34,758 bases of DNA from a virus, in the IMG/VR virus record IMGVR_UViG_3300033141_005122, positions 1 through 34,758 of that record. The stretch is one strand, 5' to 3'. A program made the position numbers and the translations under genes. This document shows, piece by piece, positions 1 through 34,758 of this stretch. How positions within the stretch are numbered: position 1 is the first letter of the stretch; the number at the start of each line of letters is the position of its first letter. The notes beneath the pieces are model-generated. The model saw only the letters and a list, made by a program, of their open reading frames with translations, made no database searches and was not told the origin of the DNA.

Positions 1-10
1 TTTTGTGTTC

Positions 11-95
11 GGAGAGTGTAGGATTCGAACCTACGGTGGTAGTTAGCCACAACGGTTTAGCAAACCGCCCCTTTTAGCCACTCAGGCAACTCTCC
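11..95 (-). tRNA. tRNA-Ser (anticodon GCT)
   Basis: An 85-nt class II tRNA read on the minus strand. The acceptor GGAGAGT pairs with ACTCTCC, the T arm carries TTCGAAT, the anticodon loop TTGCTAA sits on a five-pair stem, and there is a long variable arm typical of tRNA-Ser. The anticodon GCT reads AGC and AGT. No CCA is encoded after the discriminator base. It lies downstream of thyX, probably cotranscribed and processed. A phage copy would supplement host tRNA for AGY serine codons. Confidence 0.95.
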
Positions 96-176
96 TTTTT
101 AAAAAAAATTTAAAAAAATTTTTCACGCTGTCGAAAATTGAACATTGAACCGACATTATTTTTATTTTTTTGTATT

Positions 177-1837
177 TTAAATATCATCAAAAATAACAGG
201 AATTTCTTTTTTAAAGCCATTTAAACAATCTAACATTAGTGCTCTTATCTGTGGGTGAGCAGCTTTTGAACATCTTAATTTAAAAATATGCCGCCATTCT
301 CTAAGATTTGCTGTAATTACTATTTCAGTTTGACATCCTAACTTCAACATGGTTTGATAATTTTTTTCTATTGTTTGCATTGTATTTAACCATAATTGCT
401 GCTCTTCTATACTCCATTTATCCCACCATACAGGCCGTATAAATTCTATTTCGTCTTTATACGCCACATAACGAGTACTTTCTTGTGAATAGGATGCCAA
501 TCTGTGACGAACTAATTCATGAGAATTTCCACACCAAACCACTTTGCCGTTACGTCTTACATATAATTTATGATACGGCACAGTTACACAATATACTTTT
601 CCTTTATAATATTTTTTTGTTGCAAAATTATATGCTGAACGTTTATTTAATAGATGTATAGAGCGTTTAGAATGATGTATTGATACGATATAAGTAATAT
701 TTTTACTCTTAATTTCTGTAGCGCCATGTTCTGTAAATACTATATGGTTATCAGTTCTAGGAAGTTGTATCCGTATATTGGCTGATAATCCAATTTTTAA
801 AAACAACTCTTGCAAATCATCTGCAAAATCTTTAGATGCTGTATAAATTACAATATGCTTATTAGTTTTATGTATATTACCATCTCCACCTATAACACCG
901 TCTAAAAACCGTTTTATTTGCCATGGCACTGCTTCTTTAACGAGTTTAGGTACTCTAGCTGTAAAAGTTTTAGCGCCTTTACCAAATAGCGATTCAAAAT
1001 AACGTACTAACCGTAAATTGTCTATGCGTATATAATTATTTTTATTACTATAATAATATTGTAAATTAAGGCGATCACATAAATTTTTTATCTTATTTAT
1101 ATGTATTTGTTTCTTTTGTGTAATAATTATTGAACTACCACTACCATTATTTTTCCCATATTTATACGAACCATCCGTTATCCAATACCCAAACAATTCA
1201 AATAAATCTGCTGTTTGTTGAGGATTATATTTAATTGTCGAAAATTTTTTATGTTTCGTTGGATGTTGTGGAATTGTTACAGACTGGATAGTTCCTTTCC
1301 ATTTAGCATTTTTCTTGAATTTATATCTATTATTTTTTAACTCTTCAGCTTTTAAAAATTTCCAAATACGTGTCTTTGGTGATCTTTTATCATAATCAAA
1401 GACCCACATATTATGGTTTGGAGTGACTAAAAGATCGATTGAGGTTGATTCAAAATGTAGTAGATATCCATCCCAAATTTTTTTAATTATTTGTAATGGT
1501 TTATGGTATTCTAGATAATCTTCATTATTTAAACATGCTAATTCATCAGAATAAGTTATATCCTTAAAAAATTTCCAACCGCTTTTTGTTAAAACTTCGG
1601 TCTTATCATCATAACAACAACCTCTATTAGTAATAAAACGAACAGATGCTATACCATGTTCAATCACTGATTCATGTCCACGTTTAATAATTGCTTTAAC
1701 AAATTTTTGAGCTGAATCGCTTGTTATTTTATCTTCTGATTTACTGATTTATAACATGTTCTACCAGCCCGCTCTATTATCACGAGCGGCGAATTCGGCC
1801 TTTGAACCCACTCCCATGATTGATTTATAATTCTCAT
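177..1837 (-). CDS. thyX: Flavin-dependent thymidylate synthase ThyX, intein-containing and frame-disrupted
   Basis: ThyX methylates dUMP to dTMP with methylene-tetrahydrofolate, FAD and NADPH. The C-terminal extein shows the ThyX motif RHRLASYSQES (524 downward). The start is ATG at 1837 after AAGGAG; the first residues are MRIINQSWEWVQ. The frame then breaks at an 8-bp tandem duplication (1736-1751). Removing one copy restores CYKSEDKITSDSAQ and joins it to the open frame that runs from a GTG at 1667. Without the duplication the exteins would be about 71 and 115 residues, a normal if short ThyX. A LAGLIDADG intein sits between GC and SHELVRHR. As written, only a product lacking the N-terminal part could be made from 1667, so the gene is inactive unless the duplication is an assembly error or is bypassed. 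ThyX identity is secure; its functional state is not. Confidence 0.9.
525..1616 (-). other. Intein with LAGLIDADG homing endonuclease inside ThyX
   Basis: A 364-residue insertion splits ThyX just before the substrate-binding motif. It starts at the second Cys of GCCYDDKTEVLT, has a block-B like TPNH, and ends KVVWCGN followed by Ser+1. Splicing would yield NRGC-SHELVRHR, which fits ThyX. Two LAGLIDADG-type motifs are visible, LFGYWITDG and FLDGVIGGDG, both keeping the catalytic-type acidic residue, so the homing endonuclease may be active. The penultimate residue is Gly rather than the common His, a known variation among inteins. The boundary could be shifted by one because two Cys residues are adjacent. 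Confidence 0.92.
1736..1751. repeat. 8-bp perfect tandem duplication breaking thyX
   Basis: CTGATTTA occurs twice in direct succession (1736-1743 and 1744-1751). It adds 8 bases, which is not a multiple of three, and puts the ThyX start codon at 1837 out of frame with the rest. Deleting either copy restores a ThyX-like reading with no other change. Confidence 0.9.
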
Positions 1838-1863
1838 AATAACTCCTTAATATTCATTTTACT

Positions 1864-1895
1864 TTATCAATTCACACGCCTACGGCGAGTGCGCC
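1864..1895 (-). repeat. Solo CRISPR-like repeat S1 ahead of thyX
   Basis: On the plus strand this contains TCAATTCACACGCC and matches the first half of the array repeat near 3642 (GTTTCAATTCACGCG). The second half diverges but can still form a CGCC/GGCG hairpin. It is in the same orientation as the array repeats. It encodes the arginine-rich C-terminus of the small gene at 1867-2106 and ends 26 nt before the thyX start codon. Weakest of the four solo copies. Confidence 0.55.
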
Positions 1896-2106
1896 TCTTC
1901 TGTTTTTGTCGATTAGGAGGTTTTTTAAATTTAGCTTCAGCAAATTCTAAACATCTATCTTTATATTTACATTTTAAACAAATTTCAATATTCAACAATG
2001 GTTTATTAATACGTTTATTACAACGCACATAAACACTTTTCTTTAAATCGCTTTCTATTTCATCTTGCTCTTTTAATACTTTTATATATTTTTTTAATGC
2101 ATCCAT
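1867..2106 (-). CDS. Small Cys-containing basic protein, unknown
   Basis: A 79-residue protein with four Cys: one alone near residue 28 and a cluster C-x2-C-x7-C, which suggests metal binding. The tail is strongly basic (KPPNRQKQKRRTRRRRVN), suitable for nucleic acid contact. No clear ribosome site precedes ATG 2106, but the upstream gene stops two bases away, so translation is probably coupled. The last codons lie within a CRISPR-like repeat, so the arginine run may be a by-product of that sequence. The C-terminus resembles that of the Cys-rich protein at 7852 (QQKQKRK). Function unknown. Confidence 0.7.
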   Translation of the reverse strand: MDALKKYIKVLKEQDEIESDLKKSVYVRCNKRINKPLLNIEICLKCKYKDRCLEFAEAKFKKPPNRQKQKRRTRRRRVN

Positions 2107-2107
2107 T

Positions 2108-2317
2108 TTAATATTGCTCTACCATGACAACTTTACATTTAGGGCATTTAAGATCTTCGCCAAAAACTACCCTCTTCACTTCTTCCTCATAACCACAATT
2201 AGGACATGTTAATTTTTTAATTGTTAATTTAGCATAATCTTTTTTATGTGCTGGTTTTAGTCTGTTATTTTCTTTATAAAATAAAGTATTAAATTCATCA
2301 ATTTTAAATTGTTTCAT
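2108..2317 (-). CDS. Small zinc-ribbon protein
   Basis: A 69-residue protein with two CxxC knuckles, CPNCGYE and CPKCK, spaced as in a zinc ribbon in its C-terminal half. The N-terminal half is lysine-rich. ATG 2317 follows GGAGGAG and overlaps the end of the gene upstream (2304). Zinc ribbons of this size in phages are often accessory nucleic-acid or protein-binding modules; no specific role is visible. Confidence 0.8.
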   Translation of the reverse strand: MKQFKIDEFNTLFYKENNRLKPAHKKDYAKLTIKKLTCPNCGYEEEVKRVVFGEDLKCPKCKVVMVEQY

Positions 2318-2510
2318 TGTTTTCTAACTCCTCCGCTGATAACATTTCAGCTTCCCAATTATTAGGATCTGTATAAAATTGTTTATGTTCTTCACATACA
2401 TACCAAAATCCTACACGATATCTAGCTGGTCTATTACATTTATAATACTTTCCATTTTCGTCCATTATTTTACCGTCCTTAGGCATCGGTACACTACATA
2501 ATTTAGTCAT
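2304..2510 (-). CDS. Small putative zinc-binding protein
   Basis: A 68-residue protein whose Cys/His pattern (C5, C25, then CEEH near residue 39) suggests one zinc site. It is the first gene after the promoter at 2548-2576 and has a strong AAAGGAGG site before ATG 2510. It leads the transcript that continues through two small genes to thyX and the tRNA. Not recognised as a named family. Confidence 0.78.
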   Translation of the reverse strand: MTKLCSVPMPKDGKIMDENGKYYKCNRPARYRVGFWYVCEEHKQFYTDPNNWEAEMLSAEELENNETI

Positions 2511-2547
2511 TGAAGCTCCTCCTTTTTAATGTGTGGTTTCTACTATA

Positions 2548-2576
2548 ATTATAGCATATAGCGATAAAAATGTAAA
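2548..2576 (-). promoter_or_regulatory. Vegetative sigma-type promoter (TTTACA-N17-TATAAT, extended -10)
   Basis: On the minus strand TTTACA (2576-2571), 17 bases, then TATAAT (2553-2548) preceded by TGC. It starts about 30 nt before the gene at 2510. Identical hexamers and spacing occur at 7807, 14348, 29082 and 29790. Confidence 0.85.
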
Positions 2577-2579
2577 CCA

Positions 2580-3611
2580 CTAAAAAGGAATACTAACACC
2601 TAATCCAATGACTTTATCACTTTCGGTAGATAAACCTATGAACGGTCCTATGAAAGTATTCGAAATAATGGGCAGTGGCTCTCCAATATTATATAAAACA
2701 GGAGTAAATTTAGCATAAATATCTTTTCCATTAGTACTAATACCAAAATCTATAAAACGCCAAGTAAGATCATTTTTCGTTCTTCCATATCCAGAAGTAC
2801 TAAAACTAATACCTCCATAAACCGGTATATTAATATCACTGTCAGAATCTATGTTATTTGAACTGACATCTAAATTTAAATTAATATGAGGAGACCAAAT
2901 ATAAAAATCTTTTATTTTCCTTCTAACTTGTTTAAACTCAGCTGATTTTATTTCAATCGGTAACTGTATGCCTCTACTAGCTTTATCTTTATTATTCTCA
3001 GCCCATGTTTCTATGTAAGTATTCCAATTCCCATTCTGTTGTTCCGCCTGCACTATTTTAGTTTTATATTCAATTGGATAAACTCCGGTTTTCCATTTTT
3101 TATCAGCAGGTCTATTAGGATAAAATATAGCCCAAGCTATAGGTATCTGTTTAAGTTGGCCATCCTTTGTCTTCGCCTTAACATAAATTTTTTTAAAGTA
3201 TTGTTCGTTTTGATCTCCTGTACCTTCTTTGTAAACATGATCTGATAGCTTATTAAGTTCTAAAGACAAATTCTCATTTGTTTGAGCAATTACTCCTCCT
3301 ATATTAGTAATTTTTTCATCATTTTTTTTAAGTAAAGATATTAATTCAGAATTTTGTTTTTTAAGTTTAGTAAGCTCGCTTTTCCAACTATTAGAATTTG
3401 CATTAACAACATTTGTTTCTGCTCTAACTTGATTCAGTTTAATTTCAAAATATTTTCTTTGTTCTATTAATTCTAATTTTAATTTCTCTTCTTGCATCTC
3501 TAATTTAGTTTTTATCCAACTATAGGCTGAAATACCCCCTAAAACAATACTTCCAATTATTACAATTATTAATATTAATTTAATAGTTTCTAATACAGTT
3601 GTAAATTTCAT
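2580..3611 (-). CDS. Membrane-anchored coiled-coil protein with beta-rich C-terminal domain
   Basis: A 343-residue protein. Residues 8-30 form one hydrophobic segment (LILIIVIIGSIVLGG), followed by a charged helical region to about 130 that reads as coiled coil. The remainder is beta-rich with alternating hydrophobic residues, ending in GLGVSIPF. A C-terminal Phe after alternating strands is typical of outer-membrane barrels, but an N-terminal anchor plus coiled coil does not fit a simple porin. It may be a membrane-tethered structural or lysis-related protein; I do not recognise it. GGAG precedes ATG 3611, and the CRISPR-like array ends 30 nt upstream of that start. Confidence 0.8.
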   Translation of the reverse strand: MKFTTVLETIKLILIIVIIGSIVLGGISAYSWIKTKLEMQEEKLKLELIEQRKYFEIKLNQVRAETNVVNANSNSWKSELTKLKKQNSELISLLKKNDEKITNIGGVIAQTNENLSLELNKLSDHVYKEGTGDQNEQYFKKIYVKAKTKDGQLKQIPIAWAIFYPNRPADKKWKTGVYPIEYKTKIVQAEQQNGNWNTYIETWAENNKDKASRGIQLPIEIKSAEFKQVRRKIKDFYIWSPHINLNLDVSSNNIDSDSDINIPVYGGISFSTSGYGRTKNDLTWRFIDFGISTNGKDIYAKFTPVLYNIGEPLPIISNTFIGPFIGLSTESDKVIGLGVSIPF

Positions 3612-3641
3612 ATTATTTTCTCCACGGTTGGTGTTTTGTTT

Positions 3642-3864
3642 GTTTCAATTCATGCGCCCACGCGGGCCGCGACATCTCGCTCCGTACTGGACATTCCTAT
3701 GCCGTTTCAATTCACGCGCCCGCGCGGGGCGCGACAGTCAATAATTGGTATAAGCCGTTTGTATTGTTTCAATTCACGCGCCCGCACGGGGCGCGACATA
3801 TCTTTACATGCAAATACCTTGACGTTTTTCTATTTCAATTCACGCGCCCCGCGTGGTGCACGAC
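3642..3864 (-). CRISPR. Mini CRISPR-like array, four type I-C-like repeats, no cas genes
   Basis: Four repeats of about 32 bases begin on the plus strand with GTTTCAATTCA(C/T)GCG: 3642-3673, 3704-3735, 3766-3797 and 3832-3864. Spacers are 30, 30 and 34 bases and unlike one another. Read on the minus strand each repeat is GTCG, a GC stem, then GTGAATTGAAAC, the layout of type I-C repeats. The last copy starts with A and has an extra base, yet its stem can still pair. A degraded fifth copy may follow at 3889-3913, inside the end of the next gene. The repeats are far more GC-rich than the surroundings. No cas gene is in the window, so processing would depend on host Cas proteins. Confidence 0.85.
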
Positions 3865-3869
3865 TCCTA

Positions 3870-4091
3870 TTATTTTAACTTATGGTTGGTTTCACGTCCG
3901 CGCAGAATGCAACTATAACCATGTAACATTCCTCCTACAAATATGGCTACAGTACCCCAACTTAAGAGTAAAAATAAAATAGTTGTCGGTACTGTAAATT
4001 TCTCATCGTCTAATACCATTGAATTACAGTAATCTATTGTATAAAAAGCAAATAACATTCCGATAAAATATAATAATATATATATAGACAT
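3870..4091 (-). CDS. Small two-helix membrane protein, unknown
   Basis: About 73 residues with two hydrophobic segments (IYILLYFIGMLFAFY and TTILFLLLSWGTVAIFVGG). ATG 4091 is preferred because AGGGGGA lies at a proper distance; an upstream ATG at 4109 has no such site. The last codons overlap a degraded repeat-like sequence at the edge of the CRISPR-like array. Could be holin-like in topology, but nothing nearby supports that. Function unknown. Confidence 0.65.
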   Translation of the reverse strand: MSIYILLYFIGMLFAFYTIDYCNSMVLDDEKFTVPTTILFLLLSWGTVAIFVGGMLHGYSCILRGRETNHKLK

Positions 4092-4109
4092 ATAAATCCC
4101 CCTAAACAA

Positions 4110-4571
4110 CTAAATAATAAAATCATAAAATCCAGGGTCAGTAGACAAAATATATCCAGAGGCCACTGATATAGCATCCATATTTAATTCTCTAAAATAA
4201 TTATATTGGGGAAGTTCTTTATATTTTCTTAACCTTTCTTTCACAATTTCTCGATCCCACCCTTGCATAGTTATAAGATCTTTGAATAACCGTGGATAAG
4301 TATGCCTCAGATAATGAAAATAACCTCCTTTAACTAGTTCAAAAATAATAATTTTTCTAGCTTTTTCAATATCATAATCTGGATGTATCCATGCAACGTT
4401 CCACCCATTTAAAATACTTCGTTTAAAAGATTGTCCGTTTAAGTATACTACTTTTAAACCAAAACGTTTAATAGTAAAAATAGCACTATCATCTATATTA
4501 ATTCGTTCATATTCTACTTGATATGGATTTAGTAAGGTAGATACTATTTGTTCAACTTCATCAGAAGTCAT
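4110..4571 (-). CDS. Hypothetical protein
   Basis: About 153 residues, mixed alpha/beta, with no motif I recognise. The start is ATG 4571, placed by TGGAGG upstream and overlapping the stop of the cupin gene as ATGA; a further ATG at 4586 lacks a site. It ends one base before the next possible gene. Position between a cupin and the small membrane protein gives no clear clue. Confidence 0.75.
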   Translation of the reverse strand: MTSDEVEQIVSTLLNPYQVEYERINIDDSAIFTIKRFGLKVVYLNGQSFKRSILNGWNVAWIHPDYDIEKARKIIIFELVKGGYFHYLRHTYPRLFKDLITMQGWDREIVKERLRKYKELPQYNYFRELNMDAISVASGYILSTDPGFYDFII

Positions 4572-4951
4572 TGCTCTAACCTCCAAATATCAATGTCCTC
4601 TGGAATAGTCACTCCAGAATCTAACCCTTGGTTAGACACTTCTATTATTTTAACAGGTTTATCAGTTCCACCATACCTATGCATAATGCCGGGCTCTATA
4701 TAAATAGACCATCCTTTTGGACATTCATAATAATTTAAATCTTGTGGATCACAACACTTACCCATTGCTATGCTTAACATACCATCAACTACAATTATCG
4801 ATTTTTCCTTTTCTTCGTGTACAATTAAATCAGTAATTTTATACGCATCCACTTCAATAGTTTTACAAACATATGTATCAGTTAATGCCCAAACTATTTC
4901 TGAACCCCAAGGCTTTTCAGTATAGATAGGCTGCGCTAATTTGTTAGTCAT
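4568..4951 (-). CDS. Cupin protein, phosphomannose isomerase type II-like
   Basis: About 127 residues forming one small cupin barrel. PWGSEIVW near the N-terminus and GWSIYIEPGIMHRYGG resemble the C-terminal cupin of mannose-1-phosphate guanylyltransferase/mannose-6-phosphate isomerase proteins. It lacks the nucleotidyltransferase domain, so it may bind or isomerise a sugar phosphate, or simply use the fold. ATG 4951 follows GGAGG and overlaps the end of the clp gene. Family moderately sure; substrate unknown. Confidence 0.78.
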   Translation of the reverse strand: MTNKLAQPIYTEKPWGSEIVWALTDTYVCKTIEVDAYKITDLIVHEEKEKSIIVVDGMLSIAMGKCCDPQDLNYYECPKGWSIYIEPGIMHRYGGTDKPVKIIEVSNQGLDSGVTIPEDIDIWRLEQ

Positions 4952-5621
4952 CCGAAGCCTCCATATAAAATGGTGGATCATCATGGTCTTTAGTTAATGA
5001 CCGTAAAGATATTTTAACATCATTATCTTCTATATATACTTTAGCTTCAACATTAGACCACTTCCTATCCCCCTCTTTTAGTAATCTTTTTGCTAGAGGC
5101 GTAGATATATAACGTTCTATAGCCCTTAATAAAGGACGTGCTCCGTACTCTTCATCTATTCCCTTATCATAAATATATGAGTACACAGATTTATCAAAAA
5201 CAAGGTTAAGTTTTGAATATTTAGTTTTATTGAGTTTAAGGTTATTTCTAAGTTTAATCAACTCTAACTTAATAATTTTAATATAATCTTTTTTAGTTAG
5301 TTTATTAAAATTAATTGTACAAGTAAGCCTATTTAAAAATTCAGGTTTAAAATGTTTCCTAAGTGCTTGGGAAATAGCTGAATCAGCTTTATGTTTTGTT
5401 ACCTCAGTTACATTTCCAAATCCTATTTTCTTTTTGATTGCATTTACTTCCTTAACACCTAAATTAGACGTCATTATAACAATTACATCTCTAAAAGAAA
5501 CAGTTTTAGATTTTCCATCAGTTAATCTACCTTCGTCCATGATTTGTAACATCAATTGATGAACTCTATCACTAGCTTTTTCAACTTCATCAAATAATAC
5601 TATTGAAAATGGCCGCCCTGC
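4944..5621 (-). CDS. Clp AAA+ ATPase, C-terminal part after a frame break
   Basis: Open frame continuing the clp gene. It starts near GRPFSIVLFDEVEKA, which contains Walker B, and runs through EGRLTDG, sensor 1 (MTSNLG), the arginine-finger region PEFLNR and the sensor 2 box YGARPLLRAIERY to the end at 4944. It has no good start codon of its own before a TTG/ATG pair near 5555, which would omit Walker B. Together with 5600-6805 it would make a ClpA/B/C-type unfoldase. The frame is lost between 5612 and 5620. Stop and next start overlap with the cupin gene. Confidence 0.85.
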   Translation of the reverse strand, partial: AGRPFSIVLFDEVEKASDRVHQLMLQIMDEGRLTDGKSKTVSFRDVIVIMTSNLGVKEVNAIKKKIGFGNVTEVTKHKADSAISQALRKHFKPEFLNRLTCTINFNKLTKKDYIKIIKLELIKLRNNLKLNKTKYSKLNLVFDKSVYSYIYDKGIDEEYGARPLLRAIERYISTPLAKRLLKEGDRKWSNVEAKVYIEDNDVKISLRSLTKDHDDPPFYMEASDD

Positions 5622-6805
5622 TCATGGCCAACATAACCAGCTGGACTTCCAATTAGTTTTGCGTATTCATGGTCAGCGGCATACTCGGAACAATCGATTA
5701 CTACTATAGCATTTTTATTATTCAAAAGTTCTTCCGCTAATACTTTGGCAGTATAACTTTTACCAACTCCTGTCTGCCCAGTAAATAAAAAGGCTCCAAT
5801 AGGTTTTTCAGGATCTTTTAATCCAACACTAGCTCTTTGAATAGCGTCAACTAAATCATCGATAGCTTCGCTTTGACCGATTACCTTTTTTTTCATTAAA
5901 GACGGTAATTTTAACATATGATCAGTACTAACATCTCTAAATGTTTTATGCTTTTTGTTTCCATGTAACACCCTGTCTACCAACTCTTCTGGATTAGAAT
6001 ATGCTTCCTCCATACTAGAAAAAGGATCCATTGCTTCGTCATCTGCCGGTGAAAAAGAGTCTTTGTACAGATCATAATCTAAAAAGGGATTAACTTTTTT
6101 ACATAAATCATATAACTCATGAATAATAATGGGGGAAGGCACTCTTTGTGGAAGCCCCAACTTATCTAAAGTTACAAATAAATCTTCAACTTCATGAATA
6201 CAAACAGTAACAATATACTGTTCAAATACATGTCTACTTGTAAAATTTCTATTACCTAAAATAGTAATTTCACTACCAGGGTCAAATTGTTTTATAATAA
6301 TATATTGCCCTAATCTTTTCCAAAATCTCTGTACCTTTATATGCGGTAAATCATAAATATTAATAAGTTTGTTAAGAGCTTCTTTATTATTAGTTTTAGT
6401 ACTCTTCTTGTATACATTACGATCCCAATACTCATTATCTGGTAAAAGTGTACAAGACTCAATATCCATGTCATTTCGAATTTTTACCACGTTGTTTTGG
6501 TTAATAACTAAATTATCGGGATCAAAAACTGGGTTAGTTTTTAATATATGTTTTATTAATTCACTTCGAACTTGAAAAAGTTTTTCAGATGAAACACGTT
6601 TAGTTTTAATAAACTCTAATAAATCACGTATATTCATTATACATGTAGCCACTAAAAAGTCTTCGTATAAACTTTTAGCGATTAAACCCTTCTCCCTAGT
6701 AAAATAGGTAAGTTTATCATTGACTTCATCTTCTGGTATTATAAAAATTTTGATTTCGAAATCTAAAGCCTTTAACTTCTTAGTAACAATTTTATATTTC
6801 TCCAT
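5600..6805 (-). CDS. Clp AAA+ ATPase, N-terminal part, truncated by a frame break
   Basis: 401 residues. Residues 1-280 are a domain I do not recognise. From about 300 a Clp D2-type AAA module begins: GQSEAIDDLVDAIQRA, Walker A GQTGVGKS (343-350), then LIGSPAGYVGHEQGG and a premature TAG. Clp relatives continue from GG with about eight more residues before (R/N)PFS. Here those residues are missing and the frame is off by one, which fits a deletion of about 28 bases (22 to 31 possible). Such phage Clp proteins have a single AAA ring and a private N-domain, suggesting a role in unfolding or remodelling phage complexes. Inactive as written. AGGAG precedes ATG 6805; Rad52-like gene is 15 nt upstream. 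Confidence 0.88.
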   Translation of the reverse strand: MEKYKIVTKKLKALDFEIKIFIIPEDEVNDKLTYFTREKGLIAKSLYEDFLVATCIMNIRDLLEFIKTKRVSSEKLFQVRSELIKHILKTNPVFDPDNLVINQNNVVKIRNDMDIESCTLLPDNEYWDRNVYKKSTKTNNKEALNKLINIYDLPHIKVQRFWKRLGQYIIIKQFDPGSEITILGNRNFTSRHVFEQYIVTVCIHEVEDLFVTLDKLGLPQRVPSPIIIHELYDLCKKVNPFLDYDLYKDSFSPADDEAMDPFSSMEEAYSNPEELVDRVLHGNKKHKTFRDVSTDHMLKLPSLMKKKVIGQSEAIDDLVDAIQRASVGLKDPEKPIGAFLFTGQTGVGKSYTAKVLAEELLNNKNAIVVIDCSEYAADHEYAKLIGSPAGYVGHEQGGHFQ

Positions 6806-6819
6806 AAATACAGCTCCTA

Positions 6820-7770
6820 TTACTTAAGTTTATTTCCATATTGCAATACTTTAACTGCGTCCTTATAAGATAGTTGATCAAGTTCTGGAAATTTATCTGT
6901 TCCTAATGCCTTAAGCATAAGATCTTTATATGTTAAACCGTATTGATCCATTAATATAGTAATGGCCGTCTTTTGTACTGGAGTTAGAGGAGTTTGCTCA
7001 GTAGAATTAGGTACAAAATCTTTAACTACATTTTCTGGAATATCCGGCAGTTTATCAGCAGTACCTTTAACATCTTCGCTATTGATAGGAAAATCAGGTA
7101 TACCCGATTCATCTATAATTGGTGGATTTTGTTTCTTAGTATCATTATCTGGTTGTCTTGGTGCATCAAAATTAACAGGTGGATCAACTGGAGGCACAGC
7201 TACTTGATCTGCTTTATTAGACTCTACTACAGGAGCTGTAATATCAATAGGTGGAACAGTAGTATTTAACTCCGGCTGATTTACAGGTGGTATACTAATA
7301 GTATTATCTGGTACATCTAACATTGGCGATTCAAACATTTCCTGATTGTCACCTGGTATATCAATATCTTGTGATGATGTATCAGGATCTAATTTAAGAC
7401 CAACACCAAATCTTGAACATGCTACCTTAATAGCTTTAGATATCGCAGCTTTATAAGAATTCCCTAAGTCTATCGGCTGGTCTTTTTTAAATCCAGAAGT
7501 ATACCGTGCAATTAACTGACTCGCCACTCCATCATGGTATAACACAGAGACTTCGTTCCCAGGGTATACAGCTACTCTAACATGAGCTATTATGTAATCT
7601 TCTTCTTTAAATAACTTAATTATTTCGGTACTCCAATTACCTTTAAAAACAGAATTCATACGTTCTACCACATCATCTGCAGAAACATAGTAGAATGTGC
7701 GCCCTCCTTGACCTTGTCTAGCCTTTAACTTAAACGGTGCCTGTAAACTAGCTAAAACTTCATTGTCCAT
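6820..7770 (-). CDS. Rad52-family single-strand annealing protein
   Basis: 316 residues. The N-terminal 140 or so match Rad52/Sak-type annealing proteins: YVSADDVVERMNSVFKGNWS and SYKAAISKAIKVACSRFGVG. A long Pro/Asp-rich linker (about 150-260) follows, then a compact C-terminal helical piece (TPVQKTAITILMDQYGLTYK) that may bind a partner such as SSB. It would pair complementary single strands during phage recombination. It is the first gene after the promoter at 7807-7835, with AAAGGAG before ATG 7770, and heads the transcript that includes clp. Confidence 0.85.
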   Translation of the reverse strand: MDNEVLASLQAPFKLKARQGQGGRTFYYVSADDVVERMNSVFKGNWSTEIIKLFKEEDYIIAHVRVAVYPGNEVSVLYHDGVASQLIARYTSGFKKDQPIDLGNSYKAAISKAIKVACSRFGVGLKLDPDTSSQDIDIPGDNQEMFESPMLDVPDNTISIPPVNQPELNTTVPPIDITAPVVESNKADQVAVPPVDPPVNFDAPRQPDNDTKKQNPPIIDESGIPDFPINSEDVKGTADKLPDIPENVVKDFVPNSTEQTPLTPVQKTAITILMDQYGLTYKDLMLKALGTDKFPELDQLSYKDAVKVLQYGNKLK

Positions 7771-7806
7771 AGTAATTCTCCTTTACTGGTAAGGGTATTC
7801 ATTTAT

Positions 7807-7835
7807 ATTATAGCATAAAAAATTAAGAATGTAAA
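7807..7835 (-). promoter_or_regulatory. Promoter for the Rad52-like/clp transcript
   Basis: TTTACA (7835-7830), 17 bases, TATAAT (7812-7807) with TGC just before the -10. Start of transcription would be about 30 nt from ATG 7770. Same form as the promoters at 2548, 14348 and 29082. Confidence 0.85.
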
Positions 7836-7851
7836 TTTATTTATTGCACGA

Positions 7852-8124
7852 CTATATAAGTTTACGTTTTTGTTTCTGTTGGCCCACACGTCTTTTCTCC
7901 GATAAAGATGTCTGTTTCTGTATATGAGTTGCAGATGGACAATCTCCTAAACGCCACTTAATTTCTGGTATTACATACAGCTTACAATAATCATTTTCAA
8001 TCCTTTTACAACCTATACATTTATCAATTATTTTTTTACATTGTATTCCAAGTATACATTTATTATTTTTACGTGCACTACATACAGATTTTGGAATATT
8101 ACAAGTAATTAATAATTTACCCAT
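7852..8124 (-). CDS. Small Cys-rich putative metal-binding protein
   Basis: 90 residues. Cys residues at CNIPKSVC, KCILGIQC, CIGC, YC and a terminal WRLGDCPSATH motif suggest one or two metal sites (zinc or iron-sulfur). The C-terminus is basic (GQQKQKRK). ATG 8124 is chosen because it follows GGGAG and the end of the transporter gene; a longer frame upstream overlaps that gene. It resembles other phage Cys-rich small proteins with P-x3-W-x2-G-x-C, but I cannot assign a function. Confidence 0.75.
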   Translation of the reverse strand: MGKLLITCNIPKSVCSARKNNKCILGIQCKKIIDKCIGCKRIENDYCKLYVIPEIKWRLGDCPSATHIQKQTSLSEKRRVGQQKQKRKLI

Positions 8125-8141
8125 GTCTTTACTCCCAATAA

Positions 8142-8456
8142 TTAAACTAATAAAATCATAGAAATTACAGCAAAAATTACTCCAATTATATATTTCAATG
8201 TTAAAACCTCGCCAAATATAAACAAACTTACTATAAATCCAAAAAAACAAATAGCAAGTGTTCCTATAAACCAAGCTTGAAAAAATGATGGTGCTAATTT
8301 ATAAGAAAATATAAACAATGGAGCTATTATTGCTTGCATTGTTATATTAACAGGCCAAACAACCATAAAACCAATATTATTAATACCAGCCCACCTATTA
8401 AACGTATGCACAAAAGTAATACATAAAATTGCAATTAATTGTAAAACTAACCACAT
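8142..8456 (-). CDS. Small four-helix DMT-type transporter-like protein
   Basis: 104 residues with four hydrophobic helices. The last, GEVLTLKYIIGVIFAVISM, matches the end of drug/metabolite transporter (EamA/SMR) halves. At this size it would act as a dimer in the cytoplasmic membrane. GAGGTG precedes ATG 8456, just after the tmRNA-like RNA. Substrate unknown. Confidence 0.75.
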   Translation of the reverse strand: MWLVLQLIAILCITFVHTFNRWAGINNIGFMVVWPVNITMQAIIAPLFIFSYKLAPSFFQAWFIGTLAICFFGFIVSLFIFGEVLTLKYIIGVIFAVISMILLV

Positions 8457-8484
8457 AATTCACCTCATAATTTTACTAAATAGA

Positions 8485-8736
8485 TGGTGGAGGTGTCGGG
8501 CTCTGCCTCCCGAGTCCGCGCTAACACAATTATAACTGATATACGATGATTAATTATTTACTTGTTTGTTTCAATTCACACGCTCGCGCTGGGGCGCGGT
8601 ATTGGACAGAGTTTATCATTCTATGAATGTAGTTAATAATGAATTTTCCATTTATTTTAGACCGGGCTTTTAACGTAGACGCCCACTACGCATCGCAGCT
8701 ACAATTTAGTTACCACGTCGAACCTATCTCACCCCC
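8485..8736 (-). ncRNA. ssrA: tmRNA-like RNA (reduced SsrA) with embedded CRISPR-like repeat
   Basis: A 252-nt RNA with several tmRNA hallmarks. The 5' end GGGGGTGAGATAGG followed by TTCGAC is the tmRNA start. GGGGGTG pairs with CACCTCC just before an encoded CCA at 8485. A long P2 helix forms (TAAC..AATT..CGATG with CATCG..AATT..GTTA). Pseudoknot PK1 is clear: CGTAG/CTACG with loop GGGC pairing to downstream GCCC. The tag start resembles that of B. subtilis (ATAAATGGAAAA against ATAACTGGCAAAA). Oddities: the T stem is intact (TCGGG/CCCGA) but its loop lacks TTCGA; no PK2-PK4 is obvious; a CRISPR-like repeat occupies 8568-8600; the tag frame is unclear. It lies 10 nt after SpoVR, so it probably matures from that transcript. 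Confidence 0.75.
8568..8600 (-). repeat. Solo CRISPR-like repeat S2 inside the tmRNA-like RNA
   Basis: Starts GTTTCAATTCACACGC on the plus strand and ends GGGGCGCGGT, close to the array repeats with one extra base. Same orientation as the array. It sits where a complete tmRNA would carry its later pseudoknots. Confidence 0.8.
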
Positions 8737-8746
8737 ACGTCATTAC

Positions 8747-10258
8747 TTATTCTTCTTCAGTAGTTGATTTTTCCGCATCATTATCTGATACTATTACAAC
8801 TAACTCATCATCGTCGTATGTGTACAAGACTACTTTATTTCCCCATAAATACTCGACATGTTTCAAAGTTTTTTCTGCATACGTTTTATCTAATGGTATA
8901 TTATCATACTTATGTTGTAATTTTAATTGGCCTCTATTATTAAAATTACCTTCCACTATTAAAATTGTCGGTATTTTATTTACTGCTAAAAAATGAACTA
9001 ACTTTTTCTTAATTTTTTCTGCGTCACGATGACTAATTACATAATCAATAGACTGTGGTTTCTCCTTAACTTCAAACAAATAAAGATTTAAGTCTTGAAT
9101 AAGGTCTAAAGTTAAAAATTCCTGAATAAAAAACCAATCAATATAAGTAGCCATCACGCTTTTACATTTCTCCCAGCCTTTTAATTCTTGTGTGTCCCAA
9201 TTAAGCTTAGTTTTTGCATCCATACAATTTTTCCAGTCTCTGCCATATTTACCTTTATTCCACCTATCTTCTATATCTTCCCAAATTTTAGAGCCTATTA
9301 AATAAGGATTAATATTAAATGGAGATTCGCCCTTAACTAATGAATTAGCATAATTAAATTCAGCATGCTCTGCATTAGTTAATAACCCTTCTTTATATAA
9401 CTGATTAATAACTTTTTCATGTATTAAAACAGCAAACCCCTCATTCATAATTTTAGTCTTAATAATAGGCCAATAATATTGACCTTCCATTCGTAATACT
9501 TCAAGAATATCTTTTTGCCAATCCTCTAATACTCGTGAATTATCAATTAAATACCGTAAAATATCTTCCGTTGGTTCAACTGGTGTTTTTAATTTTAACT
9601 TTCTCCACAATTTTTGGTTATATAATTCGACATCTTCATTTATTTTATCAACATCAAAATTTGTGAAATCGGCAAAATCTCCACCATGGATATAAAGTTG
9701 CTTCTTTTTCTGTTCGAAAATTCTTTTTCTTTTTTCATCTTCAGTCTCTCTAGGTTCAAATGGACTTGAATGACGTTGTAAAGCGTGCCCAGCGTCTATA
9801 GTTTTTTCAACCTCCTCTACTCCATATCTGCGTTCATATTCATTGAAACGCTTAGACGCTTCATACATAATACCTATAATATCTTGTCTAGAATTTTGAA
9901 AATATTTATTATTAGTAAAAAACGCAACATGGCCATAAACATGGGCTATTACAAGTGCCTGTACTGCAAATCTGTTCTCTTTCATCAGGTAAGCTTTGGC
10001 TGGGTTACTATTAATTACAACCTCGTATGGTAAAGTTCGCTTACTATGCTCATAAATAGTCTTTTCTCGCTCATATTCTCTCCCATATTTCCAATTACTT
10101 ATATTTGTTGGAATATTATAAGCCATAATTTCCAACATCTTTTGAGCAGGAATTACATCGAATTCAATTGGATAACAATTAAGCTTTAATTCTTCAGTCA
10201 CTATTTGATTTATACGATTCTCTATTTTTATTAGTCTTCGTAGCTCATTCTGCTCCAT
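8747..10258 (-). CDS. SpoVR family protein
   Basis: 503 residues, the normal length for SpoVR/YcgB. Recognisable segments include AHVYGHVAFFTNN and MNEGFAVLIHEK, which keep the conserved His and Glu residues that suggest a metal site, and the helical N-terminal domain. SpoVR is linked to spore cortex formation in Bacillus and to stress survival in E. coli; its biochemical activity is not settled. Here it is the last protein gene of a prkA-DUF444-spoVR unit, the same trio found in bacteria. AGGAG precedes ATG 10258. The tmRNA-like RNA follows. Confidence 0.92.
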   Translation of the reverse strand: MEQNELRRLIKIENRINQIVTEELKLNCYPIEFDVIPAQKMLEIMAYNIPTNISNWKYGREYEREKTIYEHSKRTLPYEVVINSNPAKAYLMKENRFAVQALVIAHVYGHVAFFTNNKYFQNSRQDIIGIMYEASKRFNEYERRYGVEEVEKTIDAGHALQRHSSPFEPRETEDEKRKRIFEQKKKQLYIHGGDFADFTNFDVDKINEDVELYNQKLWRKLKLKTPVEPTEDILRYLIDNSRVLEDWQKDILEVLRMEGQYYWPIIKTKIMNEGFAVLIHEKVINQLYKEGLLTNAEHAEFNYANSLVKGESPFNINPYLIGSKIWEDIEDRWNKGKYGRDWKNCMDAKTKLNWDTQELKGWEKCKSVMATYIDWFFIQEFLTLDLIQDLNLYLFEVKEKPQSIDYVISHRDAEKIKKKLVHFLAVNKIPTILIVEGNFNNRGQLKLQHKYDNIPLDKTYAEKTLKHVEYLWGNKVVLYTYDDDELVVIVSDNDAEKSTTEEE

Positions 10259-10267
10259 TTATTACTC

Positions 10268-11596
10268 CTAACCTGCTTGTTTAAATAAAATATGTTTTAA
10301 AGTTGGATATACGTGATTTTTATTTCTAATAGTAGATAAGATCATATGTAATTGATCGTTTCTACAAAATTCAGCACCGTCTTCAGATTTACAATTAGTG
10401 TTTTGTGACCCCCACAATAAACCAGTTGTTTGATTAATGGACGAATACTGAGGCTTTACCTCTGTATATGCAAACATATTTATTTTCTTTTTCATTAATT
10501 CATCTACATAACGTACAGTTTTTTGTGGATCAAAATCATCTCCGTCACTTACATATATGCAATAAACATTCCACTCTTCAACAGGATATTCAGTTTCAAT
10601 TAAATATATAGACTTATCGATTGCTGTCCAACAAAACGTGCCTCCAGACTCGCCACGTCTAAAAAATGTATCTTCATCTACAATCTTTGCTTCGGTTGTA
10701 TGTACTATAAATTTTATATCGACATAATCATAAACTTTTTTTAGAAATTCAACTAACCAAAACAAAAGAGAACGACATAAATATTTTTTATCTATTGTCA
10801 TCGACCCGCTGGTGTCCATCATAGCTATAACAACAGCATTTGAATGTAACTCATATTCTCGTTCAATTTGTTTATACCTAAGATCTTCATCTTCAATTAT
10901 AACATATGGGTCTATGTTTTTATCGACACCATCACTTTTAATAAGTTTAATCGCGCTATTAATATCACCCTTGGCTTGTACTAAGGCCTTTAAAGCTATT
11001 TCATAATTACAATTTAATTCTTCGACTATTTCACGAGCATATAATTCATTTCGCTTAATAGACTCTAAAATAGTACGTTTTTTATGTAAACGTGGTAAAA
11101 TACCTACTTTTGAAATAGTTTTAAATTGCCACCCGCTAGGGACAAGTTGTTGAGCTTTTGTTTTTTCCTCAATCCAGGGCAAACCTAAGTCTTCAAACAT
11201 AATTTCTATTAAGTAATCAATATCAATTTCAGCTTCAATATAATCTTCTCCAGGTTGATCACCAGGTTTACCTTCCCCACCTTTACCAGAACCTGGTTTA
11301 GGAGCCCTACCTATCACATCTCCGGGCTTACCTTTACCTTGACCCACACCATCTCCATCACCATCTTCACCATTATTTTTACCTTTACCTGTTTGGCCAT
11401 GAATAAATTTATAATCTTTCAAACCACGCACAGGAATTCTAACTTTTTTACCTTTTTTCTTTGTAATTATAGATTCTTCGGCTACAACGTCCTTTACACT
11501 TTTCCGTATAGCGTCATCTATTTTTTTATGGTGACGTTCGACATCTTTTTTACCTTTTTCAGACATATCCCAGTCTGGATGATAAATGATAGCCAT
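10268..11596 (-). CDS. DUF444 (YhbH/YeaH) vWA-type protein with UBA-like insert
   Basis: 442 residues. The N-terminus (YHPDWDMSEKGKKDVERH) is YhbH-like. A Gly/Lys-rich low-complexity stretch covers about 65-118. The C-terminal half is a von Willebrand A fold with MIDAS DTSGS at 261-265, T-rich GGTFCWTA near 318-325 and SDGDD near 350. Between them (about 186-222) is NCNYEIALKALVQAKGDIN, which reads as a UBA/TS-N three-helix module that I would not expect in DUF444. The partner PrkA kinase/AAA protein and SpoVR flank it. GGAGG precedes ATG 11596. The set is probably expressed from the promoter at 14348. Confidence 0.9.
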   Translation of the reverse strand: MAIIYHPDWDMSEKGKKDVERHHKKIDDAIRKSVKDVVAEESIITKKKGKKVRIPVRGLKDYKFIHGQTGKGKNNGEDGDGDGVGQGKGKPGDVIGRAPKPGSGKGGEGKPGDQPGEDYIEAEIDIDYLIEIMFEDLGLPWIEEKTKAQQLVPSGWQFKTISKVGILPRLHKKRTILESIKRNELYAREIVEELNCNYEIALKALVQAKGDINSAIKLIKSDGVDKNIDPYVIIEDEDLRYKQIEREYELHSNAVVIAMMDTSGSMTIDKKYLCRSLLFWLVEFLKKVYDYVDIKFIVHTTEAKIVDEDTFFRRGESGGTFCWTAIDKSIYLIETEYPVEEWNVYCIYVSDGDDFDPQKTVRYVDELMKKKINMFAYTEVKPQYSSINQTTGLLWGSQNTNCKSEDGAEFCRNDQLHMILSTIRNKNHVYPTLKHILFKQAG

Positions 11597-11676
11597 ACAA
11601 CCTCCATCATATAACTTCTATATTTACAATATTTAAGTTCAAATCCACAATTACTTTCCAACTACGTTTACAACTA

Positions 11677-11832
11677 TCATACAAACGTCATTTTATACGT
11701 ATTACTATTCAAAAACACACCATCTATATTATATAAATAAATAGAAGCACAATAAGGACAACGTTTATCAGTAATATTAAAACTTTTTAACACATCTTTT
11801 TTTACTTTAGGCCTTATTAAATCTTCAAACAT
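11677..11832 (-). CDS. Very small protein MFEDL type, single CxxC
   Basis: 51 residues, MFEDLIRPKV at the start and one CPYC knuckle. Its first residues and the CPYC spacing match the next small gene upstream (MFEDILG, CPYCG), suggesting a duplicated pair in which this copy lost the second knuckle. Only a weak GGTGG precedes ATG 11832. A single CxxC cannot hold zinc alone unless it dimerises. Function unknown. Confidence 0.55.
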   Translation of the reverse strand: MFEDLIRPKVKKDVLKSFNITDKRCPYCASIYLYNIDGVFLNSNTYKMTFV

Positions 11833-11859
11833 AAGTAACCACCGTTATACTAAAAAATA

Positions 11860-12030
11860 TTAATCGCATTCCCACACAAACCCGCAGTTAGCACAAAAAA
11901 ACTCAACATTTTGAGCCCCTACACTAGTTAACCCAACTTCACTTGCTCCGCAATATGGGCAAGTAACAGATGTAGTATCTAATTCACCACTACTATTCTC
12001 ACAATTTCTCCCTAAAATATCTTCAAACAT
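11860..12030 (-). CDS. Small zinc-ribbon protein, MFEDI type
   Basis: About 56 residues with CPYCG and CANCG knuckles, a zinc ribbon, ending VWECD. ATG 12030 (MFEDILGRN) is chosen by similarity to the neighbour at 11832; a longer form from 12057 is possible but its start lies next to no better site. GGAGG is 11 nt upstream. It sits between prkA and DUF444, so it may be an accessory to that trio. Confidence 0.75.
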   Translation of the reverse strand: MFEDILGRNCENSSGELDTTSVTCPYCGASEVGLTSVGAQNVEFFCANCGFVWECD

Positions 12031-12066
12031 AACATACTTCACCTCCATTGTTAACAATAACTACAT

Positions 12067-14013
12067 TTATTCTTCTTTTCTAAGAATTTCTCCTACAAAA
12101 GCTAATAAAACATTAGCACACTCTTCACAATACCCTTTCTCTAATAATGTCTGTAAAGCTTTTTCTCTCCGTTTTTTAGCTTTAGGGTTTGTAACTGATT
12201 TATCTGCTAACGATAGACTTACCATCGGTTTAAGATCAGACATTAGTTTTTTCTCTATAGCCTCCTGTAAAGGTGGGTAATCTTTATATTTAAATGATTT
12301 ACCCTGTTCAAGTGCATGGGATTTATAGACAAATATACCATTTCTAAACTCCGCCTTAGAGTTTTCTGGTACAGGTATAAGTTCTTCTAAAGATCTCATT
12401 AGTTTCTCATCTGGATCAGAGTATTCTCCTGTAACAGAATCGTAGACTTTTTCCTTTAGGCAGTAGGCTGTAATATTTTTCATATAGTTTTCAAACAATG
12501 CATTTGCTTGATCATCATACGCATATAGAAAAGCCATATTAACTTCTTTTTTAGCTATTTCTTTATATTCAGAACTTACCGAATCTTTATCACCTACTAA
12601 TAAATTAAGATAATGATCGACATCTTCTTCACTTATTCCAATATGGTGGGTAAAATTATCCCTTAGCGCTCTAATGATATCGATAGCGTTAACACACTTC
12701 TTATCTTCCTTAGCTCCTAATGCAACATTCAGTGCGTTTATAATAAATCGCGGTGATATACCGTTTAACCCTTCCCCTTTATTTTTTCCTTCTTGCCTTA
12801 ATTCTTTAATATCTATATCGGTTTTTTTAAATCCTTCAGATATTTCGCCATTATATAACTTCATTTTTTCTATTTTATTGGATACCTTAGTTGATTCTAC
12901 TAATCTAGTTAAAATAGCAAACTGAGCCGCAACTTTTAAAGTGTGTGGAGCTATATGTATATCTCTAAAATCAGACTCATTAATCATTTTCTCATAAATT
13001 TTTATTTCATCGTCTACTCGTAAATTCCATGGAACAAATACTGGATACATCCTATCATGTAGAGCTTCATTCTTTTTATCAGCTTTAAAAATATCAAATT
13101 CCGTCATATTAGTATGCGCAATCACTAATGTATCAATATACATTTGTGGAAATCCGGGGGATTTAATCACTTGTTCTTGTGCCAATGATATTAATACATA
13201 TTGCAATTTAATATCCGTTTTTAACAATTCAACCATCTCAATTAATCCACCGTTAGCTACTTGAATTTCGCCGTCAAACGAAAAAGCTCGTGGGTCTGTT
13301 TCACCATACCTTGCCACTTTAGCCATATTAACACGTCCTATCAATTCTGTAACATCTTGGCTTCGTGGATCTGATGGTTGAAATGTACCAATACCTATAC
13401 GTTTTTGTTCAGAAAATTTAATTTTTTCAACTGGTAATTTATCCCAATTCACAACTCCGTTTTCTGTAAATTCTGTGTCTAATTTATGTTGACATGCAGG
13501 ACATAAAACCCCTTCTATTTTTACATTTAATTGTTCTTCCCAAAAATCACGATTGTTTAATGGAATCGCATGTAGCGGTTCCTCATGAATTGGACATCCT
13601 TTTATAACGTACTTAGAAATCGGATCTTCTTCCAAACCTCTCTTTAATAATGCGGCTATAGTAGATTTACCACTACTAACAGGGCCAACTAAAATAAGAA
13701 TACGTTTACCAGTCTCAGTACGCCTAGCAGCTGCTTTTAAAAACCTCATGATATCATGTATTGGTTCTAATATACCGAAAATTTTATTATCAAAAAAGTT
13801 ATATTTTACTAAATCTTCATAACCTCGTAGTTTAAAAGAATCATCAACATCACTGGTACCATGCTCCGCTATCATATTATAAATTCTGCCAGGAGCGAAC
13901 GTAGCAATCTTTGGATCTTCCTTTACCAATTTGAGATAATCTACAATATTACCTTCCCACTTTTCAAACTTAGATTCCTCTTTTTGATTAGCAATAATTT
14001 TATCAAAGTTCAT
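12067..14013 (-). CDS. prkA: PrkA family AAA+/serine protein kinase
   Basis: 648 residues, full length for PrkA/YeaG. The AAA domain begins near residue 75 with Walker A GPVSSGKST; the zinc-like pair CPACQHK and CPIHEEP, the long helical middle and the C-terminal PrkA domain (LEELIPVPENSKAEF, EKGYCEEC) follow. PrkA acts in sporulation in Bacillus and in stress or nitrogen starvation in E. coli; activity as kinase or protease differs among reports. Complete with DUF444 and SpoVR in order. ATG 14013 follows GGGGGA and overlaps the small gene upstream. A phage copy may steer host dormancy or stress, which is my inference. Confidence 0.93.
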   Translation of the reverse strand: MNFDKIIANQKEESKFEKWEGNIVDYLKLVKEDPKIATFAPGRIYNMIAEHGTSDVDDSFKLRGYEDLVKYNFFDNKIFGILEPIHDIMRFLKAAARRTETGKRILILVGPVSSGKSTIAALLKRGLEEDPISKYVIKGCPIHEEPLHAIPLNNRDFWEEQLNVKIEGVLCPACQHKLDTEFTENGVVNWDKLPVEKIKFSEQKRIGIGTFQPSDPRSQDVTELIGRVNMAKVARYGETDPRAFSFDGEIQVANGGLIEMVELLKTDIKLQYVLISLAQEQVIKSPGFPQMYIDTLVIAHTNMTEFDIFKADKKNEALHDRMYPVFVPWNLRVDDEIKIYEKMINESDFRDIHIAPHTLKVAAQFAILTRLVESTKVSNKIEKMKLYNGEISEGFKKTDIDIKELRQEGKNKGEGLNGISPRFIINALNVALGAKEDKKCVNAIDIIRALRDNFTHHIGISEEDVDHYLNLLVGDKDSVSSEYKEIAKKEVNMAFLYAYDDQANALFENYMKNITAYCLKEKVYDSVTGEYSDPDEKLMRSLEELIPVPENSKAEFRNGIFVYKSHALEQGKSFKYKDYPPLQEAIEKKLMSDLKPMVSLSLADKSVTNPKAKKRREKALQTLLEKGYCEECANVLLAFVGEILRKEE

Positions 14014-14323
14014 TTTTATCCCCCGACATATATAAATTTACTATTGTGTCTTTTAATTCTTCAGTACGTACAGCAATTTCACTAGCTAATATTAAATTAT
14101 GTTCTGCTAACAAAGAAGCTTTACTTTTTTTATGTTTATTAAGCCACTCCTTTGCCTTTTTCATAGTATATTTTTTCTTATCGAATAAATAGGTAACAAT
14201 AATTTTGCGTTTTATATCATATAACGCTTTGATACCATTATCTATAGTTATTGTTCTAAGTTCATTAGTCTTTATCTTACGTTTAACAGGAATCCTATGA
14301 TACTTTTGTGTAGTTTCAGGCAT
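14003..14323 (-). CDS. Small protein with AKxWLxxH-type motif
   Basis: 106 residues. The middle, DKKKYTMKKAKEWLNKHKK, resembles the short F-D-x-x-Y-T-x-x-x-A-x-x-W-x-x-x-H motif often seen in phage proteins near capsid-maturation genes. ATG 14323 follows GAAAGGAGG and lies about 20 nt from the predicted transcript start, so it leads the prkA operon. The rest is basic and helical. Function unknown. Confidence 0.75.
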   Translation of the reverse strand: MPETTQKYHRIPVKRKIKTNELRTITIDNGIKALYDIKRKIIVTYLFDKKKYTMKKAKEWLNKHKKSKASLLAEHNLILASEIAVRTEELKDTIVNLYMSGDKNEL

Positions 14324-14347
14324 TAATATACCTCCTTTCTTATCTTT

Positions 14348-14376
14348 ATTATAACATATAACAACAAAAATGTAAA
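14348..14376 (-). promoter_or_regulatory. Promoter for the prkA-DUF444-spoVR operon
   Basis: TTTACA (14376-14371), 17 bases, TATAAT (14353-14348) preceded by TGT. It lies directly after the terminator of the upstream block and about 25 nt from the first start codon. Confidence 0.85.
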
Positions 14377-14380
14377 GCAT

Positions 14381-14434
14381 AAAAACATAAAATCCCCAAC
14401 CCAATCGTAAAAACAAAAATGATTGTATTGGGGG
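14381..14434 (-). terminator. Rho-independent terminator ending the virion block
   Basis: On the minus strand CCCCAA-TA-CAATC pairs with GATTG-GG-TTGGGG across a 14-nt loop, followed by ATTTTATGTTTTTA. It closes the run of genes from the tail fibre to 14544. Confidence 0.82.
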
Positions 14435-14543
14435 TTTAATTCATATATGGTAGAATTATATGTTCTATCAATACTATCCACAGCTATTAACCAAACATAA
14501 GAAATTTTAAATAGTGACATAAAATATTTTTCTATCTACTTAT

Positions 14544-15143
14544 TTAACGTGTGTCTGTAGACTTATTAATTTTATCTTCGTTTGTCTTAATTCTGGCATC
14601 TAATTTATACAATTTTTCAAGTAATTGTTTTTGAAAATCTTTATTAGTATTATTAATCATTTCTATTTCGTGTTTTAACCCTTTAACAGATACATCGCGC
14701 ATGTTTCCATAATACATAATTAAAGTACCGGCTAAAATACTAATTCCTATAACACCTATAAAAATTTTAATAAACTTAAATACATCTTTTACTTTATTTG
14801 TTAAAGAAAGTATATTACTATTCATAGCATCAAACTTTGTAAGAACATCTTTAATACCCTCTGATAAAAATTTATGTTCCGATGACAATTCTTCGTTTCT
14901 AGGTGGAGTATTTATCTTATTATAAAGACCGTCATATCTATTCTCAAGCCTAGCAAGGGAGTCTTTTAAACTAGCTTCAAGTATATTAATTTGTTTTTCT
15001 GTATGTATATCACTATCTTTAACTACAGATTCTAATTTATTGATAAAATTATTAATAGCAGCATTTAAATTATTAATAAATGCAGTAGTCATTTCAAATA
15101 TAACATTAGATATATTATTCCCATTAGACGTGTTGTTGCTCAT
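14544..15143 (-). CDS. Membrane-spanning coiled-coil protein
   Basis: 199 residues. One hydrophobic segment (IKIFIGVIGISILAGTLIMYYG, in two readable parts) lies at about 125-147, with long charged helical stretches on both sides that read as coiled coil. The N-terminus is Asn/Ser-rich. It is the last gene before the terminator and five bases after the PAS gene. It could tether a complex to the membrane or respond to the PAS protein, but no motif proves this. Confidence 0.75.
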   Translation of the reverse strand: MSNNTSNGNNISNVIFEMTTAFINNLNAAINNFINKLESVVKDSDIHTEKQINILEASLKDSLARLENRYDGLYNKINTPPRNEELSSEHKFLSEGIKDVLTKFDAMNSNILSLTNKVKDVFKFIKIFIGVIGISILAGTLIMYYGNMRDVSVKGLKHEIEMINNTNKDFQKQLLEKLYKLDARIKTNEDKINKSTDTR

Positions 15144-15147
15144 CTTG

Positions 15148-15573
15148 CTAGTCCTCGTTGGTATTTATAGCTAATATATTCTGTTGTAATAAAGTTTTCG
15201 CTTCGCCCCAACTATCTATCAATAATTCTTCCACTTCACGATTATCTGTTACATCAATCAAAGTTATTATGTATATGTCACTAGCATTAATAAATTTCTC
15301 GGTTACATATAACTTAATATACTTCTTGCTACCATCTGGGCGATTTATAATTACTTCTTTAGCATCATCATAACTATAAATCATAGTACATATATTACAA
15401 ATTTGTTCATCGCATTTAGACTGCAACAACTCTTCTCTACTTCTACCAAGCAAATTTTCGGCTTGTGAATTAACTCCTAAAATATTATGATCATCTGCAT
15501 TTACCAATAAAACTCCCACACGTATAGACTCTAATATTATGGCCATAAGCTCATTATTAAATGACGTTACCAT
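15148..15573 (-). CDS. PAS-domain protein
   Basis: 141 residues, nearly all one PAS fold: VGVLLVNADDHNILGVNSQA, the GRSREELL helix, and the closing strand YIITLIDVTDNREVEE. A CDEQICNIC cluster follows the helix, as in PAS domains whose Cys residues sense redox state or bind metal. No kinase or other output domain is attached, so it probably works through protein contact. PAS proteins are unusual on phages. GAGGTG precedes ATG 15573. Confidence 0.85.
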   Translation of the reverse strand: MVTSFNNELMAIILESIRVGVLLVNADDHNILGVNSQAENLLGRSREELLQSKCDEQICNICTMIYSYDDAKEVIINRPDGSKKYIKLYVTEKFINASDIYIITLIDVTDNREVEELLIDSWGEAKTLLQQNILAINTNED

Positions 15574-15606
15574 GTTACTACACCTCTATAAACCAAAAAG
15601 TCATTA

Positions 15607-16008
15607 CTAGTCATATAATTCTAGATCAGTCGATTCAAAAGATTGTTCCACTAAGTTTTTTGTGTTCGAAAAAATTTCACTATCTGCTAATAATTTTAAA
15701 TCTTCAGGCAAGGACTCTAACGATCCTTTAACTTTAGCAGGCTTACTCACATCACATCCAAGTTCTTTAGCTTTTCTATTAATACATGCCGCTATTTTTT
15801 TCTTAGTAGCCTTAGAAAATTTAGACCTATTTAGATAAGCTTTAGCTACAGCTACATGTTTACAATCAGTTACCGGAAATGACTTGTTTGGTCCACAAAA
15901 AGAACTAGATTTTAAATTCTTTCTTTGTTTAGTAGTTAACTTTTTAGCTACCTCATCAGCCTCTTTAATTGCATTATTAACCTTTTCTATTGCATCTTTT
16001 AAAGACAT
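15607..16008 (-). CDS. Phage protein with FPV-x2-C-x-H capsid-associated domain
   Basis: 133 residues. SFCGPNKSFPVTDCKHV followed by AKAYLNRSKFSKATKKK and a C-terminal helix matches a short domain seen in tailed-phage proteins that also contain prohead protease or capsid domains. Here it stands alone after a helical N-terminus. GGAGG precedes ATG 16008. Probably a head-assembly accessory; exact role unknown. Confidence 0.72.
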   Translation of the reverse strand: MSLKDAIEKVNNAIKEADEVAKKLTTKQRKNLKSSSFCGPNKSFPVTDCKHVAVAKAYLNRSKFSKATKKKIAACINRKAKELGCDVSKPAKVKGSLESLPEDLKLLADSEIFSNTKNLVEQSFESTDLELYD

Positions 16009-16026
16009 ACCGCAACACCTCCTTAA

Positions 16027-16521
16027 TTATTTTTCAGGTGGTTCCTTTTTAAATTTTTTATAATATTTAACTAAAAAATTATAAGCTTTAGTTACATCAA
16101 CATCTACTGGTTTATTCCTTGCTCCTTTAACTGCCTTCATTGCGTTACTTACACCACCCCAAGTAGCTTTTAATTCTCCATTTATTACATCTGCAAAAGG
16201 TAACTTATACCCTCCAAACTTTTTTTCTTGGCCAGAAACACACCATACAAAACCTTTACCGTATTTTTTCCAATTAATTTTATCTTTGTCTGGGCCGCCA
16301 GCCCATTTAGCTATTCTAGCACGAGCAGCATCACCATCCCATTCAGATCTATCATCTATAGGCAATGTTTTACTACCACAAATTTTGGCAATTTCATAAT
16401 TTTCGTCAAGTAGTTCAGCTTCTTCTATAGAAGCTACAATAACATCAGCCTCTTCAATAGCTGCCTTTGCTTTTAATAATGATTTTTTTAGATCCTCTCT
16501 AAACTGCTTATTTATTCCCAT
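16027..16521 (-). CDS. Phage domain usually linked to head-maturation protease
   Basis: 164 residues. After a short helix, DRSEWDGDAARARIAKWAGG, then YKLPFADVINGELKATWGGV and MKAVKGARNK make up a domain commonly attached to phage prohead proteases or coded next to them. No protease active site is present here. It partners the similar-context gene at 15607. GGAGG precedes ATG 16521. Assigned by motif memory only. Confidence 0.78.
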   Translation of the reverse strand: MGINKQFREDLKKSLLKAKAAIEEADVIVASIEEAELLDENYEIAKICGSKTLPIDDRSEWDGDAARARIAKWAGGPDKDKINWKKYGKGFVWCVSGQEKKFGGYKLPFADVINGELKATWGGVSNAMKAVKGARNKPVDVDVTKAYNFLVKYYKKFKKEPPEK

Positions 16522-16525
16522 AATA

Positions 16526-17269
16526 TCATGCCTCCATTAAAATAACAATTTTTTGTTGTAACACTGCAATCGATCTTTCTACATGTGCTGATATAGACCC
16601 GTCGATTGCTTCTAATGTCCAATCATTAGATTTAAATTTAAATAATGCCCCATTAGAAATAATTATTGGTTCTACAGCTATAACCATTCCAGGACGAAGT
16701 CTCCAATCTACCCCAAGAGTTGGACTATTTGGTATATTAGGATCTTCATGTAATTCAAACCCTACCCCATGTCCACCATAACCAGCCAAAACGTCATACC
16801 CTTCAACGCTAACAGTATTAAAAATAGTTTCAGAGATAGAAGATATACGTATATTTGGCTTTATTAAACTAAGAGCTTTGTTTAGTGCTTTATACGCAAT
16901 ATTTACTATCCTACTTTCACCACCACCAATTACAAACGTTTCTGCATTATCGCTTACAAACCCATCCTTAATAAAACCAACATCAATAGTAAGTATATCG
17001 CCTTCTTTTAAAATATAATCCGATGGAAAACCGTGTATTACTTCAGAATTAACACTTACACAAAGTTGGTGAGGAAACCCATTGTACCCAAAAAATGCTG
17101 ATTTAAGTTTATATTTTTCACAGAATTTTATACATAATTCTTCGAACATATATGTTTGCACACCAGGTTTTATATATTCATTACAAATACCGAAAAACTC
17201 TTTCGATAACTTGTTAACATATACAAGCTTCTTTATCTGAGATGGTAATTTTAATAAAAACATGCTCAT
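16526..17269 (-). CDS. map: Type I methionine aminopeptidase
   Basis: 247 residues. Metal ligands of MetAP-I are all visible in order: Asp in TIDVGF, Asp in FVSDNAETF, His in GYGGHGVGFELHEDP, Glu in AVEPIII and Glu in HVERSIAV; the substrate His is in VIHGFP. It removes initiator Met from new proteins. It follows the PanC-like gene in the same run as the radical-SAM genes, so it may process those products. A weak AAGGA lies 14 nt before ATG 17269. Phage copies are uncommon. Confidence 0.93.
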   Translation of the reverse strand: MSMFLLKLPSQIKKLVYVNKLSKEFFGICNEYIKPGVQTYMFEELCIKFCEKYKLKSAFFGYNGFPHQLCVSVNSEVIHGFPSDYILKEGDILTIDVGFIKDGFVSDNAETFVIGGGESRIVNIAYKALNKALSLIKPNIRISSISETIFNTVSVEGYDVLAGYGGHGVGFELHEDPNIPNSPTLGVDWRLRPGMVIAVEPIIISNGALFKFKSNDWTLEAIDGSISAHVERSIAVLQQKIVILMEA

Positions 17270-17293
17270 AATTAATTTTTAAATCCTTAATCA

Positions 17294-18205
17294 TTATAAA
17301 TCAATATACTCACAATAAACCAAATAGCTATCGCCACTAAAATTATTATTTACATGTAATGGAATTTCGATAAAAGCTTTATTGTTATCAATCCACACCA
17401 AATCGTAAAACACTTCTACCCTTAAAGCACGGAATTCTCCCGAAGTATCTAAAGCATTGATACTACTTAGCAAATCTTGTTTATATTGTTCTACATCAAT
17501 TTGTATTTGTGATTTACCAGTTTCTATCAAACTTGGTAATTGTTCTGTGAAAGATTTTTGAGGCATTAATATAGAATCAACTATAGATGACATATAAGGA
17601 AATCCAGTAAGTGGATTTATTATAGGTTCAGGAGAAATAAAAACCTGATTCATATAAGTCTCTAGAAAATGTTTCATACCCAATCGCCAACTACCATCTT
17701 TATATGAGCCTACTCTCACATCTATCCTATATAGATCTAGATCTTCACGTATTTTAGTAAATAACATAGCAGCTCTTAAAAGTACTTTTCTATAATCATC
17801 TAAAGCAAAGTAATTATTAGTACTTATTACATTCTCAACATAAGCACGTAGCTCTTCTAAGTTAAAAGACTCAACCCAAGACAGTTCAGTACCTCGTTCA
17901 GGCCACAGTACTAGATCTACATTTTGCTGTTCACACCATTGTAAGCACACTTGCTTTATTTGTTCGCTACTCTTTGATGGATAAATACCATACTCAGGGT
18001 ATACATTTGTAAATATTTCTCCAAGATTCATAAAGCCAACCATTACTTTATCAGCATGTTGTTTAGACTCAGCCACACACTGTTCATGACCCGCATGAAA
18101 ACTATCTAAGCTTTCTTTTCTTTGCATGCCTATATAGGCTATAGTGTTATTATATACAGATTTGCTGTACTTTTTACATTCACTAGTAGTAGTGATAATT
18201 TCCAT
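17294..18205 (-). CDS. PanC-like nucleotidyltransferase (pantothenate synthetase-related)
   Basis: 303 residues. FHAGHEQC is the HIGH-type ATP motif in the position used by pantothenate synthetase, followed by VGFMNLGEIF in place of the usual SIFVNPxQF. NPLTGFPYMSS resembles the later DxxGLAxSSRN segment but lacks its key Arg and Asn, so pantothenate synthesis is doubtful. It may adenylate another carboxylate. No panB, panD or other CoA gene is nearby; instead radical-SAM genes precede it by five bases. AGGAGG lies 12 nt before ATG 18205. Superfamily fairly sure, substrate unknown. Confidence 0.75.
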   Translation of the reverse strand: MEIITTTSECKKYSKSVYNNTIAYIGMQRKESLDSFHAGHEQCVAESKQHADKVMVGFMNLGEIFTNVYPEYGIYPSKSSEQIKQVCLQWCEQQNVDLVLWPERGTELSWVESFNLEELRAYVENVISTNNYFALDDYRKVLLRAAMLFTKIREDLDLYRIDVRVGSYKDGSWRLGMKHFLETYMNQVFISPEPIINPLTGFPYMSSIVDSILMPQKSFTEQLPSLIETGKSQIQIDVEQYKQDLLSSINALDTSGEFRALRVEVFYDLVWIDNNKAFIEIPLHVNNNFSGDSYLVYCEYIDL

Positions 18206-18209
18206 ACTC

Positions 18210-18695
18210 TTAGTTAGCCTCCTGTAAAAGTTTTTGTAACAATTCGCTGTTTAGCTCAAAGGATGGTGGAGTCCAAGAATTTAACTCAGAAAATAGAGAA
18301 AACATAGTTTTAGATTTTTTCAATAGATTCACATGTGAATTATATAAACTTAAAAATTTATTTAACAATAAACACAATTTTGACAATAAAATGTCTTTTT
18401 TATAATTTTCATTCCAATTATACACAATTTCTGAAAATATGCTACAAAAAGCTACCATTTCATAATTTAAATTGGCATTTAAAACTTTATCGACAATAAT
18501 AAAAGTAACGTCTTTAATTTTATTCTCATAATCATCAACTATATCTTCTTCTATAACCATCTTATAAATATGAAAGTTCATTAATCCTATTACAGACTTA
18601 ACACACTTTCTTTCTTCATCATTAAATAAGGACGACACAGATTTAGATAATAAAAGTTTATTCAAATCATCAATATACCTTTCATAATCAGACAT
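18210..18695 (-). CDS. Small helical protein of the radical-SAM operon
   Basis: 161 residues from ATG 18695, chosen because AAAGGAG lies just upstream and the codon overlaps the stop of the radical-SAM gene (ATGTCTGA). Highly helical, rich in Leu, Asn and Lys, no Cys cluster, no RRE-like winged helix that I can see. It pairs in position with the 143-residue helical protein after the other radical-SAM gene: each enzyme is followed by a small helical protein. A chaperone or substrate-binding helper is a reasonable guess. Confidence 0.75.
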   Translation of the reverse strand: MSDYERYIDDLNKLLLSKSVSSLFNDEERKCVKSVIGLMNFHIYKMVIEEDIVDDYENKIKDVTFIIVDKVLNANLNYEMVAFCSIFSEIVYNWNENYKKDILLSKLCLLLNKFLSLYNSHVNLLKKSKTMFSLFSELNSWTPPSFELNSELLQKLLQEAN

Positions 18696-20007
18696 TTCCT
18701 TCTCCTTTAATATATTTCTCATAAATATTGAGAGAATCAGCACACTCCAATGTATAAAAATATTTTAATATCCCTAATTTGTCCAACTCATCTATCAACG
18801 CAAAAACTTTAGCATGTTCTAATAAACAAATTGTAGGAGCTGTAATAAACATTTCACCAGAAAATTCATAATTAGCCCCTAAACATGGTCCACTACATAA
18901 ACCTTGTATGCCACATGATTCACAAAATGGAAATAACTTAAAGTTAAGAGAATATAAAGCAGTGACAAGATCTGGATTTATAGATTCAATACCAGTAATT
19001 TTATTACCATCATTTACAAACCTATACATATTAAATTGATCATAAGCCGTTCTATGGCACGGAGATACAGTTAAATCTCCCAATCTAAGTTGCATAGTAG
19101 ACTGCACTGAACATCCTAACCCCCTACCCATACCAAAGAATGCTGAGAATATATTAAATATTTTTCTTTTATGTATCTCCCATACAATATCTTTATCCTC
19201 TATATTTTCTTTTCTTAATCTATCAATAACCCAATTTACTACAAATCTTATAAAATTATAAAATTCCTTTATCTGTTTAAGATTCCACTCATGATTTCTA
19301 ACTTCCAATAAATAAATAGACTGCCAATTAATATTGTATTTTTCAAACATCTCTTGAAACCATAGAAAGTTATCTTTCCATAGTTCAATACCTTTACTAT
19401 ATATCATGGGATGGAAAGCATACCCCCATTTTGATTGTAAAGAAAATATTTTATCATAGAAATCTTCGGTTCTTTTCTTTCTGAAAAACGGCCTATTAAC
19501 TTCATCAAGATACTTTCCGTCAACGGATGCACTTAGGATAAGATTAATGTCATGGTATTTAGCTCTATTTATTAATTTATCTATCCTAGAAATCTTTTCA
19601 TCACTAAGAACAAAACTAAAATTAGTAGGTACAACGATATTATTATCTATAGAATGTTGTATCTGCCAATCTAATACTTTTTCTATAACTAAAAATCCTA
19701 TCTCTGTAGAAAAAGGCTCGCCAGAGAAAATTTCTATCATAGGAAAATATTTATTATTAGATAACCAATTTAATAATATTTCTAAATTATTTAATATACT
19801 ATCTTTCTTACTGATAGATGGTGGGTTCAAAAAATTACCATATTTATTATAATAACAATATGAACATCTCTGATCACAAACAGCTGTTATTTCTAATTCC
19901 AAAGATGAAAAATTGCTATATTTATCATCTACTAAAAATCTACGGTCTCTCCAAGATTCAAAAAATGTTCTACTAAGAATATGTAAAACTATATCATCCT
20001 GTATCAT
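18688..20007 (-). CDS. Radical SAM/SPASM enzyme A
   Basis: 439 residues. The radical-SAM cluster motif is CDQRCSYCYY near residue 43; FSGEPFS matches the GGEP motif. A SPASM-type C-terminal domain has CESCGIQGLCSGPCLG plus further Cys (CHR, TICLL), enough for auxiliary iron-sulfur clusters. Such proteins modify ribosomal peptides or enzyme residues. It lies 50 bases after two tetrapeptide-repeat proteins that are natural substrate candidates, and a second radical-SAM gene lies on their other side. GGGGA precedes ATG 20007. Confidence 0.92.
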   Translation of the reverse strand: MIQDDIVLHILSRTFFESWRDRRFLVDDKYSNFSSLELEITAVCDQRCSYCYYNKYGNFLNPPSISKKDSILNNLEILLNWLSNNKYFPMIEIFSGEPFSTEIGFLVIEKVLDWQIQHSIDNNIVVPTNFSFVLSDEKISRIDKLINRAKYHDINLILSASVDGKYLDEVNRPFFRKKRTEDFYDKIFSLQSKWGYAFHPMIYSKGIELWKDNFLWFQEMFEKYNINWQSIYLLEVRNHEWNLKQIKEFYNFIRFVVNWVIDRLRKENIEDKDIVWEIHKRKIFNIFSAFFGMGRGLGCSVQSTMQLRLGDLTVSPCHRTAYDQFNMYRFVNDGNKITGIESINPDLVTALYSLNFKLFPFCESCGIQGLCSGPCLGANYEFSGEMFITAPTICLLEHAKVFALIDELDKLGILKYFYTLECADSLNIYEKYIKGEGNV

Positions 20008-20056
20008 ATCATATCCCCAACTTACCTACTATTAAAATATATTTGATCTAGTAAGT

Positions 20057-20413
20057 TTACTTGTAGGCAAAATAATCAGTATTACAAACTGAACTATCAT
20101 ATGATGAATTTACTGAACTATTATGACTACTACAATATCCTGAATAATCACTGCCATCTACTCCACTATCATAAGATCCGTTATAAGAAGAATCAGCCGT
20201 AGTATTCACAGTGGAGTCAACAGATGATAAATCACCAGAATTATATGAACCATAATAACTAGCGTCGTGTCCACTACATACAGAAGCATCATGACTAGCA
20301 TCAACCAAATTATCATCTAGCCAATCTACATTATTTCTAAGTTCTTGTAGCTCTACACCCACATCCCAATCTATCTTTTCATCTTCATTTAATGTAGACC
20401 ATGAAAAACCCAT
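20057..20413 (-). CDS. Tetrapeptide-repeat protein 1, putative radical-SAM substrate
   Basis: 118 residues. Residues 1-36 form a short module with FSWS and KIDWDVGVELQELRNNVDWL, like helical neck segments of phage fibres. From V37 to T112 come 19 tetrads in perfect register: position 1 mostly V/Y/H/D, position 2 D/N/C/Y/L, position 3 S/A/G/T, position 4 S/G/T. Examples are HDAS, VCSG, YNSG, HNSS, VNSS, YDSS. All three Cys (46, 94, 110) fall at position 2. It ends DYFAYK. Strong GGAGG before ATG 20413. With the neighbouring gene it is the likely substrate of two radical-SAM enzymes. Confidence 0.85.
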   Translation of the reverse strand: MGFSWSTLNEDEKIDWDVGVELQELRNNVDWLDDNLVDASHDASVCSGHDASYYGSYNSGDLSSVDSTVNTTADSSYNGSYDSGVDGSDYSGYCSSHNSSVNSSYDSSVCNTDYFAYK

Positions 20414-20431
20414 TTATATACCTCCATTTGT

Positions 20432-20875
20432 TTATGCGCTATAAAATTTTGCACTATTTAAACCAGTATCTTGAGATGATAAAACACTAGTATAATGAGA
20501 TCCACATACAGAGCTATTATCACCGCTGTCCACAGTAGCATTCTGTCCTGAGTCAACTGTCGTATTCTGAGTTCCATTAAATCCTGAATTATTAGTAGAA
20601 AGATCGCCAGATAAATCAGAACTGTCTACAGAGGTATGGTTTGTTGAATTGTCAGAATTACAACTATTATTATCATAAACATAATCAGCAGCATCTCTCA
20701 ACTCTTGTATATCTTGATCATCTATTTTATCGCCAGAACTTTTAGGGAATTTGGTCCATGAATAAGCTGTCAACCCTAATCTACTTATTAAGTTATCTAT
20801 ATTATTTTTAACTTCATTATGATGATCTTCCTGAATAGAATCACCAGGTACAATAGATGTCCATGAAAAACTCAT
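20432..20875 (-). CDS. Tetrapeptide-repeat protein 2, putative radical-SAM substrate
   Basis: 147 residues from ATG 20875; the ATG six bases earlier overlaps GGAGG and is too close to it. Two copies of the N-terminal module are present, FSWTSIVPGDSIQEDHHNEV and YSWTKFPKSSGDKIDDQDIQ, each followed by a short helix. From residue 71 there are 18 tetrads in one register, such as VDSS, DLSG, FNGT, QNTT, VDSG, QNAT, then KFYSA. Both Cys (72 and 124) occupy tetrad position 2. Composition is Asn/Asp/Ser/Thr/Gly-rich. Related to the protein at 20057 in both halves. Probably modified after translation, possibly virion-associated. Confidence 0.85.
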   Translation of the reverse strand: MSFSWTSIVPGDSIQEDHHNEVKNNIDNLISRLGLTAYSWTKFPKSSGDKIDDQDIQELRDAADYVYDNNSCNSDNSTNHTSVDSSDLSGDLSTNNSGFNGTQNTTVDSGQNATVDSGDNSSVCGSHYTSVLSSQDTGLNSAKFYSA

Positions 20876-20890
20876 GCTCATCCTCCTATT

Positions 20891-21322
20891 TTAACTATGT
20901 AGTATATTATAATAATGCCTACTCATATCAATTCCAACTGGTCTAGTTTTATTCATAAAATTATCTATTTTAGATACTAATATAGAAGAAATTCTTACTA
21001 AATTATCTACCGATAAACAATCACATGTAAGTTCATTTATAAGTTTAGCTTTTTTCATAACATCCGAGAATTTTTCATCGCCAAATATATTAACCCATTT
21101 AATAATAGACACACTAGAATTATAACAAAAATTTAATACTTCTTTAGATTCCACATTCCTTTCTACTAAACATCCTAATAAAATATCAATAAACCAATTT
21201 ATATCATCAACATTTATTTGCTTTGCTATATTACCACTAAGCTGTTCATTTATCATATTATAAATATCTCTTATTTTATTATATCTAGCACCGAACATAA
21301 AATATAATTCTCTGTCATTCAT
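20891..21322 (-). CDS. Small helical protein following radical-SAM enzyme B
   Basis: 143 residues, helical, four Cys scattered without metal-site spacing (GCLVE, FCYN, TCDCL). The start overlaps the radical-SAM stop as TAATG and follows GGAGGG, so the two are translationally coupled. Its place mirrors that of the helper after enzyme A. Not recognised; may deliver substrate. Confidence 0.75.
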   Translation of the reverse strand: MNDRELYFMFGARYNKIRDIYNMINEQLSGNIAKQINVDDINWFIDILLGCLVERNVESKEVLNFCYNSSVSIIKWVNIFGDEKFSDVMKKAKLINELTCDCLSVDNLVRISSILVSKIDNFMNKTRPVGIDMSRHYYNILHS

Positions 21323-22638
21323 TATATGTAACCCTCCTTAATAAGCCTACTTGTACAGAGTTCACCATAGCCATTTCCTAATAAAATAAATAAACTAGAA
21401 TCGGGTATAAACATACTACCAGACTTTACCAGTGATTCCAAATAACATTTTATTAACATACAATAAAAATTCAACATTTTTGTCATATCAAAGTCTTTAT
21501 AAATACTATTTATTACACCACACTCAGCTAAAGTATAACAAGAAGAGTATGCGGAATTTTCCAATAATCTACCAAAATCATTATAAACTCTGGATCTAAT
21601 CAAAAACTTTAATATATCAATTTCAGAGGACTCTTTATTGATAACACCAAGTTTACCAAGACTACTTTCATCTAAATTAGATTCTTTCAAATATAATTCA
21701 TCATCACTATAGAAACATCTATGGCAATATTGTAAAGAGTAAGGTTTTTCTCCTAGAGCAAAACATGAATCACCAGCAGAACATAGAAACATTTTATGTT
21801 TACTATAAAACTCTCTCTTTGAAACTAATTTATCTGCAGCTCTTCTATAAATATAAGACTCAGGAGGATTAATAAATCTATACTTATAATTTTCTTTAAG
21901 TATTATTTGATTCTTATATAACTTGTAAAAATTAATACCATCTTCTTTATTATAATTACAGTCACTAGAAATTACTACTGTTGGATCTACAATATTAGTG
22001 ATACGTATATTCTTAAATTCTGATAGTTTAGAAAATAAATCCTCAAAGAAATCATAGTAATATTTCAAATTATCAAAACTAGACAAATATTGTATATCTT
22101 CCCTCGCTGCAGTAGGTTTAATATGAGCAGATATAAATCTATTACTATCATTTAAGTGTTTAAACACATATAAAACATTTTCTATTATCTTATCTGTAGA
22201 TCCTAATTTTCTATTCTTATCAGTAATCTCTGGAGGACCATCAATAGATATCTGTATATCTAAATTCAATTTTCTAGGAAGAGATTTAGCAAAATCAATT
22301 ATATTATCAGGATTAGTCATAAAGTTAGAAGAAAAACTAACTGTTTTGAGTTTAGGAAATTCTTCTACAGCTTTCTGATAAAAATCCTTAAATAAGCTAA
22401 TAGTCAAAGTAGGTTCAGTGCCCCAATGACCAATACTCTCTAACTCATCGCCAAAATAATATTTAAGCTCTTCTAAATATTTTCCTGATTTAATTTTATC
22501 TATAATTGTTTTATGAATATCTTTTATTCTATCTACTTTAGAAATATAACAGTATTGACAGTCTAAATTGCACCACCCAGCTGAAAATAATTCACTAGCT
22601 ACAGCTACAGGTGTAGAGAAAAACTTATTTATAGACAT
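21322..22638 (-). CDS. Radical SAM enzyme B with SPASM-like Cys-rich C-terminus
   Basis: 438 residues. CNLDCQYCYI gives the iron-sulfur/SAM site near residue 23; GHWGTEPTL replaces the GGEP motif, and QISIDGPPE matches a conserved strand of SPASM maturases. Later Cys (FLCSAGDSC, YCHRCF, SSCYTLAEC) could hold auxiliary clusters. It is separate in sequence from enzyme A. The tail-fibre gene ends 20 bases upstream, so both are probably on the same transcript. AGGAG precedes ATG 22638. Confidence 0.92.
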   Translation of the reverse strand: MSINKFFSTPVAVASELFSAGWCNLDCQYCYISKVDRIKDIHKTIIDKIKSGKYLEELKYYFGDELESIGHWGTEPTLTISLFKDFYQKAVEEFPKLKTVSFSSNFMTNPDNIIDFAKSLPRKLNLDIQISIDGPPEITDKNRKLGSTDKIIENVLYVFKHLNDSNRFISAHIKPTAAREDIQYLSSFDNLKYYYDFFEDLFSKLSEFKNIRITNIVDPTVVISSDCNYNKEDGINFYKLYKNQIILKENYKYRFINPPESYIYRRAADKLVSKREFYSKHKMFLCSAGDSCFALGEKPYSLQYCHRCFYSDDELYLKESNLDESSLGKLGVINKESSEIDILKFLIRSRVYNDFGRLLENSAYSSCYTLAECGVINSIYKDFDMTKMLNFYCMLIKCYLESLVKSGSMFIPDSSLFILLGNGYGELCTSRLIKEGYI

Positions 22639-22658
22639 TATAACGAACTCCTATCTAT

Positions 22659-25034
22659 TTATCTAACCTTTATCCAGTGCCGTCCATTTACTTTAATTTC
22701 GTTATTAGGCCCCCAAAATTCTCTAGGTTCTGGTCTATCATAAATAGCAACTAACCTCTCAGGATAACTTCTCTTATCTTCTAATGTCATTTCAATAAGA
22801 TCTCCATTTTCATCATTAGTAAGAGGAGTACCAGGTTCATATTCTTTATCAACATATGCTAAAACCCATCCAGCTACAGCAAATGGTGCTTTATTATCTC
22901 CTCCAACTCCAGCAGCGATACCGTAAGTATCAGAACATACTCCTATAACTCCCAATTGACACCTCTCAGTACAAATCTTTGCACCAGATTTAGTAAGTCT
23001 ATAAACTTTACCATACACCACTTCATCATCAACCGGTTGAAAATCAGCTATATCGTTATAAACAGCATTATAAACCTTAGTAGCATAGAAATATCCATCA
23101 TAATTTAAACGTGTACTATTGGTGGGATCAGTAGTACCAGCATAAAAATACCCATCTGTTTTAGTTGTACCACTTATTTTAAGGGTACCAGTCATCTCAT
23201 CTCCAGTTACATTAACATATCTGGAATCATGAGTATGACCATTGATAGAGAAATATGATGAGTCATGCCCATCTAATAAATCAGCATCGAGACCAGATCC
23301 GCTACCATCTACATTCTTAATTTTTGCTAATACATCAGCATCTTCATAGTCAGTTAATAATACAAATCTAGCATCAGCTTCAGTTTCAGTAAAATACCTG
23401 TCATCATGAGTATGAAGAGTAGTATCGCCACTGCCAGTTAATCCATTATATTCACTTGCAGTTAAATGTTTGTAATCTCCATCATTTAATCCTGAAGTAT
23501 TATTATGTGAAATAGTAGAACCAAATACAACCCAAGCTGAACCGTTGTATGTATAAAGTTTATTCTCATCTTCCACCCAAACAGCAAGGCCTTCCGATTT
23601 AGCAGTAAATTCCCACGAACTACCATTCCACTCGGTTATTTCACCATCATGCCCAGACCAAGCACCTGTTGCACTATTAGCAATTAAGTACCTGTCTCCT
23701 GTAGAAGGAGATCCTGGAGGACTACTCAAATCTTTATCAATCACTGAATCTTGCCAATCTAGTCCTTGGACAACAGAGTCTACATAACTTTTTGTAGCTA
23801 AATGATCAGCCGATGTGGGGGTTATACCACCAACTACCCCCGTAAACGATCTTGTACCATCTACTCTAATATATTGCGTATGATCGTCATCTGATAATCC
23901 TGATAAATCACTGTGATCTAAATCTCCATTAGCCAAATCAACAGTTCCATTTAATTTAATGGTCTGACCAGTTCCACCTATATTAATATCCCCACCACTA
24001 GAATTATTGGAAATAGTGATATCATGATTTGAATAGGTGCTAGGAACTACTATTTGAACTCCACCTTCACCAGAAAAATAAAGATCACCCGAATCACCTG
24101 TCGAAGCAACTTTCAATCTTTGGCCTGAATCTGTAGAAATTGTAATAACATCACTTACATCTTCAATGACTTTTTTATTGTTAACATAAATAGATCCTGC
24201 ATCAGCCATCAAATCATGACAATATATAGTATTAAATTTTGCTGTAGCAGAACCAATATCACGTGTTGAAACCGACCCACTAGCTCCAGTCATTTCAGGT
24301 AGTAAATCGCCAGATAATTGTAGACTATTTGCATTAAACCTAGCTATTTCTGACGCATCAGCTTCAATAATAATATAGCCAGTTCCAGTATCAACAACTT
24401 CAACTTTAGAATTTCCTTCTGTTATTGAATCTTGGCTTAGTCCAGCAACACTGTCATCTACATACTTTTTATCCACTAAATTAGTATCTGCAGTAAAAGA
24501 TTTGTTAGAATTATAACTAATAACATTAGTAAATGCACGGCTTCCGTCTACTAATATATATTGTAAATGATCATCGTCACCTAACCCATTTAAATTACCG
24601 TGATCAGTATAATAACCCCCGCCTAATCCCGCTGAGGTTAAATAACTACATAGAATAATATCACCTACTTCAGGCGCAGCAGTAAAAGTTATCTGCGTAC
24701 CACTTACAGTATAATCATTGCCTGTTCCAGGTTGCTGCAAAATACCATTTAAATAAACCTCTAATGAATTAGCTTCTGGCGCCGCTGATAAAGTAAAGTT
24801 TGTGTTTGATCCATTAATAGACCCAGTAGGTGATTCATTAGCAGTCAAAGTTCCTACTTTTTCCCATTCAAAGGCAGAATTGCTAGCATTATATGTTAAT
24901 ACATCTCCATCATCAGGTGAATTCACAATATCTAATTTAATAGGGGTAATCTCAGCATTTTTAATGTGTGCTCCAGAAATAGTAGCATCAATTATTTGAT
25001 CTCCTCGAATCGCTGTGTTAAGCTTAGTTACCAT
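22659..25034 (-). CDS. Long tail fibre protein
   Basis: 791 residues, mostly fibre-type repeats: GDDDHLQYILVDGSRAF and SDDDHTQYIRVDGTRSF are paired repeats; HTHDDRYFTETEADARF and LDADLLDGHDSSYFS are motifs common in phage tail fibres. The N-terminus (MVTKLNTAIRGDQIIDATI) is also typical. The C-terminal 130 residues (YNDIADFQPVDDEVVYG to NGRHWIKVR) form a compact domain like those that end fibres of Gram-positive phages, possibly self-processing. It would bind the host surface. GGTGATGG precedes ATG 25034. The repeat-protein tetrads downstream echo its GHDSSYF motif. Confidence 0.92.
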   Translation of the reverse strand: MVTKLNTAIRGDQIIDATISGAHIKNAEITPIKLDIVNSPDDGDVLTYNASNSAFEWEKVGTLTANESPTGSINGSNTNFTLSAAPEANSLEVYLNGILQQPGTGNDYTVSGTQITFTAAPEVGDIILCSYLTSAGLGGGYYTDHGNLNGLGDDDHLQYILVDGSRAFTNVISYNSNKSFTADTNLVDKKYVDDSVAGLSQDSITEGNSKVEVVDTGTGYIIIEADASEIARFNANSLQLSGDLLPEMTGASGSVSTRDIGSATAKFNTIYCHDLMADAGSIYVNNKKVIEDVSDVITISTDSGQRLKVASTGDSGDLYFSGEGGVQIVVPSTYSNHDITISNNSSGGDINIGGTGQTIKLNGTVDLANGDLDHSDLSGLSDDDHTQYIRVDGTRSFTGVVGGITPTSADHLATKSYVDSVVQGLDWQDSVIDKDLSSPPGSPSTGDRYLIANSATGAWSGHDGEITEWNGSSWEFTAKSEGLAVWVEDENKLYTYNGSAWVVFGSTISHNNTSGLNDGDYKHLTASEYNGLTGSGDTTLHTHDDRYFTETEADARFVLLTDYEDADVLAKIKNVDGSGSGLDADLLDGHDSSYFSINGHTHDSRYVNVTGDEMTGTLKISGTTKTDGYFYAGTTDPTNSTRLNYDGYFYATKVYNAVYNDIADFQPVDDEVVYGKVYRLTKSGAKICTERCQLGVIGVCSDTYGIAAGVGGDNKAPFAVAGWVLAYVDKEYEPGTPLTNDENGDLIEMTLEDKRSYPERLVAIYDRPEPREFWGPNNEIKVNGRHWIKVR

Positions 25035-25045
25035 TTTCCATCACC

Positions 25046-25081
25046 TTATATATTAATATAGTAATTAATTATATATTAATA
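25046..25081 (-). repeat. 13-bp direct repeats ahead of the tail-fibre gene
   Basis: TTATATATTAATA occurs at 25046-25058 and 25069-25081, 23 bases apart, about two helical turns. On the minus strand each reads TATTAATATATAA. They lie just upstream of the fibre ribosome site and have no match to the TTTACA-N17-TATAAT promoters, so a late-promoter or activator site is possible. Confidence 0.45.
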
Positions 25082-25123
25082 CAATACTGTTTACTACTTA
25101 TATTTAAAATAAATTTTCTATAC

Positions 25124-25723
25124 TTAGTTTATGTTTTCTTTTTTTGAATAAAACCCCATATCAAAAGTCCATTCATATTTTTTATTTACTTTATTTAGTA
25201 AATCATTTGTATAGTAATCCATAAATGGAGCGTGACTAGTTTTATGGATATGAGGAAAATCTAACTGTAAATTTAACCCTAATTCATTATTCAATATTTT
25301 ATTTGTATCTTTTTCTAAATACTCTAACCTAATTATTCGTAAATTTGGAGGTATTTCTTCATTTATTAATATAAAATCACTATACGAATTATAATTCTCA
25401 AAATGCCAATCAACAAATTCAGGAAAATTTACCCCTTTTAACTCTGCGATGTGTGGATACTTTGAATTGCTTTTAATTTGTTGTACCCAAGCCCAGTGTG
25501 AAACCAAATTAGCGTAAGGATTTCTTATTAAAGTTATTATAATAAGTTTATTAAACAATTCATCACCAAGTATTTCTTTCTTAACTAGCAAAGGCTCATG
25601 ATGAGTAAATTTTTTAATGTGTCTACTTTCGCCTAACTTTTTTCTAAGAAATGTAGTAAATGAAGTCCCTCCAGTTTTAGGTATATGAAAAAACGCTAAC
25701 CATTGTTTTTCAAAGTATCGCAT
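25124..25723 (-). CDS. Sulfotransferase family protein
   Basis: 199 residues. FHIPKTGGTSF is the 5'-phosphosulfate loop of PAPS-dependent sulfotransferases and RNPYANLVSHW the 3'-phosphate site; HKTSHAPFMDYY and the closing YEWTFDMGFY fit the family's C-terminal pattern. It would move sulfate from PAPS to a hydroxyl on sugar or Tyr. It stands just upstream of the tail fibre and the Tyr-rich repeat proteins, so these or host surface sugars are possible acceptors. GGAGG is 13 nt before ATG 25723, rather far. Confidence 0.85.
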   Translation of the reverse strand: MRYFEKQWLAFFHIPKTGGTSFTTFLRKKLGESRHIKKFTHHEPLLVKKEILGDELFNKLIIITLIRNPYANLVSHWAWVQQIKSNSKYPHIAELKGVNFPEFVDWHFENYNSYSDFILINEEIPPNLRIIRLEYLEKDTNKILNNELGLNLQLDFPHIHKTSHAPFMDYYTNDLLNKVNKKYEWTFDMGFYSKKENIN

Positions 25724-25819
25724 TTTTTCTTATTAACCTCCCACCTCCATTTTTATTATTAAGTATAATTGAAAAACAAAACAATAAAAATAACAACCCC
25801 TATACTTTAAATAGTTAGT

Positions 25820-26035
25820 TTATTGCTTACATTTGACTCTAAACCACCCCCATTTATTAGTCGCCATCCATATATTACCTAATCTATCCATATACTTATA
25901 AACAGGCTCTCCTGTCACAACATCGGTAAAATAGTACTCTATACAAACCATGGGCCGACCATTCAAAACTTTATTAATACACTGATCAAACCAACTTTTT
26001 AATTTAATACTTATAGATATAACTTTACCAGCCAT
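25820..26035 (-). CDS. Small hypothetical protein
   Basis: 71 residues, MAGKVISISI at the start and WMATNKWGWFRVKCKQ at the end; beta-rich with three Cys not spaced for metal. ATG 26035 is set by GGAGG seven bases upstream, in preference to 26041. The gap from here to the sulfotransferase (25724-25819) shows no gene. Not recognised. Confidence 0.7.
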   Translation of the reverse strand: MAGKVISISIKLKSWFDQCINKVLNGRPMVCIEYYFTDVVTGEPVYKYMDRLGNIWMATNKWGWFRVKCKQ

Positions 26036-26073
26036 ATACAAGCCTCCATTTTAATTATTCACAAAAAATTAGT

Positions 26074-26532
26074 CTAGTCTGAGTTATCCTCAGTCAATAA
26101 CATAACAGGTAAAGGTTTGTCAAATTGTAACCTAAGATCCGCACTAAGTCCAACAACAAGCCCACCCACAGCTTCGTTTTTGTATAAATTCACTTTTAAT
26201 TCTCCATGATCTGCTTTAACTATAGAATTTCTTAAAATTATTGCGTCAATTAACATTCGTTGTTTAGATGTGACTTCTCCAGCATTTAAATCTAAACCCT
26301 CTACTTCTTTTTTAGACTCTTCTAACATAGTAGTATAATTAAAAAGTTGCTCGGGACTTAATGGAAATTCAAACTGCAAAACAAATTCTGCAGAAAGAGC
26401 TTTGACTTTATCATCGTCAGTTTTAGCGTATTTAATAGAACTTTCTCCACTTTTAGCTTTAGCCAATAGAACGATAACCTTATTCCAATTTTTTATCGTT
26501 GATTCTTTACTGCTAACATTTTTATCTTCCAT
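26074..26532 (-). CDS. Hypothetical protein
   Basis: 152 residues with a helical N-terminus and a C-terminal beta stretch (LKVNLYKNEAVGGLVVGLS) that echoes the earlier LSAEFVLQFEFPLSPEQLF; the pair LSAEFVLQFEFPL and LSADLRLQFDKPL looks like an internal duplication. AAGGAG precedes ATG 26532, and the phage metallopeptidase gene is 11 bases upstream. Function unknown. Confidence 0.72.
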   Translation of the reverse strand: MEDKNVSSKESTIKNWNKVIVLLAKAKSGESSIKYAKTDDDKVKALSAEFVLQFEFPLSPEQLFNYTTMLEESKKEVEGLDLNAGEVTSKQRMLIDAIILRNSIVKADHGELKVNLYKNEAVGGLVVGLSADLRLQFDKPLPVMLLTEDNSD

Positions 26533-26543
26533 AATACATCTCC

Positions 26544-27014
26544 TTACTTTTGCTTACCATCTCTTTTTAGCTGCTCTAACTTAGCTATAGCAATAGTACT
26601 TAATGCTTGTGCCCACATAGGATCGTCTTCATTAAGTTTTAATTCCTCATAAAAATCTTCTATATCGTGCTTTATTAATTTATAATTACCCTTATCATCT
26701 ATAAAACAATGTCTAAGCTCGTGTGATAATATACGTTTCTTATCAACATCGTTTGCAAGTTCCCATACCAACGAGTTTAAAAATAAAAAATAATCGACCC
26801 CATCACCCCCTATATCATCTTGTGTTAATAATCTTTCAACTTCACTAGTTAATTTTATATAAGCTAACACGACTCGTTCAGTTAATTTATCAACCCTAGT
26901 TTTTGTATCCATAAATATTTTAAATTTAGTATTAGTTAAATGGTTAAACCTTTCATCAACCAAGCTACCAAGCAAATTATACACAGAAGAACTAGCTTCG
27001 TAATAACGTCCCAT
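26544..27014 (-). CDS. Putative phage metallopeptidase
   Basis: 156 residues. LSHELRHC carries the HExxH-like zinc site (HELRH), preceded by VDYFLFLNSLVWELAND, and the N-terminus MGRYYEASSSVYNLL fits a family of small putative phage metallopeptidases. AAAGGAG precedes ATG 27014. A terminator lies just upstream, so this gene needs its own promoter or read-through. Substrate unknown. Confidence 0.78.
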   Translation of the reverse strand: MGRYYEASSSVYNLLGSLVDERFNHLTNTKFKIFMDTKTRVDKLTERVVLAYIKLTSEVERLLTQDDIGGDGVDYFLFLNSLVWELANDVDKKRILSHELRHCFIDDKGNYKLIKHDIEDFYEELKLNEDDPMWAQALSTIAIAKLEQLKRDGKQK

Positions 27015-27030
27015 AATTTTTCTCCTTTAC

Positions 27031-27079
27031 CATATAAAATAAAATTAGCCACTAACTACAAAACGTAGCTAAGTGGCTA
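27031..27079 (-). terminator. Rho-independent terminator after hsp20
   Basis: Minus strand TAGCCACT-T-AGCTAC, loop GTTTT, GTAGTT-AGTGGCTA, then ATTTTATTTTAT. A strong stem and a U-rich tail. Ends the hsp20 transcript. Confidence 0.83.
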
Positions 27080-27138
27080 TACCTTAACATAAACAATAAA
27101 TAGACATAAAACATTAAAATCTCTCCATAATAATAAAA

Positions 27139-27154
27139 ATATGGGTAATGGGTG
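27139..27154. repeat. Left arm of exact 16-bp inverted repeat around hsp20
   Basis: ATATGGGTAATGGGTG here is the exact reverse complement of 27713-27728. The arms enclose 558 bases with hsp20 and its solo CRISPR-like repeat and little else. Confidence 0.8.
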
Positions 27155-27164
27155 CCAAATTAAT

Positions 27165-27653
27165 TTATTTAATATCAACTTTAATAATATCTTCTTTAGA
27201 GTTATTTATTTCTTTATCAATTGTAAATTTAATTATTCCGTCTTTATACTCAGCACTGGCTGAATCAGCGCATACATCTACAGGAAATCTAACCACGCGT
27301 TTAAAAGATCGTGAAGAAATTTCCCTCCGTAAGTATTTTTTATTAGAATCGCCGCTTTCTTCTGATTTAGCGGCTTTAATAATTAAATCGTTATCCTTAA
27401 GTTCTAAACTAACATCATCTTTATTAAACCCTGCAACAGCAATGTCTATTTCATATTGAGAGTCTGATTCAGCAATGTTAACTTTTGGAAAACTCGCTGC
27501 TGGTTGCAGATCATTAAACAATGCCAAATCCCTATCAAAAAATTCATCAAAAAACTGATTGAATAATGAGTCTATACTGTCTTTGAAACGTCTAATAGTT
27601 GGCGAGCTCGTAGAGCCTAGCGTAGGTATTAGATCTTTCCTTATCATAAACAT
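27165..27653 (-). CDS. Hsp20/alpha-crystallin small heat shock protein
   Basis: 162 residues. The crystallin domain is clear: FPKVNIAESDSQYEIDIAVA, GFNKDDVSLELKDNDLIIKA, RRE and RSFKRVVRFPVDV, then AEYKDGIIKFTIDK. It keeps unfolded proteins from aggregating. ATG 27653 is preferred because AAAGGAGG lies seven bases upstream; upstream in-frame codons run into the inverted repeat and a solo CRISPR-like repeat. The gene is bracketed by exact 16-bp inverted repeats and followed by a terminator, as if a self-contained cassette. Confidence 0.92.
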   Translation of the reverse strand: MFMIRKDLIPTLGSTSSPTIRRFKDSIDSLFNQFFDEFFDRDLALFNDLQPAASFPKVNIAESDSQYEIDIAVAGFNKDDVSLELKDNDLIIKAAKSEESGDSNKKYLRREISSRSFKRVVRFPVDVCADSASAEYKDGIIKFTIDKEINNSKEDIIKVDIK

Positions 27654-27666
27654 AGACACCTCCTTT

Positions 27667-27698
27667 GTTTCAATACACACACCCACATAGAGCGCGGT
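27667..27698 (-). repeat. Solo CRISPR-like repeat S3 in the hsp20 leader
   Basis: GTTTCAATACACACACCC then AGCGCGGT on the plus strand. On the minus strand GCGCTC pairs with GGGTGT through three C-G and three G-U pairs around a 5-nt loop, the same geometry as the array repeats though the bases differ. Its GAAAC end touches AAAGGAGG of hsp20. Confidence 0.7.
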
Positions 27699-27712
27699 AT
27701 AATCTAAAATAA

Positions 27713-27728
27713 CACCCATTACCCATAT
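27713..27728. repeat. Right arm of exact 16-bp inverted repeat around hsp20
   Basis: CACCCATTACCCATAT, exact reverse complement of 27139-27154. It ends two bases before the stop codon of the receiver-like gene at 27730. Confidence 0.8.
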
Positions 27729-27729
27729 C

Positions 27730-28080
27730 TTATAAATCAAACATATCTATAAACCCTGTCTGACTAAAAGGTATATACTCAACTGTAGGTAAAATAGAAA
27801 TTATAGCTTCTACAGCAGGTATATCCCAACTATATACTATTATTTTTGCATCATTATTTCGGTTGTTTTCATTTTCAGCTAAAAATTTAGCTACGTCTAC
27901 ACAATGACCGCCCCTCTCACCAAGATCCCCACCAAGAAATATATAATCATATACTTTATTTGTCAAGTAATCTAGAGCAAAAATTGAATTTTCAACGATA
28001 TCTAAATCGTATACACCAAACCGCTCTATAAAATATATAATACGGTCTAATTTATTGTCAACCAATAAAATGCTTTTCAT
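27730..28080 (-). CDS. Receiver-like domain protein (cyclic-phosphate-processing type)
   Basis: 116 residues in a receiver fold: SILLVDNKLDRI at the start and YDYIFLGGDLGERGG where family members usually have FLDHDLG. The first Asp of that motif is Gly here, so phosphorylation or catalysis may be lost. Such domains occur near RNA-repair and phage genes. AGGTGG precedes ATG 28080. Call is moderate. Confidence 0.7.
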   Translation of the reverse strand: MKSILLVDNKLDRIIYFIERFGVYDLDIVENSIFALDYLTNKVYDYIFLGGDLGERGGHCVDVAKFLAENENNRNNDAKIIVYSWDIPAVEAIISILPTVEYIPFSQTGFIDMFDL

Positions 28081-28100
28081 ACATTACCACCTAAATTTTA

Positions 28101-28136
28101 GTGGATGCGGCGAAAATTCTTATTTCGCCGCTCCAC
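28101..28136 (-). other. Strong intergenic RNA hairpin
   Basis: GCGGCGAAA pairs with TTTCGCCGC, extended by GTGG/CCAC past a small internal loop, with a 7-nt loop ATTCTTA. It has no T run on either strand, so it is not a simple terminator. It lies between the genes at 28181 and 28080 and may mark a processing or stability site. Confidence 0.7.
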
Positions 28137-28180
28137 ATATATGTACACAGGCCACAAGACACTGGGACACATTTAATTAA

Positions 28181-28645
28181 TTATGGTAACTTAGACATAA
28201 CTCGCTTAGCTTGTGTGTAACGCACATAACGCTCACCGCTTTCAGATAACCACGATTTGAGCGGATGTCCATGAGCATAGCGCCTTTGAAATCTAACTGC
28301 TTCTTCATTTCTGCCTAAAAATTGACATAAATAATTATTTATTTTACGAGTATTTGGAGACATCAAAATAGCAGCAATCTCAACATCAGACCATGCAGCC
28401 CCAACATTTTCATCGGTGTATGTGTAAATATTAGCATTACCATACCTTCGTTTCTTCCACTCACGTCTATACTTAGCTAAATTGTACATCCACCATGCTG
28501 CCACGTCTCTCTCTAAATCAGTCCCATCTCCTGCCCTAATTGCAGCTTCAAATTGAATTAACGCTCTTTTTACTTTTCTATTGTTTAAATAACGCATAGC
28601 CACATCAATCTTTTCCCTAGTCTTACTCCTTTTCCCTAACATCAT
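28181..28645 (-). CDS. Basic Myb/SANT-like putative DNA-binding protein
   Basis: 154 residues, rich in Arg and Trp. WSDVEIAAILMSPNTRKINN and the following FLGRNEEAVRFQRRY resemble a Myb/SANT-type helix-turn-helix (W...E..IL...LGR...AV..R). The N-terminal region (MLGKRSKTREKIDVAMRYLN) is also basic. AGGAGG precedes ATG 28645. A regulator or DNA-packaging accessory is possible; family call by motif only. Confidence 0.7.
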   Translation of the reverse strand: MMLGKRSKTREKIDVAMRYLNNRKVKRALIQFEAAIRAGDGTDLERDVAAWWMYNLAKYRREWKKRRYGNANIYTYTDENVGAAWSDVEIAAILMSPNTRKINNYLCQFLGRNEEAVRFQRRYAHGHPLKSWLSESGERYVRYTQAKRVMSKLP

Positions 28646-28654
28646 AAATACCTC

Positions 28655-28849
28655 CTAATACTTTAATTCTTTCCCACAAAATGGACAATTATTAATTTTA
28701 ACTGCTAAATTTTCAATATTCACACCTTTATTAGTTCTATCAAGCTCTTTCCACACAATCACCCAATGATCCTTAAAGCTTGTTATTAATTCTGTATTTT
28801 CAATTATATATTTCATATCATTACATATGCACGGGTATTTTAGACTCAT
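28655..28849 (-). CDS. Small zinc-binding protein
   Basis: 64 residues from ATG 28849 (MSLKYPCICNDMK). CIC near the start and CPFCG near the end could form one zinc site. The start overlaps the end of the gene upstream and has AAGG nearby; a longer frame to 28915 lies wholly in the upstream gene. Function unknown. Confidence 0.68.
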   Translation of the reverse strand: MSLKYPCICNDMKYIIENTELITSFKDHWVIVWKELDRTNKGVNIENLAVKINNCPFCGKELKY

Positions 28850-29054
28850 AATAAACCTTACAATATTTTGATATCTTACAATTCTTACAATCAGGAGAAT
28901 TATTATAATTTCCAAAACAACTATATTTAGTTACAGCCCACGTTGCAAAACAATCTATACATAATCCGGAAGTTTGATTGTCAGTAGAACCCCCCCACAC
29001 TTTACCACATTTAATACAGTGGTATAATGTAGAGGGTTTTTGATCTATAGTCAC
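28821..29054 (-). CDS. Small Cys-rich zinc protein with GTG start
   Basis: 77 residues with CIKCG, CIDC, then SCFGN and CKNCKISKYC: enough for two metal sites. The start is GTG 29054 at nine bases from AGGAGG. The two bases before make ATGTGA, an ATG immediately followed by TGA at seven bases from the same site, so initiation there would abort. First gene after the promoter at 29082. Confidence 0.75.
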   Translation of the reverse strand: MTIDQKPSTLYHCIKCGKVWGGSTDNQTSGLCIDCFATWAVTKYSCFGNYNNSPDCKNCKISKYCKVYYESKIPVHM

Positions 29055-29081
29055 ATTAGCGTTCCTCCTGATCCTATTTAG

Positions 29082-29110
29082 ATTATAGCATATAAATTAA
29101 ATTTTGTAAA
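29082..29110 (-). promoter_or_regulatory. Promoter before the Cys-rich gene at 29054
   Basis: TTTACA (29110-29105), 17 bases, TATAAT (29087-29082), with TGC before the -10. Transcription would start about 20 nt from GTG 29054. Confidence 0.85.
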
Positions 29111-29119
29111 ATTATAAAA

Positions 29120-29632
29120 TTATGCTGCTGGCACCCAAGTATTTCCTTGCCACTTCCAGCGTTTATCCCCACTAGCTCCACCGCTTTTCTTTCCAAACGA
29201 ATTATATCCCTCAGTAGGATAATTCCTATACTTCAACATTCCAGAAGCATCTACTTCTTTCTTATCCATTACATCTTTAGTCTCAATGTCCAAATTACCT
29301 AAACCAGTAATTTTTAACCAATCATTTAATACTCTAAAATTAGGATTCTTACCATCCCCACGACCACCGTAAGGGTTATAATTAAACAAAGACCAGTCTA
29401 CACCAAACCCAACATACCCAGGCCCAATTTCTCTTTCAGGATTCTCTTCATGATCATAGCCAAATACAACTTTAGTACGGTCAGTAGATGACCTAGGGCC
29501 AGCAAAGTATTGTTCATAATTAGAAATTTTATCAGATGGAGCTCTATTCCATAAAGCCTGGTCTCCTTCAAAAGTCCAATCTTTTCCTAAATCTCCAGGT
29601 ACAACTTGAAAAAAATCAAATTGATCTGTCAT
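29120..29632 (-). CDS. Hypothetical protein, possibly structural
   Basis: 170 residues, rich in Gly, Asn, Asp, Tyr and Trp, with few Cys or hydrophobic runs: YVGFGVDWSLFNYNPYGGRG in the middle and RWKWQGNTWVPAA at the end. Such composition fits a surface or virion protein, but no motif is recognised. GAGAGGAG precedes ATG 29632. Its leader of about 150 nt contains a terminator-like hairpin and a solo CRISPR-like repeat. Confidence 0.75.
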   Translation of the reverse strand: MTDQFDFFQVVPGDLGKDWTFEGDQALWNRAPSDKISNYEQYFAGPRSSTDRTKVVFGYDHEENPEREIGPGYVGFGVDWSLFNYNPYGGRGDGKNPNFRVLNDWLKITGLGNLDIETKDVMDKKEVDASGMLKYRNYPTEGYNSFGKKSGGASGDKRWKWQGNTWVPAA

Positions 29633-29664
29633 TTTATTATCTCCTCTCAGTTAGCAGTTTGTCT

Positions 29665-29696
29665 ATTTTAATTCACGCGTCTATATGAGACGCAGC
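29665..29696 (-). repeat. Solo CRISPR-like repeat S4 in a leader RNA
   Basis: ATTTTAATTCACGCGTCT then AGACGCAGC on the plus strand. The stem GCGTCT/AGACGC has a 5-nt loop, the same size as in the array (GCGCCC/GGGCGC), with three changed pairs that all keep pairing. It ends 32 nt before ATG 29632. Confidence 0.75.
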
Positions 29697-29743
29697 CCGA
29701 ATTCCTCAAAAATTCCAATTGTTTGATATTTATATAATATTAT

Positions 29744-29775
29744 AAAAAGGAACTGGCATAAGATATACCAATTCC
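29744..29775 (-). terminator. Terminator or attenuator just after promoter 29790
   Basis: Minus strand GGAATTGG, an 11-nt loop, CCAGTTCC (one U-G pair), then TTTTTAT. The stem begins only about eight nt after the expected start of the transcript from 29790. Confidence 0.65.
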
Positions 29776-29789
29776 AACCCCTTACTTAT

Positions 29790-29818
29790 ATTATAAAATA
29801 TTTTTTCAATTTTGTAAA
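29790..29818 (-). promoter_or_regulatory. Promoter with long leader before 29632
   Basis: TTTACA (29818-29813), 17 bases, TATAAT (29795-29790). Unlike the other four it has no TGn before the -10, and the first gene is about 150 nt away. Confidence 0.78.
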
Positions 29819-29827
29819 GCTTTTTCA

Positions 29828-30316
29828 TCAAAAAAATTCACTTTTTCTAAATCTTTTTATAGTAACAAGCTGACCAGACCAATATTTAACACTAACACCA
29901 GCCTCTAAAAACATTTTAAGAGATCTACTAGCTTCTTCCGCCCACAAACCTTTATTAGTAGATTCCCAAACGCTATCGATTATTATTTTTCTTATACCAG
30001 AATTGATTATTGATACCGCACAACTAGAACATGGAGTGCCGTTGGTATATAAAATACAATTTTTAACAGAAATACCAGCCAAAGCAGCATTAGCAATTGC
30101 ATTGGCTTCAGCATGTGCAAACCAATAATATTTCTCTGGTCCTTCTTGTCTTTCACTGACATTATCATTTATACCTCTTGGAAAACTATTATACCCAACA
30201 CTTCTAACTTCATGATCTTTACCAACAATAATAGCACCAACATGTGTATTTATATCTTTGCTGCGCATAGCTACTAAGTACACCATATTCATAAACAAAT
30301 CATCCCAAGACAACAT
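29828..30316 (-). CDS. dCMP deaminase
   Basis: 162 residues. HAEANAIANAA gives the zinc His and catalytic Glu; GTPCSSCAVSIINSGI gives the two zinc Cys. GAIIVGKDHEVRSVGYN and FPRG complete the deoxycytidylate deaminase pattern. It makes dUMP from dCMP for ThyX. GGAGG precedes ATG 30316. Part of the nucleotide run with ribonucleotide reductase and dUTPase. Confidence 0.93.
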   Translation of the reverse strand: MLSWDDLFMNMVYLVAMRSKDINTHVGAIIVGKDHEVRSVGYNSFPRGINDNVSERQEGPEKYYWFAHAEANAIANAALAGISVKNCILYTNGTPCSSCAVSIINSGIRKIIIDSVWESTNKGLWAEEASRSLKMFLEAGVSVKYWSGQLVTIKRFRKSEFF

Positions 30317-30338
30317 AAAACACCTCCAACTAACTTTA

Positions 30339-30566
30339 TTATGTATTTCTAAGTAAATTAAACTTTGATTGTAATAATTGAGCCTTAGTCTGATCTCTAC
30401 ATATAAGTATACACACTTCTACACTATTACCGCATTTTTTACAGACAACTTCCACAGATACAGCACAATTATCAGACAACTTACTTGAAGCGTCGTAAAC
30501 ATCGTTAATACCGCACTCATTACATTTAAAATATATTTTACCATCATTATAAGAAGTTACCACCAT
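30339..30566 (-). CDS. Small zinc-ribbon protein
   Basis: 75 residues from ATG 30566, placed by GGGGAG seven bases upstream; the ATG at 30581 has no ribosome site. CNECG and CKKCG form a zinc ribbon. Lies between RNase HII and dCMP deaminase. Function unknown. Confidence 0.75.
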   Translation of the reverse strand: MVVTSYNDGKIYFKCNECGINDVYDASSKLSDNCAVSVEVVCKKCGNSVEVCILICRDQTKAQLLQSKFNLLRNT

Positions 30567-30602
30567 ATTATAGCTCCCCATTTATTTATACCATAAATAA
30601 AA

Positions 30603-31199
30603 TTAAAGCAATTTAAAACTTTTCCTATGAAATTCACAAGGCCCATATTTTTTAAGAGCCTCCCTATGCTCTTTTGTTCCATAACCTTTGTTTTTAGCCC
30701 AGTTATACATTGTATATTTTAATCCTAAAGTAGTCATTAAGTTATCTCTATACACCTTAGCTACTATACTAGCCGCTGCTATAGAGGCTGAAATATTATC
30801 ACCGTTAATAATAGAAACTCCATGCGTATTTAATAAAAGCGGCACAAAATTTCCATCTATTAATGCCAAATCAGCATTTTCCATATTATTTATAACAGCA
30901 CGCATCCCAACCTCTCTGGCATTCCTAATATTTATACTGTCAATTAATAAGTTATCAACTTCATAAATTGAAAATTCACAATTATCCATAATATAAGTAG
31001 CTATACGCTCTCTTTTTTTAGGAGCAATTTTCTTTGAATCTTTTATATTAGTAATATCAAAACCATCTGGAATACAAACAGCAGCTACAACTAAAGGTCC
31101 AGCTAAAGAACCAGCACCTACTTCATCGACTCCTATTATATATTCATACCCCAAATTTTTGTATTTACGTTCAAATTCCAACGATGTTTCATTAGCCAT
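30603..31199 (-). CDS. rnhB: Ribonuclease HII
   Basis: 198 residues from ATG 31199, which overlaps the stop of the gene upstream (ATGGCTAA). YIIGVDEVGAGSLAGPL holds the first catalytic Asp and Glu (DEVGAG where most have DEVGRG), DSKKI the next motif, and ADLALIDGN the third acidic residue. It cuts RNA in RNA/DNA hybrids, for example at primers or misinserted ribonucleotides. Slightly short but complete. Confidence 0.92.
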   Translation of the reverse strand: MANETSLEFERKYKNLGYEYIIGVDEVGAGSLAGPLVVAAVCIPDGFDITNIKDSKKIAPKKRERIATYIMDNCEFSIYEVDNLLIDSINIRNAREVGMRAVINNMENADLALIDGNFVPLLLNTHGVSIINGDNISASIAAASIVAKVYRDNLMTTLGLKYTMYNWAKNKGYGTKEHREALKKYGPCEFHRKSFKLL

Positions 31200-31524
31200 T
31201 AATAAACGCACCCCCACTAACAACCGCACTATCTTTATCCACAAATTCACTAAGATCTCCAGTTAATGGGTGTTTTGAAACAGTGGTCTGAAATTGTTGT
31301 AAATCAAAACTACGTTTTAGTTGTCCTTTAACAGCAGCCCAACTAGAAGGGTAAACAACCCTACTTTTTCTCTTAACTGGTTTCTCAAACAAAGCTTTTA
31401 TTTTTTCCTCGTTTTCTTTATATAAATTACATCTCCTACGTTTATTTAGCTTAACAGTAGATTTTTTCTTACTACATTTATTATCCTTTTCATAAGTACA
31501 ATATTTACATATTACCTTTACCAT
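31192..31524 (-). CDS. Small zinc-binding basic protein
   Basis: 110 residues. CKYCTYEKDNKC followed by LNKRRRCNLY gives four Cys in one N-terminal metal site with basic residues. The C-terminal half (YPSSWAAVKGQLKRSFDLQQ) is unrecognised. ATG 31524 follows AAGGAGG at ten bases and overlaps the end of the reductase gene. Possibly a replication accessory by position. Confidence 0.72.
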   Translation of the reverse strand: MVKVICKYCTYEKDNKCSKKKSTVKLNKRRRCNLYKENEEKIKALFEKPVKRKSRVVYPSSWAAVKGQLKRSFDLQQFQTTVSKHPLTGDLSEFVDKDSAVVSGGAFING

Positions 31525-31540
31525 CAGTAACTCGCCTCCT

Positions 31541-34069
31541 TCAACATTTAGTATAACCACAATTTTGACATAAATAACATCCTTCTTGAAATACTAACCC
31601 TTTAGTATTACAATTCGGACACAGTACAGGATCTCCAATTTCTGTTATAAATTGGGCTAAAAATTTCTTTAATCTGTATACAAATGTACCAGACGTAGCC
31701 TGCTCAACTGAATCCATCGCTTTTACAATATCTACTATATCAACATTATGTCTCAATAAAAATCCTAACATCCTACATATTTTAACGGGGTTTTTTTGAT
31801 ACGAATACTTATTTTTAACGCCATCTATAAGTTCAGCGTCTAACCCTTTAGCTTCTGCTAATTCTTCTAATTTATCCAATGTATTAAATGTAGATATATT
31901 ATCCTCTCTACTATTAGTATTTACAAAAACAGCAAAGGGTTTTGTTAAAGCCTTATCTTTAAATGCCACATGTACATACCACTTTTTACCCTCGCTACGT
32001 AAAATATAACCAAATGCGGGGTATTTATCCGGTAATTTAACGTGTTTTACTATACCGTTTCCTTTTTGATTTTCGAAAGCCTCTAAAAATTCCTCTTGTT
32101 GTTGTTTAATATCTTTTTCTATGTTTTTCTTAGTAGACTCTAAAACTGCAACAGAACTACCCTGTCTATATACTGTACACCCTTTAACTCCAAGGCTAAA
32201 AATACTTGAATATACTTTTTTAAATTCATCAAAAGTAATATTTTCTGGTAAATTAATAGTTTTAGAAATACTCAAATCAACATATTTAGCCATAGTAGCT
32301 AACACCTGTAAATGTTCATCCACAGACAATTCCTCTGCAGTCGCAACATTGGTATGCCCATACTGACTAGCCAACTCATAACCATAATCCCTAACAACTG
32401 TTTGTTCACATAATCCTACATTTTTATCTACCCTGTACTTACCATCGATAGACATTAACACTTCTTCATCCCCTACCATCAAAAACTTAAAATAATCAGT
32501 TTCAAACCATTCATTTTTAGTTACATCTGGATATTTAAAATCCACTTTTTTATGTGTAATACGCTTCCATCTAATATACTCTCTAGCAAAAACAGGTTCT
32601 ATCCCTCCTGAAATATTACCAGCAAGAATTGATAAGGATCCGTTAGGAGCAATAGCTGATAAAGCGCTGTTTCTTAATCCATACTTTCTAATTAATTGCA
32701 ATGTCTCATCTGTTAAGTAACCATGTGCTATATAGCCACCATTAAAGATCTTTTTTGAATTATATAATGGAAATACGCCTTTTTCGTGCGCTAACTGAGC
32801 AGATTTAGTGTATAAAGCGTTTATAAATTTCAATCCTAAATCATCTAAAAATTGTACACACTCTTCACTGCCATATCGTATATCCATCATCATCATTAAT
32901 GATCCTATACCAGCAATGCCTACACCTACTTTTCGTTTAAGTTTAGACGCGTCTCTATAAATATCCAATGGATAATTAGAAATATCAATTATATTATCCA
33001 AAGCTTCTACAAGTAGCTGAGCAGAATTTAAAAATTTATCATAATCAAATTTTCCAGTGCGTATATTATAAAATTTAGTTATATTAACCGAGCCTAGATT
33101 GCATACCCCTCCTATCTGATACTCTTTTCCTTTATATTTAACTATACCTACATTATCAAAAACTTCACTGCATGGGTTAGATGCATTGACATTAGTGTTT
33201 TTTAAATATTGTAAATTATCAAATCGTCGCACCGTATCAATAAAAATAACCCCAGGCTCATTTCTATTATAACAATTTTTTAATAACAAGTCCCACAACT
33301 CTCTAGCTTTAATAGTATTATAAATTACATACGGATAGCCTTTTTCAGCCCACTTTTCAAAATCACCATCCCACTCTAAATCATATTTTTCAAAATAAAT
33401 GTCTGGATACCATAAGTTCCAATCTAAATCATTATCAACAGCATAAATAAAAGCATCGGTAATTAAAACAGACATGTTCATTTTAGTCAATTTATTAGGC
33501 ATACTTTTAGCAGTAATAAAATTAATTATTTCTGGATGACAAATACTTATAGTTACCATTGTGGCGCCTTTTCGAATACTTTTTTTAGTAGGCTCTCCTT
33601 GATAAGCTGTTTCACTATCCACACTTCCAGAAGTAATTATATTAGAACTAATATCATACAATTCTAAAAATTTTACTAACCCTGGAGTTGTTACACCAAT
33701 CTTTTTAATAAGTGTGTTTTGAGGCCTTAAAAAATTACTACAGAACCCAGCGCCACCCTCACTTTTTAAAGTTAATGCGTATTTTTGAGCTAAATCAAAA
33801 ATACCCACTAAAGAATCTGAACCGGCAGGAGTAGGTAAGATAAAACAATTAAAAAGAGTTAACCCCTCTTCATGAGTTCCAATATTCGCACTTATCCTAC
33901 CGCCAAACAAAACTTCAAAGTTAGATAATTGTTTATATAATAATTTTTGTTTATCTATGTCATTTTTAAATATAGTTGAACTTATTCTCTTACAAAATTC
34001 TTTGAATGATTCTCCATTATATTGATATTTATCTTCCCATAGCTCTTTTTGAAATATATTAATAAACAT
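31541..34069 (-). CDS. nrdJ: Adenosylcobalamin-dependent (class II) ribonucleotide reductase
   Basis: 842 residues. NASNPCSEV carries the active-site Asn, Cys and Glu, GGVCNLGSVNI the substrate-pairing Cys, and SEGGAGFCSNFLRP, TYR-rich PNGSLS and GIEPVFAREY other conserved parts of the barrel. The tail has CPNCNTKG and CQNCGYTKC, a zinc-type motif typical of the B12-dependent class. It needs no oxygen and no small subunit, so suits an anaerobic host. AGGAGG precedes ATG 34069. It feeds dUTPase, dCMP deaminase and ThyX. Confidence 0.93.
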   Translation of the reverse strand: MFINIFQKELWEDKYQYNGESFKEFCKRISSTIFKNDIDKQKLLYKQLSNFEVLFGGRISANIGTHEEGLTLFNCFILPTPAGSDSLVGIFDLAQKYALTLKSEGGAGFCSNFLRPQNTLIKKIGVTTPGLVKFLELYDISSNIITSGSVDSETAYQGEPTKKSIRKGATMVTISICHPEIINFITAKSMPNKLTKMNMSVLITDAFIYAVDNDLDWNLWYPDIYFEKYDLEWDGDFEKWAEKGYPYVIYNTIKARELWDLLLKNCYNRNEPGVIFIDTVRRFDNLQYLKNTNVNASNPCSEVFDNVGIVKYKGKEYQIGGVCNLGSVNITKFYNIRTGKFDYDKFLNSAQLLVEALDNIIDISNYPLDIYRDASKLKRKVGVGIAGIGSLMMMMDIRYGSEECVQFLDDLGLKFINALYTKSAQLAHEKGVFPLYNSKKIFNGGYIAHGYLTDETLQLIRKYGLRNSALSAIAPNGSLSILAGNISGGIEPVFAREYIRWKRITHKKVDFKYPDVTKNEWFETDYFKFLMVGDEEVLMSIDGKYRVDKNVGLCEQTVVRDYGYELASQYGHTNVATAEELSVDEHLQVLATMAKYVDLSISKTINLPENITFDEFKKVYSSIFSLGVKGCTVYRQGSSVAVLESTKKNIEKDIKQQQEEFLEAFENQKGNGIVKHVKLPDKYPAFGYILRSEGKKWYVHVAFKDKALTKPFAVFVNTNSREDNISTFNTLDKLEELAEAKGLDAELIDGVKNKYSYQKNPVKICRMLGFLLRHNVDIVDIVKAMDSVEQATSGTFVYRLKKFLAQFITEIGDPVLCPNCNTKGLVFQEGCYLCQNCGYTKC

Positions 34070-34082
34070 TCGCTACCTCCTA

Positions 34083-34511
34083 TCATTTTCCTGTCGAACC
34101 AAAACCACCAACACCTCTATTTGTCATAGGCAACTCGTCTACTTCTTTAAAAACAACTGGGATTTTTTTCTTAAGAATCATTTGTGCATATCTATCGCCT
34201 TTGTTTATAATAACAGTATCATTACTAATATTCTTCATATATGTTAGCAATTCACCAGTATAATCAGAATCAATTATACCAACACTATTTAAAATTATAC
34301 ATTGTTGCTTAGAAGATAAACCACTTCGCGCAAAAACTTCAAAACAATAGCCATCTGGAATCTTAACAGCAATTCCACTTCTAATACATTTTACATCATT
34401 AGGCCTTAAAATATAATCCTCAACAGCATATAAATCTAAACCAATTGAACCTTCAGTTGCATACGTTGGAATTTTAGCGTTTTCATGTAACTTTTTAATT
34501 AATACTTCCAT
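34083..34511 (-). CDS. dut: dUTPase, trimeric type
   Basis: 142 residues with all five motifs: GSIGLDLYA, ARSGLSSK, GIIDSDYTGEL, KGDRYAQMIL and RGVGGFGSTG. It cleaves dUTP to dUMP and keeps uracil out of DNA. AGGAGG precedes ATG 34511. The reductase gene is 13 bases downstream. Confidence 0.96.
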   Translation of the reverse strand: MEVLIKKLHENAKIPTYATEGSIGLDLYAVEDYILRPNDVKCIRSGIAVKIPDGYCFEVFARSGLSSKQQCIILNSVGIIDSDYTGELLTYMKNISNDTVIINKGDRYAQMILKKKIPVVFKEVDELPMTNRGVGGFGSTGK

Positions 34512-34526
34512 AGAAAAAACCTCCTA

Positions 34527-34758
34527 TCAATCTTTGCTCCAATAATCTTTAATTACAGCATCTGCCACCATTTGTACCTCAGGCACAAATTCAGCAAAAC
34601 CATCACATAGTGCTCTTGATACCTCATGAGCTACTTCTTCAGCATCTTCTTCTTTTGCTTCCACTATTACTTCATCGTGTACTGTTGATAATAATTTAGC
34701 TTTATCTATTCTATCTACTATATAAATCATCGCTTGCTTAATTGTATCTGCATTAGAA
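34527..34758 (-). CDS. Family A DNA polymerase, C-terminal end (partial)
   Basis: The gene runs off the right edge of the window; 76 C-terminal residues are seen. SNADTIKQAMIYIVDRI and STVHDEVIVEAKEED are the pol I pattern; VHDE is the motif C acidic site, and VADAVIKDYWSKD the usual end. An in-frame ATG at 34730 is internal. It heads the replication cluster here. Confidence 0.92.
   Translation of the reverse strand, partial: SNADTIKQAMIYIVDRIDKAKLLSTVHDEVIVEAKEEDAEEVAHEVSRALCDGFAEFVPEVQMVADAVIKDYWSKD

Follow-up and report, generated by a model that had tools for sequence, protein, structure and literature searches.

The window, a 34.8 kb virus record with a GC content of 31%, carries nearly all of its long open reading frames (ORFs) on the minus strand, among them the three genes of the PrkA-DUF444-SpoVR trio (Table 1). 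The trio proteins are complete: the Pfam alignments cover positions 3-357 of 358 of AAA_PrkA and 1-255 of 255 of the PrkA C-terminal domain, 7-417 of 418 of DUF444, and 3-403 of 407 of SpoVR, in addition to SpoVR_C. All scores lie well over the curated cut-offs, and internal stops are present in none of the three genes. The gene order is the bacterial one, as found in Thermomicrobium and Clostridia. The sequence-only reading, which had proposed a full-length trio in bacterial order on a phage, is thus borne out by the Pfam matches, the ORF order and the virus record.

Table 1. Features of the trio operon and its surroundings in the window
Feature	Position	Strand	Basis
Sigma-70-type promoter match TTTACA-N17-TATAAT (TG-extended), upstream of trio operon	14348-14376	-	motif
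Small protein, 105 aa, MPETTQKYHRIPVKRK..., first gene of predicted operon	14003-14322	-	ORF
PrkA, AAA+ ATPase with PrkA C-terminal domain, 648 aa	12067-14013	-	Pfam
Zinc ribbon 1 (CPYC...CANC), about 56 aa	11860-12030	-	weak Pfam zinc-ribbon matches; L002 homolog
Zinc ribbon 2, broken copy	11676-11831 (start 11831)	-	three-frame translation
DUF444 (YhbH/YeaH-like) vWA protein with MIDAS motif, 442 aa	10268-11596	-	Pfam
SpoVR (YcgB-like) with SpoVR_C domain, 503 aa	8747-10258	-	Pfam
tmRNA gene, immediately downstream of SpoVR	8485-8736	-	Rfam RF00023, 69 bits

The trio may form a single transcript; one strong promoter match lies upstream, and no terminator-like site was found in 8000-16000. 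The phage-type promoter suggested earlier holds as a sequence match and is one of five exact TTTACA-N17-TATAAT sites in the window, each of them on the coding strand. TTTACA-N17-CATAAT is present at the same place in L002, a 68 kb contig with which the window is collinear across most of its genes. The 105-aa protein at the head of the operon gave no match in the Pfam search and has a 62% identical homolog at the same place in L002. At the other end, the tmRNA, which the sequence-only reading had overlooked, is syntenic in L002 (105 bits), and ARAGORN gave no call for it in the window. The neighbouring genes encode ribonucleotide reductase, a thymidylate synthase-like protein, Hsp20, Rad52, a radical SAM protein and tail fibres. 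The pieces at 4944-6805 considered as 'Lon' are instead halves of a ClpA/B-type AAA protein.

The zinc proteins between PrkA and DUF444, previously singled out as unusual, are confirmed only in part. One zinc ribbon is intact, while the second is broken in the window, where only its first CxxC is in frame; L002 carries two intact zinc-ribbon genes after PrkA. In most other relatives, this place is taken by unrelated small ORFs or homing endonucleases. Consequently, the zinc ribbons were rejected as members of the conserved module and are regarded as lineage-specific extras.

The trio is under purifying selection: a comparison of the window with L002 gives dN/dS values of 0.042 for PrkA and 0.086 for SpoVR, compared with 0.29-0.31 for two neighbouring genes (Rad52, 0.31). 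Phage and bacterial PrkA copies alike keep the Walker A motif GPVxxxKS, the sensor-1-like HTN and the DR arginine. Across 50 phage and clostridial sequences, the DUF444 MIDAS residues (D261-x-S263-x-S265, T320 and D351) are invariant, as are H106, H110, E151, E273 and H280 of SpoVR, with H158 nearly so. This His/Glu set resembles a metal or active site and may constitute one; sequence searches for solved relatives of SpoVR or DUF444 found none. In L002, DUF444 contains an intein-like insert directly before the MIDAS SGGT motif.

The phage copies compared come from a viral scan with PrkA as query, which returned 60 contigs; the contigs of the relatives are fragments. Another 29 viral contigs, designated clade I, encode a PrkA with 65-90% identity to that of the window, with L002 at 90% and about 28 others at 65-72%. 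In contrast, the best bacterial matches reach 37-40% in the genome scan, and the highest bacterial identity, up to 43.5%, belongs to plasmid or second-replicon copies. A phylogeny of the three proteins, as proposed in the sequence-only reading, sets phage clade I apart from the bacterial copies in every tree, as a single group with starred support; the closest bacterial kin of its PrkA are Bacillota and Thermomicrobium copies. One row that bore the clade I label in one of these analyses, L030, belongs to clade II. With the best bacterial PrkA at about 43%, the trio is truly phage, neither a bacterial stretch nor a recent host copy. Clade II has the order DUF444-SpoVR-PrkA, and clade III groups with Pseudomonadota-type copies. 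The separate tree groups formed by clades I, II, III and the Thermus phages imply that phages acquired the whole trio at least four times; the trees are of the quick SH-aLRT type, several of their branches are long, and the placement of the Thermus and huge phages is unsure.

The gene order of the clade I family is that of a T4-type head operon, portal-21-22-MCP-TerS-[PrkA-DUF444-SpoVR]-TerL. Pfam and PHROGs matches in one relative (L012) give the order portal gp20, protease gp21, scaffold gp22 and major capsid gp23, followed by a 148-aa ORF and PrkA, and then by small ORFs, DUF444, SpoVR, the large terminase (TerL) and the Ad2 head-tail adaptor. We identify the 148-aa ORF as the small terminase (TerS), since its family profile matches the gp16-type structures 3txq and 3txs (E 2.5e-4) and 9 out of 12 family members match the PHROG terminase small subunit. 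The order TerS-PrkA-DUF444-SpoVR-TerL repeats across clade I contigs and is still kept in two of them (L018 and L020) in which the capsid genes are inverted. To avoid circularity, TerL was also used as a query blind to the trio. SpoVR lies upstream of TerL in all 22 informative family loci (those with at least 1.7 kb upstream of TerL; 17 once redundant copies at 95% identity are left out), whereas trio genes were found in none of the 19 more distant T4-like outgroup loci. The nearest outgroup (L205, TerL 47% identical) reads portal-21-22-MCP-TerS-TerL without the trio. These counts indicate that the trio probably entered the space between the two terminase genes when the lineage arose and was then kept. 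Within the family, PrkA (mean pairwise identity 0.69) is as conserved as MCP (0.68) and more so than TerL (0.63).

Promoter motifs were scored within 150 nt upstream of gene starts in the relatives for the T4-late motif TATAAATA, which is found near TerS in 13 of 21 cases (expected 1.2), TerL in 10 of 23 (1.2) and the scaffold gene in 7 of 13 (0.85). It is nearly absent upstream of the trio genes (PrkA 1/21, DUF444 0/21, SpoVR 0/20). Taking into account that the gap from the TerS stop to the PrkA start is only -47 to +89 nt, the trio appears to be transcribed from the TerS promoter. A purely late trio, initially favoured from TATAAATA, was dropped once this promoter proved to carry the sigma-70-type motif as well. 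TTTACA-N17-TATAAT is present at TerS in 14 of 21 loci (expected 0.35), ten of which also carry TATAAATA, and the two motifs are often fused as TATAATATAAATA. The same sigma-70-type motif lies near PrkA in 8 of 21 relatives (expected 0.17) and was not found at their portal, scaffold, MCP, TerL or Ad2 genes; head genes besides the TerS-trio unit carry the late motif alone or neither motif. In the window, a TATAAATA site is located at 15162-15169, some genes upstream of the trio, and such sites are not above chance. Since the sigma-70-type site is present in the relatives, the window and L002, the conserved regulatory feature is thus likely to be an early-type promoter, with a late one presumably added where the trio stands among head genes.

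The window and L002 represent a distinct sublineage, in which the trio lies beside replication and nucleotide genes and the sigma-70-type promoter is kept. L002 also has genes for a DNA polymerase, a UvsX-like protein, a helicase and a clamp; the searches run revealed no head genes in it. In the PrkA tree (98) and the DUF444 tree (97, with L027), this pair is nested within the TerS-trio-TerL phages, while in the SpoVR tree it is their sister (87, unstarred). Consequently, relocation of the trio away from the head operon in the window lineage is likely rather than proven.

Although PrkA, YhbH/YeaH and SpoVR/YcgB occur very widely among bacteria, their biochemical job has been variously taken to be that of a kinase, a protease or neither. 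We take E. coli yeaG-yeaH plus ycgB to be the counterparts of the bacterial prkA-yhbH-spoVR operon. The phage trio shares with that operon the same three full-length Pfam families, their order and their motifs; it differs in forming a lineage of its own, in its phage promoters and, in the relatives, in its location between TerS and TerL. The phages phiYS40, TMA, phiLo, MN1 and Lalka of Thermus, a non-spore-former, likewise group PrkA with DUF444 and, in cases where it can be recognised, with SpoVR, the genes being annotated as serine kinase, SpoVR, conserved bacterial protein or vWA. In contrast to clade I, however, they represent a separate acquisition, with the order DUF444-SpoVR-PrkA, a PrkA of 32-35% identity and a very divergent SpoVR. 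MoxR-vWA systems (RavA-ViaA, CbbQ-CbbO, and the jumbo-phage and ATV pairs) remodel and activate target complexes, and likewise pair an AAA+ ATPase gene with an adjacent MIDAS-bearing vWA gene. Unlike in these pairs, the ATPase of the trio belongs to the PrkA family, without a MoxR Pfam match, and a third, enzyme-like gene, SpoVR, is present. The Ralstonia jumbo phage RsoM2USA lists SpoVR and PrkA close together as ORF28/ORF30 (PMC8504454), but they are reported singly, with TerL far away and no module described. In the open-access literature searched, no description was found of the trio as a module, of its site between the terminase subunits or of the dual promoter.

The explanation that we favour is that the trio constitutes a phage-owned, vertically inherited core system of a T4-like lineage, most likely pushing the cell into growth arrest; we regard this as having about an even chance of being correct. 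PrkA would form an ATP-driven AAA+ ring that remodels proteins, the vWA/MIDAS protein DUF444 would serve as its adaptor, and SpoVR would be an enzyme activated by, or working with, the PrkA-DUF444 pair. For PrkA of B. subtilis, older reports describe a kinase and weak protease, which would imply another mechanism. The B. anthracis protein exhibits ATP-linked oligomerisation and no detectable kinase or protease activity (PMC13001217). The early sigma-70-type promoter, together with the late one shared with TerS in most relatives, could keep the trio present through infection. The infected cell would then be shifted to the growth-arrested, stress-tolerant state served by the bacterial operon, allowing a large phage to carry a lengthy infection through to its end when the host is starving or at rest. 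Both the early-type promoter and the (p)ppGpp link of the bacterial operon are consistent with a role in host physiology: in the non-sporulating R. etli, (p)ppGpp strongly induces the prkA operon when growth stops (PMC3188799). Counting against it, the R. etli prkA mutant shows no clear stress phenotype (PMC3188799).

The main rival, to which we assign a distinctly lower but still appreciable probability, is that the trio is a chaperone of virion assembly or DNA packaging, in which PrkA-DUF444 would act on the terminase, portal or prohead and SpoVR would be a processing enzyme. The embedding between TerS and TerL fits such a role equally well, as this position is fixed in the family, the TerS-PrkA spacing is very short and the late promoter is common to TerS and the trio. 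Furthermore, the separately acquired trio of Thermus phage Lalka27b lies in the order portal-minor head-vWA-[448-aa ORF in the SpoVR place]-AAA-TerL, and a virion-assembly role was proposed by Iyer et al. (2021) for a jumbo-phage MoxR-vWA pair, citing Acidianus two-tailed virus (PMC7824862). However, a tie to packaging genes in all phages is unsupported, since clades II and III and the Thermus phages MN1 and phiLo carry the trio far from head genes. In the window lineage, it is located in the replication/nucleotide region, with an early-type promoter and under strong selection; the early promoter is missing at head genes other than TerS, and bacteria use the trio without virions. A further reading, which we hold as a tentative and slightly less probable option, is that of an AAA+/vWA/enzyme machine working with the small terminase or prohead in genome packaging. 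It would have arisen by recruitment of a bacterial starvation system to the head operon of a T4-like lineage, and would have an early promoter because it also prepares the cell.

The proposal that the phage of a spore-former uses the trio to advance, block or ride spore formation is unlikely. In its favour, mutation of prkA and of spoVR affects spores in Bacillus (PMC13001217; references in PMC4605624), Bacillota copies are among the closest bacterial relatives of the clade I PrkA, and other sporulation genes are known from phages (PMC10294663, PMC9429907). On the other hand, the window genes that were scanned include no further sporulation gene, and steering of sporulation, or of spore entry as put forward in the sequence-only reading, is unsupported, taking into account the same trio in Thermus phages, PrkA and SpoVR in the Ralstonia phage and the operon in R. 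etli. Spore steering is therefore possible but not needed. A passenger module or misassembly, with bacterial genes carried by chance and having no phage role, is highly improbable, and for the window lineage this reading is considered already refuted by the comparisons above. All three families are indeed common in bacteria, and Enterobacter phage LAU1 illustrates how a host flank can appear as phage: its YeaG/YeaH lie near a bacterial copy (branch 0.024) at the record end and are probably host flank. However, clade I is common to about 30 viral contigs from many metagenomes, its dN/dS is low, its neighbours are T4-type capsid genes, and inteins occur in it as they do in other places in these phages. 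The phage versus bacterial identities, the trees and dN/dS rule out both a recent capture from a host and a misassembly, and bacterial contigs miscalled viral are ruled out among the relatives, where MCP, portal, protease, scaffold and terminase genes flank the trio.

The repeated uptake of the trio as a unit, together with the capsid-like conservation of PrkA in one family, suggests that the three proteins act together, possibly as a complex, and that their product is useful in infection. Trio-bearing phages would accordingly offer a tractable and fast genetic system for learning the function of the trio. The analysis also calls for care before phage spoVR is labelled a 'sporulation' auxiliary gene, a label used for an ocean oxygen-minimum zone where spoVR was the most abundant sporulation-type viral gene (PMC8940887).

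The position of the tmRNA gene adjoining SpoVR is common to the window and its relative L002, a member of the same sublineage. ARAGORN called no tmRNA in the window. The tag reading frame of the tmRNA in this sublineage looks unusual. For the ClpA/B-type gene, which lies in two pieces in the window, the L002 counterpart is a longer open frame that spans the region.

Features of the window and of other trio-related records
Feature	Record	Position	Strand	Remark
Phage tmRNA gene	Window	8485-8736	-	Directly 3' of SpoVR
Phage tmRNA gene	L002	15853-16219		Directly 3' of SpoVR
ClpA/B-type AAA protein, two pieces	Window	4944-6805	-	PHROG 'ATP-dependent protease'
Exact TTTACA-N17-TATAAT (n=5)	Window	2548, 7807, 14348, 29082, 29790	-	All on coding strand
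YeaG/YeaH	Enterobacter phage LAU1, MN688132	1-3308		At end of record
Isocitrate lyase gene	L038	1946-3181		Near clade II phage trio
Full-length Hsp70 gene	L146 (LR745206, huge phage)	3441-5342		Few kb from trio

Oversized frames are observed among the trio-bearing viral contigs for DUF444 (L002, 10441-13077), PrkA (L022, L025 and L031), SpoVR (L024 and L031), and both portal and TerL (L026), which is consistent with candidate inteins in trio and head genes. The L002 insert immediately precedes the MIDAS T motif of DUF444, and the L026 portal and TerL carry an intein/LAGLIDADG or HNH domain by Pfam. The bacterial prkA gene is split in G086:C15, G050:C10, G146:C3 and G128 at a similar break point (AAA profile position 243-276), with the halves either separated by 5-60 kb within a single contig or lying on two different ones. 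The pattern resembles interruption by skin-like elements.

For the LAU1 YeaG/YeaH genes, which lie next to a bacterial copy in the tree (branch 0.024), an origin in flanking host DNA is more probable than a phage one. The huge-phage genome carrying Hsp70 measures 635 kb.

Regarding the promoters, the five window sites likely represent a phage early-promoter class. At the clade I TerS, a sigma-70-type element is often fused to a T4-late promoter, TTTACA-N17-TATAATATAAATA (for example, L012 7473-7508), a predicted compact dual-timing promoter.

Follow-up and report, generated by a model that had tools for sequence, protein, structure and literature searches.

A conserved phage cassette of paired radical-SAM enzymes and tetrad-repeat proteins with a probable role in tail maturation

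Described peptide-modifying systems and the phage locus

PapB and other ranthipeptide, SCIFF, and QhpD maturases form thioethers that connect a cysteine to an acidic residue. The His-Xaa-Ser (Hxs) system (HxsA-HxsB-HxsC-HxsD) comprises a pair of radical-SAM enzymes together with a small protein and a substrate built of short repeats. In the TvgA/TvgB system of Halomonas, TVGG repeats are converted to cyclopropylglycine (PMC9062424).

The locus described here lies on a virus contig of 34,758 nucleotides (IMG/VR record IMGVR_UViG_3300033141_005122), which is referred to here as the window. The initial annotation had proposed that two radical-SAM genes, each followed by a gene for a small helical protein, enclose two repeat proteins directly behind a tail fiber. 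All six genes were recovered in that arrangement, and the fiber was identified by its DUF2793 and PHROG matches. The order on the minus strand is tail fiber, rSAM-A, helA, tetrad-repeat protein 1, tetrad-repeat protein 2, rSAM-B, and helB (Table 1). For helB, an ATG start at 18695 is likelier than a GTG start at 18743. The gene that follows has only weak nucleotidyltransferase-like profile matches, and similar genes were located by eye at L001:7829-8746 and L058:3005-3916.

Table 1. Genes of the cassette and its neighbors in the window.
Feature	Coordinates	Strand	Evidence
Tail fiber, 791 aa	22659..25034	-	DUF2793 E 7.5e-21; several PHROG tail-fiber matches; immediately upstream of cassette
Radical-SAM enzyme A (rSAM-A), 438 aa	21322..22638	-	Pfam Radical_SAM 31.0 bits; 15-homolog alignment
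Small helical protein A (helA), 143 aa	20891..21322	-	Matched by helB-protein profile, E 1.3e-6
Tetrad-repeat protein 1, 149 aa	20432..20881	-	Period-4 z 9.4; homolog alignment
Tetrad-repeat protein 2, 118 aa	20057..20413	-	Period-4 z 13.4; homolog alignment
Radical-SAM/SPASM enzyme B (rSAM-B), 439 aa	18688..20007	-	PapB profile 8e-15, SPASM profile 4.6e-4; 16-homolog alignment
Small helical protein B (helB), ~161 aa	about 18210..18695	-	AlphaFold2 pLDDT 92.2, all helix
Conserved neighbor, 303 aa, possible accessory gene	17294..18205	-	Similar gene beside cassette in L001, L058

The suggested analogy to Hxs stands as a resemblance in how the system may work, with paired radical-SAM enzymes, a small protein, and a substrate of short repeats on both sides, and fails as a family assignment. 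Against the HxsB profile (TIGR03978, cut-off 370 bits), rSAM-B scored 26.8 and rSAM-A 32.3 bits, and the phage repeats have a period of four rather than the period of three seen in Hxs substrates. Unlike Hxs, the phage cassette has an all-helical small protein, two putative substrates, and a tail setting. The closest curated profiles for both enzymes are those of PapB and other ranthipeptide, SCIFF, and QhpD maturases. Membership in PapB itself (NF047865, cut-off 340 bits) was likewise rejected, given scores of 54.9 bits for rSAM-B and 52.7 bits for rSAM-A and the lack of the Cys-X3-Asp substrate motif in the phage tetrads, which hold few cysteines. TvgA/TvgB offers a possible parallel in that one radical-SAM enzyme modifies many tetrapeptide copies along a single substrate; however, its tetrad sequence is unrelated, it relies on a single enzyme, it includes exporter genes, and it is bacterial.

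Enzymes, helical partners, and repeat proteins

The CxxxCxxC motif is invariant in the alignments of both enzymes (15 homologs of rSAM-A and 16 of rSAM-B). rSAM-A scored above the Pfam Radical_SAM cut-off of 29.5 bits and rSAM-B, at 19.6 bits, below it. Seven SPASM-type cysteines are invariant among the rSAM-B homologs (C299, C317, C362, C365, C371, C375, and C394) and include the Cx2Cx5Cx3C motif. rSAM-A lacks that part of SPASM, and its SPASM set is only partial since C286, C305, and C398 alone are conserved beyond CxxxCxxC. By these sequence features, both enzymes are assigned to the radical-SAM/SPASM superfamily.

rSAM-B also matched the NCBIfam SPASM profile and many peptide-maturase profiles, and all 16 members of its alignment matched PapB, QhpD-type, and SCIFF peptide maturases. 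Neither enzyme reached the cut-off of any curated family, PapB being the closest. A sequence search of the PDB returned general radical-SAM relatives only (5wgg, anaerobic sulfatase-maturating enzyme, and ChlB). When the window enzymes were compared with cultured phages by tblastn, no match was found; a more central rSAM-B homolog (L010) returned only distant radical-SAM matches from Campylobacter and Salmonella phages. Two human fecal ‘phage’ records among these matches (L082 and L084), in which SCIFF-type maturases adjoin SecD/SecF-like genes, were dropped as pieces of bacterial chromosomes. The interrupted rSAM-A and rSAM-B genes of three contigs (L041, L077, and L078) were considered as decayed copies, a reading that was rejected because their frames stay open when TGA is read as tryptophan or TAG as glutamine.

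The two small proteins appear to be related to one another, as helA was recovered by a profile built from helB proteins without helA. Identification of the helical protein as an RRE (PqqD-like, winged-helix) was rejected, since the helB model is helical throughout and a Foldseek search of the PDB returned nothing at E ≤ 0.001.

The repeat proteins had been described as consisting of perfect four-residue repeats. The register is indeed unbroken, but the sequence is degenerate, with the consensus [YVH]-[DN]-[STAG]-[TGS]. None of 300 shuffles reached the period-4 z score of either protein, and the next best of the 69 open reading frames in the window had a z of 3.6. Periods of 3, 5, 7, and 9 gave no signal in either protein (period-3 z of -1.2 and 0.4), and a super-period beyond the tetrad itself was detected at lags of 8 (z 8.5) and 16 (z 9.5). 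No tandem array was found in the DNA of the repeat genes, and the four-residue register is therefore maintained at the protein level. Ahead of the tetrads, repeat protein 1 carries two SWT...ELRxxxD-type modules and DNNxC, and repeat protein 2 carries a single SW...ELRNNVD module. Asp or Asn dominates the second tetrad position (Cys, 4%). The tetrads are too degenerate for the putatively modified residue to be read from sequence. AlphaFold2 gave no confident fold for repeat protein 2 (pLDDT 48).

Recurrence of the cassette and its link to phage tails

Among 38 distinct contigs that encode rSAM-B, 37 also encode rSAM-A, and the locus of the sole exception (L060) is truncated where its contig stops. 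The two enzyme genes overlap or abut in most of these contigs, and a helical protein directly follows rSAM-B in 32 of the 38. By an automatic test, at least one period-4 protein is present in 30 of the 38 contigs and at least two in 23; several contigs that failed the test (L042, L052, and parts of L062) show clear tetrads by eye. One contig (L072) encodes both enzymes and the helical protein, with no repeat protein found within the examined stretch, and two gut relatives (L054 and L075) carry other repeat types with periods of 5 and 3. Pairwise distances of rSAM-A and rSAM-B are positively correlated (r 0.85; 0 of 5000 permutations), showing that the enzymes co-diverge.

A scan that started from the repeat proteins rather than the enzymes relied on a set of seven N-termini, as an alignment of 14 proved too diverse for scanning. 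It returned 10 contigs, of which seven were known cassettes. In the other three, a divergent radical-SAM pair lies alongside the repeats (L093), an apparent radical-SAM/SPASM C-terminus sits at the contig edge (L092), or the contig ends right after the repeats (L091). None of the 10 contigs thus presents a repeat protein that is clearly without a radical-SAM gene, and the predicted co-occurrence of enzymes and repeat proteins was borne out across some 38 contigs. Collectively, these observations demonstrate that rSAM-A, the helical protein, the repeat proteins, and rSAM-B form a genuine conserved cassette. Matches in archaeal and Omnitrophota genomes were single contigs of metagenome-assembled genomes, two of them identical to IMG/VR virus contigs, and we therefore do not claim archaeal hosts.

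Tail-fiber genes adjoin the cassette in the window and in other loci, and its place within the tail module is maintained across loci. Domains typical of fibers also occur within or after the repeat proteins: a LamG lectin domain lies inside repeat protein 1 of two contigs (L011, 3e-16; L008, 8e-15), and in a third (L001) a repeat protein ends with SDIRLKKDI and is followed by a split piece of Peptidase_S74 (1.1e-7). The fiber neighbors, the LamG insertions, and the S74 chaperone sequence favor the virion over secretion as the predicted destination of the repeat proteins.

Proposed function, alternatives, and implications

We consider it likely that the locus is a tail-module maturation cassette whose enzymes modify the tetrads to yield a stiff tail appendage. 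The recurrence of the set in dozens of diverse phages makes it probable that the phages carrying it harden or cross-link a portion of their tail structure. Both repeat proteins would be components of the appendage, and genomic context suggests that they are present in the virion. Their N-terminal ‘SWT...ELRxNID’ modules may anchor the protein, dock the enzymes, or both, and the C-terminal [YVH]-[DN]-[STAG]-[TGS] array would receive the modification. In a presumably anaerobic host setting, rSAM-A and rSAM-B, together with the small all-helical partner, would act repeatedly along the register-locked tetrads. The likeliest chemistry would be radical attack at the position-2 Asp/Asn or neighboring residues, giving ring-forming cross-links (or epimerized residues) at a spacing of four or eight residues. 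The modification may yield a rigid rod or solenoid that resists proteases and either supports the receptor-binding tip or extends it.

Membership of the enzymes in the class of RiPP maturases, N-terminal modules that could serve as a leader, and the action of TvgA/TvgB on TVGG tetrads (PMC9062424) would also be consistent with repeat precursors that, once modified and cleaved, leave the cell as an antimicrobial, signaling, or superinfection-blocking peptide. Such a secreted product is improbable, however, given that no peptidase or exporter gene for leader removal or export lies beside the cassette in the loci examined, that the putative substrates reach several hundred residues, and that the LamG and S74 sequences are features of virion fibers in a conserved tail-module position. 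It also appears unlikely that the repeats are ordinary low-complexity fiber segments and that the enzymes, neighbors by chance, act elsewhere on tRNA, nucleotides, or a host protein. Unrelated genes do often gather in phage tail modules, and GYSG-type repeats occur in adjoining fibers. Nevertheless, co-occurrence extends over dozens of highly diverged contigs despite rearranged gene order, the repeat-first scan produced no clear counter-example, the enzymes match mainly peptide maturases, and different, Cys-based repeats likewise adjoin radical-SAM genes (see below).

The tetrads consist mainly of residues with NNY codons, and repeat sequence differs greatly between phages that retain the N-terminal modules, as might be expected if the repeats were the diversification target of a hypervariable adhesin (e.g., of a diversity-generating retroelement), with a composition shaped by mutation and no chemical change. 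We regard this as very improbable: a PHROG and Pfam comparison of window proteins revealed no reverse transcriptase, the strict register and the 8/16 super-period point to structure, and two dedicated radical-SAM genes would be left unexplained.

Distant radical-SAM relatives adjoin Cys-repeat proteins, among others in the cultured Campylobacter phage CP220 and in Salmonella jumbo phages (Seoulvirus). In SPN3US-type Salmonella phages, CSxx reading frames lie upstream of the radical-SAM pair, and in CP220 the candidate proteins are gp140 and its neighbors. As in the cassette, radical-SAM genes there lie near tail genes with repeat proteins (CDCNYCT or CSxx) close by, although the enzymes are only distantly related and the putative substrate is Cys-rich. 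The text of the CP220 report that we consulted describes both a 21-bp repeat and radical-SAM genes without linking them, and terms the 11–12 radical-SAM genes of CP220/CPt10 ‘highly unusual’ (PMC2853527); a marine T4-like genome encodes 12 (PMC5332604). We tentatively raise the possibility, for which the chances are somewhat short of even, of a widespread and unrecognized class of tail appendages in which low-complexity repeats are cross-linked by phage radical-SAM pairs to harden virion parts. The repeats of that proposed class would be xDS[GST] tetrads here and CSxx or CDCNYCT Cys repeats in the distant phages.

Our literature search identified no paper that connects peptide modification by radical-SAM enzymes with a virion protein of a phage, or phage radical-SAM enzymes with tails or RiPPs. 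If the preferred reading of tail maturation is true, tail assembly would gain a new step, the enzymatic cross-linking of fiber repeats, with a chemistry that viruses are not known to use, and the cassette would supply new enzymes for modifying long repeat proteins at regular intervals. The possible wider class of cross-linked appendages would also answer an old puzzle, namely why Campylobacter phages and certain T4-like phages of marine origin have up to a dozen radical-SAM genes. The idea can already be tested in those cultured phages whose repeats are Cys-based.

Gene order and conservation of the cassette

The window is a 34.8-kb virus contig (IMG/VR) in which almost every large ORF lies on the minus strand. 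Its nucleotide genes of phage type encode ribonucleotide reductase, thymidylate synthase, dUTPase, and dCMP deaminase. Downstream of a tail fibre gene, the order is rSAM-A (a radical-SAM enzyme; A), helA (a small helical protein), repeats 1 and 2 (proteins of four-residue units, or tetrads), rSAM-B (a radical-SAM/SPASM enzyme; B), helB (a second small helical protein), and a gene with weak PanC-like similarity. A phage-encoded type I methionine aminopeptidase (16526-17269; 231 bits against a cut-off of 171) follows just downstream of the cassette, and a sulfotransferase-like gene (25124-25723) lies just upstream of the tail fibre.

Genes adjoining the window cassette, and proteins adjoining other radical-SAM genes in other contigs (L handles)
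Feature	Position	Strand	Remark
Tail fibre	22659-25034	-	Upstream neighbour of cassette
Gene with weak nucleotidyltransferase (PanC-like) similarity	17294-18205	-	Look-alikes adjoin cassette in L001 and L058
Cys-rich repeat or S74-type protein	L022:9109-9795		S74-type C-terminus by eye
Cys-rich repeat or S74-type protein	L014:9248-10150		S74-type C-terminus by eye
Cys-rich repeat or S74-type protein	L031:6422-6844		
Cys-rich repeat or S74-type protein	L019:7200-7811		
Cys-rich repeat or S74-type protein	L021:5028-6938		

The window's A and B were each aligned with their first relatives, and further searches and removal of duplicates then gave 38 distinct contigs with B. A lies beside B, or with no more than a small ORF or the genes for helical and repeat proteins in between, in 37 of these, the remaining contig being truncated by its end; a helical protein directly follows B in 32/38. 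Most often, repeats 1 and 2 come first, followed by A, B, and the helical protein. In the window clade (the window, L001, L056, and L058), the repeats are placed between A with a helical protein of its own, on the upstream side, and B with its helical protein; L006 and L039 carry the repeats downstream. Thus, order varies but content is constant, as expected for parts that work together. Distances among A and among B homologs are correlated (r = 0.85; Mantel 0/5000). The initial annotation had likened the layout of these genes to a peptide-modification operon, a reading that would be contradicted if relatives of the repeat proteins were consistently encoded away from radical-SAM genes; searching from the repeat side (10 contigs, one of them cut off and uninformative) revealed no clear counter-example.

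With the standard genetic code, in-frame stops interrupt A and B in L041, L077, and L078. They are intact with TGA read as W in L041 and with TAG read as Q in L077 and L078; from these reading frames, the cassette seems to be present in phages of three genetic codes. Divergent A/B relatives occur near other repeat types, namely S-N/H-S triads (L075:5558-6562) and an Asn-rich protein (L054:9946-10695).

Repeat proteins and their probable connection to the tail

Nearly all repeat proteins carry an N-terminal module resembling FSWTxxxxxGxxIxxxxxxELRxNIDxI (two copies in repeat 1, one in repeat 2), and most of these modules have a Cys behind them (DDxNYC, DNxAC). Tetrads, up to ~80 or more, then extend to the C-terminus; in the window, the arrays in register are NHTS VDSS DLSG DLST NNSG FNGT QNTT VDSG QNAT VDSG in repeat 1 and VCSG HDAS YYGS YNSG DLSS VDST VNTT ADSS YNGS YDSG in repeat 2. 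The period of four is far beyond chance and, among 69 window ORFs tested, is confined to these two. Pooled tetrads favor Y/V/D/H/E at position 1, D/N/Y at position 2, S/T/A/G at position 3, and T/G/S at position 4; the scoring scheme that set the register favors these residues and somewhat inflates position percentages, whereas the period test is independent of it.

A super-period is also evident at 8 (z 8.5) and 16 residues (z 9.5) when compared with shuffles that preserve the phase. The arrays of two phages contain plain repeats of 16 residues (KDTT VDSD QHTG YYTD in L056; VDAS QDDT ADAT KNVT in L058). Pentapeptide-repeat proteins form a 4 x 5 coil, and by analogy one natural reading is that the tetrad array would coil with 8 or 16 residues per turn. 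AlphaFold2 gave no confident fold for the bare repeat chain.

Upstream neighbors in other loci include Peptidase_G2-type proteins, LamG proteins, and tape-measure genes, and a LamG lectin domain lies within repeat protein 1 of L011 and L008. The fibre chaperone Peptidase_S74 is split in L001 (L001:5140-5993). Its beginning, SDIRLKKDI, forms the end of repeat protein 1, and coding for this first segment follows both repeat genes (in repeat 2, it comes behind a stop codon). The remainder is encoded after repeat 2 by a small gene of its own that has a separate start, possibly a chaperone acting in trans. GYSG-repeat fibre-like proteins are also encoded close to the cassette (L006:5726-6511, L071:2-2200).

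Enzymes and helical partner

The best profile match of both A and B is PapB, far under its cut-off, and all 16 of 16 B homologs also match QhpD-type, nif11-type, and SCIFF maturases. The SPASM cysteine set is complete in B and reduced in A. On sequence grounds, A and B are predicted peptide-modifying-type radical-SAM enzymes outside every curated family. The helical partner yielded a confident all-helical model with no match in the PDB, which rules it out as a standard RiPP recognition element.

Cys-repeat proteins in other phages and a putative tail modification

Weaker matches of the same searches revealed other radical-SAM genes adjoining Cys-repeat proteins in tail modules of five contigs (L022, L014, L031, L021, and L019). 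In the cultured Salmonella phage SPFM2 (LR535921.1), three small unannotated CSxx-repeat ORFs (~5100-6130), with Cys about every fourth residue, are flanked on one side by long tail-type genes and on the other by two adjacent radical-SAM genes, annotated moaA/albA. Gp140 of Campylobacter phage CP220 (L097:3182-4786; 534 residues) carries CDCNYCT-type Cys repeats and is encoded close to tail genes; a few genes away lies a homolog (E = 1e-42) of the L022 radical-SAM gene. The accessible parts of the CP220 publication report a 21-bp repeat in CPT_0180 and an unusual number of radical-SAM genes, the two not being connected there (PMC2853527). This 21-bp repeat encodes the CDCNYCT-type repeats of gp140, and we infer that the Cys repeats and radical-SAM genes belong together.

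The tetrad proteins are likely the substrates of A and B, and the modified product likely belongs to the virion tail; that both hold is reasonably probable. The modification may, tentatively, be a cross-link or epimerisation centered on tetrad position 2. Radical-SAM action on short repeats has been predicted for the Hxs system. An enzyme of this kind is already known in TvgB, which acts on TVGG (PMC9062424). The open literature yielded no paper on a radical-SAM virion-maturation step, most subscription journals being outside that search; as such a step, radical-SAM modification of repeats would be new.

Follow-up and report, generated by a model that had tools for sequence, protein, structure and literature searches.

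Organization of the locus

The window, by which we mean the whole 34.8-kb virus record analysed here, encodes two small proteins, R1 and R2, whose C-terminal parts are arrays of four-residue repeats (tetrads). With them lie two radical-SAM enzymes, A and B, and two small proteins, H1 and H2, and all genes of this cassette are on the minus strand (Table 1). In the R1 array, tetrads 1 and 14 have Cys at position 2, and the Cys of tetrad 1 is a boundary Cys that is conserved in the family. H1 was one of the seeds of our model for the H proteins; its membership rests on its position and on loci L003 and L056, which have two copies each. H2 ends in a PP[AS]-type motif common to the cassette family. 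A nucleotidyltransferase-like protein (17294–18205; weak PanC and cytidylyltransferase matches) follows the cassette both here and in L003. Elsewhere in the window, a reading frame at 177–1667 resembles, by inspection, a ThyX split by an intein.

Table 1 Features of the cassette and its upstream neighbour in the window
Feature	Position	Strand	Description
Tail-fibre-type protein	22659..25034	−	791 aa; next gene upstream; PHROG tail-fibre matches, DUF2793
Radical-SAM enzyme A	21322..22638	−	438 aa
H1, second H-like protein	20891..21322	−	Sits between A and R1
R1 array protein	20432..20881	−	149 aa; two W...E-[LV]-[RK]-type N-terminal units, then tetrad array
R1 tetrad array	20450..20665	−	SCNS DNST ... 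LNSA, 18 tetrads (17 without SCNS)
R2 array protein	20057..20413	−	118 aa; one N-terminal unit (modelled helix 18–49), then array
R2 tetrad array	20078..20305	−	VDAS ... VCNT, 19 tetrads; position-2 Cys in three
Radical-SAM/SPASM enzyme B	18688..20007	−	439 aa
H2, small protein	18210..18743	−	Downstream of B; helical by inspection

The tetrad register is exact and conserved

Both arrays run without a gap in an exact four-residue register, as an earlier note on this DNA had described. Matched to a loose class pattern, R1 ran for at most 17 tetrads and R2 for 19, as compared with a maximum of 4 in 2,000 composition-preserving shuffles. Autocorrelation of S/T/G/A reached +0.85 (R1) and +0.88 (R2) at lag 4, and was still +0.77 and +0.83, respectively, at lag 16. 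The period of four also sets the arrays apart from pentapeptide and RTX repeats, which require five and nine residues.

To follow the register in homologues, we trained a model on 34 arrays from outside the window, with Cys masked. It needed 12 slips in 4,543 residues and gave Y/D/V/H/E/N at position 1, D/N/Y/K/H/C/E/R/L at position 2, S/G/T/A/N at position 3 and T/G/S at position 4. Across 65 arrays from 33 loci, some of which are close relatives of one another so that the counts are not independent events, the register slipped only 37 times in 9,086 repeat residues, and 1,427 of the 1,499 repeat residues aligned between close pairs kept it. Together, these results establish the tetrad register as real, exact and conserved. 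A feature that the earlier note had not seen is an alternation at position 1 with an 8-residue period: Val pairs occurred there at 0.24, 1.48, 0.35 and 1.55 times expectation at lags of 1, 2, 3 and 4 tetrads. Loci L056 and L058 contain 16-residue super-repeats of four tetrads. Array length extends to about 260 residues, and some arrays contain His-Xaa-Ser/Thr tetrads.

Within close pairs, the arrays were usually less conserved than their own N terminus and the enzymes, with one of 12 comparisons narrowly opposite. Identity between the R1 proteins of L005 and L011 was 0.87 in the N terminus and 0.32 in the array, and L009 and L013 shared 0.88 in B versus 0.59–0.62 in the arrays. Between close relatives, conservation was 0.54 at position 1 and 0.51 at position 2, and 0.38 and 0.44 at positions 3 and 4. 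Fast change under a held register would be consistent with a variable, host-facing part built on a constrained scaffold. AlphaFold2, run on a 29-row alignment, modelled the N-terminal helix of R2 and gave no confident fold for the R2 array of the window (pLDDT mostly below 50); the very regular array of L057 likewise yielded no fold. A low AlphaFold2 confidence is no sign of modification where the sequence is repetitive.

Repeat Cys residues occupy tetrad position 2

All five repeat Cys of the window lie at tetrad position 2: C46, C94 and C110 of R2, and C74 and C126 of R1 (C72 and C124 in the earlier note, whose count began at the second Met). This placement, which the earlier note had singled out, extends to the homologues, in which 86 of 89 Cys fell at position 2 under the Cys-masked model (2, 86, 1 and 0 at positions 1–4; 65 arrays, 33 loci). 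In the 34 arrays that exclude the window the proportion was 49/49, and in held-out arrays 18/20, the exceptions being one Cys in the C-terminal tail of L057 and one beside a slip in L060. Mutational supply fails to explain the bias: Tyr and Cys differ by a single base change, and Tyr is found more often at position 1 (518) than at position 2 (422). The P value is about 1e-27 and serves as a guide, as the sequences are related. Newly seen here, in 37 of 44 proteins, was a boundary Cys 11–15 residues downstream of an ELR motif.

The earlier note had also remarked that the residue four positions after each Cys (i+4) is D, N or Y, and had called conceivable a regular ladder of Cys-to-i+4 crosslinks made by ranthipeptide-type enzymes. 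The first statement is true of the window (D, N and Y in R2; N and Y in R1) but carries little meaning, as about 70% of all position-2 residues are D, N or Y. D/N/E was not enriched at i+4 (37/82 versus 1,073/2,014; 45% versus 53%, P = 0.18). It was enriched at i−4 instead (53/72 versus 1,056/2,024; 74% versus 52%, P = 0.0004), and Tyr was mildly enriched at i+4; these P values are uncorrected and come from related sequences. In CX3D motifs, PapB links Cys to Asp/Glu; it gave no crosslink in the transposed peptides tested, in which the acid precedes the Cys (PMC9413430). The arrays do not generally carry the Cys-X3-Asp/Glu motifs of a ranthipeptide precursor. Cys occupies about 4% of position-2 sites (about 1.4 per array), and 21 of the 65 arrays have none. 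A regular ladder is therefore not borne out by these counts.

A and B are PapB-like radical-SAM enzymes

Enzyme A carries a CxxxCxxC motif and conserved C286, C305 and C398. In B, CxxxCxxC (C44, C48 and C51) is joined by seven further Cys that are invariant among 20 members (C299, C317, C362, C365, C371, C375 and C394); B has the Cys expected of SPASM auxiliary clusters and A a reduced set. The best NCBIfam model for the window enzymes was the ranthipeptide maturase PapB, which matched every A and B enzyme (20/20 and 19/19). To this extent the ranthipeptide-type link drawn in the earlier note is supported, although the scores (52.7 bits for A and 54.9 bits for B in the window) lie far below the equivalog cut-off of 340 bits. 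Searched against solved structures, the two enzyme profiles matched the maturase 5wgg, which we take to be the thioether-forming CteB, at 1.7e-11 and 1.8e-9. We recognized no fused leader-recognition domain in A or B, and the window enzymes had no match among annotated phages. In L010 (7980–9350), and also in L012 and L073, the B gene is broken by TGA codons, several of them where relatives have Trp; this suggests a virus in which TGA is read as Trp. Broken frames occur also in L069, L072, L080, L088, L090 and L094.

The enzymes and arrays are found together at dozens of loci

In viral contigs, neither R1 nor A by itself brought up a close relative; alignments of the enzymes were needed. Profiles built from three enzyme pairs retrieved 11 viral loci with B and 30 with A, only some of the latter close, and five loci came from bacterial or archaeal metagenome-assembled genome (MAG) contigs. 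A wider scan with B returned 79 loci, about half of them close. Because the majority of loci come from metagenomic viral contigs or MAG contigs, their hosts and the completeness of the viruses are uncertain. The recurrent cassette consists of A, B, a small helical H protein and usually two array proteins, often adjoining a tail-fibre gene. Among 32 loci, clustering of open reading frames placed B in 32 (by selection), A in 30, H in 24 and R in 22 (BLAST), a tail-fibre-type protein in 12 and a glycosyltransferase-like protein in 8.

We also searched in the opposite direction, with the R1 N terminus alone. An alignment of 14 diverse R1 N termini proved too diverged for scanning, and a closer subset worked. 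It recovered 10 loci, 9 of them with radical-SAM genes; 8 have both enzymes, and in 7 of the 10 both A and B matched strongly. L151 has divergent radical-SAM genes, which match both models and are flanked by an R pair on either side. In L152, counted among the nine, the contig edge leaves a truncated SPASM-like end, recognized by inspection, and in L147, the tenth locus, the contig ends directly after R2. Enzyme searches thus find arrays and an array search finds enzymes, so the association holds both ways, and the link between radical-SAM enzymes and tetrad arrays, which recurs across dozens of loci, is strongly supported. Adjacency is not proof that the arrays are the substrate.

Two kinds of variation were seen around the cassette. 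The clostridial prophage L018 (5802–6560) has A, B and H with an array whose period looks to be about seven, not four; among 391 genomes of its class, only this known prophage was found. In L057 and L058, whose contigs end nearby, no enzyme A was seen and the arrays are free of Cys, and the two features may be connected. Glycosyltransferase-like genes adjoin the cassette in L006 (9873–10853), L151 (3697–4725) and L023 (11245–12276), and array Ser/Thr might also be glycosylated.

A probable link of the array proteins to tail fibres

In the window, the tail-fibre-type gene lies immediately upstream of the cassette, and the tail-fibre-type protein of L003 belongs to the cluster present in 12 of the 32 loci. 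Fibre-type domains occur on some relatives. The S74 fibre chaperone starts with SDxRLKK(D/N)I, and this motif closes R1 of L003 and the R proteins of L058. R2 of L003 is followed by it as well, in frame but beyond a stop codon, and an open reading frame of its own, with a Pfam match, encodes the rest of S74 there, a split chaperone arrangement spanning 6642–7993. R1 of L023 and L026 carries a LamG domain. R2 of L152 carries the glycine-rich domain PF21722 (Gly_rich_2), with a PHROG 2295 match that covers part of the array and this domain. R1 and R2 of the window had no fibre or chaperone domain match of their own, such domains being on relatives only.

A proposed model for array modification and its alternatives

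We consider it likely that R1 and R2 are tail or fibre virion proteins whose C-terminal arrays are the substrate of A and B. In such a scheme, the short N-terminal units would dock the R protein and guide the enzymes, which would modify tetrad positions 1 and 2, where the large residues lie; the small Ser/Thr/Gly/Ala residues of positions 3 and 4 would give access and regular spacing, and H would act as a helper. Position-2 Cys may be used at few sites (the boundary and scattered others) for a thioether or similar link. The product would be a stiff, chemically protected fibre or tip, in which the residues at positions 1 and 2 could keep pace with the host receptor and the enzymes would still read an unchanged register.

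What chemistry the enzymes would perform divides the explanations. A narrower form of the same proposal, to which we give a real but somewhat less than even chance, would place a non-Cys modification in every tetrad (for example a C–C link, cyclopropane, epimerization or desaturation at position 1 or 2), in the manner of TvgB, which acts on each TVGG Val (PMC9062424), with Cys incidental or used once. It accords with the higher conservation of positions 1 and 2 and the period-8 alternation of position 1, and Cys-free arrays that retain the cassette fit it better than they fit a Cys ladder. No one residue is common to all tetrads, however. The ladder, in which PapB-like enzymes join each Cys to an i+4 acceptor in a series of thioether rings, is unlikely: the PapB match of all A and B enzymes, the CX3D chemistry of PapB (PMC9413430) and the fixed position of Cys speak for it, but many arrays have no Cys or few, Asp, Asn and Glu are enriched before Cys and Tyr after it, and the scores lie far below the PapB cut-off.

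Other readings separate the arrays from the virion or from the enzymes. If the R proteins were secreted or intracellular RiPP peptides, for instance antimicrobials carried as viral cargo, the layout of enzymes beside a repetitive precursor would resemble radical-SAM RiPP clusters; this too we find unlikely, given that we noticed neither a transporter nor a protease gene in the cassettes, that the arrays adjoin tail-fibre genes and can bear S74, LamG or glycine-rich domains, and that they can be so long. It is quite unlikely that the arrays form an unmodified β-solenoid or similar structure and that the radical-SAM genes serve another substrate. The super-repeats of L056 and L058 and the period-8 alternation would suit such a fold, which AlphaFold2 did not produce for the R2 array of the window or for L057, and the two-way association of arrays and enzymes argues against a separate substrate. 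Low-complexity drift without function, suggested by the biased composition, is scarcely conceivable with so few slips and Cys at one position despite divergence to 30–50% identity. Modification of a tail-associated array by A and B remains the explanation that we prefer.

Relation to known systems

Several characterized systems share parts of this arrangement. PapA/PapB (NF047865) has a radical-SAM/SPASM maturase, Cys involvement and four-residue spacing (CX3D); here CX3D motifs are not general, D/N/E is enriched before Cys rather than after it, and a viral array protein, probably associated with the tail, is the target. In TvgA/TvgB, a period-four precursor repeat likewise adjoins a radical-SAM/SPASM enzyme, and the product is cyclopropylglycine in TVGG repeats; that system combines a single invariant motif with a single enzyme and also has genes for an oxidase and a transporter/peptidase (PMC9062424), whereas the window family has variable tetrads, two enzymes, an H protein and tail genes. 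The CXXX-repeat target family (TIGR04115) has period four and Cys at one fixed position, but by its name a Cys in every tetrad, and A scored 25.6 bits against a cut-off of 350. The His-Xaa-Ser system, whose radical-SAM enzymes are named HxsB and HxsC (PMC9062424), also pairs two such enzymes with a repetitive target; it differs in target and gene set, and HxsB (TIGR03978) gave 32.3 and 26.8 bits against a cut-off of 370.

Several radical-SAM genes have been reported in the Campylobacter phages CP220 and CPt10 (PMC2853527), the Aeromonas phage 332-Vera (PMC12390700) and pelagimyophage clusters (PMC7029224), in some reports among tail or host-recognition genes; these papers call the enzymes unusual or suggest a metabolic role, and the excerpts that we consulted point to no repeat protein as a target. 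Enzymes of the CP220 type are related only distantly (about 20% identity to B of L018), and no tetrad array was seen near the Campylobacter phage radical-SAM enzymes. Among open-licence papers we found no published description of this system. The enzymes are of a known kind; what is probably new is the combination of paired radical-SAM enzymes with a viral protein that is strictly periodic and probably belongs to the tail.

A possible wider class of modified phage arrays

Distant phage radical-SAM loci also adjoin periodic proteins; these are leads, and their arrays differ in period. CTCDCNY-type arrays with an S74 start lie near other radical-SAM genes in L104, L113, L114, L127 and L132, and CTCDCNY-like octad or heptad arrays in phage proteins of L034 and L125 are likewise near such genes. 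In the cultured Campylobacter phage CP220, a CTCDCNY repeat protein lies about 2 kb from one radical-SAM gene. CXXX-type arrays in phage proteins stand beside radical-SAM genes in L036 (5025–6935), L046 (10751–13720) and L041 (5964–7943), and other short-period arrays lie beside related enzyme pairs in L079, L085, L098 and L100. In L079 (5145–6815) and L085 (4733–6550), YcaO cyclodehydratase genes lie upstream of the related radical-SAM pair and of a Cys/Asn/Ser-rich repeat protein.

We put at slightly under even the chance that, in many viruses of anaerobes, a two-enzyme radical-SAM system modifies a periodic fibre or tip array, the tetrad family being one branch and the heptad, octad and CXXX arrays others. 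Most of what is known about peptide-rewiring radical-SAM enzymes comes from small secreted natural products. The many radical-SAM genes of some phages, certain of them among structural genes, are described as highly unusual in two reports (PMC2853527, PMC12390700); the wider reading, if true, would explain such genes among structural ones. The strict register, with its variable positions 1 and 2, would offer a natural, programmable repeat substrate for enzyme engineering. That dozens of other viruses have the same package points to chemical modification of a part of the tail by some phages. If phages do modify structural proteins in this manner, they would have a new means of building or protecting a fibre, and the abundance of radical-SAM genes in several phages would be accounted for.
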